From Ruminococcus flavefaciens (GTDB lineage: Bacteria > Bacteroidota > Bacteroidia > Bacteroidales > P3), in contig JAMPAI010000001.1 in NCBI GenBank assembly GCA_023667315.1, forward strand, positions 412,294-476,293: a stretch of 64,000 nt of DNA, read 5' to 3'. Both the position numbers and the translations under genes were made by a program. Positions 1 through 64,000 of this stretch are shown piece after piece; within the stretch, counting starts at the first letter, position 1; each line of letters opens with the position of its first letter. Below the pieces are notes generated by a model. That model was not told the DNA's origin. It worked only from the letters and a program-made list of their open reading frames with translations, and made no database searches.

Positions 1-899
1 AAGTTGGGCAGCCCCTTGAAGAAGCCGGAGTAGTGTATCTTCATTTCCTGCGCTGCCACGCGTTCCCCCTTGCATTCCGTTTCTTTCTTGAACAACTGCA
101 TACATACCTGCTTGCGTTCCTCCACGCTCGGCAAGGGTAATTCCTGCCCGGTTTTCAAAAAGTGCCTTACCTGTTCGAAAATCCAGGGGTTGCCGATGGC
201 CGCCCGCCCTATGAGCACCCCGTCCACCCCGTAGCGGTTCTTCATTTCCAAGGCTTTGTGCGCGGAGTCGATATCACCGTTCCCGAACACGGGAATCTGC
301 ATGCGGGGGTTGTTCTTCACCGCCCCGATCAGACTCCAGTCGGCGGTTCCGCCGTAGAGTTGGGCGCGGGTGCGGCCGTGAATGCTTATGGCGGCGATGC
401 CTATGTCCTGCAGGCGTTCGGCTACCTCCACGATGGGTTTGGAAGACGCATCCCAGCCCAAACGGGTCTTTACCGTTACCGGCAGGCCGAGTCCGCCCAT
501 GGCCTTAACCACGGCCGAAGTGATCGAAACCATTTTAGGAATGTCCTGCAAGATGCCGCTGCCCGCGCCCTTGCTTACGATCTTGCGCACGGGGCAGCCC
601 CAGTTGAGGTCGATAAAGTCGGGATGATATCCGGCGGCGATTTCGGCGGCCTGGCGCATGCTCTGTTCGTCGTGTCCGAAAATCTGAATGCCGGTGGGGC
701 GTTCGTCGGCCTGGAACGCCATTTTGGAGAGGCTCTTGCCGGCCATGCGCACCACCGCGTCCGAAGAAATGAACTCGCTTACCAACACGTCCGCGCCGTG
801 CTTTTTGCAGAGGGTGCGGAAAGGGGCGTCGGTAACGGCTTCCATCGGGGCGAGCCACAACGGGAAATCGCCTAATTCAATCTTGCCTATTCGGGCCAT
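1..899 (-). CDS. dusB: tRNA-dihydrouridine synthase (partial, C-terminus outside window)
   Basis: Flavin enzyme that reduces uridine to dihydrouridine in the D-loop of tRNA in the cytoplasm. The N-terminus reads MARIGKIELGDFPLWLAPME, the usual Dus opening with the FMN-binding APM segment. It is followed by the family signatures DLNWGCPVRKI (with the catalytic Cys), SIHGRTR and FGNGDI, and GVLIGRAAIGNPW near the TIM-barrel end. About 300 codons are present and the gene runs off the left edge. The ATG at 897-899 overlaps the last 13 bases of the upstream kinase gene, so the two are probably translationally coupled as the last genes of the DUF4290-murA-priA operon. Assignment to DusB rather than another Dus subfamily rests on overall similarity as I recall it. 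Confidence 0.93.
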   Translation of the reverse strand, partial: MARIGKIELGDFPLWLAPMEAVTDAPFRTLCKKHGADVLVSEFISSDAVVRMAGKSLSKMAFQADERPTGIQIFGHDEQSMRQAAEIAAGYHPDFIDLNWGCPVRKIVSKGAGSGILQDIPKMVSITSAVVKAMGGLGLPVTVKTRLGWDASSKPIVEVAERLQDIGIAAISIHGRTRAQLYGGTADWSLIGAVKNNPRMQIPVFGNGDIDSAHKALEMKNRYGVDGVLIGRAAIGNPWIFEQVRHFLKTGQELPLPSVEERKQVCMQLFKKETECKGERVAAQEMKIHYSGFFKGLPN

Positions 900-1891
900 C
901 GGGTGTTGCGTTCTTCTATCTTACGGATGCGGGGCAGCAGATCTTCCCATTGTCTGGCGGTAAGCTTGGGCCCTGTTACCTGCACCACCTGCGTGGCCAC
1001 CGTGGAGGCGATGTCGCCGCATTCCTGCACGCCCAATCCCCGGCTCATGCCGTAGAGGAAACCGGCGGCGTAGCTGTCGCCCGCGCCGTTGCTGTCGGTC
1101 TTCACCACCTTGTCGGCGTCGATTACGTAGAGTTTGCCTTTGTGCATTACCAGCGAGCCGCGCGAGCCTATCTTGACCACCGCCACGGCCACCAGTCCGG
1201 CCAGCAGGTTCAGGGCTTCCAGGTTCTCCTTGCCCGTAAAGGCGAGGGCTTCCTCCTCGTTGGCGAACACCACGTCCACCATGGGCAGGATCCTGCCCAA
1301 GAAATCCAGGTTGCCTTTAACGATGTTGTAGCTGGCCAGATCCAGCGAGATCACCATGCCGCATTCGCGGGCCAGCTGCAGGGCCTTTTCCAAAAGCGCG
1401 TAGTTCTGCACCATATAGCCCTCGATGTGGAAGTAGCCGTAGCCCGAAAAAATGTCGCGGCTTATGTTGGCTTCGGTCATCGTGGCGGCCGCGCCCAGAT
1501 AGGTGGCGAAGGTGCGTTCGGTATCGGGGCTCATCAGGGTGATGGCCGTTCCGGTGGGGGTGTCGATACGGCGGAAGTAAGGCGTGATGCCGTGTTTGGT
1601 AAGGTGTTCGATATAGAAATCGCCGTAGATGTCGTTTTTGCCGATCTGTCCGATAAAGCCGCAGCCCCCGCCCAAGGCGGCGATGGAGGTGATGGTGTTG
1701 GAGGCCGAGCCGCCCGTAGCCAGCACCGGCTGCGTCTGTCCGAAATGATTGAGGATAACGCCCGCCTGGGGTTGGTCTATCAGGGTCATGCTGCCCTTGG
1801 GCAGACCCCATTTCTCCAACAGATCGTCGGAGGGAAGCTGGAAGATAAGGTCAACCAAGGCGTTTCCCATACCGAGAATCCGGCCTTGCAT
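887..1891 (-). CDS. PfkB-family carbohydrate/adenosine kinase
   Basis: Cytosolic ATP-dependent kinase of the ribokinase/PfkB superfamily; in Bacteroidota this subgroup is usually annotated adenosine kinase. The protein opens with a GNALVD motif and has the first PfkB signature around GGSASNT. The second signature, DSNGAGDSYAAGFLYG, supplies the catalytic Asp and the anion-hole GAGD. I chose the ATG at 1889-1891 (MQGRILGMGN) because homologues start just before the GNALVD strand. The ATG at 1913-1915 would add eight residues. A still longer reading would run into the end of priA. The length, 334 residues, is normal. The stop overlaps the dusB start. The exact substrate (adenosine, ribose or fructose) cannot be read from the sequence. 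Confidence 0.9.
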   Translation of the reverse strand: MQGRILGMGNALVDLIFQLPSDDLLEKWGLPKGSMTLIDQPQAGVILNHFGQTQPVLATGGSASNTITSIAALGGGCGFIGQIGKNDIYGDFYIEHLTKHGITPYFRRIDTPTGTAITLMSPDTERTFATYLGAAATMTEANISRDIFSGYGYFHIEGYMVQNYALLEKALQLARECGMVISLDLASYNIVKGNLDFLGRILPMVDVVFANEEEALAFTGKENLEALNLLAGLVAVAVVKIGSRGSLVMHKGKLYVIDADKVVKTDSNGAGDSYAAGFLYGMSRGLGVQECGDIASTVATQVVQVTGPKLTARQWEDLLPRIRKIEERNTRWPE

Positions 1892-1955
1892 GGAAAGTTT
1901 TTTATGGGTTTGCATAGTTGTAAGCGCCAAAAACGCGAAGATACGTAATCTTTGT

Positions 1956-4415
1956 TTATTGGGGGTCCACATCCACCACGATGCGTATCCGTCCGAAGCG
2001 GGGCTGGTTCAGGAACAGGTCGATGCACTGCCGAAGGCGGGCTTTCATCTGCTCGATCCGGGGCGTGCGCTCTATCTTAAGCATGATTTCCTGTATATAG
2101 TAGGTGTTGATGCGGCTCACCATGGGGTATTCGGGTCCCAGGACGCGTTCCCCGAAAATCTTGCGCAGTTCGGCGGCCAGGAACCTGGCGCCCTCGGCGG
2201 CCATGTTCTCGTCTTTGTGGCGTATGCTGAGGCGGATGAGGCGGTAGAAAGGCGGGTAACGGAACACCATGCGTTCCTGAATCTGGTGGGTGTACATGGA
2301 GGTGTAGTCGCTGTTCATCACATCCTGTATCACCTGCAGGTCGGGCTTGTGGGTCTGTATCACCACCTCGCCGCCGCCCTCCTTGCGTCCGGCGCGCCCG
2401 CTCACCTGGGTCATCAGGTGGAAGCTGCGTTCGTACGACCTGAAATCGGGAAAGGAAATCAGGCTGTCGGCATCGATGATGCCCACCACCGCCACGTTGT
2501 CGAAGTCGAGCCCCTTGGTAACCATCTGCGTGCCCACCAGAATGTCGATCTTGCGGTTTTGGAAGTCGTCGATAATCTTGTGGTAGGAGCCTTTGGCGCG
2601 GGTGCTGTCCAGATCCATGCGCTCCACCTTGGCCTGCGGGAAAAGCAGCTGCAGGTCTTCTTCGATACGCTCGGTGCCGAAGCCTTTCATGCGCAGGGCC
2701 GGGCTGCCGCATTGGGGGCATACCTGCGGCTGGGTTACGGTATGGCCGCAATAGTGGCAGAGCAGCACTCCGCTGCGTTTGTGAAAGGTCAGGGTAACGT
2801 CGCACTTCTCGCATGCCGGCACGTGTCCGCACACCTCGCATTCCAGTCGCGTGGAAAAGCCGCGCCGGTTCTGGAACAGGATCACCTGCCTGTCGTTCTC
2901 CAGGGCCTCCTGTATCTTCTCGGCCAAAAGCGAGGAAAAGTTTCCCAGCATGTTTTTCTGCCGTTTCTCCTCCTTTAGGTCAGACACCAGGATGTCGGGC
3001 AGGCGCACGCCCCCGTAGCGGGTAAAGAGGGTGGCCAGCGCGTACTTGCCGTGCAGGGCGTTGTAATACGATTCGAGGGAGGGCGTGGCCGAACCTAAGA
3101 CCGTCTTGGCCCCGTGCAGGTGCGCCAGGAAAACGGCGGCGTCGCGGGCGTGGTAGCGCGGGGCGGGATCCTGCTGCTTGTAGGAGGTCTCGTGTTCCTC
3201 GTCCACAACGATAAGCCCAAGGTTCGTAAAGGGCAGGAAAAGCGCCGAACGCGCGCCCAGGATGATTTGGTAGCGCGAGCCGGTGTTCTTCCATATCTCC
3301 ACCTTCTCGGCCTCGTTGTAGCGCGAGTGGTAAACGCCCACCGCCTGGCCGAAATACTTGCGCAAACGCAGGATCATCTGTGCCGAGAGCGCGATTTCGG
3401 GCAGCAGGAAAAGCGCCTGCTTGCCTTGCGCCAAGGTCTCGCGTATCAGCTGTATGTAGATTTCGGTTTTGCCGCTGGAGGTGACCCCGTGCAGCAGGCA
3501 GACCGCCTTTTGCTCCAGTCCTTCCTTTATCTGCCGGAGCGTGTCTTGCTGGGCCTGGGAAAGCTGTACGTTCTGGTTTTGCGTATCACTGCCTGCGTAT
3601 TCCTGCAAACGGCTTTTCTGCTGTTCGGAAACTTCGAAAACGCCTTTCTTCACCAAGGCCTGCAGCGTGGCTCCCGATTGCTGCGCCTTGCCCAGCAGCA
3701 GGGCTTTCCTTACCCAGCCGTCCTGTGCCTGCTGGAACATCGACACATAGGCCATTACGATTTGCAGCTGCGAAAAGGCGCGTTTTTCCAGACGGTCGAA
3801 CAGCTCGTGCTGTTTGTCGATGTTGTTCCGGTATCCGTTTCCCCAGCGCACGAAACTTTCGCGCAAGGGGCGGTAGCGTTCCGAAATCTCTTCCTTAACC
3901 AGGATAACGCCCTGTTCGCGTAAGCCGCGCACCAAGGGGAACACCTTGGCCTGGGCCGAGGCCTGCGCCGCTTCCTCGATGGTGAGTTCGCCTTTTACCT
4001 GCAGGGCGGAAACGATGTCGAGCTGGCGTTGGTTCAGGTTCGAGACATCCCCGTCGAAATCGGGGTTCATCACCAACTTGGTCTCGTTGTTCAGCTTGAA
4101 GCCGGAGGGCAGGGCGGCGGCCATCACGTCGCCTTCGGTGCAGAGGTAGTAGTCGGCCATCCATTTCCAGAAGGCGAACTGCCGTTCGTTGACCACCGGT
4201 TCCTCGTCCAATACGGCGATGATGGATTTTATCTGATGTTGGGAGGGACTGTCCTGATGAATCTTCTTTACCAGTCCCGCATAGACCTTGCTTTTGCCGA
4301 AGGGCACGCACACCCGCATGCCGACTTGCAGCTGTCCCTGCATGGATTCGGGCACGGCGTAGGTAAAGTCCAGCCGCACGGGCAGGGGTAAAAGCACGTC
4401 TGCGAAAGTGCCCAT
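1956..4415 (-). CDS. priA: Primosomal replication restart helicase PriA
   Basis: A 3'-5' DNA helicase that recognises stalled forks and D-loops and reloads the replisome. The N-terminal fork-binding domain starts MGTFADVLLPLPV. Walker A is GVTSSGKTEIY and the DEAH-type box reads VVDEEHETSYKQ. A cysteine-rich zinc region follows (CEVCGHVPACEKC and later CHYCGH, CPQCG), then the C-terminal helicase motifs including QVSGRAGR. The length of 819 residues is typical. The start is the ATG at 4413-4415, 11 bases after the murA stop; the open frame continues upstream inside murA but has no PriA homology there. It lies in the operon DUF4290-murA-priA-kinase-dusB. Confidence 0.97.
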   Translation of the reverse strand: MGTFADVLLPLPVRLDFTYAVPESMQGQLQVGMRVCVPFGKSKVYAGLVKKIHQDSPSQHQIKSIIAVLDEEPVVNERQFAFWKWMADYYLCTEGDVMAAALPSGFKLNNETKLVMNPDFDGDVSNLNQRQLDIVSALQVKGELTIEEAAQASAQAKVFPLVRGLREQGVILVKEEISERYRPLRESFVRWGNGYRNNIDKQHELFDRLEKRAFSQLQIVMAYVSMFQQAQDGWVRKALLLGKAQQSGATLQALVKKGVFEVSEQQKSRLQEYAGSDTQNQNVQLSQAQQDTLRQIKEGLEQKAVCLLHGVTSSGKTEIYIQLIRETLAQGKQALFLLPEIALSAQMILRLRKYFGQAVGVYHSRYNEAEKVEIWKNTGSRYQIILGARSALFLPFTNLGLIVVDEEHETSYKQQDPAPRYHARDAAVFLAHLHGAKTVLGSATPSLESYYNALHGKYALATLFTRYGGVRLPDILVSDLKEEKRQKNMLGNFSSLLAEKIQEALENDRQVILFQNRRGFSTRLECEVCGHVPACEKCDVTLTFHKRSGVLLCHYCGHTVTQPQVCPQCGSPALRMKGFGTERIEEDLQLLFPQAKVERMDLDSTRAKGSYHKIIDDFQNRKIDILVGTQMVTKGLDFDNVAVVGIIDADSLISFPDFRSYERSFHLMTQVSGRAGRKEGGGEVVIQTHKPDLQVIQDVMNSDYTSMYTHQIQERMVFRYPPFYRLIRLSIRHKDENMAAEGARFLAAELRKIFGERVLGPEYPMVSRINTYYIQEIMLKIERTPRIEQMKARLRQCIDLFLNQPRFGRIRIVVDVDPQ

Positions 4416-4426
4416 GGCGGTCGTTG

Positions 4427-5734
4427 CTAAGAAATTCTGCGGATTTCGGCTCCGATATGGTTCAAACGCTCGTCGATACGCTCGTAACCCCGGTCTATCT
4501 GTTCGATGTTGTGGATCGTGCTGGTGCCTTCGGCCGACATGGCGGCAATCAGCAGCGAGACCCCGGCGCGTATGTCGGGCGACACCATCGAGATGCTTTG
4601 CAGCGGCGATTCCCGGTTCAGGCCGATAACGGTGGCGCGGTGCGGGTCGCAGAGAATGATCTTGGCCCCCATGCTGATGAGGTTGTCCACGAAGAAAAGG
4701 CGGCTTTCGAACATCTTCTGATGAATCAGCACGCTGCCTTTGGCCTGGGTCGCGGTAACGAGGGCTATGCTGATAAGGTCGGGCGTGAATCCCGGCCAGG
4801 GCGCGTCGGAAATGGTGAGGATGGAGCCGTCGCGCGAGTTTTCGATCGTGTAATGGTCTTGGGCGGGCACGTAGAGGTCGTCGCCCTTGAATTCGGTATG
4901 CACGCCCAATTTGCCGAACACCTGGGGAATAAGCCCGAGGCTGAGCGGATCCACGTTGCGGATCGTGATTTCGGAACGGGTCATGGCGGCCATGCCGATA
5001 AAGCTGCCCACCTCGATCATGTCGGGCAGCAGCCTGTGTTCGGTTCCGTGCAGTTCGCCCACGCCTTCTATCTGCAGCAGGTTGGAGCCTATGCCCCGTA
5101 TCTGCGCGCCCATGCGCACCAGCATGCGGCAAAGCTGCAATACATAGGGTTCGCAGGCGGCGTTAAAGATAACGGTGGTGCCTTTGGCCAGCACCGCGGC
5201 CATAATGATGTTGGCCGTGCCGGTAACGGAGGCTTCGTCCAGGAGCATATAGCGGCCTTGCAGCGGACGCCCCGATACGTAAAAGGCGTGTTCGTTCTGA
5301 TTGTAGGAAACGGTGGCGCCCAGGTTCTCGAAACCCGTAAAATGGGTGTCGAGCTTGCGGCGGCCTATCTTGTCTCCGCCCGGCTGGGGCACGATGGTGT
5401 GGCCGATGCGCGCCAGCAACGGGCCGGCGGTCATCACCGAACCGCGCAGGGAGCCGGTCTTTTGACGGAAATCCTCGGTGTGCAGGTAAGCCGCGTCGAT
5501 ATTTTCGGCTTGAAAGACGAAGGTGTGTTCTTGGGGGCGTTCAACCTTTACGCCCATGCTTTGCAGGAGTTCTACCAGTTTGAGTACGTCGCGGATCAGG
5601 GGCACGTTGTGGATCGTTACCCGCTCTTTGGTGAGCAGGCAGGCACAGATAACCTGCAAGGCCTCGTTCTTGGCGCCTTGCGGGCTCAGGCATCCGCACA
5701 GCCGTTTTCCGCCGGTAATGGAGAACGAACTCAA
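4427..5734 (-). CDS. murA: UDP-N-acetylglucosamine 1-carboxyvinyltransferase, Asp-type MurA
   Basis: First committed step of peptidoglycan synthesis: transfers enolpyruvate from PEP to UDP-GlcNAc in the cytoplasm. The two-domain EPSP-synthase-like fold is supported by SPQGAKNEALQ near the N-terminus (substrate Lys/Asn) and by the active-site loop QPGGDKIGRRKLDTH. In the loop the usual catalytic Cys (GGC) is Asp, at about residue 121, the change known in other bacteria to abolish fosfomycin inactivation. The best start is a TTG at 5732-5734 that overlaps the TGA stop of the upstream DUF4290 gene (TTGA), with AAGGAGG just upstream; no ATG lies near the conserved N-terminus. Length 435 residues. 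Longer readings would duplicate the DUF4290 region. Confidence 0.95.
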   Translation of the reverse strand: MSSFSITGGKRLCGCLSPQGAKNEALQVICACLLTKERVTIHNVPLIRDVLKLVELLQSMGVKVERPQEHTFVFQAENIDAAYLHTEDFRQKTGSLRGSVMTAGPLLARIGHTIVPQPGGDKIGRRKLDTHFTGFENLGATVSYNQNEHAFYVSGRPLQGRYMLLDEASVTGTANIIMAAVLAKGTTVIFNAACEPYVLQLCRMLVRMGAQIRGIGSNLLQIEGVGELHGTEHRLLPDMIEVGSFIGMAAMTRSEITIRNVDPLSLGLIPQVFGKLGVHTEFKGDDLYVPAQDHYTIENSRDGSILTISDAPWPGFTPDLISIALVTATQAKGSVLIHQKMFESRLFFVDNLISMGAKIILCDPHRATVIGLNRESPLQSISMVSPDIRAGVSLLIAAMSAEGTSTIHNIEQIDRGYERIDERLNHIGAEIRRIS

Positions 5735-6486
5735 AACGGCCTCCTTCTTTTGTAGGTGGAGTTTCTCGGCGTAAAGCCCTGGTTGTTGTCGCGGCTGTTG
5801 TAGCGGCGCGTGCCCGTGTCTCCGCTGTTGCCGTTGCTGCGGCTGTAACTGTTGTTGCTGCGGTAGGGGCGGCGGCTCGTGGTTTCGTAGGCGCTTACGT
5901 TGATGTATTTGTTCTTGCGCTCCATACTGGGCTTGTTGTAGAAAGAGGAATACACTTCGCCTTTCATGGCCTCGGTATAGGTGATCTTGCCGTTCGAGAT
6001 GATATGGAGGTGTTCGGCCACCAGGTCGTCGCTCAGGATATCGTCGTTCCACAGGTAGTACGATTTCTTCATCTGCACCGTGATGAGGTTCAGCGCGGCG
6101 TCTTTTTCGGCTCCGTCGGGCATTTCGGCAGCCTTGAGGATCATGTTTTCGAGCGTCTTGCCGTAGTAGCGGAACTTGATGGGGGTCTGGTTGATCTCCA
6201 CCCGTTTTACCGAAGCCGATTCCTTGTAGGGTTCGGGAGCGGGGTAGGGATTATCGATGTCGAGCTTGAACTCGCTCATGATGATGAGCTGGTCGTAGAG
6301 CTTGTGCATATAGTCGTCCAGCTCGCGGACCTGGGGATGGAGCACTTCCATAAAGTGGAGGATGGTCTGGGCGGCGCGGTTGCGGGCGGTCTTGCTGGGA
6401 ATCTTGACGGCAAAATCCACCATGTCCTGAATGCCTCTGCCGTATTCGGTATAGACCAAGGGCCTCCGTTCGGTATTGTATTTCAT
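5731..6486 (-). CDS. DUF4290 family protein
   Basis: A 251-residue soluble protein of unknown function found almost only in Bacteroidota and commonly placed just before murA, as here. The N-terminal part (MKYNTERRPLVYTEYGRG) and the helical segment with HFMEVLHPQVRELDDY are the recognisable family region. About the last 60 residues are a low-complexity Asn/Ser/Arg/Tyr-rich basic tail (RSNNSYSRSNGNSGDTGTRR) that looks disordered and might bind RNA or another polyanion; that is inference. There is no signal peptide or membrane segment. It is the first gene of the murA-priA operon and its stop overlaps the murA TTG start. Confidence 0.88.
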   Translation of the reverse strand: MKYNTERRPLVYTEYGRGIQDMVDFAVKIPSKTARNRAAQTILHFMEVLHPQVRELDDYMHKLYDQLIIMSEFKLDIDNPYPAPEPYKESASVKRVEINQTPIKFRYYGKTLENMILKAAEMPDGAEKDAALNLITVQMKKSYYLWNDDILSDDLVAEHLHIISNGKITYTEAMKGEVYSSFYNKPSMERKNKYINVSAYETTSRRPYRSNNSYSRSNGNSGDTGTRRYNSRDNNQGFTPRNSTYKRRRPF

Positions 6487-6574
6487 AAAACGTAAGTTTT
6501 CCGGTTAAGAAAATCCGTGCGAAAGGTGCCGTAAGAGCGGCTTACTTCAAAAACGGAATATCTTGAACAAGGTT

Positions 6575-6582
6575 CAAAGATA
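6575..6582 (-). promoter_or_regulatory. -7 promoter box for the DUF4290-murA operon
   Basis: The minus strand reads TATCTTTG, a perfect Bacteroidota TAnnTTTG box, 89 bases before the DUF4290 ATG. It lies in the truB-DUF4290 gap within an A/T-rich stretch. No good -33 TTG is visible at the usual distance. Confidence 0.6.
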
Positions 6583-6633
6583 CAAAAAAAAGCAAAACTT
6601 GTCTTGATTTTGCCGAGACGGAGTATCGCGGAT

Positions 6634-7344
6634 TTATTCCGGTTTGCTCAGGAACTCGTCCACGTTTCGGGCATTTTCCACGCAAAAGCTGCCGATCTTG
6701 GTGCGGCGCAGGGCCGACAGATGGGCTCCGCAGCCCAGAAGCTCGCCGAAATCGCGGGCTATGGAGCGGATATAGGTGCCCTTGCTGCATACGATGCGGA
6801 AGTCTATTTCGGGAAGTTCCACGCGCGTTATCTCGAATTCGTAGATCGTAACGGGCTTGGCCTCCAGCTTCAGTTCCCTGTCGGCGCGGGCGTACTGGTA
6901 GGCGCGCCTGCCCTGCACCTTGACGGCCGAGAATACCGGCGGCACCTGCATGATCTCGCCGCTCAACCGCCTTACGGCCTCGTCGATTTCCTTGTTTCCG
7001 ATATGGCTGTAATCGCCTCCCGGCATCACTTCGCTTTCCAGGTCGTAGCTTTTGGTAACCGAACCTATCGTAAACGTGCCCGTGTATTCTTTTTTCTGCG
7101 CCTGAAATTCCTCTATTTTTTTGGTGTAACGCCCCAAACAGACAATCAGCAGGCCGCTCGCCAAGGGGTCCAGCGTGCCGGCATGCCCCGTCTTTACGCG
7201 CCGTCCCACCTGTCTGTGCGCCCAGTTGCGCACCCGGCTCACCACGTTGAACGAAGTCCAGCCGAGCGGCTTATCCACCAAGATAACCTCTCCCAGTTCG
7301 AGCGGATGCCGCTCGCTTTCGGGAATATCCACCGTATGCTTCAT
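6634..7344 (-). CDS. truB: tRNA pseudouridine(55) synthase TruB
   Basis: Isomerises U55 to pseudouridine in the T-loop of tRNAs. The catalytic motif [14 protein letters not shown] contains the nucleophilic Asp at about residue 59. It is preceded by the family opening [13 protein letters not shown] and followed by [18 protein letters not shown] and [15 protein letters not shown]. With the ATG at 7342-7344 the protein has 236 residues, a normal length for the short Bacteroidota TruB that lacks a long PUA tail. An ATG 45 bases further upstream adds a non-conserved leader. The gene follows lpxD on the same strand after a 60-base gap, so the pair is likely co-transcribed. Confidence 0.95.
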
Positions 7345-7404
7345 GTTATGAAAAGAGCGGCCTGAACTTACGCCCGGGTCGCTCTTCAATTCTAAATAAA
7401 AACA

Positions 7405-8442
7405 CTATTTCTTTAATTCGGCCAGTTCCTTTTCCACCTGGGCCAGACGGTCCACGATGCTGTCGAGGTTCTTGAAGTGAACGCAGGAACGGCGGAAGAT
7501 GGCCGGATCCAAGGGAGGCGCACCGATAAGCACGGAATTTTCCTTGCGCACCGAACCGGGCACGCCCGTCTGGGCGGCGAACTGCACCCCGTTGGCAATC
7601 GTGATATGGCCGGCAATGCCCACCTGACCGCCCAGCATACAGTTCTCGCCGATTTTGGTGGAGCCGGCAACGCCCGCTTGCGAGGCCATCACTGTATTCT
7701 TGCCCACCACCACATTGTGGCCGATTTGAATCAGGTTGTCGAGCTTTACGCCTTCCTTGATCACGGTGGAACCCATCGTGGCCTTGTCCACGCAGGTGTT
7801 GGCGCCTATTTCCACATTGTCTTCGAGCACCACGTTGCCTATCTGCGGAATCTTTTCGTAGCTGCCGTTGTTGGGCGCGAAGCCGAAGCCGTCGGCTCCG
7901 ATTACCGCACCGGCCTGCAGCACGCAGTTCCTGCCGATCTGTGTGTGCGCGTACACCTTTACGCCGGGGTAGAGGAGGCAGTTTTCTTTCATGCGTACCC
8001 CGCTGCCGATGTAGCACTGGGGATAGACCTTACAGCCGTCGCCGATCTCGGCACCCGAAGCGATCACGCAGAACTCGCCGATATAAACGTCTTTGCCTAT
8101 CTTGGCGTCGGGCGCGATGAAGGCCAGGCTCGAAACGCCCGGTTTGGGCGTGGTGTATTCGTTGTAGAACGCCAGCAGGCGGGCAAACGACTCGTAGGAG
8201 TTCGCCACCCGGATCAAGGCCGCCGGAACGGGGTGTTCGGGCACGAAATCCTTGCCTACGATAACCGCCGTGGCCTTGGTTTCGTAGATATAGGGCGTGT
8301 ATTTGGGATTGGCTAGAAAGGTAAGTCCTCCTTCGTGTCCTTCCTCTATCTTGCAGAGCGTGTTGATGACCGCGTCCGCCGAGCCTCCCTCAACGGTTCC
8401 CCCGATGATTTCGGCTATTTTAGAAAGCGTGAAACTGAGCAT
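7405..8442 (-). CDS. lpxD: UDP-3-O-acylglucosamine N-acyltransferase LpxD
   Basis: Third step of lipid A synthesis: adds a second hydroxyacyl chain from acyl-ACP to UDP-3-O-acyl-glucosamine. The N-terminal uridine-binding domain (about residues 1-100, with LTFLANPKY) is followed by a left-handed beta helix made of hexapeptide repeats (IGDGCK, IGSGVR, IGRNCV, IGANTC). The catalytic His lies in IQIGHNVV at about residue 242, and the C-terminal helix (LDSIVDRLAQVEKELAEL) is characteristic. Length 345 residues. In many Bacteroidota lpxD is next to lpxC/lpxA; here it is paired with truB. It is transcribed away from the SAM-hydroxide adenosyltransferase gene. Confidence 0.97.
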   Translation of the reverse strand: MLSFTLSKIAEIIGGTVEGGSADAVINTLCKIEEGHEGGLTFLANPKYTPYIYETKATAVIVGKDFVPEHPVPAALIRVANSYESFARLLAFYNEYTTPKPGVSSLAFIAPDAKIGKDVYIGEFCVIASGAEIGDGCKVYPQCYIGSGVRMKENCLLYPGVKVYAHTQIGRNCVLQAGAVIGADGFGFAPNNGSYEKIPQIGNVVLEDNVEIGANTCVDKATMGSTVIKEGVKLDNLIQIGHNVVVGKNTVMASQAGVAGSTKIGENCMLGGQVGIAGHITIANGVQFAAQTGVPGSVRKENSVLIGAPPLDPAIFRRSCVHFKNLDSIVDRLAQVEKELAELKK

Positions 8443-8495
8443 AATTTCGGTTGTTTATCGTGCCGAAGCGCAACATGCATTCGGCAATAGGGCTA

Positions 8496-8503
8496 CAAAG
8501 ATA
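8496..8503 (-). promoter_or_regulatory. -7 promoter box for lpxD-truB
   Basis: The minus strand reads TATCTTTG, matching TAnnTTTG, 54 bases before the lpxD start. It lies back to back with the promoter of the plus-strand gene at 8551, so this is a divergent promoter region of about 110 bases. Confidence 0.6.
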
Positions 8504-8512
8504 CGAATCAAT

Positions 8513-8542
8513 TGGATATTCCATATCTAAGCCGTAACTTTG
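8513..8542 (+). promoter_or_regulatory. Promoter of the SAM-hydroxide adenosyltransferase gene
   Basis: TAACTTTG at 8535-8542 with a TTGG at about 8512-8515, 19 bases upstream. The start codon follows only 8 bases after the -7 box, so the transcript would be almost leaderless. Confidence 0.55.
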
Positions 8543-8550
8543 TAAGAGAT

Positions 8551-9405
8551 ATGTCCATGCGAACGATAACATTGTTAAGTGATTGGGGCACTTCGGACCA
8601 TTATGCGGCCGTGGTGCGCGCCAGGCTGTATGCCCTGTTGCCTGAAGTGCGCGTGGTGGACATATCGCACCAGGTACCCCGCGACGATATTTATGCGGCG
8701 GCGCTCATGGCCTTCGATTCCTATTCGTATTTTCCGGAAGGAACGATACACATCATCGGGGTAGATGACATTGCCTCGTCCGAAAACATGCATCTGGTGG
8801 TGAAGTTCGACGGACACTTTTTTATCGGCGCCGACAACGGATTCTTTCGTATCCTGCAGAGCATATCGGGCAAAGAGGCGGATGCGGTCTATGAGATCAT
8901 GGAGGTTTATCAAGACACATCGATCTTTACGTTCTCGACGCGGGATTTGTTCGTGAAGGTGGCGGCCCGGCTGGTGCTGGGGGTTCCGCTCGACCAAATA
9001 GGCCATGAAACCAAATTCAAGTCCAAGCTGTTGGACGGAAGCCGGCTTTTCGTACAGCGTGTGCCTCAGCGAGACCGTGAAGGACATTTGATAGGCTGGG
9101 ACCTTACGGGCAGCGTATTGCGGATCGACGGATTCGGAAATGTCATCACCAATATCCCCAAGTCTCAATATGCCGCATGCCTGGTCAATTTTCCTTTTTC
9201 CGCCTTGTTGTTTAACAGTTGGAACGAAATTAAAGGCGGAAGGTTCGTCGATTCCTACAAGGATGTGCTTCCCGGAGAAGCGGCCTTTATTTTCTTGGCA
9301 AACGGCTTTTTGGAAATTTCGGTGAACCGGGGCGAGGCATCCGCCTTATTCGGAATAAGCGATGGCTCAAAGGTGGTGATGCGTTTCGGTTTGCCTAAGA
9401 GATAG
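8551..9405 (+). CDS. S-adenosyl-L-methionine hydroxide adenosyltransferase family (DUF62)
   Basis: Family that splits SAM with hydroxide to adenosine and methionine; relatives include fluorinases and chlorinases. The N-terminal strand ITLLSDWGTSDHYAAVVRA carries the conserved Asp. VVDISHQVPRDDIYAAA, GTIHIIGVD and the nucleotide-site GADNGFF follow. The C-terminal domain has IDGFGNVITNI and the SYKDVLPGEAAFIF segment. The ATG at 8551 is chosen because it comes right after the promoter; 8557 is an equal alternative. Length 284 residues, normal for the non-halogenating branch. Five bases separate it from the GldFG gene, so the two may be one transcript although no functional link is known. Confidence 0.9.
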   Translation: MSMRTITLLSDWGTSDHYAAVVRARLYALLPEVRVVDISHQVPRDDIYAAALMAFDSYSYFPEGTIHIIGVDDIASSENMHLVVKFDGHFFIGADNGFFRILQSISGKEADAVYEIMEVYQDTSIFTFSTRDLFVKVAARLVLGVPLDQIGHETKFKSKLLDGSRLFVQRVPQRDREGHLIGWDLTGSVLRIDGFGNVITNIPKSQYAACLVNFPFSALLFNSWNEIKGGRFVDSYKDVLPGEAAFIFLANGFLEISVNRGEASALFGISDGSKVVMRFGLPKR

Positions 9406-9410
9406 AAACT

Positions 9411-11852
9411 ATGCGCTCGTTGCTCAACAAAGAAATACGTTTGTTCTTTTCGGGACCCTTGGCGTACCTGGTGCTGGCGGTGTTCTTTGCCGCCAACGCC
9501 CTGATGCTGTTCGTGCTGCCCACTTCGTTCAATGTTTTCGATGCGGGTTACGCCTCGCTCGACGCCTTTTTTTCGTGGGCGCCGCTCGTGTTCCTGTTTT
9601 TGGTTCCGGCGCTGTGCATGCGCAGTTTCGCCGAAGAAAAAAAGAGCGGCACGATGGAGATGCTCCTCACCCGTCCGCTTACGCGCCTGCAACTGGTGGC
9701 GGCCAAGTTTTTGGCCGGATTGCTCTTGCTGGCGGTGAGCCTGCTGCCGGTGTTCCTCTACCTCTACACGGTTTCCAATCTGGCCTCCCCGCAGGGCAAC
9801 TTCGACTTGGGTGCGTTCTGGGGCGCCCTTACGGGCTTGCTGCTGCTGGGCGCGGCCTTCGTGTCGGTGTGCGTGTTCATGTCTTCGCTCACGCAGAACC
9901 AGGTGGTGGCCTTTATCCTTTCGGTGGCCGCCTGCACCTTGCTGTATGTCGGTTTCGACCTGTTCGCCGCCCTGATTCCCGAAGGCGGGCTGAGCCTTTT
10001 CGTGGCCAAGCTGGGCATAAGCCAACACTATTCGGCCTTGAGCCGGGGCGTGGTCGATTTTCGGGATGTGGCGTACTATCTGAGCCTGGTCGTGCTTTTT
10101 TCGGGACTTACGGTGCTGGGGCTCGACAAACGCCGGCAGACGTTCTGGAAACGCTACGCGCTGGCGGCCGCGCTGTTGGTTTTGGTGGATGTGCTGGCGG
10201 CGCTGCTGCCGTTCCGTCTCGATCTGACCGCCGACAGGCGCTACACCCTGATGCCCGTTACCAAAGACATACTTAGGCAGGACGATGCGCCCGTGTATGT
10301 AAAGGTTTACCTTACGGGAAGCCTGCCGGCCGGGTTCAAGCGCCTGGAACGTTCGGTGCGCGAAACCTTGGATGAGTTCCGGATCTACCGTCCTTCCATC
10401 CGATATACCTTTACCGACATCTACGCGATAGAGGGCGAGGAGCAGCGGCAGGCCCTGATGCAGGAACTGGCGCAAAAAGGTATCAGCCCCACCCAACTGG
10501 AGGTAAAGACCAAGCAGGGGCTTACGCGGCGTCTTATCTTTCCGGCGGCCGAACTGCGCTGCGGCGGGCGTTCGGTGGCGGTGGGCCTGTTGAGCGAGCA
10601 GCTGGGGCGCGGTGCGGAAGAAACCCTCAACAACTCGATCGAGAACGTGGAACTGCAGCTGGCCAACGCCATCCGCGCCCTTACCGAGAAAGAGGCGGCG
10701 GGCATTGCCTTCCTGGAGGGCAACGGCGAGCTTACCTATTCGCAAACGGTGTCGTTCGGCAACGCGCTCAGTTCCTTTTACCGCGTTACCCGCGCCGCCT
10801 TGTCCGAAGATCCGGCCTCGCTCCTGAGGCAGGACAGCGCCGGAAACTGGCATCCCCGTTTTGCGGCGGCGGTGGTGGCGCATCCCACCAAGGCCTTTAC
10901 CGAGGCGCAGAAGGCCGTGATAGACCAATACGTGATGCGCGGCGGCAAGCTGCTGTGGGTGATGGATGCCGGCAACGGCTCGCTCGATTCCTTGAAGGGC
11001 CAGTCGCTGTTCGACGCCATGCCCTATCACCTTAACCTGGAAGACCTGTTTTTCCGTTACGGTTTCAGGCTCCGCAATGAAATGCTGCTGGACCGCAACG
11101 CCGCCCCCTCGCCGGTACTTACGGGCTATATGGGGAACCAGCCGATGATAGAGTTCATGCCCAATTACTACTGCCCGTTGGTGGAAACCGAAGCCCCGAA
11201 TATGGGCGATGCCGCCTGTATGGCGCAGGAAACGGGCAGTATCCGCCTGCAGGTTGCCGCGGGCATAGACACGATAGAAAATGCGCTTAAGAAAACGCCG
11301 CTCCTGCAGACCTCGCCCTATTCGTTCCGGGTAAAGCTGCCGCACGCGATGTCGGCCGATCTGATGCGCAACCCGCCCGATTTGCGCCGTTTCGACCAAG
11401 GGCGGCAAACGGTGGCGCTGCTGCTGGAAGGCAACTTCCAGACGGCCTATCCCTTGGTGAAGCCCGAATGGAAGAACGCCGCCGGCTTCGACTATCTGAA
11501 ACAGAGCGGGCCATCGGCCATGATGGTGGTGGGCGACGGCGATGTGGCGCGCAACGACATACTGCCCGACGGTCAGCCCCTTCCGCTGGGTTTTGACCGC
11601 TACACGCGGCAGATGTACGGCAACGGCAATTTCCTGGTGAACGCCGTGCACTACCTTACCGGCAACCGGGAATGGATCAAGCTCAAGCCGCGCGAGGTTC
11701 GGCTTCGGCTGTTGGACAAGGCCGTGCTCGAAAAACAGAAAAAGCGATATACCGTGATTAATTTCGTCTTGCCGATAGGGGCGGTGCTGGTGTTCGGCCT
11801 GTTCTTTACGGCCTTGCGCAAGAAAAGATACGCTGTCGGGACGCATGAATAG
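9411..11852 (+). CDS. Fused GldF-GldG type ABC transporter membrane protein
   Basis: In Flavobacterium GldF (ABC-2 permease) and GldG (substrate-binding-like membrane protein) are separate; here one 813-residue protein carries both. Residues 1-about 240 are the GldF part: six hydrophobic segments and the motif EEKKSGTMEMLLTRPLTR typical of ABC-2 permeases. A further membrane helix follows (ALAAALLVLVDVLAALL), then the GldG ABC-type domain beginning near DLTADRRYTLMPVTKDIL, and a C-terminal helix (INFVLPIGAVLVFGLFF) with a basic tail. No GldA ATPase is nearby. The role in non-gliding Bacteroidales is unproven; export linked to lipoprotein or secretion functions is a guess. Confidence 0.85.
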   Translation: MRSLLNKEIRLFFSGPLAYLVLAVFFAANALMLFVLPTSFNVFDAGYASLDAFFSWAPLVFLFLVPALCMRSFAEEKKSGTMEMLLTRPLTRLQLVAAKFLAGLLLLAVSLLPVFLYLYTVSNLASPQGNFDLGAFWGALTGLLLLGAAFVSVCVFMSSLTQNQVVAFILSVAACTLLYVGFDLFAALIPEGGLSLFVAKLGISQHYSALSRGVVDFRDVAYYLSLVVLFSGLTVLGLDKRRQTFWKRYALAAALLVLVDVLAALLPFRLDLTADRRYTLMPVTKDILRQDDAPVYVKVYLTGSLPAGFKRLERSVRETLDEFRIYRPSIRYTFTDIYAIEGEEQRQALMQELAQKGISPTQLEVKTKQGLTRRLIFPAAELRCGGRSVAVGLLSEQLGRGAEETLNNSIENVELQLANAIRALTEKEAAGIAFLEGNGELTYSQTVSFGNALSSFYRVTRAALSEDPASLLRQDSAGNWHPRFAAAVVAHPTKAFTEAQKAVIDQYVMRGGKLLWVMDAGNGSLDSLKGQSLFDAMPYHLNLEDLFFRYGFRLRNEMLLDRNAAPSPVLTGYMGNQPMIEFMPNYYCPLVETEAPNMGDAACMAQETGSIRLQVAAGIDTIENALKKTPLLQTSPYSFRVKLPHAMSADLMRNPPDLRRFDQGRQTVALLLEGNFQTAYPLVKPEWKNAAGFDYLKQSGPSAMMVVGDGDVARNDILPDGQPLPLGFDRYTRQMYGNGNFLVNAVHYLTGNREWIKLKPREVRLRLLDKAVLEKQKKRYTVINFVLPIGAVLVFGLFFTALRKKRYAVGTHE

Positions 11853-12792
11853 GAAGCAGAAAATAAGTGTCGCTGCGGGTTCCGCGCTGCTGCTTTTACT
11901 GGCGGTCTGGGCCGCGTTTGCGGTAAGGGGGCGTTTTGCGGGCCGTATGCAGGATATACAGTTGCCGTTGGCGCGTGCGGCCAAGGTGGATAGGCTGGAG
12001 CTGCGTTTTTCCGATACCTGTACCCTGCGCTTGGAAAAACGGGAGGACGGGCGTTGGCAGGGCGTTTCGGAAGCCGGTACTTTCGAGGCGGACGAGGCGA
12101 GGATACAGGATTTTTTCTTGGTGCTCAATACCTGGGAAATCATGATGATTCCCGCCGACAGCCAGCGTGCGGTATGGAAGAACAAGCTTGGGGAACAGGG
12201 CGGGAAACTGCTGCTGAAGGCGGACGGACGCAAGGTGTTCGGGTGTACCTTTACGGAAACGGACGGATGTTTCGTGATCGGCATGGGAAAGCAGGTGTAT
12301 GCGGTGGAGATGCCCTACAGCCAAATGGATTTCCGGCATTTTTTCGGCTCGGACATGGCTTTGTGGCAGAACCGCCTGCTGTTTTTGTTCGACTATACCG
12401 GATTGGCTTCGGTGCGGGTTAACTTTCCGCAGCCGGAGCGTTCCTACCGTTTGCTGCGCACGGGCGACGCCTTTCTGTTGGAACGGGCGGCGGGCACGGA
12501 CACGGTGGCGGCTTCGCGCGCGCAGGCCTACCTTTCTTCTTTCGGCAGGGTCTATTTCGATTACAGGGACGAGAAAGGTACAGCGGGCCAATGGCTGTAC
12601 GATATGGAGGTCTGTCCGCGCGCAGGCGCATGCGTGGCTTTCTCGGTGTTCGAGAAAATTACCTACGGCCATCCCGATTTGTTCAAGGCCCTGGCGGTGG
12701 TGCCCCGGGGCGCGGTTCACGACACCGTGGAACTGCCCTATGTGGTTTTGGATAAACTGGTTAAACGCCCCGGGTGGTTCGGCGGGCGGTAG
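11845..12792 (+). CDS. DUF4340-like single-pass membrane protein
   Basis: A 315-residue protein with an N-terminal anchor (about residues 7-27: SVAAGSALLLLLAVWAAFAV) and a large exported domain. The part with VDRLELRFSDTCTLRLEKREDGRW resembles DUF4340, a repeat-type domain that often follows GldG/ABC-2 permease genes. Its start overlaps the end of the GldFG gene by 8 bases, which points to coupled translation and a role in the same transporter complex. I do not recognise catalytic residues. The DUF4340 name is from similarity of layout and neighbourhood and is moderately certain. Confidence 0.7.
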   Translation: MNRKQKISVAAGSALLLLLAVWAAFAVRGRFAGRMQDIQLPLARAAKVDRLELRFSDTCTLRLEKREDGRWQGVSEAGTFEADEARIQDFFLVLNTWEIMMIPADSQRAVWKNKLGEQGGKLLLKADGRKVFGCTFTETDGCFVIGMGKQVYAVEMPYSQMDFRHFFGSDMALWQNRLLFLFDYTGLASVRVNFPQPERSYRLLRTGDAFLLERAAGTDTVAASRAQAYLSSFGRVYFDYRDEKGTAGQWLYDMEVCPRAGACVAFSVFEKITYGHPDLFKALAVVPRGAVHDTVELPYVVLDKLVKRPGWFGGR

Positions 12793-12807
12793 GGAAGATA
12801 TCCAGGC

Positions 12808-12838
12808 TTGAACTTCGGTTGAAAAAATAGTATATTTG
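12808..12838 (+). promoter_or_regulatory. Promoter of dnaN
   Basis: TTG at 12808-12810, a 20-base spacer, and the -7 box TATATTTG at 12831-12838. This is a textbook Bacteroidota promoter. The leader to the dnaN ATG is about 55 bases and contains GCGC-rich inverted segments. Confidence 0.75.
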
Positions 12839-12899
12839 CGCTCGCGTAAAAAGCGCACGTTCCCCATTCAGGCGGAACGCTGTTAAAAAACTCAACGAT

Positions 12900-14030
12900 A
12901 TGAGATTTATTGTCAACAGCCAGCTGCTTTTGGAAAACCTCCAGAGCGTGAGCGGACTTTTGGTAGAAAACAAGGCCTTGCCGATCTTGGAAAAGTGCCT
13001 TTTTCGCATTAGCGGAAACACCCTTACGTTGGTGGCTTCCGATTCGGAATCGATTGCGGTGGTGGATATTGCCCTGGAAGAAGTTACCGGCGAAGGCGCG
13101 GTGGCGGTTCCGGCGCGCAACCTGCTCGACATGCTTAAGACGATGCCCAACATCCCCTTGATCTTCAATGTGGATGAAGCCACTTCCGGCATCGAGGTAT
13201 CGGGCGGCACCGGTCAATACAAGCTTACCGGCGAACCGGCCGACACCTATCCCGAGATTCCCCAGATGGGCGGCGATACGGCGCTTACCGCCATTCCGTC
13301 CGATGTGCTGGTGCGTGCCATCTCCAAGACCGTGTTCGCCACGGGTAACGACCAGCTGCGCGCCACCATGTGCGGCGTGTTGTTCGAGATGAAGCCCGAC
13401 GGCATGACCTTCGTGGCCACCGACGCCCACAAGCTGGTGCGTTACCGCCGCACCGACATCAAGACGCCCGCCGAAACCTCGTTCGTGGTGCCCAAGAAAG
13501 CATTGACGCTGCTCAAGAACATCCTTTCGCTGCACAAGGAAGCGGTGGAAGTGAAGGTGGAGGCCAACGAAAAGAACGTGTTCTTCCAGTTCGAGAACGT
13601 GCATATCAGCTGCCGTCTGGTGGATGGCCGCTATCCCAACTATCAGGCCGTTATCCCCACCGAGAATCCCAACAAGCTTACGGTGGCACGCCAGTCGTTC
13701 CTTACCTGTGTTAAGCGTATCTGCATCTTCGCCAGCAAGGCCATGCCCCAGGCTCGCCTTACGATGAGCGGAGGCAGCGAAGTGCTGGTTTCGGCCGAAG
13801 ACGTGGAAAACTCCAACGCCGCCAAGGAACGCATCGCCTGCCAGTACGAAGGCGACCCGATGGAGATCGGCTTCAACGCCCGCTATTTCCTCGAAATGCT
13901 CTCCAATCTCGAAACGGACGACGTTTGCCTGCAGATGTCGATGCCCAACCGCGCCGGCTTGATCGTGCCGGTGGGCGAGGGCGACGCCAACGAAGACATA
14001 CTGATGCTGGTGATGCCCGTAATGTTGTAA
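12900..14030 (+). CDS. dnaN: DNA polymerase III beta subunit (sliding clamp)
   Basis: Ring-shaped homodimeric clamp that tethers polymerase III and other replication and repair proteins to DNA. The 376-residue length and the three repeated clamp domains fit. Recognisable segments are MRFIVNSQLLLENLQSVSGL, NKALPILEKCLF, the middle-domain ATDAHKLVRYR, and the C-terminal INARYF-like FNARYFLEML and the hydrophobic cleft ending MLVMPVML. It has its own promoter and is followed after 35 bases by the 2-oxoacid:ferredoxin oxidoreductase genes. It is not next to dnaA in this window, which is common in Bacteroidota. Confidence 0.97.
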   Translation: MRFIVNSQLLLENLQSVSGLLVENKALPILEKCLFRISGNTLTLVASDSESIAVVDIALEEVTGEGAVAVPARNLLDMLKTMPNIPLIFNVDEATSGIEVSGGTGQYKLTGEPADTYPEIPQMGGDTALTAIPSDVLVRAISKTVFATGNDQLRATMCGVLFEMKPDGMTFVATDAHKLVRYRRTDIKTPAETSFVVPKKALTLLKNILSLHKEAVEVKVEANEKNVFFQFENVHISCRLVDGRYPNYQAVIPTENPNKLTVARQSFLTCVKRICIFASKAMPQARLTMSGGSEVLVSAEDVENSNAAKERIACQYEGDPMEIGFNARYFLEMLSNLETDDVCLQMSMPNRAGLIVPVGEGDANEDILMLVMPVML

Positions 14031-14065
14031 CAGACAATAATAAAACCTTAAAAAACTATATACAC

Positions 14066-14293
14066 ATGGCAAAATTCAAAGGTGCTATCGTGGTGGACAA
14101 GGAAAAGTGCAAAGGCTGCGGCATTTGCATGTCGATCTGTCCTACCAAAACGATAGGAATGTCGAAAGAAGTAAATGGCAAGGGCTATAACTTTGCCATT
14201 ATGGTCAACGAGGAAAGCTGCGTTGGTTGCGCTTCCTGCGGCCGTATCTGCCCCGACGGCGTAATTACCGTTTACAAGGCGAAAGTAGATTAA
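14066..14293 (+). CDS. 2-oxoacid:ferredoxin oxidoreductase, ferredoxin-like delta subunit
   Basis: A 75-residue protein with two 4Fe-4S ferredoxin motifs, CKGCGICMSICP and CVGCASCGRICP. It transfers electrons from the TPP-bound intermediate of the oxidoreductase to free ferredoxin. The ATG at 14066 opens the conserved MAKFKGAIVVDKEKC. It is the first of four genes in the order delta, alpha, beta, gamma, matching the branched-chain (VOR) and 2-oxoglutarate (KOR) type enzymes of anaerobic Bacteroidales. Confidence 0.93.
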   Translation: MAKFKGAIVVDKEKCKGCGICMSICPTKTIGMSKEVNGKGYNFAIMVNEESCVGCASCGRICPDGVITVYKAKVD

Positions 14294-14320
14294 TTAGAAA
14301 TCATCTAAAACAAAGTACAA

Positions 14321-15397
14321 ATGGAAGATTTGCGGTTAATGAAAGGAAATGAGGCTTTCGCCGAAGCCGCCATTCGCGCCGGATGCGACGGCTACTTCGG
14401 TTATCCCATTACTCCCCAGTCGGAAGTAATGGAATACCTCATGAAGGAAAGACCTGAAAACAGAACCGGCATGGTCGTTTTGCAGGCCGAAAGCGAAGTA
14501 TCGTCTATCAATATGGTATATGCCGGCGCCGGTTGCGGCAAGCGGGTCATGACCTCCACCTCCAGCCCCGGTTACAGTCTTATGCAGGAAGGCATGTCGT
14601 ATATCGCGGCGGCCGAATTGCCCTGTATAGTGTTGAACGTGGTGCGCGGCGGTCCGGGTCTGGGTACGATCCAGCCTTCGCAGAGCGACTATTTCCAGGC
14701 CACCAAGGGCGGCGGACACGGCGACTACCGTCTTATCGTGCTGGCTCCCTCCTCGGTTCAGGAAATGTCCGACTTCGTTTCGATGGGTTTCGACCTGGCG
14801 TTCAAATACCGTAACCCGGTGTTGATCCTCGCCGACGGTGTTATCGGCCAGACGATGGAAAAAGTGGTTCTCCAACCGCAGCGTCCCCGTCTTACCGAAG
14901 AAGAAATCCGCAAGAACACGCCTTGGGCCACGGTGGGCAAGAGCATCGACCGCGAGCACAACATCGTTACCTCCTTGGACTTGCAGGCTGCAAGCCAGGA
15001 AAAACACGTGTTGCACCTGCAGGAAAAATACCGTGAGATCGAAGCTGCCGAATCCCGCTGCGAAATGATCAAGTGCGAAGACGCCGACTACGTTCTCGTA
15101 GCCTACGGTTCTTCGGCACGTATCTGCCAGAAGGCGGTAGATTTGCTCCGCGCCAAGGGTGTCAAGGTGGGTCTTCTCCGTCCCATTACGCTGTGGCCTT
15201 TCCCCTCGAAAGAAGTTAAGGAACTGGCTACGCGCGTAAAAGGTTTCATGTCGGTGGAAATGAGCTTGGGCCAAATGGTCGAAGACGTTAAGCTGGCGGT
15301 GGAAGGCAAAGTAAAAGTGGAATTCTTCGGCCGCTGCGGCGGTATCGTTCCGGCTCCCGAAGAAGTAGTTCACGCGGTAGAAACCAAATTATTATAG
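14321..15397 (+). CDS. vorB: 2-oxoacid:ferredoxin oxidoreductase alpha subunit (VorB/KorA type)
   Basis: Pyrimidine-binding subunit of a CoA-dependent oxidoreductase that decarboxylates branched-chain 2-oxoacids or 2-oxoglutarate and reduces ferredoxin. The start MEDLRLMKGNEAFAEAAIRAG and the segment FGYPITPQSEVMEYL are hallmark VorB/KorA sequence. RGGPGLGTIQPSQSDYFQATKGGGHGD follows in the substrate-binding region, and the C-terminal part has VAYGSSARICQKAVDLLR. The length of 358 residues is standard. The protein name VorB is the usual Bacteroidales annotation; whether valine-derived oxoacids or 2-oxoglutarate are the main substrate cannot be decided here. Confidence 0.93.
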   Translation: MEDLRLMKGNEAFAEAAIRAGCDGYFGYPITPQSEVMEYLMKERPENRTGMVVLQAESEVSSINMVYAGAGCGKRVMTSTSSPGYSLMQEGMSYIAAAELPCIVLNVVRGGPGLGTIQPSQSDYFQATKGGGHGDYRLIVLAPSSVQEMSDFVSMGFDLAFKYRNPVLILADGVIGQTMEKVVLQPQRPRLTEEEIRKNTPWATVGKSIDREHNIVTSLDLQAASQEKHVLHLQEKYREIEAAESRCEMIKCEDADYVLVAYGSSARICQKAVDLLRAKGVKVGLLRPITLWPFPSKEVKELATRVKGFMSVEMSLGQMVEDVKLAVEGKVKVEFFGRCGGIVPAPEEVVHAVETKLL

Positions 15398-15408
15398 GAG
15401 GAAGTAGG

Positions 15409-16182
15409 ATGTCTCAAAATATATGCACCCCCGAAAACTTAGTTTATAAGAAAACCTCGCTGCTTACCGACAAGGTGATGCACTATTGCCCCGGTTGCGG
15501 CCACGGTACGATTCACCGCGCCTTGATGGAAGTGGTGGACGAAATGGGGCTTCAGGACAAGACCGTGGGTATCGCCCCGGTAGGTTGTTCGGTTCTTGCC
15601 TACGATTACATGAACATCGATATGCAGGAAGCCGCCCACGGACGTGCGCCCGCGGTGGCTACGGCCATCAAGCGCCTTATGCCCGACAAGTTCGTGTTCA
15701 CCTACCAGGGTGACGGCGACTTGGCCGCCATCGGTACGGGCGAAACCATTCACTGCTGCAACCGTGGCGAAAACATCCTCATGGTGTTCGTAAACAACGC
15801 CATTTACGGGATGACCGGCGGTCAGATGGCTCCCACTACGCTGGAAGGCATGAAGACGGCCACTTCGCCCTACGGACGCGACGTGAACAAGGTGGGTTGG
15901 CCTTTGCGCATTACCGAAATGGTGGCCCAGCTCAACGGCGTCTGGAGTGCTTCCCGCCACACGGTTCACACCCCGGCCGCTGTCATGAAACTGAAGAAAG
16001 CCTTGAAGAAGGGCATCGAGGATTCCATGGCCGGCAAGGGTACCTGCTTTGTGGAAGTCTGCTCCTCCTGCAACTCCGGTTGGAAAATGAGCCCCGTGGA
16101 AGCCAACAAATGGATGGAAGAACACGTGCTCGAATACTTCGTGCCCGGCGACATTAAAGTTGACGGTAAATTGGTGAGATAA
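15409..16182 (+). CDS. 2-oxoacid:ferredoxin oxidoreductase beta subunit (TPP-binding)
   Basis: Thiamine diphosphate-binding subunit, 257 residues. The N-terminal CPGCGHGTIHRAL supplies pyrophosphate and cluster-proximal cysteines. The TPP/Mg signature is GDGDLAAIGTGETIHCCNR followed by VFVNNAIYGMTGGQMAPTT, and a conserved CSSCNSGWKMSP occurs near the C-terminus. The gene starts 11 bases after the alpha gene and is preceded by GGAGGAAG, an unusually good Shine-Dalgarno for this phylum. A 66-base gap with a strong hairpin separates it from the gamma gene. Confidence 0.94.
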   Translation: MSQNICTPENLVYKKTSLLTDKVMHYCPGCGHGTIHRALMEVVDEMGLQDKTVGIAPVGCSVLAYDYMNIDMQEAAHGRAPAVATAIKRLMPDKFVFTYQGDGDLAAIGTGETIHCCNRGENILMVFVNNAIYGMTGGQMAPTTLEGMKTATSPYGRDVNKVGWPLRITEMVAQLNGVWSASRHTVHTPAAVMKLKKALKKGIEDSMAGKGTCFVEVCSSCNSGWKMSPVEANKWMEEHVLEYFVPGDIKVDGKLVR

Positions 16183-16187
16183 AAACT

Positions 16188-16233
16188 CCGGCAAGGGGGG
16201 CGCGAGACGAAGTACGCGCCGGAACCTTGCCGG
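16188..16233 (+). other. Intra-operon hairpin between the beta and gamma subunit genes
   Basis: CCGGCAAGG at 16188-16196 pairs perfectly with CCTTGCCGG at 16225-16233, and inside it GGCGCG (16199-16204) pairs with CGCGCC (16215-16220). No T-run follows, so it is more likely a processing or stability element than a terminator. It fills most of the gap. Confidence 0.6.
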
Positions 16234-16248
16234 TTAAAACTTAAAGCA

Positions 16249-16803
16249 ATGACAGAAGAAATCATTATTGCCGGTTTCGGTGGCCAGGGGGTTTTGTCGA
16301 TGGGCAAGATTCTGGCTTATTCCGGTGTTATGGAAAACAAGGAAGTTAGCTGGATGCCTTCCTACGGTCCCGAAATGCGCGGCGGTACAGCCAACGTAAC
16401 GGTTATTATCAGCGACGAACGCATTTCTTCGCCCGTTATCACCAAATACGACACGGCGATTATCCTCAACCAGCAGTCGCTCGATAAGTTCGAAAGCACG
16501 GTTCAGCCCGGCGGCACGCTTATCTACGACCCCAACGGCATTACCCACAAGCCGACCCGTAAGGACATCAACATTTACACGATCGAAGCCAACGACGCGG
16601 CCAACAAGATGGGTATGAACAAGGTGTTCAACATGATTGTGTTGGGCGGATTCTTGAAGATCAAGCCTTTGGTTCAGCCTGAATTTATCCACAAGGGTCT
16701 TGAAAAATCCTTGCCGGCGCGTCACCACAACATGATTCCCGAAAACGAAAAGGCAATCGAACTGGGACGTACCCTCATCAAACAGGAACAGAAGGCTCAA
16801 TAA
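16249..16803 (+). CDS. 2-oxoacid:ferredoxin oxidoreductase gamma subunit
   Basis: Fourth subunit, 184 residues, pfam POR domain. It opens with EEIIIAGFGGQGVLSMGKIL, the nucleotide/CoA-site glycine motif of the family. MPSYGPEMRGGTANVTVIIS and later NMIVLGGFLKIKPLV follow. It completes the delta-alpha-beta-gamma set of a heterotetrameric anaerobic 2-oxoacid oxidoreductase that yields acyl-CoA and reduced ferredoxin in amino-acid fermentation or reductive biosynthesis. It is the last gene of the dnaN-linked group. Confidence 0.93.
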   Translation: MTEEIIIAGFGGQGVLSMGKILAYSGVMENKEVSWMPSYGPEMRGGTANVTVIISDERISSPVITKYDTAIILNQQSLDKFESTVQPGGTLIYDPNGITHKPTRKDINIYTIEANDAANKMGMNKVFNMIVLGGFLKIKPLVQPEFIHKGLEKSLPARHHNMIPENEKAIELGRTLIKQEQKAQ

Positions 16804-16885
16804 TCTGCTTTCTTGTCTGATGCCGAAGCCTGGCGGAACACAAGTTCCGTCAGGCTTTTTTGTGGCTCAATATGGCCGAAAAACA

Positions 16886-17046
16886 GCCAAAATATGAAAT
16901 GAAAGTCGGTCAAAGTATGAAATGAAAAGTCGCCAAAATGCGAAATGAAAAACGGCCAAAATATGAAATGAAAAGTCGCCAAAATATGAAATAAAAGTTA
17001 GTCAAAGTATGAAATGAAAAGTCGCCAAAATATGGAATGAAGAAGT
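16886..17046 (+). repeat. Array of seven 23-bp direct repeats without adjacent ATPase gene
   Basis: Copies begin at 16886, 16909, 16932, 16955, 16978, 17001 and 17024, each exactly 23 bases apart. The pattern is GYCAAARTATGAAAT followed by GAAAAGTC. The layout matches the array at 30311-30401 (GCCAAA, five variable bases, AAA, one base, GAAA), but the variable core differs (ATATG here, mostly TTTCC there). The array is in the gap between the oxidoreductase operon and hutI, a gap of 370 bases. A degenerate eighth copy may precede it (16863-16885). After the array, AGTATCTT and AAGATACT (about 17045-17072) form a hairpin. Confidence 0.85.
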
Positions 17047-17095
17047 ATCTTGGGCTTCGCCGAAGATACTGCGCCTCGGCAAAATCAAATCGAGC

Positions 17096-17128
17096 TTTGC
17101 TTTTGCTCTCGGCTTATTCGTATCTTTG
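17096..17128 (+). promoter_or_regulatory. Promoter of hutI
   Basis: TTTG at 17096-17099, a 21-base spacer and TATCTTTG at 17121-17128. It sits in a stretch (CTCGGCAAAATC ... GCTCTCGGCTTA) that I associate with many Bacteroidales intergenic promoters; that link is from memory. Confidence 0.7.
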
Positions 17129-17173
17129 CAAGGCCTTGTTTTGCGAGGCTTTAACCGTTAAAATTCTACGGAT

Positions 17174-18418
17174 ATGCAGGTAGTTACCAATATCAAGGGG
17201 CTGGTGCAGGTGTTGCCGGCTTCGGTTCGCAAGGTTTGCGGCAAGGATATGCAGCAGCTTAAGGTGATAAAGAACGCCTTTCTGTTGTTCGACAAGGGCC
17301 GGATTGTGGATTACGGCACGATGAAGAAGTGGGGCGAGATGGCCTCCGCTTATCCCCGCGTTAAGGAGATCGACGCCACGGGGCGTTTCGTGTTCCCCGC
17401 TTTCTGCGATTCGCACACCCATATCGTGTATGCCGGCAGCCGCGAGATAGAGTATAACGACAAGATCCGCGGGCTCAGCTATGAGGAAATCGCCAAACGG
17501 GGCGGCGGCATCCTCAACTCGGTGGACCGACTGCGCAAGGCTTCCGAAAACGAACTGTTTGAGTCGGCCTGGGAACGTCTGCAGGAAATGTGCGCCTACG
17601 GTACCGGCGCGGCCGAGATAAAGAGCGGCTACGGCCTCGACCTGAAGAGCGAGATGAAGATGCTGCGCGTGATTGCCCGCCTTAAGGAAAAATCGCCCAT
17701 GACGATTAGGTCGAACTTCCTCGGCGCCCACGCCGTGCCCCGCGAATACATAGGCCGGCAGACCGAATATGTGGACTTGATCGTAAAGGAGATGATTCCC
17801 GCCATCGGCAAGGAAAAGCTGGCCGATTTCGTGGATGTTTTCTGCGACAAGGGCTTCTTTACCGTAAAGGATACCGAACGGATTTTAGAAGCGGGGGCGC
17901 GCTACGGCATGCGACCCAAGATCCATGCCAACGAGCTGGCGCTTTCGGGCGGCATTCAGGTGGGCGTGAAGTACAAGGCCCTTTCGGTGGATCATCTGGA
18001 ATATGTGGGCAAGAAGGAAATCGCGGTGCTCAAGGGCAGCGACACCATGCCCACCGTATTGCCCGGTGCGGCTTTCTTTCTGGGCATGCCGCTCAGCCCG
18101 GTGCGCGATATGATGGAAGCCGGACTTCCGGTGGCGATGGCCTCCGACTTCAACCCCGGTTCCTCGCCCTCGGGCAATATGCAGTTCGTGATGTCGCTGG
18201 CCTGCGTGCGCTACCGCATGTATCCCGAAGAGGCGGTGCACGCCACCACCATCAACACCGCCTGCGCCATGGGCGTGAGCGATGAATTGGGCAGTATCTC
18301 CAAGGGCAAGAAGGCCAATTTCTTTATCACCAAAGAAATCCCCACCTACGAGTATATGCCGTATTCTTTCGGCAACAACAAGGTGGACAAGGTGTTCCTG
18401 AACGGAAAACTGGTGTAG
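17174..18418 (+). CDS. hutI: Imidazolonepropionase
   Basis: Third enzyme of histidine degradation: opens the ring of 4-imidazolone-5-propanoate to N-formimino-glutamate. Amidohydrolase fold with the metal motif CDSHTHIVYAGSRE, then GGGILNSVDRLRKA, the metal His in FLGAHAVPREY, and IHANELALSGG. The C-terminal ASDFNPGSSPSGNMQ holds the catalytic Asp. The length of 414 residues is normal. The other hut genes (hutH, hutU, formimino-glutamate enzymes) are not in the window, so the pathway must be completed elsewhere. A BASS-like transporter gene follows on the same strand after 63 bases. Confidence 0.95.
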   Translation: MQVVTNIKGLVQVLPASVRKVCGKDMQQLKVIKNAFLLFDKGRIVDYGTMKKWGEMASAYPRVKEIDATGRFVFPAFCDSHTHIVYAGSREIEYNDKIRGLSYEEIAKRGGGILNSVDRLRKASENELFESAWERLQEMCAYGTGAAEIKSGYGLDLKSEMKMLRVIARLKEKSPMTIRSNFLGAHAVPREYIGRQTEYVDLIVKEMIPAIGKEKLADFVDVFCDKGFFTVKDTERILEAGARYGMRPKIHANELALSGGIQVGVKYKALSVDHLEYVGKKEIAVLKGSDTMPTVLPGAAFFLGMPLSPVRDMMEAGLPVAMASDFNPGSSPSGNMQFVMSLACVRYRMYPEEAVHATTINTACAMGVSDELGSISKGKKANFFITKEIPTYEYMPYSFGNNKVDKVFLNGKLV

Positions 18419-18481
18419 TCCTAACGAAATCCGTACGACCGGTGCGGCCTTAGTGCGGTGTCGGTCGGGGAGGTATCCGGC

Positions 18482-19420
18482 ATGAACCTGAACGGAATCC
18501 TGCGTTTTGTCAAGAACTGGGCCTTGTTGCTGGCTCTGCTCATCGGCTGTCTGGGGCATAGGTTCTTTATCGCCTATGCCGACAAGACGGTATATCTTAT
18601 TTTCGCGATGCTGCTGTTTACCTTCTGCCGCATCGACCCCTCGCAGATACGTTTCCGCAGGGTGCATTTAGTGTTCCTTGCCATTCAGCTGTTCGGTTCC
18701 ATGGGGCTGTATTACCTCTTTAACGCCTTTGGGTGGAACAACCTGGCCGAAAGCAGCATGATGTGCATCCTTACGCCCACGGCGGCGGCTTCGGCGGTGG
18801 TAACGATGAAATTAGGCGGCGACGGGGCGTCGAACACCACTTATGTGTTGCTGTCGAGCCTCTTGATTTCGTTTGTGGCGCCGCTCTGGTTCCCTTTTCT
18901 GCACGAATCGGCAGGCGAGATTCCGTTTTGGATCGCCTGCTGGGGCATCCTCAAACGGGTGCTGCCGCTTTTGGCGGGGCCTTTCCTGCTGGCCATACTG
19001 CTTAAGTATGCCGCACCGCGTGTGCACGACAGTTTTGCCCGATGGCACGAGGTGTCGTTCTACCTGTGGGCTTCCTGCCTGATCTTTGCCGCCGCGCAGA
19101 TGGCCGATGCCATCTTGAGGAGCCATGTGGGAGGGCTTACCTTGTTTATGCTCGCGGCCGGTTCGGCGGTGCTGTGCGCGTTGATGTTCTTTCTGGGCAA
19201 GCGTTTGGGGCAGCATTACGGCGACAGCATCAGCGGAGGGCAGAGCCTCGGTCAGAAAAACATGGTGCTGGGCATCTGGGTGGCGGGCATGTTCCTCACT
19301 CCGGCAAGCGGCGCCACGCCCTTGGCCATCGTGGGCATGGGCACCTATATCATCTGGCAGAACATCATCAACAGCTGCCAGCTTTACCTGAAACGCCGGC
19401 GTTCAGCAGGCGTGCAGTAG
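18482..19420 (+). CDS. Bile acid:sodium symporter-like (BASS/SBF) transporter
   Basis: A 312-residue inner-membrane protein with about nine or ten hydrophobic helices and no signal peptide. The arrangement, and motifs such as ILTPTAAASAVVTMKLGGD and SLGQKNMVLGIWVAGMFLTP in the crossing-helix regions, resemble bile acid:sodium symporter and AEC-type carriers. The substrate is unknown; a carboxylate linked to histidine breakdown is only suggested by the neighbour hutI. The start at ATG 18482 begins MNLNGILRFVKN; a start 24 bases upstream is possible. Its end overlaps the convergent holA gene by 18 bases. Confidence 0.7.
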   Translation: MNLNGILRFVKNWALLLALLIGCLGHRFFIAYADKTVYLIFAMLLFTFCRIDPSQIRFRRVHLVFLAIQLFGSMGLYYLFNAFGWNNLAESSMMCILTPTAAASAVVTMKLGGDGASNTTYVLLSSLLISFVAPLWFPFLHESAGEIPFWIACWGILKRVLPLLAGPFLLAILLKYAAPRVHDSFARWHEVSFYLWASCLIFAAAQMADAILRSHVGGLTLFMLAAGSAVLCALMFFLGKRLGQHYGDSISGGQSLGQKNMVLGIWVAGMFLTPASGATPLAIVGMGTYIIWQNIINSCQLYLKRRRSAGVQ

Positions 19421-20434
19421 CCGGAAGCAGAGTTCGTCTATGAAGGCTTCGTGCGAGAGGTTGCCGCCGTAGCCTTTTGATTTTAGGTCGTAGGTCTTTA
19501 CAATTTGCAGGATGGCGGCCGTTTCGCGGTAGGAGTAGCGGGAGGCGGCCGTTTCGTATTGCCCCATAAAATACGGGTTCACCCCCAGTGTGGCTGCCCA
19601 TTCGTTGCGCGGCGTGCCACGGCCCTTAAGAGAGTGCACCTGGATGATGCGGGCGTAAAGACGGTAGATAATGGCCATCAGCGGCGGAAGCGGAAAGTCC
19701 TTGGGGTTCTGCTTTATGTGGTTGCAGATCTTGCGGCAGCCCACCAAGTCGCGCATGGCAAGCGCCTTTTCCAAGGCAAAGGGGTTGTATTCCTTGTTGA
19801 TGCCCACGAACTGTTCCACATGGTCTTCGGTAATGGCCGTGCCCTGCGGCAGGTTCACGAACAGCTTGTTCAGTTCGTTGGCTATCATGTTGAGGCTCCC
19901 GCCCAAGGATTCGCTGAGCAGGGCCAAGGCCTGCGGCTGTACGCCGTAGCCGTTTTCTTTCAGATAGCCCTCTATCCAGGGCATGTAGTCCTTGTCTTTG
20001 AGCGGCGCGGACTCGAAGCATACGCCCGCCTTGTCGAACAGCTTGAATACCGACTTGCGCTTGTCTATCTTCTTGTGCTTGTGGCAGAACACCAGCACGG
20101 TACTTTCCACGGGCTTCTGCAGGTATTCCTCCACGGCCTCCCAGCGGTCGATGGCCTGCGCCTCCTTTACGAGAATCAGCTGAAACGGCGCCATAACCGG
20201 GAACCGCTTGCAGTTGGCGATAACGCCCCGCAGGCCAGGTTCCTTTGCCTTTAGGTCCTGCCCGAAATATACGCTGTAGTCGAACTCTTTCTGCATGTCG
20301 TCCAGCAGCTCGGTCTCGAAGATCTTCTCGATGCGGTCGATGTAGAAGTCTTCCTCGCCCCACAGAAGATAGACGGGCGCGGGCTTTTGCGAACGGAGTT
20401 GCTTTACGAGGTCTGCGTATTTGAGCGTAGGCAT
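19403..20434 (-). CDS. holA: DNA polymerase III delta subunit
   Basis: Subunit of the clamp loader that opens the beta ring. The N-terminal AAA-like fold shows the usual delta opening PVYLLWGEEDFYIDRIE (degenerate P-loop with no Lys-Thr). It is followed by the RFPVMAPFQLILVKEAQ and FCHKHKKIDKR segments. The collar domain with LNKLFVNLPQG and EYNPFALEKALAMRD is typical. Length 343 residues from ATG 20434 (MPTLKYADLVKQL). An ATG 21 bases upstream would overlap the tsaC-like gene end. The two 3' ends of holA and the BASS transporter overlap. Confidence 0.95.
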   Translation of the reverse strand: MPTLKYADLVKQLRSQKPAPVYLLWGEEDFYIDRIEKIFETELLDDMQKEFDYSVYFGQDLKAKEPGLRGVIANCKRFPVMAPFQLILVKEAQAIDRWEAVEEYLQKPVESTVLVFCHKHKKIDKRKSVFKLFDKAGVCFESAPLKDKDYMPWIEGYLKENGYGVQPQALALLSESLGGSLNMIANELNKLFVNLPQGTAITEDHVEQFVGINKEYNPFALEKALAMRDLVGCRKICNHIKQNPKDFPLPPLMAIIYRLYARIIQVHSLKGRGTPRNEWAATLGVNPYFMGQYETAASRYSYRETAAILQIVKTYDLKSKGYGGNLSHEAFIDELCFRLLHAC

Positions 20435-20447
20435 GGCTGAACCGTTT

Positions 20448-21068
20448 TCAGGCAAGATCCGGCACCTGGCCGATGCCCTGCCTGATGATTTCTATGTTGT
20501 CTTGCGTGCAGTCGAGCACGGTGGAGTACTGCACCTGTCCGATGCCGCCGTCGATCACCAGATCCACCTGCTTGCCGAACCTTTCGTGGATGTACTCGGG
20601 GTCGGTGAGGTATTCGGTCTGGTCGTCTTCGGCGTCGAGCGAGGTGTTGAGCAGCGGTTCGCCCAGGGCTTCCACGATCTGGCGCACCACCTTGTTGTCG
20701 GGAATGCGGATGCCGATGGTTTTCTTCTTGCCCTGGAACAGTCTGGGCACCTCGTTGTTGGCGTTCAGGATAAAGGTGAACGGGCCGGGGGTGAGCGACT
20801 TCATGAGCCGGAACATGGAATTGGAGATAGGCAGGCTGTAGTGCGAGAGATGGCTCAGGTCGTGGCAGAGCAGGGTATAGTTGAGGTCTTCCTTGCGGCG
20901 GTATTTTATCTGTGCCAGCCTGTTTAGACTGCGGATGTTGGAAAGCCCTACGCCCATGCCGTAAATGGTGTCGGTGGGATAAATGATGATGCCTCCGTGT
21001 CTGAGGCATTGCACGATATGGTCGATCTGCTTGCTGTGGATCTCCCGGTTGTAGGCTTTCAGTATCAT
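20448..21068 (-). CDS. Sua5/YciO/YrdC family, probable L-threonylcarbamoyladenylate synthase
   Basis: Family that makes threonylcarbamoyl-AMP for t6A37 modification of tRNA, or the related YciO. PTDTIYGMGV is the nucleotide-binding signature. The KYRRKEDL, SLTPGPFTFIL and GIRIPDNKVVRQIVEALG segments match the family, and IDGGIGQVQYSTVLDCT is the conserved C-terminal strand pair. With 206 residues it is nearer to YciO than to the two-domain Sua5, so the exact member is uncertain. It lies 13 bases upstream of holA and directly downstream of the SRP RNA, from which read-through is possible. Confidence 0.88.
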   Translation of the reverse strand: MILKAYNREIHSKQIDHIVQCLRHGGIIIYPTDTIYGMGVGLSNIRSLNRLAQIKYRRKEDLNYTLLCHDLSHLSHYSLPISNSMFRLMKSLTPGPFTFILNANNEVPRLFQGKKKTIGIRIPDNKVVRQIVEALGEPLLNTSLDAEDDQTEYLTDPEYIHERFGKQVDLVIDGGIGQVQYSTVLDCTQDNIEIIRQGIGQVPDLA

Positions 21069-21104
21069 TCTTTACGTCCGAACCGCCCGGAGGCGAAAAT
21101 GGGT

Positions 21105-21209
21105 AAAAAAAAGGGTAAGCTCCTTACATCGCACCGCTACAACCTTCGTACCCTTGCTGCCTTCCGGCCCTGGGGGAGTAGAAAGGAGCTGGTCGTGTAA
21201 GACTTACCC
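21105..21209 (-). ncRNA. ffs: Signal recognition particle RNA (small bacterial type)
   Basis: The minus strand contains the SRP domain IV loop, GGCCGGAAGGCAGCAAGG, at about 21152-21169. Flanking sequences close as one long rod: GGGTAAG at 21203-21209 pairs with CTTACCC at 21113-21119, and AGCTCCTT pairs with AAGGAGCT. A run of T residues (21104-21112) follows as the terminator, and a -7 box TACCTTTG (21215-21222, minus) sits just before the 5' end. The length of about 105 nucleotides fits the short form without an Alu domain. The RNA binds Ffh and FtsY for co-translational targeting. Confidence 0.93.
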
Positions 21210-21214
21210 AAGCG

Positions 21215-21222
21215 CAAAGGTA
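21215..21222 (-). promoter_or_regulatory. -7 promoter box of the SRP RNA
   Basis: The minus strand reads TACCTTTG, six bases before the predicted RNA 5' end, exactly the spacing expected for transcription start from a TAnnTTTG box. Confidence 0.75.
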
Positions 21223-21246
21223 CACTATTTCGGGCAATTTGAGAAA

Positions 21247-23403
21247 CTATACATACCCGTGCATGCCGCCCAGCAGGAAATTTACGCCGAAGTAGGTGAT
21301 TAACACGCACAAAAAGGCGGCGATGGAAAAGATATGGAATGCGGCGGGGCGGTTCATGGCCGAGAAAGACTTGTTGTGAAGCGCGAACGAATACACGAGC
21401 ATCGTGATCAGGGCCCACACTTCCTTGGGATCCCAGCCCCAGTAGCGGCCCCACGAGACGTTGGCCCATACCGCGCCCACGAAAATGCCCGCCGCCAGCG
21501 TGAATACGGCGGGGTAGAGCATCAGGCGGCTCACCACCGACAGCCGAAGGGAGGCTTCCTTATGGTTCAGATGGAGCCATAAGCCGGCCATTCCGTTCAG
21601 CATCATGAAAGCGAAAAGCGTGTAGGAAACCATTACCAGCATTACGTGCACCGACAGCAAGGGCGAGGAAAGCACCGGCATTAGCGGCGTGATCTGCGGG
21701 TTCGAGGAACCCATCATCGACACCAGCATGGCCAGCCCCGCCACCAGGAAACCCAAGGGCAGTAGGAAATCTAATCTGCGGTGGAAAATTAGGGTGGCGA
21801 GCAGGGCGAACCAGGCGATGGCCTGCATGGTCTCGTAGCCGTTCGACACCGGGATATGGCCGCACACCCAGGCGCGCACCGCCACCATGGCCGAAAGATA
21901 GAGCAGCGCGAGGCAGAGCAGCCCTAAGAGTGCCTTGATAAAACTTCGGTTCTGCGCACGCTCCGAGGCCATGCGGCGGCAGTAGGCCACAAAGGCCGCC
22001 ATGCCGATAATCAGCAGGCAGACGGCTGCCGGAAGCGACTTGTTGGCCTTGTTGTAGAACTGTTCGGCGGCAAAACGCGCCTTGGACGGCAGCACCTCCT
22101 GCGCCTGTTTCTGCTGCCAGAGGCCTATCTTGCGTATCAGCGAAACGGCCTGTTCGTAGTCCTGCTTCTGCAGCAGCTCGTTCAGGTAGTTGAGCGAAAG
22201 GCGGATAAACATGGCGGTGTCCTGCCCCACATAGGCGGGCAGCCTGTCGACGGGCGAGGCCCAGCGCACGGCCATGAGCGCGGAATCGAAGTAGGGGAAC
22301 ACGCGCAGCATGCCCTGGTTGGACACCATGTCGATCAGGGCGAAGCTTTCTTCGGAACGCGGGCTAAGCGGTGCGGTGCCCAGGTCGGTGAGCCGGGCTT
22401 TCTTGCCCGTCAGGCCCAAGGTCTTGCGGTCTTGCTTGCTCTTGATGTGGATCACCGGCTCGTTTTTCCAGTTGTCGTAAAAGAACAGCCATCCGGCCAG
22501 GAACTGGTTGGCGTCGGCATCCCTGTAGTGGTCTTTCTTTGTTATCTTAAGGCAGAAATCGTGCGAGAGCGTGGAAAGCGGGCAGATACGCCCGTTAAAA
22601 TACACGTGCAGGTTCCCCATCTCATCCGCCACCTCCTTAGGCACGGAACGCGGGGCGGATTGGGCGGCGAACCCGCAGGAAAACACCGGCAGCAGGGCGG
22701 CGAGGCAAAGGGCTTTCTTAAGGGCGGGGTGCTTTAAAAGCTGTCTGAAACCGCTCTGCCGGTCAAAGAAAAATCCAATCATCGAGAGCAGCAACAGCAG
22801 GTATCCGCCATAGGTGAGGCCGATGCCCCAGGGGTCGTGGCTTACCGCGAGCGTGGAACCCTTCTGGTCGGCGTCGTAGGATGCCTGGTAGAAACGGTAG
22901 CCCTTGAACCGCAGGATGTGGTTCATCGAGATCTCGCCCGACAGGCTGTCTTTTTGCGTATGTATGGAAACCGTGCTTACGTAGTCCATGGGCGACACCG
23001 TGCCGGGGTAGTGTTCCACGCGGAAATCATCTAGGCGCACCGAAAAGGGAAAGGTTTCGGCATGGCCTTCGCGGTTCTCGAAATAGGTGGCTTCCGTGCC
23101 GTCCAGGCGCAGGTGCAGATGCCCCTGTTTGCCCGAAATCCAGGTGACGAACGCGCCGAGCAGGATAAGCAGGAATGAGGCGTGGAGCGCGAAGGTTACG
23201 GGCTTGCGGTACAGTTTCCGCCGTACCATATACAGCGTGGCACAGACCGCCGCCACCGCCCATAAGGCCACGAACCACCATGAGCCGTAAATGTACCGGC
23301 TCACGAAAAAATTACCATAGACTTTTTCCAACACGGTGGCGGCCACCATAAGGGCGGTCAGCAAGGCCACCAGCCCGAACGCGAGGTATTTCAGGATTTT
23401 CAT
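21247..23403 (-). CDS. ccsBA: Cytochrome c biogenesis protein, ResB-CcsA fusion (CcsBA)
   Basis: Single-chain System II haem lyase that exports haem and attaches it to CxxCH proteins in the periplasm. The first half is ResB/Ccs1-like: three N-terminal membrane helices, then a large periplasmic domain. The C-terminal half is CcsA-like with about eight helices and the Trp-rich haem-binding loop WGRYWGWDPKEVWA. The His of SVHVMLVMVSY and of YSFALHNKS are likely haem ligands. The 718-residue length suits the fused Bacteroidota form. The next gene upstream on the same strand encodes a di-heme CxxCH lipoprotein, a plausible client. Confidence 0.93.
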   Translation of the reverse strand: MKILKYLAFGLVALLTALMVAATVLEKVYGNFFVSRYIYGSWWFVALWAVAAVCATLYMVRRKLYRKPVTFALHASFLLILLGAFVTWISGKQGHLHLRLDGTEATYFENREGHAETFPFSVRLDDFRVEHYPGTVSPMDYVSTVSIHTQKDSLSGEISMNHILRFKGYRFYQASYDADQKGSTLAVSHDPWGIGLTYGGYLLLLLSMIGFFFDRQSGFRQLLKHPALKKALCLAALLPVFSCGFAAQSAPRSVPKEVADEMGNLHVYFNGRICPLSTLSHDFCLKITKKDHYRDADANQFLAGWLFFYDNWKNEPVIHIKSKQDRKTLGLTGKKARLTDLGTAPLSPRSEESFALIDMVSNQGMLRVFPYFDSALMAVRWASPVDRLPAYVGQDTAMFIRLSLNYLNELLQKQDYEQAVSLIRKIGLWQQKQAQEVLPSKARFAAEQFYNKANKSLPAAVCLLIIGMAAFVAYCRRMASERAQNRSFIKALLGLLCLALLYLSAMVAVRAWVCGHIPVSNGYETMQAIAWFALLATLIFHRRLDFLLPLGFLVAGLAMLVSMMGSSNPQITPLMPVLSSPLLSVHVMLVMVSYTLFAFMMLNGMAGLWLHLNHKEASLRLSVVSRLMLYPAVFTLAAGIFVGAVWANVSWGRYWGWDPKEVWALITMLVYSFALHNKSFSAMNRPAAFHIFSIAAFLCVLITYFGVNFLLGGMHGYV

Positions 23404-23410
23404 GATAAGG

Positions 23411-23418
23411 CAAAATTA
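23411..23418 (-). promoter_or_regulatory. -7 promoter box of ccsBA
   Basis: The minus strand reads TAATTTTG, matching TAnnTTTG, 8 bases before the ccsBA ATG. It abuts the perfect hairpin at 23419-23453, so the -33 region would lie inside that hairpin. Confidence 0.5.
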
Positions 23419-23453
23419 ACGAAAAACCAACTCCGATGGAGTTGGTTTTTCGT
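23419..23453 (-). terminator. Perfect 16-bp hairpin with A/T tracts, likely bidirectional terminator
   Basis: ACGAAAAACCAACTCC and its exact reverse complement flank a 3-base loop. On the minus strand the stem ends in GGTTTTTCG, as expected for a terminator of the iron-block operon ending at 23667. It also touches the ccsBA promoter box. Confidence 0.7.
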
Positions 23454-23462
23454 AAGAAAACC

Positions 23463-23635
23463 GCCGGAGGCACCGACCGCAGCGTAGGGCGCGCAGTTCA
23501 TGCCGCAGGCATGGCTCCGCATGGGGTCAGCCGAAGCGGTGGCCGGCAACCACTTGCCCTCCGCGAGGAGCGCTGTCCGCGCAGGACGCGCCTTTCTTTT
23601 GGTTACTTTTCTTTGGCAAGACAAAGAAAAGTAAC
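23463..23635. repeat. Structured dispersed intergenic element
   Basis: The left end (23463-23494, GCCGGAGGCACCGACCGCAG followed by CGTAGGGCGCGC) recurs at 33660-33692 with about three differences. The middle holds a chain of small hairpins (CATGCC-GCA-GGCATG, CCTC-CGC-GAGG, GTCC-GCGCA-GGAC). The right end is a perfect 14-bp inverted repeat, GTTACTTTTCTTTG (23602-23615) and CAAAGAAAAGTAAC (23622-23635), with a 6-base loop. I recall the right-hand palindrome from intergenic regions of many genomes. There is no coding potential and no transposase. Confidence 0.7.
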
Positions 23636-23666
23636 ATCAGCATCGGTGCACTGCCAGGCGCACAAA

Positions 23667-25277
23667 TTAAATGGCATCGATAAACTTGACGATCGCGTCG
23701 CGATCCGTTTTGCTGAGCTGGCGGAACGCCTCGATACTCTTTCGGGCGTCGCTCTGCGCCGAACCGTGCCACATGATGGCTTCGATTACGTTGCGGGCGC
23801 GGCAGTCGTGCAGACGGTCGGCATCCGAGGAACCGGTGCATTTCTGATGCAGGCCGCGACCCCAAAGCGGGGTGGTGCGGCACCAGCCGGTGCGTATGTC
23901 GTTTTCCATATACAGACGGTGCTGTACCATATCCGAGTACGGCCATATCTTCTGATGCGGATAGCGCGGCAGTTCGTTGCCCTTCATAAAGAAACCGCTC
24001 GGGTCGGAGTAGTGGTCGTCGCCCGTGGTCCAGGACGGACGGTGGCAGTACGCGCAGCCGATCTGATTGAACAGTTCCTTGCCGCGCTGCACGTCCTTGT
24101 CGTCTAAGTTACGGGCGGCGGGCACGGCCAGGCCGCGGTGCCATACCATAAGGTCGGTAAAGTACTGGTCGCTTATCTCCACCGGCAGTTCGGTTGACAT
24201 CAGGTAGTTGTAGATATCGGCCTCCACGCCCGCATCCGTCTTGAATTCGGGGAAGTAATCGTAGAACTGCGCCTGCACCTCGGCATCTTTCGAGGCTTTG
24301 GTGGCGTAGGCGGCGGTCATGTAGTGGTAGCGGCGGTTGGAACGGGTAACGTTGGTGATGTTCCAGAACGCGTTGCTGCCGGCCGCATCCTGCAGGGGAC
24401 CGCGACTCAGGGCGTAGGTGAACCGGAAGGGGTGTTCCTCGCCGGTTCCGCCATCGGTAACACGGTTGTTCACGTATTGCCTTACCCATTCGCCTCCTTG
24501 AAAGAAAGCCGGGTTCATCTTGCAGTAGCCGTCTTTTTCCTGCTTGGCCCATTCGGCCTTCAGGTCTTCGTCGTCAATGGCGTCCAGCAAGCCCGTGCCG
24601 TAGATGCCGATGGTGGATTCAAGGCGCAGGTTCACTTCGTCGGCGGCAAGCGTGCGTCCGTCGGTGGTCTGCAGATCCACATAGTAGGCCGATTGGGGAA
24701 TCGTTACCTCGGGATAGATGAGCTCGTAGGATTCGCCGTCGTCGAACTTGTTGCCCCATTCGTCGGTGTGGTTCTTCCACGCGATGTTGATCTGCGCGGG
24801 ATCCACGGGTACCTTGAAAGGCGCCACGGCGAAGTGTTGCGGCATGCCTGTAAGCGAGGAAATGTAGTTGTCATTGTCGTCGTAAACCACCAGCAGATAG
24901 CCGTTGCCGATCTGGGTGGCGTCGAACGTGCCTTCCTGACGCTTGCCGTGTCCGTAGCCGGGATGGCAGGAAATGCAGGAGTTACGCACAAACAGGGGGC
25001 CTAACCCGCTGCGGGCGCTGCTGTCGGAACTTTGGGTGAAGATCTTTTCGAACAAGGCTTCACCGTTCAGGAAAGACAGCGAGAGCCCGGCGTTGGCCAC
25101 CGCCTGCGAGGGCTGTTCGAAGGCCGCCGAAGTGGAGTTGAAGGCCGTGCCCAACACGCCTCCGGCGTACCATTCTTCGCCCAAGGGCTTGGTTTCGGGC
25201 TTCTTGGGTCCGTTGTTGTCGTTCTGGCAGCTGGCCAGCAAAAGGGCGGCGCCAGCAAACAAGATAAGTTTCTTCAT
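23667..25277 (-). CDS. Di-heme oxidoreductase family lipoprotein (DHOR, putative thiol oxidoreductase)
   Basis: A 536-residue exported c-type cytochrome. The N-terminus MKKLILFAGAALLLASC is a lipoprotein signal with Cys17. Two haem-binding motifs are visible: CISCH at residues 101-105 and CAYCH at 408-412. FRFTYALSRGPLQD, GLAVPAARN and TTPLWGRGLHQKCTG are also typical of the DHOR family. DHOR genes commonly sit with imelysin genes in predicted iron-uptake operons, as here (imelysin starts upstream, 12-base gap). The catalysed reaction is not established. Haem attachment would need CcsBA, the next gene downstream on this strand. Confidence 0.92.
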   Translation of the reverse strand: MKKLILFAGAALLLASCQNDNNGPKKPETKPLGEEWYAGGVLGTAFNSTSAAFEQPSQAVANAGLSLSFLNGEALFEKIFTQSSDSSARSGLGPLFVRNSCISCHPGYGHGKRQEGTFDATQIGNGYLLVVYDDNDNYISSLTGMPQHFAVAPFKVPVDPAQINIAWKNHTDEWGNKFDDGESYELIYPEVTIPQSAYYVDLQTTDGRTLAADEVNLRLESTIGIYGTGLLDAIDDEDLKAEWAKQEKDGYCKMNPAFFQGGEWVRQYVNNRVTDGGTGEEHPFRFTYALSRGPLQDAAGSNAFWNITNVTRSNRRYHYMTAAYATKASKDAEVQAQFYDYFPEFKTDAGVEADIYNYLMSTELPVEISDQYFTDLMVWHRGLAVPAARNLDDKDVQRGKELFNQIGCAYCHRPSWTTGDDHYSDPSGFFMKGNELPRYPHQKIWPYSDMVQHRLYMENDIRTGWCRTTPLWGRGLHQKCTGSSDADRLHDCRARNVIEAIMWHGSAQSDARKSIEAFRQLSKTDRDAIVKFIDAI

Positions 25278-25289
25278 GATTCGCTTTCG

Positions 25290-26519
25290 TTATTCGATAA
25301 GGCTTTCGGCTTCGGTCAAAGCGTCGGCGAGGTTGTTGCATTCTTCGGTGGCCTTGGCCCACAGTTCGTTGTTTGAGCCGGCATAGTTCACGAAAGGAGC
25401 GGGCGCGGCTTCGATGGCGGCCAGGGCGGAGGCAATGGCTTCACGCACCTTCTTGTCGGCGGCGTTCATCTTGGCATCGTCGGCGTTCTGCAGGTAGTCG
25501 CCCACCGATTTGCCCACTTTCTTGCCGTCGTAATATCCTTCGTAGGCGTTCTTGACGCTCATGATGTTGTCGTAGAAGTCCTGTTTGGAGTTCTTGGCGT
25601 AGGGCGATTCGATATAGCTGAGGTCGTCGCCGCTGGTGCCGGTGTTGGGACGGCCTATCTTCTGGTTGGCCACTTCGTCGGCGATGTCGGAAGCCCCCAC
25701 CAATATTTCCTGTGCCACTTCCAGGAAGTTAACGTATTTGGAACCGCCCTTTCCGGCATTGCACATGCTGTAGCCGTAGTCGAACACATCCAGTTCGGCT
25801 TCTTCGAGAATGTCTTGTTTCTCGCTGCTTACAGCGTCTAAGCCGGCCCAGGCGGCGTTCAGGCGAACGCATTGGATGCTAAGGTCTTCGGCAACGGCCG
25901 AGAGGTAAACGGCCTCTTCAACGCGTTTGTAGGAAGCCGTGCGGGGATTGCCCTGAACGGAGGTCTTGTCGGCGTTCAGGTCGAAAATCATGTATTCCAC
26001 GGCGTGGAAACCCAACAGGCCGTAGCCGAGGAAGTTGGCGGCGTAGTCGGCGTTCATCTTTTCCATACGCGCGGGATCGTTGAGCAATTGCTGCAGCTCA
26101 ACGGCATCCAAGGGCCATGAGTCGATATGAGGGTCGATGTAATAGTCGGCGGCGGCGCCAAAGAGCCATGCCTCGCTCAATTCCCAGTATTTACGGGCGG
26201 CATACCATTTTTCGCAGGCCTGCTTGATCAGTTCCTGCGTGGCGGCGCAGAACGTTCCGTCGGCAGCCACGTCGGTGCTTTCGTTGGCGCGTACCGACTC
26301 TTCGATCTTTTGGCAGATCTCGGCCAGTTCCATCGCGTTGTCGGCCAAGGCTTCGTAGGTGGGGATAACGGTCTGGTTCACGTAAACTTCGGCTACGTCC
26401 TTCAATTCGTTTTCGCGTTCTTCTTCCCAGGAAAGGTCGTTGTCGTTATTGCAGGAAACGGCCATGCCGGCCACGGCCACACAAGCCGAAAGGCAAATGG
26501 ATTTCAAAAATCTTTTCAT
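25290..26519 (-). CDS. Imelysin-family lipoprotein (EfeO/M75-like, iron-linked)
   Basis: A 409-residue surface or periplasmic lipoprotein: signal with lipobox AVSC and Cys23, followed by an acidic linker (DNDLSWEEEREN). The imelysin fold is supported by the GxHxxE-like motif GFHAVE at residues 170-175 and the SWPLDAVELQQLL segment. Imelysins are two-domain helical proteins linked genetically to iron uptake; they were once called peptidases but lack proven activity. It sits between the porin gene (28 bases) and the di-heme oxidoreductase gene (12 bases), forming a three-gene operon. Confidence 0.92.
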   Translation of the reverse strand: MKRFLKSICLSACVAVAGMAVSCNNDNDLSWEEERENELKDVAEVYVNQTVIPTYEALADNAMELAEICQKIEESVRANESTDVAADGTFCAATQELIKQACEKWYAARKYWELSEAWLFGAAADYYIDPHIDSWPLDAVELQQLLNDPARMEKMNADYAANFLGYGLLGFHAVEYMIFDLNADKTSVQGNPRTASYKRVEEAVYLSAVAEDLSIQCVRLNAAWAGLDAVSSEKQDILEEAELDVFDYGYSMCNAGKGGSKYVNFLEVAQEILVGASDIADEVANQKIGRPNTGTSGDDLSYIESPYAKNSKQDFYDNIMSVKNAYEGYYDGKKVGKSVGDYLQNADDAKMNAADKKVREAIASALAAIEAAPAPFVNYAGSNNELWAKATEECNNLADALTEAESLIE

Positions 26520-26547
26520 CGTTATTAGAGTTTTAAATTATCATCCT

Positions 26548-28032
26548 TTATTTCTCGAACAGCCCCGAATAGGTGATGCCCAACGAGATGGAAGGCTCGT
26601 TGTTGTAGCGGAGCGTAACCGGAAGCCCGGCGGCATCGGTGCCCGTATAGGGGTTCAGGATCCCGATGGCGTATTCGGCCTTGATGGCGATGTTCTTGAT
26701 GGGCATATAGTTGACGCCCACCGCCGCCCGCTGCCGTCCGCACCATTTGCGGCGTGGCACGCCGTCTTCGGTCTTGAGCATGGAATCGTAGTAGTCGTAA
26801 CGGCCAAAGAGGTAGAATTTCTGCCCGCGTTCGTGCAGTTTCTGCGAGAGGGAGAAGAAGTCGTAGCCGATTTCTCCGCCTACGGCTATGGCGTCGGAAG
26901 CCACTGCCTGCTTGGAGGACACCGACGAGCTCGACATGCTGGAGTTGAATGCCGTGATCATCTTCGAGTCGGAAAGGTGCCCGTAGGTGGCGTTGCCCCG
27001 GATAATCACGTTGTGGTCGTTGTAGGCGAAATCGAAGGCCCCGATGCCCACCGTGCCGCGCACCTTATCCCAGCGTGCAGAGGAATGGGCGTAAAGCGTG
27101 TTCTTGAAACTGTTGCCTACGTAGCCGCTCAACGACAGGCGCAGGCCGGGAACCGAGGTGTTGTCCACACGGAAGGCCCCGGCGTAGGAGGTTCCGATCT
27201 TAAACTCGTAGGGGCTGCCCGAACCGTCGTGAATCCATCCCTTGCTGTTGAAACGGTCGGCGTCAAGACCGGCCAGGAACATGACTTCGTAGCGCCAGCC
27301 CTTGACTTCGCCCCAGAAACTGATGCCCGTTTCGTGCCAGGTGCAGGGAATGATCGTGTTTTCGCCTTCGGGACGGTACACGCCGAAAAATTCGGTGGGC
27401 ATGTGGTGGGCGTTGGTGGCGCCTACCGGCACGATGATATGGCCGGCGCGGATGTTCAGCGCGGACGAGAAACTCTTTTGGATCCAGAACTGTTCCAGCG
27501 CCACTTCGCCGCCGCGTTCGATTTCCGATTCGTATTCGCCGCCTTCTTCTTCCTCTATTTCAACGGCGCTTTCGGTTCCCCCGTGTTCAAACTCTATCTC
27601 GGTGCCGAACGACCAGCCGCGGCCAAAGTCGTAACCGAGCCAAAGCACCACGTGAGGCAGGTCGAAACGGCCGTGCTGCTCGTTTTTGTACAGGTCGGGA
27701 TTCTTGTAGCGGAGGTAGTTGTCGCTAAAGAAGTTGCGGGTCATCACCGCTTCGCCGTAGCCGCCTATCTGCAGGCGCGGGCCGCTGAACACGGGCTTGT
27801 TCTTGCGCGTGGTGTCGCGTTTGGCGGTGGTGGTTTGGGAGGTCTTTACCAGGGTTCCCTCGGCGGCTAATTCGCCCCGCAGTTCTTCCAGCAGCTCCGC
27901 CTTCAGCTCGGCTTTGAGCCGTTTGCGCATGTCAGGGCTTATCGAGGCTCCGCTCACGGCATCGGTCTGAGCCTGGGTAAAAGATTGCAACGCAAAGAAT
28001 ATCAGTACTAAAATACTAAATCTAAACTTCAT
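26548..28032 (-). CDS. Outer-membrane porin-like beta-barrel protein
   Basis: A 494-residue protein with a Sec signal peptide (MKFRFSILVLIFFALQSFTQAQ), then a helical stretch rich in Lys/Glu (KRLKAELKAELLEELRGEL) that may form a coiled-coil periplasmic part. A barrel follows with many alternating strands (LQIGGYGEAVMTRNF, VVLWLGYDFGRGWSFGTEIEFEHGG). The end YNNEPSISLGITYSGLFEK is a typical last strand. It resembles phosphate-selective porin/OprO-type barrels. An acidic loop (AVEIEEEEGGEYESEIE) could attract cations such as iron; this is speculation. The start is the ATG at 28030-28032; an upstream in-frame ATG lies before the promoter. It heads the imelysin-DHOR operon. Confidence 0.82.
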   Translation of the reverse strand: MKFRFSILVLIFFALQSFTQAQTDAVSGASISPDMRKRLKAELKAELLEELRGELAAEGTLVKTSQTTTAKRDTTRKNKPVFSGPRLQIGGYGEAVMTRNFFSDNYLRYKNPDLYKNEQHGRFDLPHVVLWLGYDFGRGWSFGTEIEFEHGGTESAVEIEEEEGGEYESEIERGGEVALEQFWIQKSFSSALNIRAGHIIVPVGATNAHHMPTEFFGVYRPEGENTIIPCTWHETGISFWGEVKGWRYEVMFLAGLDADRFNSKGWIHDGSGSPYEFKIGTSYAGAFRVDNTSVPGLRLSLSGYVGNSFKNTLYAHSSARWDKVRGTVGIGAFDFAYNDHNVIIRGNATYGHLSDSKMITAFNSSMSSSSVSSKQAVASDAIAVGGEIGYDFFSLSQKLHERGQKFYLFGRYDYYDSMLKTEDGVPRRKWCGRQRAAVGVNYMPIKNIAIKAEYAIGILNPYTGTDAAGLPVTLRYNNEPSISLGITYSGLFEK

Positions 28033-28055
28033 TTCAAGGGCTTCTTTTTCGGCTG

Positions 28056-28063
28056 CAAGATTA
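28056..28063 (-). promoter_or_regulatory. Possible -7 box for the porin-imelysin-DHOR operon
   Basis: The minus strand reads TAATCTTG, one mismatch from TAnnTTTG, with a TTG 18 bases upstream. It lies 24 bases before the ATG. Confidence 0.45.
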
Positions 28064-28160
28064 ATATAACACATAAGCGGTAACAATACCTAAGTGTGGT
28101 TATTTTAAATCGTGCTGTGTAACCATAAGTAGGTAGTGTGGAAATGCCGCCTAAAAAATA

Positions 28161-28168
28161 TAAATTTG
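28161..28168 (+). promoter_or_regulatory. -7 promoter box of the glycosyltransferase gene
   Basis: TAAATTTG, a perfect TAnnTTTG match, 22 bases before the ATG at 28191. No clear TTG is found 18-21 bases upstream. It is divergent from the porin operon promoter. Confidence 0.55.
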
Positions 28169-28190
28169 CACCTGCTAAACGATTAGAGAT

Positions 28191-29159
28191 ATGGATATAT
28201 CGGTGGTGGTTCCTTTGTTTAACGAGGACGAGTCTTTGCCGGAACTGGCTGCATGGATAGAACGTGTGATGAACGAAAACGGCTTTTCGTACGAAGTGGT
28301 TTTTGTGGATGACGGCAGCCGCGACAAGTCGTGGAGCGTTATCCGGGAACTGAACGGCAAGAACCCCTGCATGAAGGGAATCCGTTTCCGCCGCAACTAC
28401 GGCAAGTCGGCGGCCTTGCAGACCGGTTTCGAGGCGGTGCAGGGCGATGTGGTCATTACGATGGATGCCGATATGCAGGACAGCCCCGACGAGATTCCGG
28501 CGCTCTACAGGATGGTGACCGAAGAGGGCTACGACGTGGTGTCGGGCTGGAAGAAGAAACGCTACGACCCCATTTCCAAGACCCTGCCCACCAAGCTGTT
28601 CAACTGGGCGGTGCGCCGTATGTCGAAGATTCACCTGCACGATTTCAACTGCGGCTTGAAGGCCTATCGCCACGATGTGGTGAAGAGCATCGAGGTGTAT
28701 GGAGAGATGCACCGCTTCATTCCCGTAATCGCCAAGTGGGCGGGTTTCGGCAATATCGGTGAGAAGGCGGTTCAGCACCGCGCCCGCAAGTACGGTACCA
28801 CCAAGTTCGGTATGAACCGCTTTATCAACGGATTTCTCGATCTGCTCTCGCTCAGTTTCGTGGGGCGCTTCTCCAAAAAGCCCATGCACTTTTTTGGAAG
28901 CTTCGGGCTGTTGCTGTTCATTATCGGGTTCCTGGCCGCCGTTTGGCTGGGCGCGCAGAAAATCTACTGCCTGCATCACGGTATCACGGCGCCATTGGTA
29001 ACCTCCTCGCCCTATTTCTATATCTGCCTTACCAGTATGTTGATGGGCTTGCAGTTGTTTCTGGCGGGTTATCTGGCGGAGCTGGTGGGGCGCAATTCGC
29101 CCACCCGCAACACCTACTTGATTGCCGAGCACCTGGGCGGAACCGAAAAAGCGGAATAA
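28191..29159 (+). CDS. Membrane glycosyltransferase family 2 (DPM1/GtrB-like)
   Basis: A 322-residue enzyme that should transfer a sugar from a nucleotide donor to a polyprenyl phosphate carrier. The GT-A domain shows VVVPLFNEDESL, VFVDDGSRDKSW and the metal DxD in MDADMQDSP. NYGKSAALQTGF is also characteristic. The C-terminus has two membrane helices (about 235-260 and 272-297), as in GtrB and ArnC. In the same direction, three bases on, lies a MORN-like exported protein. The sugar and final glycan are unknown. Confidence 0.92.
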   Translation: MDISVVVPLFNEDESLPELAAWIERVMNENGFSYEVVFVDDGSRDKSWSVIRELNGKNPCMKGIRFRRNYGKSAALQTGFEAVQGDVVITMDADMQDSPDEIPALYRMVTEEGYDVVSGWKKKRYDPISKTLPTKLFNWAVRRMSKIHLHDFNCGLKAYRHDVVKSIEVYGEMHRFIPVIAKWAGFGNIGEKAVQHRARKYGTTKFGMNRFINGFLDLLSLSFVGRFSKKPMHFFGSFGLLLFIIGFLAAVWLGAQKIYCLHHGITAPLVTSSPYFYICLTSMLMGLQLFLAGYLAELVGRNSPTRNTYLIAEHLGGTEKAE

Positions 29160-29162
29160 TCC

Positions 29163-30305
29163 ATGCGTCTTATTGCAAATTTCAGGCGGTTGGCCTGTGT
29201 CGTGGCCTTGCTGCTGGCCGGAATGGGAGTCAATTACGGAGCGGAAGCGGTGCGCGACACCAACCGTACCGACGCCAAGGGGCGCAAGCAGGGCGTCTGG
29301 GTGCGGAAACCTTCGGCCGACAAACTCGGCTATACGGGGCAGTTTAAGGACGATATGCCCACCGGCCGCTTCGTCTATACGGCCCTGGGCGATACTTTGG
29401 TAACGGAAGCCTTTTATTTTCGGGGCGGTTACGCTTCGTACAACCGCTATTTCTATCCCGACGGCTCGTTGATGGCCGAGGGCTACTACCTCGATAAGCA
29501 GAAAGACAGCGTCTGGAAGATGTATGCCCATTCGGGGCAGCTGATCCGGGAAGAACGCTTCGAAAATGGATTGCTGCACGGCCGCAGGCTCCTGTACGAT
29601 GCCGAAGGAAGCGTGCTCGAAGACCAGCATTGGTTTCGGGGCTTGCGCAACGGCAGTTGGTTCGTGCACGATGAGAAGGGCTATCAGCTTTCCACTTATA
29701 AACTAAACATAACCCACGGGCTTTATACCGCGCGCTATCCCGACAGCACCCGCTTTATCGAGGGGTATTACGATGAGGGACTGAAGGAAGGCCTGTGGCG
29801 TTTCTATCTGCCTTCGGGCACGATCTACAAGGAAGACACCTACAGCCGCAACCAACTGCAGAACCGTACCCTTTTCCTGAAGATTGGCGGCGAGTTGCGC
29901 GCCGTTTCCACCGACACGGTTCCGCTTGTCATGCGTCATCCGCAAGGGGGCAGGGCGGAACTGCTTGCCGGTTCGGGCAAACGTCTGGTGTGCGATGAGA
30001 AATTCGAAACGGTGTGCGGCATCTTCGACCTCGATTTTTATTTCTTCGCCAACAAGAACACCCTTGTTTCGTTTACGGCGGTGGATAAAGACCGTGTGGC
30101 CGACGCGCTCTCCCAAACCGAAGACGACCGCATGGACAAAGTTGACGGTCAACTGGAACCTGCACAGCAGCTTGGGCGCAACGCTTCGGTAAGCCCGGTA
30201 CAGCTGCCGCTGAACCTCAAGACTCCCTATCCGGTCTATATGGATGCCGACGGCATGGACGTGCTGCGCAACAACCTGAAGGACGCCGAGGTGGAAGGGG
30301 AATAA
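29163..30305 (+). CDS. Exported MORN-repeat-like (YwqK-type) protein
   Basis: A 380-residue protein with an N-terminal signal peptide or anchor (residues 9-27). It has at least five copies of a 20-25 residue beta-hairpin repeat of the form G.Y..G...G.W..Y...G.L (for example GYYLDKQKDSVWKMYAHSGQ and GYYDEGLKEGLWRFYLPSG). Such repeats are called MORN or YwqK-type; the toxin-antitoxin label given to YwqK is not supported here because no toxin gene is adjacent. The last 130 residues lack repeats. It probably forms a scaffold in the cell envelope and is co-transcribed with the glycosyltransferase. Confidence 0.8.
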   Translation: MRLIANFRRLACVVALLLAGMGVNYGAEAVRDTNRTDAKGRKQGVWVRKPSADKLGYTGQFKDDMPTGRFVYTALGDTLVTEAFYFRGGYASYNRYFYPDGSLMAEGYYLDKQKDSVWKMYAHSGQLIREERFENGLLHGRRLLYDAEGSVLEDQHWFRGLRNGSWFVHDEKGYQLSTYKLNITHGLYTARYPDSTRFIEGYYDEGLKEGLWRFYLPSGTIYKEDTYSRNQLQNRTLFLKIGGELRAVSTDTVPLVMRHPQGGRAELLAGSGKRLVCDEKFETVCGIFDLDFYFFANKNTLVSFTAVDKDRVADALSQTEDDRMDKVDGQLEPAQQLGRNASVSPVQLPLNLKTPYPVYMDADGMDVLRNNLKDAEVEGE

Positions 30306-30310
30306 TCCCC

Positions 30311-30401
30311 GTCAAGTTTCCAAACGGATAATGCGCCAAGTTTCCAAATAAAACTGCGCCAAATTTCCAAACGAAATCGCGCCAAATTTCCAAATAATCG
30401 C
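30311..30401 (+). repeat. Array of four 23-bp direct repeats upstream of an AAA_14 ATPase gene
   Basis: Copies start at 30311 (24 bases), 30335, 30358 and 30381 (21 bases). The core is GCCAARTTTCCAAA, followed by a looser tail that keeps GAAA or AAA. The last copy ends one base before the -7 box TATATTTG, so the array covers the -33 region of the ATPase promoter. The layout matches the 23-bp array at 16886-17046. Confidence 0.85.
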
Positions 30402-30409
30402 TATATTTG
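30402..30409 (+). promoter_or_regulatory. -7 promoter box of the first AAA_14 ATPase
   Basis: TATATTTG, 18 bases before the ATG at 30427. The region where a -33 element should be is occupied by the last direct repeat, which suggests that a repeat-binding protein controls this promoter. Confidence 0.7.
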
Positions 30410-30426
30410 CATTAAATATCAGTGGA

Positions 30427-31701
30427 ATGGAGTATCGGAAAAGAATTGTAGACCAATTGTTAAGGGATAAACTGGATGCGATGGGCGCGGTATTGATAGA
30501 GGGGCCTAAGGCTTGTGGTAAAACAACTACGGCGGCGCAGCAGGCAAAGAGCATCCTGTATATGGATGATCCGGATAGGCAGGAATACTATAGGGAACTG
30601 GCGCAAACGGATATCAAGTTGTTGCTTGCCGGCGATAACCCCCGGCTTATCGACGAATGGCAGGATGTGCCTCGGTTTTGGGATGCCATCCGGTTTGAGG
30701 TTGACCATAGGGGAGAGGATGGCTTGTTTATGCTTACCGGTTCGGCGGTTCCAGCCGATTTTACAAAGATTCATCATACGGGAACGGGTAGATATGGATG
30801 GCTTACCATGCGCCCGATGAGCCTGTGGGAGTCCGGCGAGTCTTCGGGGGAGGTGAGTCTGGCCGATTTGTTCCGTGACCCGAAAAAAATAGCGGCACGG
30901 AATAAGCATACATTGCCTGCGCTTGCCTATCTGATATGTCGGGGCGGGTGGCCGAAATCGCTGCAGAAGAAAACGGAACGTGCGGCCTTGCTGCAGGCTT
31001 CCGAATACTATAAGGCTATCGTCAACAGCGATATATCCAGGGTGGATAATGTGAAGCGAAACCCAGAGCGCACCAAGCGCATTATGCGTTCATACGCGCG
31101 TCTGCAAGGTATGCAGGCCAGCATAGCCACGATATTGGCGGATATAGCCGTCAATGAAACGGAAAATATCAGCGATGAAACGGTTGATTCGTACCTTTCG
31201 GCCTTGCGCAAGATATTCGTTATCGAGGACATGCCGGCCTGGAATCCCAATTTGAGGAGTAAGACCGCCGTCAGGACATCGGACACCCGGTATTATGTTG
31301 ACCCTTCCATCGGGGCGGCCTCGCTCGGTCTCGGCCCCGACGACTTGATAAACGATTTAAAGGCGATGGGTATCTTTTTTGAAACCTTGTGTATCCGCGA
31401 CCTGCGGGTCTATGCCGATGCCTTGGACGGCACCGTTTATCACTATCGGGATAAAAACGGCCTGGAATGTGATGCCGTGCTGCATCTGCGGAACGGTTCG
31501 TACGGGCTTATCGAGATCAAGCTGGGTGGAGAAAGTTCGATAGCCGAGGGGGTAAAGACCCTTTCGGCCTTGACCAATATTATCGACACCACAAGAATGA
31601 AAGCCCCGTCTTTCCGCATGGTGCTCACCGGCGTGGGCGAGTTCGCCTACCAACGAGCCGACGGCATCTACGTGGTTCCCGTGGGGTGCTTGAAAGATTA
31701 G
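30427..31701 (+). CDS. AAA_14/DUF4143 ATPase (first copy)
   Basis: A 424-residue protein of the large family of uncharacterised AAA ATPases abundant in Bacteroidota and archaea. Walker A is GPKACGKTT (residues 26-34) and Walker B LIDEW (74-78). LTGSAVPAD is the sensor strand and MRPMSLWESGES is typical of the DUF4143 group. The C-terminal domain resembles a PD-(D/E)xK nuclease fold: Glu319, Asp349 (LECDAVL) and Glu363-Ile-Lys365 (LIEIKLGG). No signal peptide or membrane segment is present. Proposed roles for the family include defence, DNA-linked regulation and selfish behaviour; none is proven. The array directly upstream suggests autoregulation. It is followed by a broken XRE regulator. Confidence 0.88.
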   Translation: MEYRKRIVDQLLRDKLDAMGAVLIEGPKACGKTTTAAQQAKSILYMDDPDRQEYYRELAQTDIKLLLAGDNPRLIDEWQDVPRFWDAIRFEVDHRGEDGLFMLTGSAVPADFTKIHHTGTGRYGWLTMRPMSLWESGESSGEVSLADLFRDPKKIAARNKHTLPALAYLICRGGWPKSLQKKTERAALLQASEYYKAIVNSDISRVDNVKRNPERTKRIMRSYARLQGMQASIATILADIAVNETENISDETVDSYLSALRKIFVIEDMPAWNPNLRSKTAVRTSDTRYYVDPSIGAASLGLGPDDLINDLKAMGIFFETLCIRDLRVYADALDGTVYHYRDKNGLECDAVLHLRNGSYGLIEIKLGGESSIAEGVKTLSALTNIIDTTRMKAPSFRMVLTGVGEFAYQRADGIYVVPVGCLKD

Positions 31702-31727
31702 AATTTTTGAAATAAATTTGTCTGTTT

Positions 31728-32093
31728 TTGTTATATTTGCAATGCGTTAAAAATGCGTCATTCGAGCGTCTTTGCGGGCTCGCCAATGGTGCGGTGAACA
31801 GTATGAACGAAAATGTAACATCAAAGACATTGGAGAAAATACTACATTCGTTTCCTGAGATCAATAAAGAATGGTTGCTAACGGGAGAGGGTGAAATGAA
31901 AAGAAGCGGAACAATACATCAGACCGGCCGCAGTTCGACGGCAATCATTGGCAGTGGCGTGCATGTTAACAGCACGACCTCAATAGACAAGGCGATGGAC
32001 CGGATTGCCGAACAGCAGAAGTTGACGAAAAAGGCCTTGACACAGATAGACAGATTGATATCCATAATAGAAAACAACCTTACAAAGAAATAA
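31728..32093 (+). pseudogene. XRE-type regulator fragment lacking its N-terminus
   Basis: The frame encodes VKNASFERLCGLANGAVNSM and then SFPEINKEWLLTGEGEM, the second half of the HTH and the linker found in many Bacteroidota XRE/phage-type regulators, followed by a coiled-coil tail (AEQQKLTKKALTQIDRLISI). The first 15-20 residues of the HTH are missing. In their place is a promoter-like TATATTTG (31732-31739) and no in-frame ATG before 31803. Starting at that ATG gives 96 residues without an intact HTH. It begins 26 bases after the ATPase stop. It could still be expressed as a short oligomerising protein; I favour a remnant. Confidence 0.6.
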
Positions 32094-32129
32094 TGTCATA
32101 AGTTAAATATATGAGTCTGAAGACTTGAA

Positions 32130-33482
32130 TCACAACAGCCCTGCCATATAGACAGGCAGGCATATTATGTCCTCTTCTTTGCGAAGATCTTTCGTATAGA
32201 GAAGATAGCGTTGCTGGATGCGGGAGGAAAATTTCCGTTGGAACTCGTCGAGCGATTTGTGGGATTTGTAACCGGAAGACTTGACTTCGATCGGGCATAT
32301 CTTGTCTTTTCTGCTTATGAGGAAGTCGATCTCGTAGGAGCGGGGTTCGGTTGCCTCCGGTACCTTTTCTTTGAACGTATAGTAATACAGCGAATTTCCC
32401 GAGGCTCTCAGCAGTTGTGCCACCACATTCTCGTAGAGATAGCCTAAATCGGCAGAAAGTTTGTCTGTGAGCAGTTTCCGGTAGATGACGTTTTCCGTAA
32501 AATCCTTATCCATGAATGCCAGCGAAACAAAGAGCCCCGTGTCGGCGATAAACATCTTGAAGAAGTCGTAGGATGTGTGCAGCGCGAACCCGACATTGGG
32601 ATCGTTGGCATGATAGGCAAAATTCACGGTCTTGGATTTGTCGATATCCTGAAAGATTTCCTCAAGACGGGAGAACCTTGCATTCTCGATAACGTTCCCC
32701 ACGCGGTACCGCATCGTATTGCGGGCCAGTTCCGCCGGAATGGACTTGAAGACTGCCGAAGCCCTTCCTCTATCGTCTATCTTTTCAAAATCATCGAGAT
32801 ACAGTTTTATAATATCCCGCTTTATATCATCTACGGCTTCAAAATCGGAGCTTCGGAGATACGCGGCAACCGCCTGCGGCATCCCTCCCACAAGCATATA
32901 GAGCCGGAAGAGTTTCATCATGTCGCGGTTTACGGCATCGCCCATGGGTTTTAGCCTTTGATAGGCATATCGTATCAGTTCAAAGGTCGGTTCTTTTCCT
33001 ATTGCCCAAAGAAATTCTTCAAAATCCATTGGATACATGTCAATCCGTCTTTCTTCACTGGGAATGAGGATATCCTTTGTGTTCTTCTTGATGGAAATAA
33101 GCGAGCCTGTCTCGATATAGTGGTAGCGGCCGTCTTTTACCAGATGCTTGATGGCCTGTCGGGCCTTCGGACAGAACTGCACTTCGTCAAAAATGATGCA
33201 GGACTTGCCCGGCGTGAGTTTGGTGCCGGTTAAAGATTGCAGACTTATGAAGAAATAGTGCAGGTCAGAGAGGTCGTTGAATAAATCAATGATACTCTGT
33301 TTGACGTTTGTAAAGTCAATGAGCAAGTAATTGTCATAAGCGTTGCGGGCAAATTCCTTCGCGATGGTGGATTTACCGACCCGTCTTGCGCCCTCAATCA
33401 ACAGGGCCGTTTCCCCTGCCGATTTTTCTTTCCATACTTCCATTTGGGCGTATATTTTACGCTTAAATATCAAGTGTTTCAT
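32130..33482 (-). CDS. AAA_14/DUF4143 ATPase (second copy, opposite orientation)
   Basis: A 450-residue ATPase only distantly related to the one at 30427. Walker A is GARRVGKST (31-39) and Walker B CIIFDE (95-100). SGLISIK-type sensor sequence (ETGSLISIKKN) and YPMDFEEFLWA follow. The C-terminal half carries a PD-(D/E)xK-like set: Glu351 (YLYENVVAQLL), Asp386 (YEIDFLI) and Glu399-Val-Lys401 (CPIEVKSS). No transmembrane segment is present. It points towards the first ATPase, with the XRE fragment between them, and has its own array of 34-bp repeats upstream. Function unknown; a sequence-specific DNA or protein remodeller with autoregulation is my inference. Confidence 0.88.
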   Translation of the reverse strand: MKHLIFKRKIYAQMEVWKEKSAGETALLIEGARRVGKSTIAKEFARNAYDNYLLIDFTNVKQSIIDLFNDLSDLHYFFISLQSLTGTKLTPGKSCIIFDEVQFCPKARQAIKHLVKDGRYHYIETGSLISIKKNTKDILIPSEERRIDMYPMDFEEFLWAIGKEPTFELIRYAYQRLKPMGDAVNRDMMKLFRLYMLVGGMPQAVAAYLRSSDFEAVDDIKRDIIKLYLDDFEKIDDRGRASAVFKSIPAELARNTMRYRVGNVIENARFSRLEEIFQDIDKSKTVNFAYHANDPNVGFALHTSYDFFKMFIADTGLFVSLAFMDKDFTENVIYRKLLTDKLSADLGYLYENVVAQLLRASGNSLYYYTFKEKVPEATEPRSYEIDFLISRKDKICPIEVKSSGYKSHKSLDEFQRKFSSRIQQRYLLYTKDLRKEEDIICLPVYMAGLL

Positions 33483-33501
33483 AATGCGCTAATTATTAAT
33501 G

Positions 33502-33509
33502 CAAAATTA
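33502..33509 (-). promoter_or_regulatory. -7 promoter box of the second AAA_14 ATPase
   Basis: The minus strand reads TAATTTTG, 19 bases before the ATG. A TTTTG lies 19 bases further upstream and is part of the first direct repeat (33520-33553), so the repeat supplies the -33 element. Confidence 0.65.
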
Positions 33510-33519
33510 ACTGTCTTGG

Positions 33520-33608
33520 CGGAAACGGCAAAATGTTTTACTATGAAAATGTACAGAAACGGCAAAATGTTTTACTATAAAATTGTACGGAAATGGCAAA
33601 ATGTTTGC
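33520..33608 (-). repeat. Array of 34-bp direct repeats upstream of the second ATPase
   Basis: Two full copies (33520-33553 and 33554-33587) and a partial third (33588-33608). On the plus strand the shared core is GAAACGGCAAAATGTTTTAC with TAT and AAAATGTA following. The period is 11 bases longer than that of the 23-bp arrays, about one helical turn. The core does not match the 23-bp family apart from GCAAAA. Confidence 0.85.
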
Positions 33609-33659
33609 TTGAAACCAGCAGGCCCCGTGCAAGAGCAAGCGTACCCGCATTAACAGACT

Positions 33660-33692
33660 GCCGGAGGCATCGCCCGCAGCGTTCGGGCGCGC
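33660..33692. repeat. Truncated copy of the dispersed intergenic element
   Basis: GCCGGAGGCATCGCCCGCAG followed by CGTTCGGGCGCGC repeats the left end of the element at 23463 with about three differences. The hairpin chain and the GTTACTTTT palindrome are missing here. It lies between the second ATPase island and the typA promoter. Confidence 0.7.
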
Positions 33693-33749
33693 TATGGACA
33701 CAGAAGATATATGTGGGCGATGTTGCTTCGTTGATTACCTCAAATAATG

Positions 33750-33757
33750 TACCTTTG
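33750..33757 (+). promoter_or_regulatory. -7 promoter box of typA-lipA-lipB
   Basis: TACCTTTG, 21 bases before the typA ATG, matches TAnnTTTG. A TTG at 33731 is a little close (16-base spacer). Confidence 0.6.
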
Positions 33758-33777
33758 CAGCCGCAAAATCAACATCG

Positions 33778-35598
33778 ATGACAGAAATCAGAAACGTGGC
33801 GATCATTGCCCACGTCGATCACGGAAAGACGACCTTGGTGGACAGGATCCTCTATCAGTCCAACCTTTTCAGGGACAATCAGGAAAAGAAAGAACTCATT
33901 CTCGACAACAACGATCTGGAACGGGAACGCGGTATCACCATCCTTTCCAAGAACGTGGCGGTCCGCTACAAGAATACCAAGATCAATATCATCGACACGC
34001 CGGGCCACGCCGATTTCGGCGGCGAGGTGGAACGCGTGCTCAATATGGCCGACGGCGTTCTGCTGGTGGTCGATGCCTTCGAAGGCCCCATGCCCCAGAC
34101 CCGCTTCGTATTGCAGAAGGCCCTGCAGCTGAACCTTAAGCCCATCGTGGTCATCAACAAGGTGGACAAGCCCAACTGCGACCCCGAACTGACACAGGAA
34201 AAGGTGTTCGACCTTATGTTCAGCCTCGGCGCCACCGAAGACCAGCTCGATTTCCCCACCGCTTTCGGTTCCTCCAAGAACGGCTGGATGAGCGAAGACT
34301 GGCGCAAGCCTACCACCGACATCACCTATCTGCTTGACCTTATCCTCAAATACATTCCCACGCCCAAGGTGGAAGAAGGCACGACCCAGATGATGGTTAC
34401 CTCGCTGGACTACTCCTCCTACATAGGCCGTATCGCCGTGGGACGTCTTACGCGCGGCACCCTGCAGGCCGGGCAGAACGTGAGCCTGGTGAAGCGCGAC
34501 GGCAAGATCGAGAAGCAGAAGATAAAGGAACTCTACGTGTTCGAAGGCTTGGGCAAGGAAAAGGTGAAGACGCCCGTGGAAGCCGGTGAGATCTGCGCCG
34601 TGATGGGGCTGGAAGACTTCGAGATCGGCGACACGGTGGCCGACTTCGAGAATCCGGAAGCCTTGAAGCCCATTTCGGTGGATGAGCCCACCATGAGCAT
34701 GCTCTTTACCATCAACAACTCGCCTTTCTTCGGAAAGGACGGCAAATATGTCACCTCCCGCCACGTGCGCGAACGCCTCGAAAAGGAACTGGAAAAGAAC
34801 CTGGCCCTGCGCTTGGAAGACACCGGTTCGCCCGATGCCATTCTGGTCTATGGCCGCGGCATCCTCCATCTTTCGGTGCTTATCGAGACCATGCGCCGCG
34901 AGGGGTACGAACTGCAGGTGGGTCAGCCGCAGGTCATCATCAAGGAAATCGACGGAGTCAAGTGCGAGCCTATGGAAGAGCTCACGATCGTGGTTCCCGA
35001 AGAGTTCTCGGGCAAGGCCATCGAGATGGCCACCCAGCGCAAGGGCGAGATCAAGTCGATCGAGACCCAGTCCGACCGTACCCATATCATCTTCAGCATT
35101 CCCGCCCGCGGTATGATAGGCTTGCGCAACAACGTGCTCACCGCCACCGAGGGTGAGGCGGTCATGGCCAGCCGTTTCGACGGCTTCGCGCCTTGGAAGG
35201 GCGAGATCGGCACGCGCCGCAACGGGGCGCTGGTGGTTATGGAAACCGGCACAGCCTACGCTTATGCCATCGACAAGCTGCAGGACAGGGGCACGTTCTT
35301 TATCGACCCCAACGAAGAAGTGTACGCCGGACAGGTAATCGGCGAGCACATCCGTCTCGACGACCTGGTGGTGAACGTCTGCAAGAGCAAGAAGCTTACC
35401 AACATGCGGGCTTCGGGAGCCGACGAGGCCACCCATATCGCGCCGGCGCGCAAGATGTCGCTCGAAGAATTCATGGAATACATCGGCCCCGACGAATATC
35501 TCGAAATCACACCCCAGCACCTGCGTCTGCGCAAGATTATCTTAGACGAGAACGAACGCAAGCGTCAGGCCAAACGCGCCGAGGGCGCCGAAAAATAG
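33778..35598 (+). CDS. typA: Ribosome-associated translational GTPase TypA/BipA
   Basis: EF-G-like GTPase that binds ribosomes and helps 50S assembly and stress adaptation. G1 is [11 protein letters not shown]3 DTPGHADFGGE and G4 NKVD; the switch segment ERERGITIL is typical. The C-terminal half carries the TypA-specific part (RRNGALVVMETGTAYAYA and KMSLEEFMEYIGPDEYLEITP). Length 606 residues. The gene starts at the first ATG after its promoter. lipA follows after 5 bases, so the GTPase and lipoate genes are one transcript. Confidence 0.97.
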   Translation: MTEIRNVAIIAHVDHGKTTLVDRILYQSNLFRDNQEKKELILDNNDLERERGITILSKNVAVRYKNTKINIIDTPGHADFGGEVERVLNMADGVLLVVDAFEGPMPQTRFVLQKALQLNLKPIVVINKVDKPNCDPELTQEKVFDLMFSLGATEDQLDFPTAFGSSKNGWMSEDWRKPTTDITYLLDLILKYIPTPKVEEGTTQMMVTSLDYSSYIGRIAVGRLTRGTLQAGQNVSLVKRDGKIEKQKIKELYVFEGLGKEKVKTPVEAGEICAVMGLEDFEIGDTVADFENPEALKPISVDEPTMSMLFTINNSPFFGKDGKYVTSRHVRERLEKELEKNLALRLEDTGSPDAILVYGRGILHLSVLIETMRREGYELQVGQPQVIIKEIDGVKCEPMEELTIVVPEEFSGKAIEMATQRKGEIKSIETQSDRTHIIFSIPARGMIGLRNNVLTATEGEAVMASRFDGFAPWKGEIGTRRNGALVVMETGTAYAYAIDKLQDRGTFFIDPNEEVYAGQVIGEHIRLDDLVVNVCKSKKLTNMRASGADEATHIAPARKMSLEEFMEYIGPDEYLEITPQHLRLRKIILDENERKRQAKRAEGAEK

Positions 35599-35603
35599 AA
35601 GCC

Positions 35604-36458
35604 ATGCAGAACAGCCGCCGAAAGCCCGACTGGCTCAAGATAAAGCTGCCGATGGGCGAGTTGTCGCGCAAGGTGCAGGACACCATCAACAGCAACAACC
35701 TGCACACCATCTGCACCAGCGGCCGTTGCCCCAACCAAGGCGAATGCTGGGGCTGCGGCACGGCCACCTTTATGATCGGCGGTGATATCTGCACGCGTGG
35801 CTGCCGTTTCTGCAACGTCACCACCGGCAAGCCGCTGCCCTTGGATTCGGAAGAACCGCAGCATATCGCCGACTCGATAAGCCTGCTGCAGCTCAAGCAC
35901 GCGGTCATCACCTCGGTGGACCGCGACGACCTGCCCGATCTCGGGGCGAACCATTGGGCGCAGGTAATCAGGGCCGTTAAGCAAAAGAACCCGCAGGTAA
36001 GCATGGAGGTGCTGATTCCCGACTTCCAGTCGCGCACGGAATTGATCGATCTGGTAATCGCGCAGAAACCCGAAGTGATCTCGCACAATATGGAGACCGT
36101 GCGCCGGCTCACGCCTTCGATCCGCAGCAAGGCCACCTACGACGGTTCGCTGCAGGTTATCGGACATATCGCCAAGAGCGGCATCACGGCCAAGAGCGGC
36201 ATCATGCTCGGCTTGGGCGAGACCCGTGGGGAGATATTGCAGGTGATGGACGACCTGCTGTCTGTGGGCTGTTCGGTGATGACCATCGGGCAGTATCTGC
36301 AGCCCACCGCGCAGAATGTGGAGGTGCAGGAATACGTTACGCCCGAAACATTCGCCGAATATGCGCGTATCGGAAAGGAAAAAGGCTTCCGTTGCGTGGA
36401 GAGCGGCCCCCTGGTGCGTTCCAGCTATCACGCCGAACGCCACGTCTGCAAACCGTAA
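35604..36458 (+). CDS. lipA: Lipoyl synthase
   Basis: Radical SAM enzyme inserting two sulfurs at C6 and C8 of the protein-bound octanoyl chain. Both clusters are visible: the auxiliary cluster motif CTSGRCPNQGEC and the radical SAM motif CTRGCRFC. The C-terminal RSSYHAE contains the conserved Ser that ligates the auxiliary cluster. The start is the ATG at 35604 (MQNSRRKPDWLKIKLPMG), giving 284 residues, normal for the family. It lies directly upstream of lipB (27-base gap), which makes the octanoyl substrate. Confidence 0.97.
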   Translation: MQNSRRKPDWLKIKLPMGELSRKVQDTINSNNLHTICTSGRCPNQGECWGCGTATFMIGGDICTRGCRFCNVTTGKPLPLDSEEPQHIADSISLLQLKHAVITSVDRDDLPDLGANHWAQVIRAVKQKNPQVSMEVLIPDFQSRTELIDLVIAQKPEVISHNMETVRRLTPSIRSKATYDGSLQVIGHIAKSGITAKSGIMLGLGETRGEILQVMDDLLSVGCSVMTIGQYLQPTAQNVEVQEYVTPETFAEYARIGKEKGFRCVESGPLVRSSYHAERHVCKP

Positions 36459-36485
36459 TCTTTTCTGAAAAAGTAATCTTGTATC

Positions 36486-37160
36486 ATGGTTCCCTGCCGT
36501 TTCGAAAATCTGGGTCTGCGCTCCTACCGCGAGGTTTGGGATTTACAGGAAAAGACCCTGGAAGAGGTGAAACAGGCCAAATTACAGGGAAAAATGGGGC
36601 GGAACCGTCTGTTTTTCGTGGAACATCCGCCCGTGTTCACGGTGGGGCGCAGCGGCAAAGACAGCAATATGCTCGCCTCGGCCGCGCTGCTGCAATCCAA
36701 GAACGCCGAGTTTATCCATATCGACCGGGGCGGGGACGTTACCTTTCACGGGCCGGGTCAATTGGTGGGCTATCCGATTTTCAACCTGGAGGAATTTCCC
36801 TTGGGCGTAAAGGCCTATGTAGATAAGATAGAGGAAGTGGTTATCCGCAGCATGGCGCAATACGGCATTGTTTGCGAACGCCTGCAAGGTGCCACGGGTG
36901 TCTGGATAGAGGCGCACACGCCCCGTGCCCGCAAGATCTGCGCCATCGGGGTCAAGTGCTCGCGCTACGTTACCATGCACGGCTTCGCGCTCAACGTAAA
37001 TACCGACCTGTCGTATTTCAACCTCATAAACCCCTGTGGCTTTACCGACAAAGGCGTTACCTCCATGCAGAAAGAACTGGGCGAAGTTCAAGACTTTGCC
37101 GCAGTCTGCGCCACGGTTCGCCGGAACTTCGCCCAGGTGTTCGGCCTGGAGTTCCGCTAG
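36486..37160 (+). CDS. lipB: Octanoyl-[acyl-carrier-protein]:protein octanoyltransferase
   Basis: Moves an octanoyl group from ACP to the lipoyl domain of 2-oxoacid dehydrogenases or GcvH. RGGDVTFHGPGQLVGYPIFNL is the LipB signature. The catalytic pair is supported by KICAIGVKCS (Lys) and NPCGF (Cys), with HGFALNVNTDLSYFN between them. The length of 224 residues is usual. It forms with lipA a complete endogenous lipoate pathway downstream of typA. Confidence 0.96.
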   Translation: MVPCRFENLGLRSYREVWDLQEKTLEEVKQAKLQGKMGRNRLFFVEHPPVFTVGRSGKDSNMLASAALLQSKNAEFIHIDRGGDVTFHGPGQLVGYPIFNLEEFPLGVKAYVDKIEEVVIRSMAQYGIVCERLQGATGVWIEAHTPRARKICAIGVKCSRYVTMHGFALNVNTDLSYFNLINPCGFTDKGVTSMQKELGEVQDFAAVCATVRRNFAQVFGLEFR

Positions 37161-37166
37161 CTTTGG

Positions 37167-37198
37167 TTTGGGGATGAGGAAAATTCGGATTAGTTTTG
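37167..37198 (+). promoter_or_regulatory. Promoter of the Stealth-GT92 operon
   Basis: TTTG at 37167-37170, a spacer of exactly 20 bases, and TAGTTTTG at 37191-37198, 25 bases before the ATG at 37224. Confidence 0.7.
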
Positions 37199-37223
37199 CG
37201 GGCAAACGCTAAAGGGCAGAAAG

Positions 37224-38216
37224 ATGGAGATAGATTTTATCGTGACCTGGGTGGATATGAATGCCCCCGAGTGGCAGCAGGAGTTCGCAAAGTATGCATC
37301 GCATAAGGATAACGAGAAAAACGGCGTTTCCGAAGCCCGTTTCCGCGATTACGGTTTCTTGAAATATTGGTTCCGGGGTGTGGAAAGATTCGCCCCGTGG
37401 GTGCGCAAGATACATTTCGTTACCTGCGGTCAGGCGCCCGGGTGGCTGGATGTCTCCAACCCGAAAATCCACTTGGTGAACCACCGGGATTTTATTCCGC
37501 AACAGTTCCTTCCTACCTATAATTCCGTGGTTATCGAACGGTATATGTACCGTATTCCCGGTCTGGCGGAACATTTCGTGTATTTCAACGACGACTTCTA
37601 TATAACGGATACCTTGCCTCAGGAACGTTTCTTTAAGGACGGCCTGCCTTGCGACATAGCGGCCTTTCAATACAATCCGGCATGGTCGCAGTGGTACAGG
37701 CGGATAAAGAATAACCTCAGGATCATCAACCGCCACTTCGACAAGCAGGAAGTGATGGCGCGTTTTCACGACAAATGGTTCGACCGGAGCTACGGTTCAC
37801 GGGCGCGTTGGAACTATTTGCTCAGGCCTTACGGCAAGTTCATCACGCTCCGCACGCCCCACAATGCCCAGCCGTATCTGAAGACCACTTTCGAGGAAGT
37901 CTGGGCCGTGGCCGAAAAGGAACTTACCGAAACCTCGGCGAACCGCTTCCGCGCCGTAACCGACTACACACCCGAACTCTTCCGCACCTGGCAGATTTGC
38001 CGGGGTAATTTCGAGCCCTACAACACCTATGCCGATACCAAGATGTTTCCGCTTATGATAAAGTCGCAGAAGGCCATCAAGGCGATACGGGAGCAGTCGT
38101 ACAGGTTGATATGCCTCAACGATAACGTGCATATACGCAATTACGCGCAGGTGATGGCCGATATAAAGGCGGCTTTCGACCATATATTGCCCGAAAAATC
38201 AAGTTTTGAGCGATGA
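37224..38216 (+). CDS. Stealth-family polysaccharide phosphotransferase (first)
   Basis: A 330-residue cytosolic protein of the Stealth family, which transfers hexose-1-phosphate from a nucleotide sugar in making capsular or surface polysaccharides and is shared with eukaryotic GlcNAc-1-phosphotransferase. Conserved regions: CR1 DFIVTWVD at the N-terminus; CR2 with RDYGFLKYWFRGVERFAPWVRKI and GWLD; then HFVYFNDDFYI; and CR4 near ICLNDNVH. The next gene, a GT92 enzyme, overlaps its stop by 4 bases (ATGA), so the two are coupled. The glycan made is unknown. Confidence 0.92.
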   Translation: MEIDFIVTWVDMNAPEWQQEFAKYASHKDNEKNGVSEARFRDYGFLKYWFRGVERFAPWVRKIHFVTCGQAPGWLDVSNPKIHLVNHRDFIPQQFLPTYNSVVIERYMYRIPGLAEHFVYFNDDFYITDTLPQERFFKDGLPCDIAAFQYNPAWSQWYRRIKNNLRIINRHFDKQEVMARFHDKWFDRSYGSRARWNYLLRPYGKFITLRTPHNAQPYLKTTFEEVWAVAEKELTETSANRFRAVTDYTPELFRTWQICRGNFEPYNTYADTKMFPLMIKSQKAIKAIREQSYRLICLNDNVHIRNYAQVMADIKAAFDHILPEKSSFER

Positions 38217-39094
38217 ACAAGGTGGCGGCCGAGATCATAGCGGGACTGATTCCCTGCAAGATGGCGAGGAACCGTTGGCGCGGCATATTGCGCTACGGGC
38301 TGTGCAATGCGTTGCGGCTGAGGCGCCGCATACGGAAAGATACATCCGGCCCCCGCTATTACCTGGCGGTTTGTGCCATCGCCAAAAACGAGGGGCCGTA
38401 TTTCAAGGAATGGATCGAGTGGCATCGGCGCATGGGCGTGGAAAAGTTCTATATCTACGACAACGAAAGCACCGACTGTACCCGCGAGGTTCTTGAACCC
38501 TATATCGCTTCGGGTTTGGTGGAATACCGTTATTTTCCGGGACACCGCATGCAGTTGGCTGCATACGACGATTGTTTGGAGAAATACCGTTTCGAGATGC
38601 GTTGGCTGGCCATTATCGACCTCGACGAGTTTATCGTTCCGGTGAAAGACAAGACGATTCCCGAATTTTTGTCCCGATTCGAAAATGCATCCGTTGTGGA
38701 ACTGAATTGGCTGGTTTACGGCAGCGGCGGTGCCAAGACAAAGGCGGAAGGCTGTGTGATGGAAAGATTTAAAAGGCATTCTTTGCCGGAGCATATATTG
38801 AACCGTCACGTTAAAAGCATCGTGAATCCTAAGCGTGTCTTTTCGGTAATCGGGTGCCATGAAGTGGCGCGTATATCGGGGTATGCCTACGATTCGCACG
38901 GCAATCCGATTAAAAGGAATTTCAGGGATCGTGCACCACAGCAAGATGTTATACGCATCAATCACTATGCGGTAAAATCGTACGAAGAGTTCTTGGGTAA
39001 GCGGGCTCGCGGACGAGCCCGTTGCAAACCGGAAAAGAAGCGTGGCTTCGACTATTTCGAGCAATACGACCTGAACGACATCGAGGAAAAATAG
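38213..39094 (+). CDS. Glycosyltransferase family 92 (DUF23)
   Basis: A 293-residue protein with the GT92 signature: AICKNE-like CAIAKNEGPYFKEWIEWH, VEKFYIYDNESTD and the metal-binding IIDLDEFIV. RINHYAVKSYEEFL is the typical C-terminal part. It opens with a basic stretch (about residues 17-43) and no signal peptide. The ATG overlaps the Stealth stop by 4 bases. It ends 7 bases before the convergent second Stealth gene. Donor and acceptor sugars are unknown (known GT92 members add galactose). Confidence 0.9.
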   Translation: MNKVAAEIIAGLIPCKMARNRWRGILRYGLCNALRLRRRIRKDTSGPRYYLAVCAIAKNEGPYFKEWIEWHRRMGVEKFYIYDNESTDCTREVLEPYIASGLVEYRYFPGHRMQLAAYDDCLEKYRFEMRWLAIIDLDEFIVPVKDKTIPEFLSRFENASVVELNWLVYGSGGAKTKAEGCVMERFKRHSLPEHILNRHVKSIVNPKRVFSVIGCHEVARISGYAYDSHGNPIKRNFRDRAPQQDVIRINHYAVKSYEEFLGKRARGRARCKPEKKRGFDYFEQYDLNDIEEK

Positions 39095-39101
39095 CCGTCC
39101 G

Positions 39102-40043
39102 TTACTTTTCAAACTTTGATTTCTCGGGAAACCGATGCTGTAAATATTCGGCAGCCCGTATCCCGTCGCTATCCGATGCAAACTGCGAGTCGTTCATACA
39201 GAAAAAGGTAGGATTGTATTTTTCTATTTCTTGGTACAACTCGTGTTTGTGTATGGGGAAGCGGAACGAAGTTTTCTGGCTTACATATTGCAGCTTGGCG
39301 CGCTTCTTTGCCAAAGCTGCGTAGGTGTAGATAATACGTTGCACATCGTTCGTGCTGCGGAGGTGATTGCTGAGTGTGGATGAGATGTCTTCTTTAAAAA
39401 TATTGGCCGTATCCATATAGTCGCTTTTAAGGAAGGCATCGATGTTATGATGTGGTTTGCTGTTGAAATAACGTCCATATTTCCTTTTTACAATAACGGC
39501 CGAATTTTTGATGGCTTGGATGTAATGTTCTAGATTTTTCTTAAGGATATGTGTTCTGTAGTATAAGAATAATTTCCGGAATCTCCTACGGTATAATCGC
39601 ATGATAGGAAGGCCTTCGGGAGTATAAAAGGTTGAGGGGGAAACCGGGCGGTTTAAAAACATATCATCATTGGCATATAGAAAGTGTTCCGATAAATCGG
39701 GAATCCTATATAGAAAGTGTTCGATGATATTGGAGTTGAAACAAGGAAGGCTTTGTGCCGGCAGGATGTCTGAGATGTCTACGATTTGCACTTTGGGATT
39801 GGATGTGTTCAACCATTGTGGAATCTGATCATCGGTAACGATAAAGATCTTGCGGATCCAAGGTGCATATATCGATACGGAGCGTAAATTGTACTTCAGC
39901 TCATCGTTATCGGAATAACGTCCTTTGCAATTTTCAGGGGTGTTTACATCGGCTTTTCCTAAGGCTGTGTTCCGTTTGGCACGCCATTTCGGGTCATTCC
40001 CATCAACCCATAGATAAACTAAATCTATATTCATTGAGTTCAT
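39102..40043 (-). CDS. Stealth-family polysaccharide phosphotransferase (second)
   Basis: A 313-residue homologue of the gene at 37224, on the opposite strand and clearly diverged. CR1 is IDLVYLWVDGNDPKW; CR2 reads RYSDNDELKYNLRSVSIYAPWI with RKIFIVTDDQIPQWLN; then HFLYANDDMFL and a C-terminal FFCMNDS in CR4. The start is the ATG at 40041-40043. The gene follows the two related glycosyltransferase genes with a 1-base gap. The DNA is more A/T-rich than its neighbours, in keeping with transfer as is common for surface-polysaccharide genes. It likely acts in the same polymer pathway. Confidence 0.9.
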   Translation of the reverse strand: MNSMNIDLVYLWVDGNDPKWRAKRNTALGKADVNTPENCKGRYSDNDELKYNLRSVSIYAPWIRKIFIVTDDQIPQWLNTSNPKVQIVDISDILPAQSLPCFNSNIIEHFLYRIPDLSEHFLYANDDMFLNRPVSPSTFYTPEGLPIMRLYRRRFRKLFLYYRTHILKKNLEHYIQAIKNSAVIVKRKYGRYFNSKPHHNIDAFLKSDYMDTANIFKEDISSTLSNHLRSTNDVQRIIYTYAALAKKRAKLQYVSQKTSFRFPIHKHELYQEIEKYNPTFFCMNDSQFASDSDGIRAAEYLQHRFPEKSKFEK

Positions 40044-40044
40044 G

Positions 40045-40845
40045 TTATTTCCTTTTTTCAATTCGTTGCCGTATAAACGGATATTTTTCGAGTATGGCGC
40101 GGAAAGCCGCATCGTTACGGTCTTGTCCCGATTTGAAATTAACGGTTTTAAGCGACAGTTCCTTGGGCTTGCCCAATCCTCGCGGTTTATTGTGAGGCCC
40201 GAAAGGTACCGGCAGTATCTTTTTTCCGTTGGCCACCGCGGCTGCCCAGAACCAGAAATCGTCGGCAGTGGGTGCCAGTTGCGCAAAAAGTTCCACGTCT
40301 ATCATGTCCGGTTTCAGCGAGTGCGGGGGATACAGCACACCCGCGCAGCCGGTCTGCATGCGGTCATAGCCGGGTTGAATCTTCTTGCCGAGAAAACTGT
40401 ACCACCTGAACTTATGCCATTTGCGGTAAGGTTTTTCCATCGCCACGCGTTTGGCCCGGTGTGCCAGTATGAAGTCGGGATATCGTTCGTGAAGTTTCAG
40501 CAGGCTACGCAGCATATCGGAGTGATAGTCCACGTCGTCGTCAACGGTTACGACAATGGCATCGGGAAAGTCTTGCAGTGCGGGAACCAGTTTGCGGTAG
40601 GAGCGAATATCCCGGTCGTAATTCCTTATTTCGAACACCGGATTTTCTTTTGCCAATGCGGTCAATTCTTCCGGCAGTCCCTTTTCCCCGAATTGGGAAA
40701 ACGTAAGGTAAAGCACCACCTTGTCGGGCAGTACGGAACCGGCAAGGATAGACTTCACGGCACCGATTGCATAGTGAATGGCCGCCGGAAAAGAGGTGAG
40801 CGATACGATGACCTGCTGTGGTTGCTTGTTCGGTTTCACATTCAT
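40045..40845 (-). CDS. Glycosyltransferase, tandem paralogue 1
   Basis: A 266-residue GT-A type enzyme. The opening QQVIVSLTSFPAAIHYAIGAVKSIL and the metal site IVVTVDDDVDYH are visible, with LYPPHSLKPDMID and PTADDFWFWAAAVANGKKILPVPFG later. The same order of motifs occurs in the next gene (about 60% similar by eye). The family is seen with Bacteroidales and streptococcal surface-glycan genes and is often called simply glycosyltransferase. The start follows that of its paralogue with an 11-residue longer N-terminus (MNVKPNKQP). Specificity unknown. Confidence 0.85.
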   Translation of the reverse strand: MNVKPNKQPQQVIVSLTSFPAAIHYAIGAVKSILAGSVLPDKVVLYLTFSQFGEKGLPEELTALAKENPVFEIRNYDRDIRSYRKLVPALQDFPDAIVVTVDDDVDYHSDMLRSLLKLHERYPDFILAHRAKRVAMEKPYRKWHKFRWYSFLGKKIQPGYDRMQTGCAGVLYPPHSLKPDMIDVELFAQLAPTADDFWFWAAAVANGKKILPVPFGPHNKPRGLGKPKELSLKTVNFKSGQDRNDAAFRAILEKYPFIRQRIEKRK

Positions 40846-40866
40846 GGTGATGCTGTTAAGGTACCG

Positions 40867-41646
40867 TTATTCGTCACGACTTGCTATAATCTGACGGATA
40901 TCGGGATAGTTTTCCAAGATGGCCTGCATGACGAGGGCATTGCGGTCTATTCCCGATTCTATATTGGTTTTCATCAGCGAAATGTCGAGAGGCTTGCCGC
41001 CGTAATGCAGTTTGTTCCGGCCAAAAGGAACGGGAACGATTTTTCTTCGGTTCGCCACGGCAGCCGCCCAGAACCATAGGTCATCGGCGGTTGGCGCTAT
41101 TTTGGAGTAAATTTTCACATCCAGCATTTCGGCTTTCAAGGAATGGGGGGGATAGAGTACGCCTCCGACACCTGTCAGGAGATTCTTGTAGCCGGCATGT
41201 ATTCGTTTGATTAGAAAATGATACCATTTGTATTTTTTCCACATAGAATAGGGTGCGTCTGGAATGATCCGCCTTACGCGGTGGGCCACGATGGCATCGG
41301 GCACTATCCGGTGAACTTTCAACAGGTCGCGCAGCATATGGCGGTGATAGAGCACGTCATCGTCTATTGTCACCACCACGGCTTCGGGAAAATCGTTGAG
41401 TGCGGGGATAAGTTTCTGGTAGGAGCGAAGGTCGGGATCGTTGTTCCGTATCTCGAAGATAGGATTGTTTTCTGCAAGTTTCAGTAGGTCTTGCGGGATT
41501 CCTATTTCTCCGAAATCCGGGAAGGTAAGGTAAAGCACCACCTTGTCAGGCAGTACGGAACCTTGCAGAATCGACTTCACGGCACCGATTGCATAGTGAA
41601 TGGCCGCCGGAAAAGAGGTGAGCGATACGATAACTTGCTGCTTCAT
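40867..41646 (-). CDS. Glycosyltransferase, tandem paralogue 2
   Basis: A 259-residue paralogue of the gene at 40045. It opens MKQQVIVSLTSFPAAIHYAIG, has the metal site VVVTIDDDVLYH, and LYPPHSLKAEMLD and PTADDLWFWAAAVANRRKIV. The first roughly 58 bases of shared sequence (41580-41637) are nearly identical to 40740-40815, although the rest has diverged, which points to gene conversion. It starts 23 bases after the SulP permease gene on the same strand, so co-transcription with that gene is possible. Confidence 0.85.
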   Translation of the reverse strand: MKQQVIVSLTSFPAAIHYAIGAVKSILQGSVLPDKVVLYLTFPDFGEIGIPQDLLKLAENNPIFEIRNNDPDLRSYQKLIPALNDFPEAVVVTIDDDVLYHRHMLRDLLKVHRIVPDAIVAHRVRRIIPDAPYSMWKKYKWYHFLIKRIHAGYKNLLTGVGGVLYPPHSLKAEMLDVKIYSKIAPTADDLWFWAAAVANRRKIVPVPFGRNKLHYGGKPLDISLMKTNIESGIDRNALVMQAILENYPDIRQIIASRDE

Positions 41647-41669
41647 TTTCGGTGTCGTTTTCCGTTCAT

Positions 41670-43358
41670 TTATTCTATCTCGCGCAGCACTTCTCGGCTG
41701 CGTTCCAACGCCAGGTTGATGTTGGAGCAGACGTTCTCGCTTCCCACAATCGAGAAGAATCCCGATTTCTGCAAGGTTTCGTGCACCTTTTCGCTTACCC
41801 CCGAGAGGATGATGCGGATACCGTTCTGATGCGACATCTGGCAGAGCGATTCAAGGTTGTGCAGACCCGAGGAGTCGATGAACGGTACGCGCCGCATGCG
41901 GATGATACGTATTTTGGGGCGGTCGCCGATCTGGTTCATCGTTTCCTCGAACTTGGTGGCGATGCCAAAGAAATACGGGCCGTTGATTTCATATACTTCC
42001 ACGCCTTCGGGAATGCTCAGGTGTTCTTCGTGGGTCACCAAGTCGGATTCGTGGCTGGGGTCGAGTTCATTCTTGATAACCGAGATCTGCGTGGTTTCCA
42101 TAACGCGCTTTATGAAGAGGATACAGGCGATAACCAGCCCCACCTCAATGGCCACGGTAAGGTCGAAGATTACGGTGAGGAAGAAGGTGAGCAACAGCAC
42201 CACCACGTCGCTCTTGGGGTTTTTCATCAGGTTCTTGAATGTGCGCCAGCCGCTCATGTTATACGAAACCACCACCAGCACGCCTGCCAGACAGGCCATG
42301 GGAATGTATTTGGCCAAGGGCATCAGGAAAAGCAGGATCAGCAGCAGCACCACCGCGTGGATGATGCCGGCCACGGGCGTGCGGCCGCCGTTGTTGATGT
42401 TGGTCATCGTACGGGCGATGGCGCCGGTGGCCGGAATACCGCCGAAAAGCGGCGTCACCATATTGGCGATGCCTTGGGCAATCAGTTCGGTGTTGGAGTT
42501 GTGGCGGTCTCCGATAACCCCGTCGGCCACGGTGGCCGAAAGCAGGCTCTCGATCGCGCCCAGCACGGCGATGGTGATGGCTACCGGAAAGAGGTTCTTG
42601 ATGGCTTCCCAATCCAGGCTCGGCATGCTGGCCGCCGGAAGTTCGGCGGCAATGGTGAAGCGGTCGCCGATGGTGTCGATGCAGGTGATTCCCGCGTAGG
42701 CCTTCAGGAAATAAACGCCCACGGTAACCAGGATGATGGCCACCAGCGAACCGGGAATCTTCTTGAGGAACTTGGGTGTGACGGCGATGATGGCGACGCT
42801 TGCCACGCTCACGATTACGTTCCACCAGTTCACGGTGTCGAAGTACTTGAAGTAGAGGATCCATTTACCCACGAAGTCGCCCGGTACCTTCTCGCCCTGA
42901 AAGTCGAGTCCGAAAATATCGGCTATCTGCGTGGTGAAGATGGTAACGGCGATACCGGCGGTAAAGCCCACGATAATGGGGTAGGGGATAAACTTGATGA
43001 CGGTGCCGAGCTTGAACACGCCAAGTAGAATCAGCAGCACCCCGGCCATCAGCGTGGCCACGGTAAGCCCCTCGATGCCGTATTGCTGTATGATGCCGTA
43101 GATGATAACGATGAACGCGCCCGTAGGACCGCCTATCTGCACCTTGCTGCCGCCCAGAAAGGAAATGATGAAACCGGCCACGATGGCGGTGATGATGCCT
43201 TTCTCGGGACTCACCCCCGAGGCGATACCGAAGGCGATGGCCAAGGGAAGGGCCACGATGCCCACGATGATACCTGCCATCAAGTCGGCCATGAACTGCG
43301 ACTTGTTGTAGGTCTTGAACTGCGAAAAAAGTTTCGGCTGAAAGTCTAATTTTTTCAT
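41670..43358 (-). CDS. SulP-family inorganic anion permease with STAS domain
   Basis: A 562-residue inner-membrane transporter for sulfate or bicarbonate-type anions. About ten to twelve helices lie in the first 420 residues, with the SulP motif AGVLVVVSYNMSGW and FGIASGVSPEKGI at the start of the transport core. The C-terminal STAS domain ends FIDSSGLHNLESLCQMS. The start is the ATG at 43356-43358 (MKKLDFQPKLFSQF); ten residues upstream are in frame but overlap the promoter box. Substrate not determined; Na+-dependent bicarbonate uptake is as likely as sulfate. Confidence 0.92.
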   Translation of the reverse strand: MKKLDFQPKLFSQFKTYNKSQFMADLMAGIIVGIVALPLAIAFGIASGVSPEKGIITAIVAGFIISFLGGSKVQIGGPTGAFIVIIYGIIQQYGIEGLTVATLMAGVLLILLGVFKLGTVIKFIPYPIIVGFTAGIAVTIFTTQIADIFGLDFQGEKVPGDFVGKWILYFKYFDTVNWWNVIVSVASVAIIAVTPKFLKKIPGSLVAIILVTVGVYFLKAYAGITCIDTIGDRFTIAAELPAASMPSLDWEAIKNLFPVAITIAVLGAIESLLSATVADGVIGDRHNSNTELIAQGIANMVTPLFGGIPATGAIARTMTNINNGGRTPVAGIIHAVVLLLILLFLMPLAKYIPMACLAGVLVVVSYNMSGWRTFKNLMKNPKSDVVVLLLTFFLTVIFDLTVAIEVGLVIACILFIKRVMETTQISVIKNELDPSHESDLVTHEEHLSIPEGVEVYEINGPYFFGIATKFEETMNQIGDRPKIRIIRMRRVPFIDSSGLHNLESLCQMSHQNGIRIILSGVSEKVHETLQKSGFFSIVGSENVCSNINLALERSREVLREIE

Positions 43359-43385
43359 TGCGCTACGATTGACGGAAAAAGCCCG

Positions 43386-43393
43386 CAAAAGTA
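43386..43393 (-). promoter_or_regulatory. -7 promoter box of the SulP permease
   Basis: The minus strand reads TACTTTTG, a TAnnTTTG match, 28 bases before the ATG. It lies in the 48-base gap after hmuV. Confidence 0.5.
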
Positions 43394-43406
43394 GCCATAA
43401 TTCCGC

Positions 43407-43730
43407 TTATTCCGGAATATAAATGATTTCGCCGTTCTCCAACTGGTAGGCCACGCCCACTTTCCGTCCTTTCTTGCCGGAGCCGTCCTGATTTTCGGAA
43501 GGCTTGTATTTATTTATGGTCTGACCCTCCTTGGTGATGATCTCCATGTTCTCCTGTCCTGGATTCTTTACAATCGTGTAGTCTTCCTGCGAGAAAATCT
43601 CGGTCATGTTGAACTTGAACACCAAGGCCACCATCAAGGCCACGGCGAACACCATGGCCACATCGAACAGGTTCGAAAGCATGGCTACCGGATCCTGATC
43701 GTCGTTGTCTTGCAATATCCTGCGTCTCAT
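43407..43730 (-). CDS. hmuV: HmuV, DUF2149 family membrane protein
   Basis: Last gene of the haem operon, 107 residues. It has one membrane helix (about residues 24-42: DVAMVFAVALMVALVFKFN) and a periplasmic tail (KNPGQENMEIITKEGQ). By size and place it corresponds to an ExbD/TolR-like partner of the proton-channel subunit hmuU, though the DUF2149 family is not ExbD by sequence. Ten bases separate it from hmuU. The pair may power transport or HmuS across the inner membrane. Confidence 0.85.
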   Translation of the reverse strand: MRRRILQDNDDQDPVAMLSNLFDVAMVFAVALMVALVFKFNMTEIFSQEDYTIVKNPGQENMEIITKEGQTINKYKPSENQDGSGKKGRKVGVAYQLENGEIIYIPE

Positions 43731-43740
43731 GGCTCGAAAA

Positions 43741-44337
43741 TTAGGCGTTTTGGCTTTGTTTCATCAACTGGCACACGAAATCGAGGCGCACGAGGTCTTT
43801 CTGCGCCCAGCGTTGCTTGGTCTGATAGAGTACGAAACCCACCGCTCCGGCAAACAAGCCCAACACCGTGGTGGCGAAAGCCACCTGCATGTTGTAGGCC
43901 ATCGAGGCGATGTCGCCCGAGGAAAGCCCCGCCAAGGCCGGCCCCATGGGAATCAAGGTACCCATCAGGCCTAAAATCGGGCCGAATTTCACCAGAATCT
44001 TGGCCTGGTCGAGTTCCTTGCCGCAGGCAAGCTCGTATTCGGAAACGGTCTTGTTGACCACCGCCTCGTTGTATTTATTGGAGATGATGCTGTTTATGCA
44101 CTTTACCAGCGGATTGGAGGAGATTTCGGGCGAGAACTTCAAATCGCGCACATTGCTTTCGTTCAAGTTTTCCATGGCTGTCTTCACTTCCTTTTCCATG
44201 CGCGAACGCTGCACGTATTTCGATACGAAACCGCCCAAGAGCAGGATGCTGCGCACGAAGAAATACAGCAGGCCGATAACCACCGGTATTAGGAAACCGC
44301 TGGCAATCCAAAACATTACAGTCGTTAAAGTATTCAT
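43741..44337 (-). CDS. hmuU: HmuU, MotA/TolQ/ExbB-type proton channel
   Basis: A 198-residue inner-membrane channel subunit. Three membrane segments are visible: about 8-30 (FWIASGFLIPVVIGLLYFF), about 110-140 and 147-170. The pore signature is LVKFGPILGLMGTLIPMGPALAGL followed by YNMQVAFATTVLGLFAGAVGF. It should use the proton gradient to energise a partner, in P. gingivalis terms HmuU of the hmuYRSTUV locus. The ATG at 44335-44337 starts MNTLTTVMFWIASG; longer readings overlap hmuT. Confidence 0.9.
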   Translation of the reverse strand: MNTLTTVMFWIASGFLIPVVIGLLYFFVRSILLLGGFVSKYVQRSRMEKEVKTAMENLNESNVRDLKFSPEISSNPLVKCINSIISNKYNEAVVNKTVSEYELACGKELDQAKILVKFGPILGLMGTLIPMGPALAGLSSGDIASMAYNMQVAFATTVLGLFAGAVGFVLYQTKQRWAQKDLVRLDFVCQLMKQSQNA

Positions 44338-44348
44338 GTCTTTAATTT

Positions 44349-44909
44349 TTAGCTGAAGAATATTCCGTAACTGAAAATGGTGAGAAAGAACAGCAGCAGT
44401 TCCACAATCAGCAGCAGTTCCGTTCTCAATTCGGTTTCCGGCACGGCGGCGCGGAACAGGTAGGCACCGCCGCCCACGCAAAGCAGGGTGATGAGGGCGA
44501 ACACCGTGCCGATAAGCGTGAACGACACGCCCGCGAACGAAAACAACAGCACGATGTGGAAATAGAACAAGGCGGGGAACACCAGCAAGGGCGGCACATA
44601 TTCCAGTATGCGGTAAAACAGCGGGTTTTCGAGCCCGAAAGCCTTCTGCATCTTGGCCGCCGCGAAGCCCAGGGTAAACAATATGTGCAGGGTGATGAGC
44701 ACGTTGATGTTCTGCATCACTTCCAGCCTGGCGAAAGCCTCGCTTACGGCCAGTTTGTTCACCTGCACCGCATAGCGGCCCGACAGCAGCACGAACAGCG
44801 CGCACACCACGGCGAACACCGCCGGGTAATACTTGCCAGGAGAGAGGCTGTTGCGGAAAATTCCCGTCAACAGGCAGAGCATGGTCATGATGAGGAGTAT
44901 GTTTTCCAT
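44349..44909 (-). CDS. hmuT: HmuT, polytopic membrane protein of the haem operon
   Basis: A 186-residue protein with five or six hydrophobic helices and few polar loops (ENILLIMTMLCLLTGIF, YYPAVFAVVCALFVLL, INVLITLHILFTLGFAA, LLVFPALFYFHIVLLFSF). It sits in the conserved order S-T-U-V and probably forms the membrane partner of HmuS/HmuU. No enzymatic motif is seen. One base separates it from hmuS, so it is tightly coupled to the operon. Confidence 0.82.
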   Translation of the reverse strand: MENILLIMTMLCLLTGIFRNSLSPGKYYPAVFAVVCALFVLLSGRYAVQVNKLAVSEAFARLEVMQNINVLITLHILFTLGFAAAKMQKAFGLENPLFYRILEYVPPLLVFPALFYFHIVLLFSFAGVSFTLIGTVFALITLLCVGGGAYLFRAAVPETELRTELLLIVELLLFFLTIFSYGIFFS

Positions 44910-44910
44910 C

Positions 44911-47900
44911 CTATTTCGCCGCGTTTTTCTTTTTCTTGCGGATCAGCACCACCGAGGCGGCCACGGCGGCTACGGCCACCACGGCGAACACGATGAGGAT
45001 GATGCGCGCGCTGTCTAAGGCACGTTCGGGCGTGGCGGCCTTCTGCTCCTTTTCCAGCACCACCGATTTGCCGTTGTCGGCAATGGGTTCGGCATGCAGG
45101 GCCTTGCGCACTTCCGATTTATATTGCTGCGCCTGCTCGGGATCGAGTTTCTGCGACATAAAGTCTTTCAACAGCGCGTTCCCGCAGGTAAAGCCGTTGC
45201 AGCAGGCACCGTATTTCTCCACTAATTCGGCATGCACCTTGGCAATGTCGGCCAACTGGGCTTCGCTGGCTTTCCAGTAGCCCTTGCGGGCGGTTTCCAT
45301 CATCACGGCGGTCATTTCCTGCAAGGCGGCCGGGCTTTCGTTCTCGAAGAACTTCCTCACACCCAGGTTGTTCACGTCTTTCACATATACGTCATACACC
45401 TGATCCCACATCTGGTTGTCGATCACCGAGGGCTTCATCACGTTCCAGCCGTAGGTGTTCTCCACCAGTTCGGTAAAGCCGGCCGCCGCACTCGCCCCGC
45501 CCTTCATCTGTTCCTTGATGTAGTTGGGATTGAAGAAGGTGGTGCGCGATTCCACGCCGATGGCCGAGCGCAAGTCCTGCACGCGGGCATTGTAGCGGTT
45601 GCGAAGGTCGTTGAAATAGTTGTCGGGATCCTTGCCGGTAACGTTGCGCACGGTAAGTGTGAGGCCGCCCATGAATTCATACACGTGGTCGAGGCTCAAC
45701 GCGCCCCAAGTGTTGCTTTGGCGGGGTTGAATCACCACGTCGGTGTTCTGCAGGGCGGCTTCGAAAAGCCCTTCCTTAAAGTCACCCCAGTCTTGCGAGG
45801 AGCTGTACATGGCGCCCATATTGTGGAGGTAGGTTTCCGAAATTTCCGATTCCTTTTCCCAGCGGTCGCCGGCCTGCACCATACCCGTGATGCCGGTGCC
45901 CGAACTTCCGTTCAAGCCGCCGAACACACGCGTGGAGGAAAGTTCTCGGGCTTCCTTGGGGCTGTAGCCCTTGGCCAGCAGCACCTTTTCGGCTGCCACG
46001 TTGCCCTGCGCCACGAAGTTGTCGCCCTTGTCTTCGGAAGCGGCGGCCATGGCGATGGCACGTTGCAGCAGTTCCAGGCGGGAAGCCGCCAGATCGCGGA
46101 ACTGCCCCGATGTCTGCACCACCACGTCGATGCGCGGACGCCCCAGTTCTTCCTGCGGAATCAGCTGCACGTCGAGCACACGGCCAAAGCGGTCGCGCAC
46201 CGGTTCAACGCCCAGCAGGTAGAGAATCTGCGCCAAGGTGGCTCCCTCGCTTTCGATAAAGCTGCCCGACCAAAGCGTAAAGCTTACCTTGCTCGGAATC
46301 TTGCCGTGCTTGGCCGCATAGTCGGCCATCATCTCGTCGCCCATCTTCTTGCCCTTTTCCCAAGCGGCCGCCGTGGGTGTGGTCTCGGCATTGATGGCGT
46401 AGAGGTTGCGTCCCGTAGGAATGGCCGAGGGGTTGGCGATGAAGTCGCCGCCCGAAGTGGGCGCCACATAGCCGCCGTTGAGGGCATTCATCAGGGCGCG
46501 CATCTCGAATTCGGGGCTTTGGCGCAGCATCTGCCGGATTTCGTTTATCTTTTCCAGGCTCGATTTGAGCGTGAGGATGGCTTTCATCAAGGCTTCTTCC
46601 GAAGGATCCATCTTGGGAGGCATCCCCATGCCCTTGGGCATTCCTTGGGGCATTCCGGCCTCCTTGGGCATTCCCTGCGGATGGCCGCCTTTTCCCTTCA
46701 TTTCTGGCCTGCCCTCACCCTCACCTTTAGGTTTCGTGGATTCAGGACTCTTGCCCGTTTTGGGAATCCAGCTCGGATGCCCGCCTTTCTTCTTGGGTTC
46801 TTTGGTCTCGGCTTTGCCCGCCTTTTCCCGTTGGGCATCACTACCGCTCATTGAGGCCATCATGGCCGCCATCGGATTGCCGCCCTTTTGCCTTTCTTCC
46901 CAACGGCAGGCCTTGTCGTATTCTTCGGAAGAAATTCCCCAACCCGACATTATGGAGCGGATGTCGGCAGAGGGGTTCTTCAACAGTTTCTCTACCGCGG
47001 CTTCCGCCTTGCCGTAATAATTGCGGGCGAACCAAGTCTGGTCTTTGAGTTTTGTCCTGTCGATGCGGCCTCGGCAAATATCCACTTCGGCCAAGGAGAA
47101 AGCCAGGGGGTCTTTGGCAATCAGGCGCACCGAACTCAAAATCTTGTCTTCTGCAAAGGGAACGCCCAAGGTGTAGAGTCCCGCGCCTATCTTTTCCTGA
47201 ATCAACTCGGTGGCGAAGTTGTCTATCTCCTGAATCTCCGCCAAGGTGTAGGTCTGCTGCAGGTTGCTGTCCAGTTCCAAGTCGCGGTGCAGGCCCATCT
47301 TCACGGCCATTTTCTTAATCTGCAAGTTCTTTTCGGGCATATAGCTTTCATCCTCCGCCTTGGCAAGATAATCGCCTATCAGGCTCTGCAACTGCGCCAC
47401 CTCGCGACCCAGGCCGCTCTCCATGAACGGAGGGCTCAGGTGGCTTATCGTAACGGCATAGGAGCGGCGCTTGGCAATCATGGCCTCGCCCACGTCGGCA
47501 ATGGTATAGATGTAGAAGTGCGGCACGTCGCCCACCAAGCGGTCGGTCCAGTCGGCCGAACTCAAGGCCACCTGCTTGCCGGGCACGAACTCGAGCGAGC
47601 CGTGTGTTCCGAAATGAATCATGGCGTCGGCACCGAAGCCGTTGCGCGCCCAGAAATAAGAGGCAATATAGGGGTAAGGCGGCACGGGATTTGAGCCATG
47701 CACGGCCTGGAATGAGTTCTCGCCCGTGCTCTGCACCGGTTGCGGCAACACCACTACATTGCCGAAGCGGATGCAGGTAACGGCGATTTCAACGCCCTCA
47801 TTGTCGGTGCGGGTGTAGTAGTCGCCCGGCACGGCACCGTATTTGGCGGTAAGTTCGGCATAGCTTTCCGGCAAGAGTTCCTTTTGGATCCATGTGTCCA

Positions 47901-49242
47901 AATCGCTTCCCTTTACCCACTGCGGATAGCCCGACGAGAGGTAGCGCGCCATACTTCCCTCCGCATAGCTGTTGAACACCGGGGCGCGTTCCATCAACAT
48001 CTTTTCGAAAGCGTCCAACGAAGCGGGCAGGCCGCTCACATCGTAGCCCTCTTGCTGCAGGCGGAGCAATACATTGTAGAGCGAGGGCAAGACTTCGAGG
48101 CCGGCGGCCGTCAAGGCCGAGGAACCGGGTCCCTTGAAGTAGTAGAGGGCAATTTTCTTATCCTTGTTCGCCTTGGTGCGCAGGTTCAGGTAGGCTTCCA
48201 CCGTATTGCAGAAACCCTCCAGGCGTTCGGGAACGGCCTTGAAGAGATAGATGCCGTCCTTGTCCTTGTATTGGGCAATGAGCGCATAGGGCAAGATGCC
48301 GCCGTCCAGTTCGGGCATCACGAGGCTCTGGCTCAGGAAACCGCCGCTCATGCCCTGCTTGTCGGCCCTCCAGCGGTCGTAGGTGGCGTTCATCGTGAGC
48401 GGGCAGAAAAGGGGGATGTTGTTTTGCTGCAGCCATTGCACGGCGCGTTCGCCCTGCCCCATCGCCAAGCGTCCGTGAGGCAGGTAGATGGCCGCGTCGG
48501 GCTGTATCTCGCGCAGGAATTCCAGACGCTTCATGAAACTGGCAATCGGATACATGCGGTAGCCCCGGTCTTGGAAGGCCGCGATGATGGCGTCCAAGTG
48601 TTCGGTATTGGTGTTGAACGGCCCCGCGATGCCGGTGAGGAGGGCTATCTTTTTCTGACCTTCCTTATAAAGGCCTTTTTCCTTCAGATAACTTTCGTAT
48701 TCGGCCACGGTGTTGAACGCCAAATCCTCGCCTATATGGAAAAGGCAGTCGGGATTGATGCTCTTTACCGAATCGACGGCTCCCGTAAAGAGGCTCTTGC
48801 CGCAGAGTTCCTTGCGGATATAGTTGAACATGCTGCGGTAGTTGGAGGTGCCGCCGTTGCCTAAGTAGTCTTCCAGCACGGAAGCCTGCACGCTGTCTAA
48901 ATTGCAGATGTTGTTGTCGGGACTGGTGGTGGCGAAACTGTAGAACGGCACACCCTTGTCGGCAATCTTCTGCAACAGGGCGCGTTCTTCGCCCGTAATG
49001 CGCAGGCCCATTCCAAATACCAAAACCGCATCGTATTTCTTTACGCGGCTCAGTTCATCCACGCTTATGGGACGCGCCTTCACAAAGCCATTCTCGGTGG
49101 AACGCACCATCTTGGCCACCTGAAAATCCTGAAAGTTCACCAAGGCGATCTTGGTGGGCGAGGCCAGACACGCCCACAGAATCCACAGAACCAGCAGCAC
49201 CACAACACATGCCGCCACTCCGAAAATCGTTTTCTTTTTCAT
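44911..49242 (-). CDS. hmuS: HmuS, CobN-like chelatase of the haem operon
   Basis: A 1443-residue relative of the large cobaltochelatase/Mg-chelatase subunit (CobN, ChlH). The N-terminus is a membrane anchor (residues 5-27, ending before ASPTKIALVNF) and the C-terminus is a second helix (about 1412-1432, IILIVFAVVAVAAVAASVV) with a basic tail, so the enzyme domain is outside the cytoplasm. The CobN-type core shows AMIHFGTHGSLEFVPG and, later, STRVFGGLNGSSGTGITGM. A disordered Gly/Met/Pro/Lys linker of about 75 residues (near 805-880) interrupts the core. CobN homologues in hmu operons are proposed to remove or handle haem iron; operon position supports this. Confidence 0.92.
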   Translation of the reverse strand: MKKKTIFGVAACVVVLLVLWILWACLASPTKIALVNFQDFQVAKMVRSTENGFVKARPISVDELSRVKKYDAVLVFGMGLRITGEERALLQKIADKGVPFYSFATTSPDNNICNLDSVQASVLEDYLGNGGTSNYRSMFNYIRKELCGKSLFTGAVDSVKSINPDCLFHIGEDLAFNTVAEYESYLKEKGLYKEGQKKIALLTGIAGPFNTNTEHLDAIIAAFQDRGYRMYPIASFMKRLEFLREIQPDAAIYLPHGRLAMGQGERAVQWLQQNNIPLFCPLTMNATYDRWRADKQGMSGGFLSQSLVMPELDGGILPYALIAQYKDKDGIYLFKAVPERLEGFCNTVEAYLNLRTKANKDKKIALYYFKGPGSSALTAAGLEVLPSLYNVLLRLQQEGYDVSGLPASLDAFEKMLMERAPVFNSYAEGSMARYLSSGYPQWVKGSDLDTWIQKELLPESYAELTAKYGAVPGDYYTRTDNEGVEIAVTCIRFGNVVVLPQPVQSTGENSFQAVHGSNPVPPYPYIASYFWARNGFGADAMIHFGTHGSLEFVPGKQVALSSADWTDRLVGDVPHFYIYTIADVGEAMIAKRRSYAVTISHLSPPFMESGLGREVAQLQSLIGDYLAKAEDESYMPEKNLQIKKMAVKMGLHRDLELDSNLQQTYTLAEIQEIDNFATELIQEKIGAGLYTLGVPFAEDKILSSVRLIAKDPLAFSLAEVDICRGRIDRTKLKDQTWFARNYYGKAEAAVEKLLKNPSADIRSIMSGWGISSEEYDKACRWEERQKGGNPMAAMMASMSGSDAQREKAGKAETKEPKKKGGHPSWIPKTGKSPESTKPKGEGEGRPEMKGKGGHPQGMPKEAGMPQGMPKGMGMPPKMDPSEEALMKAILTLKSSLEKINEIRQMLRQSPEFEMRALMNALNGGYVAPTSGGDFIANPSAIPTGRNLYAINAETTPTAAAWEKGKKMGDEMMADYAAKHGKIPSKVSFTLWSGSFIESEGATLAQILYLLGVEPVRDRFGRVLDVQLIPQEELGRPRIDVVVQTSGQFRDLAASRLELLQRAIAMAAASEDKGDNFVAQGNVAAEKVLLAKGYSPKEARELSSTRVFGGLNGSSGTGITGMVQAGDRWEKESEISETYLHNMGAMYSSSQDWGDFKEGLFEAALQNTDVVIQPRQSNTWGALSLDHVYEFMGGLTLTVRNVTGKDPDNYFNDLRNRYNARVQDLRSAIGVESRTTFFNPNYIKEQMKGGASAAAGFTELVENTYGWNVMKPSVIDNQMWDQVYDVYVKDVNNLGVRKFFENESPAALQEMTAVMMETARKGYWKASEAQLADIAKVHAELVEKYGACCNGFTCGNALLKDFMSQKLDPEQAQQYKSEVRKALHAEPIADNGKSVVLEKEQKAATPERALDSARIILIVFAVVAVAAVAASVVLIRKKKKNAAK

Positions 49243-49263
49243 CGCAGTATCTAAAGAGCTATG

Positions 49264-51444
49264 TTATCTTCTATTCTTCTTTTTCGAAAACCCGACCAAA
49301 TCATCGATATCCACCGAAAGCGACACATAGAACGTGATGCCCGGCGAAGTGGATGAAATCAAGTCGTAGTCTTTGGGCTTGTAGTTAAAGATGTTGTCCA
49401 GACCCACGTTCAGGGAAACGGCATCCATGAAGCGTTGGTTGACGTTGAGTTTCCACATCGTGTAGGCCGGATAGTGCACTTTCTCGTAAATGGGTTTGCC
49501 CTCCTCGTCGTTGCTGCTGGTGGCTGCCACCGAGTTGAGGCTCGACAGCACGCGCCCGCTCAGCGACACACCTAAGCTGTACCATCCTTTTTCAAGATGA
49601 TAGTCGAACCTCGCCACCCCCGTGTGCGGGCGGGCGTAGCTTACGTTGACCCCGCCTTCCTTCTGCTGGTCGAACACGTAGGCATAGTTCAGCTTGATGC
49701 CGAAACCGTAGGGCAGTTTCACCATAAAGCTGGCGTCGAAACCGGCGGTGTGCGACATATTCACGTTGCGGTAAAAGGCCGTGTCCTGCTTCAGGTTATA
49801 CACGGTGGTTATCTTGTCTTTGGTGTAGCAGTAGTAGCCGCTGGCCGTAAAGCTGAAGCGGTTGTGCGCGTATTCGGCGCTCAGCATCACGTTCTGGCTC
49901 TTTTCGGATTTCAGCTTCGGGTCTCCGTAGATGATGAACCATCCCTGACCTCCCATATCGTAGTTGGAGTACCTTTCCTTGAGCGAGGGCGCGCGGAATC
50001 CGCCCGCATACGAAAGCCGTAGCGAAACCGGCTTTATCTTGTACATCAGCGACACCTTGGGCGAGAGGTGGGGCAGCCTGAACTGGCTGTTGTAGTCCAT
50101 GCGCAGGCCATACACCAGATACCACTGCTTCTTGAAGTTTATGTCGTGCTGGGCGTAGGCCACGGCCGTATGCGCCATGTAATTCTTGAAATCGCCGTTC
50201 GATGTGGTGTCGAACTGGTTCGACATCAATGTTTCGTTAAAGTATTCGGCGCCCACGGTAAGGATGTTGTCGGGGGTGAAGTTATAGTCGAACTGCACGT
50301 TCGCCTTATTCTGCATATTGCTGTATTCCTTCGACAGGATATCCGCCTTAGGATAGAAATTGTATTTGTCGTAGAGGTCAAAGGCATAGTCCGCCCGCAG
50401 GTGCGCCTTTTCGGTGATGTTGTAGTCGAGCGCAACCCCCGCTGTTCCATCGATATATCGGTTGATGCGCGTTTCGGTGTAATCGCGTTCCCGGTGGTAG
50501 AACCCTCCCCGTACCTTAAGCGAGAGGTTGGGCAGGAGGTCGAAGCGGAAGCTTTGGTTGGCGTTGAGGGTGCGCCCGCCGTAGATAATGGAAGGCGTGC
50601 TGGCCGAATCGCTGCCCTTAAGCGTGTAGGTGTCCACCGATTTATAGGATACGTTGGTAACGCTGTTGAATTTCTTTTGGTCGAATCCCAAGGTGGCGCC
50701 CGTTTTCCATTCGTTGTTGGAACCGTAGCGGCCGTTCACGTTGAGCGACCAGGGGCGGTCGGCTTCCTTGGTGATGATGTTGACTACGCCGCCTATGGCG
50801 TTGGAACCGTAGAGCGCCGAACCCGCGCCGCGCACGATTTCCACCCGCTCGATATTGTCCATGTTGAGACGTTCGTAGTCTATGTTGTTGAGGCTTTCGC
50901 CCGCCATGCGTTCTCCGTCTATCAAGAAGAGCACGTCGCTGCCGCCCATGCCCTGCATGTTCATCACCACCTGGCCGTCCATCTGGCGGCTGAATTCCAC
51001 GCCCGGAATCTCGGTCTGAAGCACGTCGGCAATATTGAGGGCGCCTGTCTTTTCTATTTCTTTGGCCGAGATGACCGTGGTGACCACCGGCACGTCTTTC
51101 AGCATCTTGGGTGTGCGGGTGCCTGTAACCACCACCGCGTCCAGTTTCGATTGGGCAAGGTGGAGCGTAAAATCAACCGTGGTGTCGCGAACCATGCGCA
51201 GCACCACATCCACCGGGTCGTAGCCCGTGTAGCGCACCGCCACACGATACACACCCTTGCCGGGAAACTGATAACTGTATTTTCCGTCGATACCCGATAC
51301 CGCGCCTTTTCCGCCCTGTATCTGCAAGGTGGCCATGGGCAGCGGTGCACCGTCGGCATCCAGAATGCGTCCGCTCAAGCGTTGCGCCGAGCCTATGGAG
51401 AAGGCGGCGTTCAAAAGCAAACAAAAGAGAAAGAGCCTGCGCAT
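49264..51444 (-). CDS. hmuR: HmuR, TonB-dependent haem receptor
   Basis: A 726-residue outer-membrane receptor. Order: signal peptide (1-20), a CarboxypepD-regulatory-like domain (about 22-105), the TonB box region and plug (DAVVVTGTRTPKMLKDVPVVTTVI, then VEIVRGAGSALYGSNAIGGVVNI), and a barrel of about 500 residues. The haem-receptor FRAP box is present at 483-486 (GGFRAP), followed by GDPKLKSEKSQ in the place of the NPNL motif. It lies 21 bases upstream of hmuS and 77 bases downstream of hmuY. It moves haem across the outer membrane, with HmuY as partner. Confidence 0.93.
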   Translation of the reverse strand: MRRLFLFCLLLNAAFSIGSAQRLSGRILDADGAPLPMATLQIQGGKGAVSGIDGKYSYQFPGKGVYRVAVRYTGYDPVDVVLRMVRDTTVDFTLHLAQSKLDAVVVTGTRTPKMLKDVPVVTTVISAKEIEKTGALNIADVLQTEIPGVEFSRQMDGQVVMNMQGMGGSDVLFLIDGERMAGESLNNIDYERLNMDNIERVEIVRGAGSALYGSNAIGGVVNIITKEADRPWSLNVNGRYGSNNEWKTGATLGFDQKKFNSVTNVSYKSVDTYTLKGSDSASTPSIIYGGRTLNANQSFRFDLLPNLSLKVRGGFYHRERDYTETRINRYIDGTAGVALDYNITEKAHLRADYAFDLYDKYNFYPKADILSKEYSNMQNKANVQFDYNFTPDNILTVGAEYFNETLMSNQFDTTSNGDFKNYMAHTAVAYAQHDINFKKQWYLVYGLRMDYNSQFRLPHLSPKVSLMYKIKPVSLRLSYAGGFRAPSLKERYSNYDMGGQGWFIIYGDPKLKSEKSQNVMLSAEYAHNRFSFTASGYYCYTKDKITTVYNLKQDTAFYRNVNMSHTAGFDASFMVKLPYGFGIKLNYAYVFDQQKEGGVNVSYARPHTGVARFDYHLEKGWYSLGVSLSGRVLSSLNSVAATSSNDEEGKPIYEKVHYPAYTMWKLNVNQRFMDAVSLNVGLDNIFNYKPKDYDLISSTSPGITFYVSLSVDIDDLVGFSKKKNRR

Positions 51445-51521
51445 TTTTCTTATTCCTTAACAAAGCAGGAGAGAGTCGGAATCCAACTCTCTCCAATGGC
51501 AAACAAAATGTAGGTTAAAAA

Positions 51522-52124
51522 TTAAAAATTGTACTCGTAATTAAAGGTGGCGAAACCGGTCTTGTCCATGTCGTTTTTATACGAACTGAACTTGATCTTG
51601 GTGTATTCGCCGTCTTTGCTCTTGATTACGAATACATTGCCGCTAACCTCATAAACGGGGGGCATCCCGGAACGGCTTACCCAGCCGTTGAGCACCATAT
51701 TGATTTCCGATTCCTGATAACCGATAATGCCTTCCATCATCTGGCTCATATCCACGATCAGCGTGGAATCGGTCATCACGTCGGCGGTGAACTCGCCGGA
51801 GGGAACTTCGGTAATCGCGCTCAACGAGGTGGCGGTCGTTTTCAGTGCCGAACCCTGATTGGTCTTGATGTTTTCGCGGTGCATGGCGATGTCCCATTTG
51901 GCGGGAGCCTCTTCGTCAACGCCCAAGGTGGTTACGGTGGCCGAATCAAAGGAGATATAGACCCATTTGTCGTAGGCGCTTACATCCACATTGGTCAGGG
52001 TATGGGCGATTACATCGGGATTTACAACGGGAGGGTTCTTGTCTTTGTCTTTTTCTTTTTCGCAAGAGGCAAAAAGAGTCATCGACAGGAGGGCAAGACC
52101 CCAGAAGTAAAATTTTGTTTTCAT
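51522..52124 (-). CDS. hmuY: HmuY-family haem-binding lipoprotein
   Basis: A 200-residue surface lipoprotein (signal peptide with lipobox FASC, Cys21, then an acidic/Lys linker KEKDKDKN). The HmuY fold is supported by YDKWVYISFDSATV, WDIAMHRENIKTNQGS and FKSKDGEYTKIKFSSY-like IKSKDGEYTKIKFSSY. It captures haem, from host proteins in pathogens, and passes it to HmuR. The P. gingivalis His ligands have no counterpart here: the only His residues are 41 and 82. Met is abundant in the later half (126, 129, 130, 143, 154), as in homologues that use Met ligands. It is the first gene of the operon. Confidence 0.87.
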   Translation of the reverse strand: MKTKFYFWGLALLSMTLFASCEKEKDKDKNPPVVNPDVIAHTLTNVDVSAYDKWVYISFDSATVTTLGVDEEAPAKWDIAMHRENIKTNQGSALKTTATSLSAITEVPSGEFTADVMTDSTLIVDMSQMMEGIIGYQESEINMVLNGWVSRSGMPPVYEVSGNVFVIKSKDGEYTKIKFSSYKNDMDKTGFATFNYEYNF

Positions 52125-52198
52125 AAGGTGTAATGAATTTTAGGTTTCACAATATGATTCCCGACAGGTCTCCGGAGCCACCCCTCGAAAATCGGCTG

Positions 52199-52229
52199 CA
52201 AAATTGAGGATTCCGTCCAAGGTCTCCAA
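52199..52229 (-). promoter_or_regulatory. Promoter of the hmu operon
   Basis: The minus strand has TTG (52227-52229), a spacer of 20 bases and CAATTTTG (52199-52206), one mismatch from TAnnTTTG. The leader to hmuY is 74 bases with a GC-rich palindrome (CTCCGGAG). I see no clear Fur box. Confidence 0.55.
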
Positions 52230-52370
52230 TACGCGAAAATAAGTATTTTTTATGGCTGCAATACTCAGGTATAGGTATCTGTGCTCCCAAGTTGCTGTAA
52301 TTTCGTACCTTTACAGTTGCCATATAACGTGTTTTGTAAAATAAATACTAACAAATAAACACATACAAAG

Positions 52371-52521
52371 ATGAAGAAATGTATTCAGTTCCGCGCCGGC
52401 CAATTGCCGGGGCAATGTCTCCAACGGGGCTTTCGGCTATTTCGCCGCGTATTCCGTGGCCCGCGATTCCACTGTGCTGTCCGCCCAAGACAGCATAAGG
52501 TGGCACCGGCGCCACCGCTGA
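52371..52521 (+). pseudogene. Relic of an outer-membrane lipoprotein gene (start plus C-terminal end)
   Basis: A promoter-like TTG ... TACCTTTA (about 52272-52315) and an A-rich leader precede an ATG (MKKCIQF) that looks genuine. The frame then has no sensible protein. In another frame, 52408-52521 encodes RGNVSNGAFGYFAAYSVARD and ends at a stop, which resembles the C-terminus of DUF4249-type Bacteroidota lipoproteins. I infer that a deletion removed the middle of such a gene. A hairpin GGTGGC ... GCCACC overlaps the stop and is followed by a T-run. Family assignment of the relic is tentative. Confidence 0.5.
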
Positions 52522-52548
52522 GCCCCTTTTTTAACAGCTTCCGGTTGA

Positions 52549-52604
52549 GAAGAAAAATTTTTTCTTCAAAAAGTTTTGTTTTTGTAAAAATACCCGTATC
52601 TTTG
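52549..52604 (+). promoter_or_regulatory. Promoter region of the tRNA-tuf operon with A/T palindrome
   Basis: TTTTG (52574-52578), an 18-base spacer and TATCTTTG (52597-52604). Just upstream an A/T-rich palindrome (GAAGAAAAA and TTTTTCTTC, 52549-52567, one central T) could act as an UP-type element or as the terminator of the relic. Confidence 0.7.
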
Positions 52605-52634
52605 CAGTCCTTTTTGCGCTATATACGTGCAAAC

Positions 52635-52707
52635 GCCAATGTAGCTCAGTTGGTAGAGCAGCTGATTTGTAATCAGCCGGTCGTGGGTTCGAGTCCCTTC
52701 ATTGGCT
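52635..52707 (+). tRNA. tRNA-Thr (anticodon TGT)
   Basis: 73 bases. Acceptor GCCAATG pairs with CATTGGC, D-arm GTAGCTCAGTTGGTAGAGC, anticodon stem GCTGA/TCAGC with loop TTTGTAA (TGT), T-arm GGTTCGAGTCC. CCA is not encoded. Confidence 0.97.
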
Positions 52708-52755
52708 CAACCGGACAACGGACAGCTTGAGGCGGCGGCGCAAGGGGGAAAATCC

Positions 52756-52837
52756 GGGAGGATTCCAGAGCGGTCAAATGGAACAGACTGTAAATCTGTC
52801 GGCTTAGCCTTCGAAGGTTCGAATCCTTCTCCTCCCA
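52756..52837 (+). tRNA. tRNA-Tyr (anticodon GTA)
   Basis: 82 bases with a long variable arm, as expected of a class II tRNA. Acceptor GGGAGGA pairs with TCCTCCC, anticodon stem ACAGA/TCTGT with loop CTGTAAA (GTA), T-loop GGTTCGAATCC, discriminator A. Confidence 0.97.
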
Positions 52838-52845
52838 CTCCGATT

Positions 52846-52918
52846 GCGGGAATAGCTCATTTGGTAGAGCGGTAGCCTTCCAAGCTACAGGTGGCGGGTT
52901 CGAGCCCCGTTTCCCGCT
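52846..52918 (+). tRNA. tRNA-Gly (anticodon TCC)
   Basis: 73 bases. Acceptor GCGGGAA pairs with TTCCCGC, anticodon stem GTAGC/GCTAC with loop CTTCCAA (TCC), T-arm GGGTTCGAGCCC. It starts 8 bases after tRNA-Tyr. Confidence 0.97.
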
Positions 52919-52939
52919 CGAAAAAATGACAGCATATAA

Positions 52940-53014
<75 letters not shown>

Positions 53015-53079
53015 AAGGCGGGGGCAAAAGGTTTGCTTCACGCAAATTGGTTTATATACACTAAAAACATTTTTCAGCT

Positions 53080-54267
53080 ATGGCAAAAGAAACTTTTGTG
53101 CGTACCAAACCCCACGTTAACATTGGTACCATTGGTCACGTTGACCACGGTAAAACGACCTTGACCGCCGCCATTACCACCGTATTGGCCAAGAAGGGTC
53201 TTTCCGAAGTTAAGTCTTTCGATTCTATCGATAATGCTCCCGAAGAAAAAGAACGCGGTATCACCATCAACACCGCCCACGTTGAATACCAGACGGAAGC
53301 CCGTCACTATGCTCACGTTGACTGCCCGGGGCACGCCGACTATGTAAAGAACATGGTTACCGGTGCCGCCCAGATGGACGGTGCCATCCTGGTGGTGGCC
53401 GCCACCGACGGTCCCATGCCCCAGACCCGCGAGCACATCCTGTTGGCCCGTCAGGTAGGTGTGCCCCGTATCGTTGTCTTCATGAACAAGGTCGACTTGG
53501 TTGACGACCCCGAGTTGCTCGACCTCGTCGAAATGGAAATCCGCGAGCTGCTGTCGTTCTACGAATACGATGGCGACAACACTCCCATCATCCGTGGTTC
53601 CGCCTTGGGTGGCTTGAACAATGAGCCCAAATGGGAAGAAAAGATTATGGAGTTGATGGCCGCCGTCGACGAATGGATTCCCCTTCCCCAGCGCGACATC
53701 GACAAGGACTTCCTGATGCCTATCGAAGACGTGTTCTCCATTACCGGTCGTGGTACTGTTGCCACCGGTCGTGTTGAATCCGGCGTAATCAACTCCGGTG
53801 ATCCCGTAGAAATCATCGGTATGGGCGACGAAAAGCTCAAATCCACCGTTACCGGTGTTGAAATGTTCCGCAAGATCTTGGATCGCGGTGAAGCCGGTGA
53901 TAACGTAGGTTTGTTGCTCCGCGGTATCGAAAAAGACCAGATCCGTCGTGGTATGGTAATCGCGAAACCCGGTTCCGTAACCCCCCACAAGCACTTCAAG
54001 GCTCAGGTTTATATCCTGAAGAAAGAAGAAGGTGGCCGTCACACGCCTTTCCACAACAACTACCGTCCTCAGTTCTACTTCAGGACCACCGACGTTACCG
54101 GCGAAATCGTTCTGCCGCAGGGTGTGGAAATGGTAATGCCCGGCGATAACTTGACGATTGAAGTTAAGTTGCTGGCTCCCATCGCCATGAGCCAGAACCT
54201 CCGCTTCGCCATCCGTGAAGGTGGTAGAACGGTAGGTGCCGGTCAGGTAACCGAAATCCTCGACTAA
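53080..54267 (+). CDS. tuf: Elongation factor Tu
   Basis: GTPase that brings aminoacyl-tRNA to the ribosome. The start [20 protein letters not shown]1 [10 protein letters not shown]3 [12 protein letters not shown] and G4 NKVD are all present. The conserved C-terminus [18 protein letters not shown] is complete. Length 395 residues. Codon use is strongly biased, as expected for a highly expressed gene. It lies between tRNA genes in the order Thr-Tyr-Gly-Thr-tuf-Trp-secE, the usual arrangement in Bacteroidota and many other bacteria. Confidence 0.98.
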
Positions 54268-54290
54268 TCCGACCGAAAGGTCAACAATAA

Positions 54291-54308
54291 GAGGGTAGGG
54301 ATACCCTC
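54291..54308 (+). other. Hairpin between tuf and tRNA-Trp
   Basis: GAGGGTA and TACCCTC form a perfect 7-bp stem with loop GGGA. No T-run follows. A second, weaker pairing (GCGGGTTT around 54317 with AAGCCCGC around 54364) encloses the rest of the gap. Likely an RNA processing region that releases the tuf mRNA from tRNA-Trp. Confidence 0.5.
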
Positions 54309-54381
54309 GCACTATGAGCGGGTTTGTTCCTGAGGGGGTGGCAGAAAACGTTCCCGTAGGGGATAAGCCCGCAAGTAGTTT

Positions 54382-54455
54382 AGGAGCATAGTTTAATGGT
54401 AGAATAGCGGTCTCCAAAACCGTTGATGGGAGTTCGATTCTCTCTGCTCCTGCCA
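54382..54455 (+). tRNA. tRNA-Trp (anticodon CCA)
   Basis: Acceptor AGGAGCA pairs with TGCTCCT, anticodon stem GCGGT/ACCGT with loop CTCCAAA (CCA), T-arm GGAGTTCGATTCTC, discriminator G and encoded CCA (54453-54455). It lies 22 bases before secE. Confidence 0.97.
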
Positions 54456-54476
54456 AATTTTTTAACACGCTGAAAG

Positions 54477-54695
54477 ATGTCAAAGTTTGTCAATTACGTA
54501 AAGGCCAGCAAGGACGAATTGTTGCATAAGGTATCGTGGCCTACGTACTCCGAACTGCAGAACAGTGCGGTGGTGGTTTTTGTGGCAGCCCTTATCATGG
54601 CGGTTATCGTGTTCTGCATGGATATGATTGCCGGTGCCCACCCCGACTTGGCGTGGAAAGGCGTTTTAGGTTATATATACGACCTTTTAAGATAG
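54477..54695 (+). CDS. secE: Preprotein translocase subunit SecE
   Basis: Short SecE of 72 residues with one membrane helix (SAVVVFVAALIMAVIVFCMD) and the conserved amphipathic KDELLHKVSWPTYSEL, which clamps SecY. Position between tRNA-Trp and nusG is canonical. After it comes a 179-base gap, unusually long in this operon. Confidence 0.96.
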   Translation: MSKFVNYVKASKDELLHKVSWPTYSELQNSAVVVFVAALIMAVIVFCMDMIAGAHPDLAWKGVLGYIYDLLR

Positions 54696-54874
54696 AATGA
54701 ATAGGTGCGACAGGCCGCCGGGTCTTCGGGCACAGCTTCCAGTGTCTGCCGGAAAGGTTGTCGGACCGAATCCATATTACTACGGTTTTTAACCGCTCCA
54801 TTAATTCAGCTCCGCCGCACCTTAGGTGAGCCGGTTTCAACCGGAAAGGCGCGGTTGCTAATCCGACAAAGAGA
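54696..54874 (+). promoter_or_regulatory. Structured leader before nusG
   Basis: Non-coding gap with several perfect complementary segments: AGGTGCG (54703-54709) with CGCACCT (54816-54822); TTGTCGGA (54758-54765) with TCCGACAA (54862-54869), which lies six bases before the nusG ATG; CGGTT-TTT-AACCG (54783-54795); CCGGTT-TC-AACCGG (54831-54844). The first two helices interlock, so they form a pseudoknot or are alternatives. It may control translation of nusG and the ribosomal protein and RNA polymerase genes. No known Rfam family comes to mind. Confidence 0.5.
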
Positions 54875-55417
54875 ATGACCGAACAAGTGAAGAATTGGTA
54901 CGTTATCCGCGCCGCCAGCGGTGAGGAGAAGAAGGTAAGGGATTATCTGCAAAGCGAAATATCCCGCCTGAACATTCAGGACTATATTTCGCAAGTACTC
55001 ATTCCCACCGAAAAGGTTTACACTATCCGCAACGGGAAGAAAGTGAGCACTGAACGCTCCTATCTGCCCGGTTATGTGTTGATAGAGGCTTTGTTGGTCG
55101 GCGAAATCCAGCACGTAGTCAAGAACATTCCTGGAGTTCTGGGATTCCTGGACAATCACGGCGATCCCGTGCCTTTGCGTCCGGCCGAGGTGCAACGCAT
55201 CCTCAAGAAGGTGGACGAACTGGCCGACTCGCCCGAAAAACCCATGGAGCCCTTTATGGTGGGCGAGCCCGTCAAGGTTACCGACGGACCGTTCAACAAC
55301 TTCTCGGCTGTGATTGAGGAAGTGAACGAGGAAAAGAAGAAGCTGAAGGTAATGGTGAAGATCTTTGGGAGGAAGACACCTCTCGAATTGAACTTCTCCC
55401 AGGTAGAGAAAGAGTAG
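54875..55417 (+). CDS. nusG: Transcription termination/antitermination factor NusG
   Basis: Binds RNA polymerase and links it to Rho or the ribosome. The NGN domain starts [18 protein letters not shown] and has [12 protein letters not shown]. The KOW domain is at [41 protein letters not shown]-like positions near the C-terminus ([18 protein letters not shown]). Length 180 residues. It follows the structured leader; rplK begins 46 bases after its stop. Confidence 0.97.
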
Positions 55418-55463
55418 TGTGGCTTCATTGAATTGTGTTTTTCACATTTAATTTAAACAAGCA

Positions 55464-55910
55464 ATGGCAAAACAAGTTAGTGCCTTAATCAAGTTGCAGA
55501 TCAAAGGCGGTGCTGCCAATCCTTCGCCTCCCGTAGGTCCCGCGTTGGGTGCCAAGGGGGTCAACATCATGGAATTCTGCAAGCAATTTAACGCGCGTAC
55601 GCAGGATAAGGCCGGTCAGGTACTTCCGGTCATCATCACTGTGTTCGCCGATAAGTCGTTTGAATTCGTGGTGAAGACTCCTCCGGTTGCCGTTCAGCTC
55701 AAGGAACTTTCCAAAGCAAAGAAAGGTTCCGCCGAGCCTAACCGCAACAAGGTGGCCAGCGTTACCTGGGAGCAGGTCAGGACGATTGCCGAAAACAAGA
55801 TGCCCGACTTAAACTGCTTTACGATCGGTTCCGCCATGAGCATGGTGGCCGGTACGGCGCGCAGTATGGGTATCGAAGTGAAGGGCGAGAAACCTGCCGA
55901 ACTGAATTAA
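55464..55910 (+). CDS. rplK: 50S ribosomal protein L11
   Basis: 148 residues. The start [20 protein letters not shown], the conserved [19 protein letters not shown] and the C-terminal RNA-binding domain with [12 protein letters not shown] are complete. L11 binds the GTPase-associated centre of 23S rRNA. It lies between nusG and rplA as in nearly all bacteria. Confidence 0.98.
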
Positions 55911-55935
55911 GACATCACATTTTTAGACAACAACA

Positions 55936-56625
55936 ATGGCAAAAATCTCTAAGAAAAGAAAAGAAGCTTTGGCCAAAGTCGATAAGGACAAAGTTTATTC
56001 CTTGAGCGAAGCAGCCGCTTTGGTAAAGGAAATGACTTACACCAAATTCGACGCTTCTATCGACTTGGATGTGCGCCTGGGTGTGGATCCCCGCAAGGCG
56101 AACCAGATGGTTCGCGGCGTGGTTACCCTGCCTCACGGAACCGGCAAGCAAGTGCGCGTGTTGGTTCTCTGCACGCCCGACAAGGAAGAGGAAGCCAAAG
56201 CAGCCGGAGCCGATTTCTACGGATTGGATGAATACGTAGAAAAGATTAAAGGCGGTTGGACGGACATTGACGTTGTTATTACCATGCCCAGCGTTATGCC
56301 CAAGGTGGGTGCGCTCGGTAAGGTGTTGGGTCCCCGCGGCCTGATGCCTAACCCCAAGACCGGAACCGTTACGATGGAAGTCGGAAAAGCGGTTAAGGAA
56401 GTGAAGGCTGGTAAGATCGACTTCAAGGTTGACAAGTTGGGGATTGTTCACGCCAGCGTGGCAAAGGTTTCGTTCGAAGCCGACAAGATTGCCGACAACG
56501 CCCGCGAACTTCTTCAAACCATCGTCAAACTTAAACCGTCTTCGGCAAAAGGTACGTACATCAACAGCATCTGTATGTCCAGTACCATGAGCCCCGGTGT
56601 GAAGATCGACCCCAAGTCCATCTAA
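55936..56625 (+). CDS. rplA: 50S ribosomal protein L1
   Basis: 229 residues. Includes [31 protein letters not shown] and [13 protein letters not shown]1 forms the mobile stalk near the E site and, in other bacteria, represses its own mRNA. It is 25 bases after rplK and 33 bases before rplJ. Confidence 0.98.
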
Positions 56626-56658
56626 TCCGGTAGTAAAAACAGGTAATTTAAACGAGGT

Positions 56659-57186
56659 ATGAAGAAAGAAGAAAAAGCCAGGATCATAGACGCGATCTAT
56701 GAACAAGTGCAGGCTAAACCGCATATGTATGTAACCGACATCGCAGGAATGGATGCGGCTGCTACGAGTGCCTTGCGCCGCGCTTGCTTCAAGAACGGTG
56801 TCAAATTGATTATGGTGAAGAATACCTTGCTTGAGAAAGCCTTGGAAAAGACAGGAATCGATTTCTCCGAACTGGCACCCGCTTTCAAGGGTACCACGGC
56901 TATCATGCTTTCGGATGTAAACAAGGCTCCTGCCTCCGTAATCAAGGAATTCAGAAAAAGATCGGAATTGCCCATCCTCAAAGGCGCTTATGTAGAAGAG
57001 TCTTTCTATTTGGGTGATGCCAGCCTGGATTCTTTGGTTCAGATCAAATCCAAGAACGAGCTTATCGGCGAAATCGTTACACTGCTCCAGTCGCCCATCC
57101 AAAGCGTTATGGGCGCATTGGAATCGGCACCCAACAAGGTGGCCGGATTGGTGGAAGCCTTGGCCGAAAGACCCGAACAAGCCTAA
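56659..57186 (+). CDS. rplJ: 50S ribosomal protein L10
   Basis: 175 residues. The start MKKEEKARIIDAIYEQVQ, LRRACFKNGVKLIMVKNTL and the C-terminal helix for L7/L12 binding (IQSVMGALESAPNKVAGLVEAL) are present. The gap before it is only 33 bases, so the long L10 leader known in other phyla is absent. Confidence 0.97.
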   Translation: MKKEEKARIIDAIYEQVQAKPHMYVTDIAGMDAAATSALRRACFKNGVKLIMVKNTLLEKALEKTGIDFSELAPAFKGTTAIMLSDVNKAPASVIKEFRKRSELPILKGAYVEESFYLGDASLDSLVQIKSKNELIGEIVTLLQSPIQSVMGALESAPNKVAGLVEALAERPEQA

Positions 57187-57268
57187 TCCTGACAGGGTAT
57201 TTAAAAAAACAGGAGGTGTATTCCTCCAACAAAACAAATTATTTTAGAAACTTTAAAAAGTCAAAACA

Positions 57269-57652
57269 ATGGCAGATATTAAAGCTATCGCAGAACAATT
57301 GGTTGGTTTAACCGTTAAGGAAGTTAAAGAGTTGGCCGACGTATTGAAAAACGAATACGGAATCGAACCCGCAGCCGCCGCTGTAGCCGTTGCAGCTCCC
57401 GCTGCCGGTGGTGCCGCTGCCGGTGGTGCCGCTGAAGAAAAAACGCACTTCGACGTTATCCTCAAGTCGGGTGGTGCCAACAAGTTGGCCGTCGTTAAAT
57501 TGGTTAAGGAATTGGCCAGCCTCGGCTTGAAAGAAGCCAAGGAACTCGTTGACGCGGCTCCGAAGCCCGTTAAGGAAGGCATCAGCAAGGCCGAAGCCGA
57601 AGCTTTGAAGAAGAGCTTGGAAGAAGCCGGTGCCGAAGTTGAAATGAAATAA
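57269..57652 (+). CDS. rplL: 50S ribosomal protein L7/L12
   Basis: 127 residues. The N-terminal dimer domain ([21 protein letters not shown]), an Ala/Gly hinge ([21 protein letters not shown]) and the C-terminal factor-binding domain ([27 protein letters not shown]) are complete. It recruits translation GTPases. An intrinsic terminator-like hairpin follows 22 bases after the stop, before rpoB. Confidence 0.98.
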
Positions 57653-57674
57653 TTTTAACCTTTTCGGTTCCCGA

Positions 57675-57714
57675 ACATGAGGGGGAAGGCATGTCCGCCC
57701 CCCTCGTGTTTTTT
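57675..57714 (+). terminator. Terminator/attenuator between rplL and rpoB
   Basis: ACATGAGGGGG (57675-57685) pairs with CCCCCTCGTGT (57699-57709) with one G-T pair, followed by six T residues. This is an intrinsic terminator between rplL and rpoB, likely partial, setting lower expression of the polymerase genes than of the ribosomal proteins. Confidence 0.8.
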
Positions 57715-57758
57715 GCGTATATACCCCCCTGTTCCTAAACTTATTAAAACCTACTACT

Positions 57759-61571
<3,813 letters not shown>

Positions 61572-61604
61572 TATTTTGTTAAATATTCAATTTTGCAGCA
61601 TAAT

Positions 61605-64000
61605 ATGGCGTCAAAAAAAGAAGGTCCGGTAACGTTGGACTTCAACAAAATCACCATCAGCCTGGCTTCTCCCGAAACCATTTTGGAACGTTCGCACGGA
61701 GAAGTGACCAAGCCGGAGACCATCAATTACCGTACATACAAACCCGAAAGCGACGGGCTTTTCTGCGAAAGGATTTTCGGTCCCACCAAAGACTGGGAAT
61801 GCCACTGCGGAAAGTACAAGCGCATCCGTTACAAAGGTATCGTCTGCGACCGTTGTGGGGTGGAAGTAACCGAAAAGAAAGTACGTCGCGAACGTATGGG
61901 GCATATCCAGCTGGTAGTGCCGGTGGCCCACATCTGGTTCTTCCGTTCGCTTCCCAATAAGATCGGGGCGTTGCTGGGCATCCAGACCAAGAAACTGGAA
62001 TCGATCATCTACTACGAAAAATACGTGGTTATCCAACCCGGTATCAAGGAAGCCGACGGCATCGAACGCCTGCAGTTCCTTTCCGAAGAAGAATACTACG
62101 CCATTCTGGATACGCTGCCCGCCGAAAACGCGCTTCTCGACGATGAGGATCCCAACAAGTTCATCGCCAAGATGGGTGGGGAAGCCCTGTACGATTTGCT
62201 GAAGAAAATCGACCTGGACGCCCTTTCCTACGAATTGCGCGACAAGGCCAACAACGAAACCTCCCAGCAGCGCAAGCAGGAAGCCTTGAAACGCCTGAAC
62301 GTGGTGGAAGCCTTCCGCGACGCGCAGACCCGCGTGGAAAACCGTCCCGAATGGATGATCATGAAGGTGATTCCGGTCATTCCGCCCGACTTGCGCCCCT
62401 TGGTGCCTCTCGACGGCGGCCGTTTCGCCACTTCCGACCTGAACGACCTTTACCGTCGCGTCATCATCCGCAACAACCGTCTTAAGAAACTTATCGAAAT
62501 CAAGGCTCCCGACGTGATCATGCGCAACGAAAAGCGTATGTTGCAGGAAGCCGTCGATTCGCTGTTCGACAACTCTCGTAAGGCCCGTTCCTCCAAGAGC
62601 GAAGGCGCGCGAATGCTCAAATCCTTGTCCGACAGCTTGAAAGGAAAGCAGGGCCGTTTCCGTCAGAACCTGCTCGGTAAGCGTGTCGATTACTCCGGCC
62701 GTTCGGTTATCGTGGTAGGTCCCGACTTGAAGATGAACGAGATGGGCTTGCCCAAGGATATGGCGGCCGAACTGTACAAGCCGTTCATCATCCGCAAGAT
62801 GCTGGAACGCGGTATCGTGAAGACCGTGAAGTCTGCCAAGAAAATCGTGGAACGCAAGGATCCCGTGGTTTGGGACATCCTTGAAAACATATTGAAAGGG
62901 CATCCCGTTCTGATGAACCGTGCCCCGACCCTGCACCGTCTGGGTATCCAGGCCTTCCAGCCCAAGCTGATCGAAGGCAAGGCCATGCGTCTGCACCCCT
63001 TGTGCTGTACGGCCTTCAACGCCGACTTCGACGGTGACCAGATGGCCGTTCACGTGCCGCTGGGCAATGCCGCCATTCTGGAAGCCCAGCTGCTGATGCT
63101 GGCTTCGCACAATATCCTTAACCCCGCCAACGGCGCGCCTATCACCGTTCCCTCGCAGGATATGGTTCTGGGTCTTTACTACCTTACCAAAGGCCGCAAG
63201 ACCGAAGGCGACGACGTGGTGAAGGGCGAAGGCACCATCTTCTATTCGGCTGAGGAAGCCATTATCGCGCACAACGAAAAACGCGCCGACCTGCACGCCT
63301 GGGTAAAGATCCGCCGCGAAGGCGAAGACGGCAAGCCCGAGCTGCTCGAGACCACCGTGGGACGTATCCTGTTCAACCAGGTGGTTCCCAAGGAATACGG
63401 CTACATCAACGAGGTGCTCACCAAGAAGTCGTTGCGCGACATCATCGCCGACGTGCTCAAGAAATGCGGCATGTCGAAGACGGTCAAGTTCTTGGACGAC
63501 ATCAAGAACATGGGTTACAAGACCGCCTTCCGCGGAAGCCTTTCGTTCAACCTGGGCGACGTGATCATTCCGCAGGTAAAGGAAGAACTGATCGCCAAGG
63601 CCAACGACGACGTGGACGAGGTGATGAACAACTACAACCTCGGTTTCATCACCAACAACGAACGCTACAACCAGATCATCGATATCTGGACACATACCAA
63701 CAACAAGCTTACCAACGCGGTGATGAAGCAGCTTTCGTCCGACCGCCAGGGATTCAACCCCGTTTACATGATGTTGGATTCCGGAGCGCGTGGTTCGAAG
63801 GAACAGATCCGTCAGCTTTGCGGTATGCGTGGACTTATGGCCAAGCCGCAGAAAGCCGGTGCCGCCGGTGGCGAAATCATCGAGAACCCGATTCTTTCGA
63901 ACTTCAAGGAAGGCCTTTCGGTGTTGGAATACTTCATTTCGACCCACGGTGCCCGTAAGGGTCTTGCCGATACCGCCTTGAAGACCGCCGATGCCGGTTA
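61605..64000 (+). CDS. rpoC: DNA-directed RNA polymerase subunit beta prime (partial, C-terminus outside window)
   Basis: About the first 798 residues. The zinc ribbon shows [22 protein letters not shown]. The clamp and lid part has [16 protein letters not shown], and [18 protein letters not shown] follows. The catalytic [15 protein letters not shown] (Asp triad at about 474-478) is intact, and the bridge-helix region begins near [21 protein letters not shown]. The ATG at 61605 starts [16 protein letters not shown]. No start-proximal oddity is seen; the gene runs off the right edge. Confidence 0.98.

Follow-up and report, generated by a model that had tools for sequence, protein, structure and literature searches.

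The closest described relative of the locus studied here is PDC-S01, a candidate defence system listed by PADLOC. The excerpted text of PMC12988326 describes it as the fusion of an ATPase with a PD-(D/E)xK member, ranks it fourth among the most common defences across prokaryotes, and places it with the most abundant of their candidate defence genes, 39,480 having been detected; validation is pending for most such candidates (PDCs). The two ATPases encoded in the window, i.e., the whole stretch of 64,000 nucleotides analysed here, match the PDC-S01 models over nearly their full length. The first-pass annotation of this DNA held that no mechanism had been described for these ATPases; we found that the family itself is listed as a defence candidate, and a search of open-access papers returned no account of how PDC-S01 works. 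A defence role is suspected from the PADLOC match and from parts of PMC12988326 and PMC13356809. The same excerpts of PMC12988326 mention no operator array, autoregulation, or recognition code, whereas most of the genes sampled here have repeats or palindromes at their promoters, which co-diversify with the protein in one clade. The arrays are likewise absent from the open-access literature that we searched on DUF4143, AAA_14, COG1373, PDC-S01, and operator repeats (most subscription journals and preprints fall outside it), and from the available portion of PMC4158269; 19 COG1373 genes appear among horizontally shared genes in the excerpts of PMC10782964.

Direct repeats at a defence promoter are known from E. 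coli, in which RptR bound to three direct repeats controls the promoter of a defence island (PMC12255303, in excerpt). The arrangement proposed here for the ATPase would be alike in that a protein sits on direct repeats of such a promoter; however, RptR is a separate, small repressor whose site, TAGCTA, is conserved, whereas here no conserved partner gene was found and the site varies by gene. Tandem repeats of 23 nt between the genes of a Bacteroidota genome are also known, as BrickBuilt, a minisatellite/MITE of Porphyromonas gingivalis whose unit, AGAYCATARTATCCTCTCRTRTG, lies in a single element with 19 occurrences (PMC4596501, in excerpt; the word ATPase is absent from its main text). We rejected a link to BrickBuilt, as its unit is by eye unrelated to the core GCCAARTTTCCAAAY plus spacer described below. 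Autoregulated iterons and toxin-antitoxin operators likewise involve a protein bound to tandem sites in its own promoter, with many specificities present side by side in a cell. The present case differs in its proposed reader, a putative ATPase-nuclease whose cassette comprises one gene, with no conserved partner seen. The promoter repeats offer a first handle on PDC-S01, namely a candidate DNA ligand for many of its members that is predicted from sequence alone.

ATPase genes and repeat arrays in the window

The window covers positions 412294-476293 of contig C11 in a 2.93-Mb genome of 88 contigs (G000), which belongs to the Bacteroidota judging by its relatives. ATPase1 (30427..31701, + strand) encodes a protein of 424 aa with an AAA_14 domain (PF13173, E = 2.8e-14, 53.7 bits) and a DUF4143 domain (PF13635, E = 5.1e-32, 111.3 bits), both above the gathering cut-offs (27 and 28.1), and the PADLOC model PDLC04790 for PDC-S01 matches residues 2-422 (E = 1.2e-61). 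Among PDB entries, no relative was found by sequence and none below E 0.5 by profile. In 54 homologs of the same clade (clade 1), the columns of the Walker A motif GPKACGKT (residues 26-33; 30502..30525, +) are invariant or nearly so except residue 29, with G26, K28, C30, G31, K32, and T33 fully invariant. Residues 215-268 (31069..31230, +) form a segment that, from its position and sequence and by analogy with related ATPases, we take to be a putative winged helix; the co-change of repeat and protein peaks at about residues 226-275. Near the end of the protein lies a PD-(D/E)xK-like motif, D349 ... E363-x-K365 (31471..31521, +), whose three named residues are invariant in the 54 homologs; the fold name is the one given to the family in the excerpts of PMC12988326.

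Upstream of ATPase1 are four direct repeats of 23 bp (30311..30403, +), which the first-pass annotation had reported and which were confirmed. The units start at 30311, 30335, 30358, and 30381 (spacings 24, 23, and 23) and share the core GCCAARTTTCCAAAY, exact in three units and with one mismatch in the first. Tandem Repeats Finder gave the array a score of 100, and the repeat score of the upstream region was matched by 0 of 200 dinucleotide shuffles. When up to one mismatch was allowed, the core had four copies in the 2.93-Mb genome, all inside its own array. The sequence TATATTTG (30402..30409, +), a -7 box of the Bacteroidota type, adjoins the array, and the -33 region falls within the last repeat. 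The one-base gap between array and box given previously depends on where the unit is cut: the last core ends at 30395, leaving six bases, and the full 23-bp unit overlaps the box by 2 bases.

The second 23-bp array noted in the first pass, with the same frame and a different core, was also recovered. It lies at 16886..17046 (+) and consists of seven units (GCCAAAATATGAAATGAAA...) with higher-order 46-bp repeats. All seven genome-wide copies of its core are within it; both cores searched genome-wide are private to their arrays. No ATPase gene adjoins this orphan array in the window. A relative (G022) carries, at the corresponding site, an array of identical core directly followed by the gene of a 425-aa ATPase, 62% identical to ATPase1, past which the sequence rejoins the window at 17050; by eye, the deletion in the window extends from about the -7 box to just beyond the stop codon, with the array retained. 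Because G022 has an ATPase behind the same-core array at this site, the orphan array is the remnant of a lost clade-1 ATPase, and the pairing of array and ATPase extends even to this case. The array was ruled out as a promoter element of the amidohydrolase gene at 17174-18418, given that the ATPase of G022 is directly behind it. At the ATPase1 site, G022 is without ATPase1 and has a single repeat unit left, joined to window position 32116; G042 has neither ATPase there, and G079 has ATPase1. Elsewhere in the genome, at G000:C5:14577-14669 (L034), a broken AAA_14 gene stands behind an intact-looking 32-bp array, another array outliving its gene.

A second AAA_14/DUF4143 gene and its array had been overlooked in the first-pass inventory of the window. 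ATPase2 (32130..33482, - strand; 450 aa) exceeds the same Pfam cut-offs (PF13173, 87.6 bits vs. 27; PF13635, 59.2 bits vs. 28.1) and matches PDC-S01 over residues 6-449 (PDLC04786, E = 4.9e-102). It is preceded by three direct repeats of 34 bp (AAACATTTTGCCRTTTC...; 33505..33606, -), identified by Tandem Repeats Finder and shuffles, the last of which enters a -7-like sequence, TAATTTTG, at 33502-33509. Between the two ATPase genes is an orf of 121 aa (31728-32093, +) with no match in Pfam, PADLOC, or NCBIfam; judged by eye, it resembles the C-terminal part of phage-repressor-like proteins. This stretch is missing from G022 along with ATPase1.

Promoter repeats in the family and their co-variation with the protein

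Repeats are commoner upstream of these ATPase genes than upstream of other genes, an enrichment that the first-pass annotation had proposed to check. In the genome carrying the window, shuffles of each upstream region identified a direct repeat at 15 of 22 DUF4143 genes vs. 8 of 102 control upstreams (one of the eight, L025, is an ATPase array seen from the neighbor gene). When palindromes, which precede 10 of the 102 control genes, were included, the figures were 18/22 vs. 16/102, and four of the 22 genes had neither at threshold; for five other AAA_14 genes, the count was 4/5. A simpler score (≥14) was reached by 19 of 35 AAA_14 matches, a set that includes other ATPases and gene fragments, vs. 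6 of 170 controls taken from these same stretches, the six including the orphan array of the window and L025. Repeats at the promoter of the gene itself are thus more frequent than chance would give.

Among the bacterial members of the family sampled more widely, such arrays are likewise frequent. A direct repeat or palindrome was found at 26 of 30 non-Bacteroidota loci from 16 genomes (ATPase loci only; the genomes were reached via clade-1 homologs, which themselves make up part of the loci), at 23 of 28 loci in a Bacteroidota phylum sample (ATPase loci only; one is an own gene, and L206 and L215 were dropped from the 30), at 21 of 29 loci of clade 2 (ATPase loci only; one is ATPase2 of the window), and at 9 of 12 plasmid loci (ATPase loci only, hand-picked from 60 matches). 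L141 was dropped from the clade-2 sets for want of an orf (29/30 here and 69/70 in the larger set), and the plasmid loci span Bacteroidota, Bacillota, Actinomycetota, Fusobacteriota, Chlamydiota, and Gammaproteobacteria. The period was 22-23, 32-34, or 46 in 57 of 59 significant direct repeats, and 40 and 60 in the remaining two. The phylum sample is mostly palindromic (palindromes 19/28, direct repeats 10/28), and the form of the operator therefore differs by clade.

Among the best 80 of 373 homologs in a collection of genome contigs, clade 1 extends across distant phyla at 62-89% identity. Two or more units in the frame GCCAA-variable-AA precede all 79 readable genes of this set, by a method that seeks that frame (L038, with 9 nt of upstream sequence, was left out), and a motif-free repeat score reached 14 or more in 73 of the 79. 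Unit spacing is exactly 23 in 210 of 219 cases, the window included; an array has 2-8 units, which differ from one another, with frame and core staying constant. There was no conserved neighbor gene, the most shared one being found in 3 other loci (full flanks were present at 44 of 80 loci, queries were taken only from loci of ≥6 kb, and the two top rows, L074 and L087, represent the ATPase itself read in antisense). A conserved partner gene as reader of the repeats was rejected for these loci on that ground. As to phage-borne decoy arrays, one tandem core pattern searched in viral contigs gave 0 matches, which says little for other cores.

We then related the core to the protein by branch counts, which superseded mutual information computed without a tree. 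On a tree of 81 proteins, the co-change of repeat and protein was highest at residues 226-250. Guesses for residue 251 (E-CCAA, D-CCGA, A-CTAA or A-CATAA, and K-GGTAA) were written down before a test on new, held-out loci, in which arrays were placed by the frame only, with flat weights in the core. The held-out set comprised 50 of 60 loci; L329 (no orf), L323, L324, and L351 (no array placed), and six loci ≥95% identical to training loci were dropped. K/R251 went with G at repeat position 11 in 19/19 loci vs. 5/31 of the others, and D251 with C11G12 in 5/5 vs. 0/45. The 50 loci contain one gene twice (L315 and L344) as well as close relatives; hence, they were thinned to <75% mutual identity (29 loci), in which K/R251 had G11 in 7/7 vs. 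3/22 and D251 had CG in 4/4 vs. 0/25. The remaining guesses failed: E251 had CA in 0/3 (contexts NEE and IRE), A/G251 had TA or AT in 0/5, showing CACAA or ACCAA, and the full GT accompanied K/R251 in just 7/19. A one-residue code at position 251 is therefore too simple and was rejected.

The joint set of training and held-out loci was then examined. On its tree of 131 proteins, residue 251 ranked top of 329 columns for co-change with repeat positions 7-12, and the best 25-residue window was 248-272, a value reached in 20 of 1000 permutations; two columns distant from 251 in the sequence, residues 8 and 11, also scored high with single repeat positions. The triplet SDE at residues 249-251 occurs with CCAA in 49/49 tips. 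The tree has 7 gains of D251 and 7 of CG, 6 of which coincide by branch (0/20000 random placements); all 13 CG tips carry D251, and CG is absent in 8 of 21 D251 tips, of which seven belong to Treponema. G11 is present in every one of the 22 K/R251 tips; the gains of the two share only 1 branch, which is not significant (reached in 2344/20000 random placements), and both joint losses coincide on the tree. Nine tips have G11 without K/R251, eight of them in groups NEE, IRE, and GES, and more than one residue would therefore read position 11. In clade 2 (33-bp repeats, 50 taxa), no localized protein region stood out for co-change with the repeats; that test used 50 of 69 loci, leaving out 18 of a divergent subgroup whose repeat register is unsure and one below the score/copy cut.

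Collectively, the core co-varies with specific residues in clade 1, and the independence of repeat core and ATPase sequence that the first-pass annotation had asked about does not hold in the 23-bp clade; clade 2 gave no localized signal. The proposal of a cassette family in which each ATPase, or a partner, is specific for its own repeat is supported in the 23-bp clade at the level of sequence, with no partner conserved, and the repeat appears to be specific to the gene product. Because there is no conserved neighbor and the core follows residues of the protein, we take the ATPase as the probable reader of the repeats and the promoter of its own gene as the probable target. The codons of residues 249-251 of ATPase1 (Ser-Asp-Glu; 31171..31179, +) would, judging by the co-variation, mark the start of a recognition helix that reads repeat positions 10-12. 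Such residue-to-base links are testable by swapping single residues or bases.

Array position and proposed mode of action

The distance from array to promoter is fixed. A -7 box is present 30-45 nt past the array in 53 of the 64 Bacteroidota arrays examined (that of the window and those of 63 loci), and each of the 53 boxes is at 36-39 nt; the array therefore ends just upstream of -33 in these cases. The distance is 37 nt in 34 of the 53, whose spacers share a median of 46% of their bases, and TTG is found 17-23 nt ahead of the box in 28 of the 53. The window gene and L065 have a distance of 6. The first-pass view that the array covers the -33 site is accordingly right for ATPase1 and does not hold as a general rule. 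By eye, a -10-like hexamer is at 5-6 or 26-28 in 14 of 16 non-Bacteroidota loci, although another hexamer is equal or better in L095, L097, L098, and L101; those of L103 and L109 are at 3 and 1. The differences between these distances (31, 21, and 10) come close to whole turns of the helix, and the fixed distances lend some support to the helical phasing of array and promoter suggested previously.

We consider it likely that each such ATPase (defence candidate PDC-S01) is a single-gene, self-regulating ATPase-nuclease that binds its own co-diversifying operator and sets its own expression, probably as a repressor. The cassette would consist of one gene and its operator. A putative helix-turn-helix (winged-helix) segment between the AAA_14 domain and the PD-(D/E)xK-like end would contact the repeats, and a multimer of the ATPase would assemble at the promoter of its gene on tandem sites with a spacing of 22-23 or 32-34 bp. 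The bound ATPase would set its own expression, most likely via repression, and expression would rise once the bound protein is lost through infection, dilution, or ATP state. Residues 249-251 may jointly read the variable core, protein and core changing together, and this co-change would keep the at least 22 paralogs of one cell insulated from each other; if true, it explains the separation of more than 20 paralogs in one cell. A more far-reaching version makes the array a functional component of a widely distributed immune system: an ATPase-nuclease is parked on its own DNA address, a code at residues 249-251 (SDE-CCAA, D251-CCGA, K/R251-G11, IRE-TGA, and NEE-CGGA) averts cross-talk, and dozens of copies coexist and are re-addressed by two or three residue changes. 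We regard that version as doubtful.

The ATPase might instead activate its own gene from the array, creating positive feedback and an on/off switch. A position just upstream of the -33 element is one used by activators, and it is there, at a fixed distance, that 53 of the 64 Bacteroidota arrays end. However, about 6 nt separate the array end from the -7/-10 box in the window gene, in L065, and in several genes of Treponema and Firmicutes, so that the array covers -33/-35, which suits blocking. Because some arrays cover this site, repression appears likelier, and we think activation unlikely, although it is the strongest of the alternatives.

A less probable reading takes the array as a docking platform in the immune act itself, on which the ATPase is parked as an inactive or sensing multimer and from which it is released or loaded onto foreign DNA upon invasion. 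The 2-8 units exceed the needs of simple repression, the ATPase is joined to a nuclease-like end, and the family is among the defence candidates of PADLOC, all of which would fit docking. The fixed promoter distance, in contrast, points to transcription, and the one tandem core pattern without a viral-contig match counts against docking as well, with little weight for other cores.

It is very improbable that the array is the target or end sequence of a small mobile element, even though clade-1 members of 62-89% identity occur in distant phyla and gene losses leave repeats at two sites: the ATPase1 core has no copy on the 3' side, and both losses, by eye, leave units in place and are irregular, unlike a clean excision together with the array. 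Least credible of all is that the repeats are minisatellites whose copy-number changes switch or tune expression without the ATPase as reader, as copy numbers of 2-8 and the higher-order 46-bp repeats of the orphan array might suggest, but units vary within an array while frame and core persist, and the core tracks residues 249-251.

Element ends and possible mobility around AAA_14 genes

Several minor observations concern the surroundings of AAA_14 genes. A 33-nt element end, CCCTAATGTGTCAACCTTTTTCAGGGAAAGTCA, has 8 copies in G000 (≤3 mismatches), always at contig ends (C7, C11, C15 at both ends, C22, C44, C55, and C87). Five of the 8 copies are directly before an AAA_14 array, and one each precedes an AbiE-like gene pair (by eye), an apparent remnant array, and an unrelated gene; an insertion element may prefer AAA_14 arrays or defence genes. 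The locus G000:C87:83378-83934 (L371) has a related, though distinct, element end ahead of another AAA_14 gene, with no direct repeat in the 89 nt remaining upstream. On contig C22, at about 247200-247480 (L017), an apparent truncated AAA_14 start with its own repeat is found, by eye, immediately ahead of a further AAA_14 gene, as though one cassette had inserted into a second. On C4 (L009), an AAA_14 gene has a sigma-70-like promoter with a 26-bp repeat, whose score was reached by 0 of 200 shuffles in one test and was just below threshold in the other; this contig may be foreign (assembly contamination, 4.98%). Five contigs of a viral collection (L363-L367) encode relatives of ATPase1 with short repeats in front, by eye, L365 and L367 looking identical, and the ATPase cassettes seem to ride on mobile elements.
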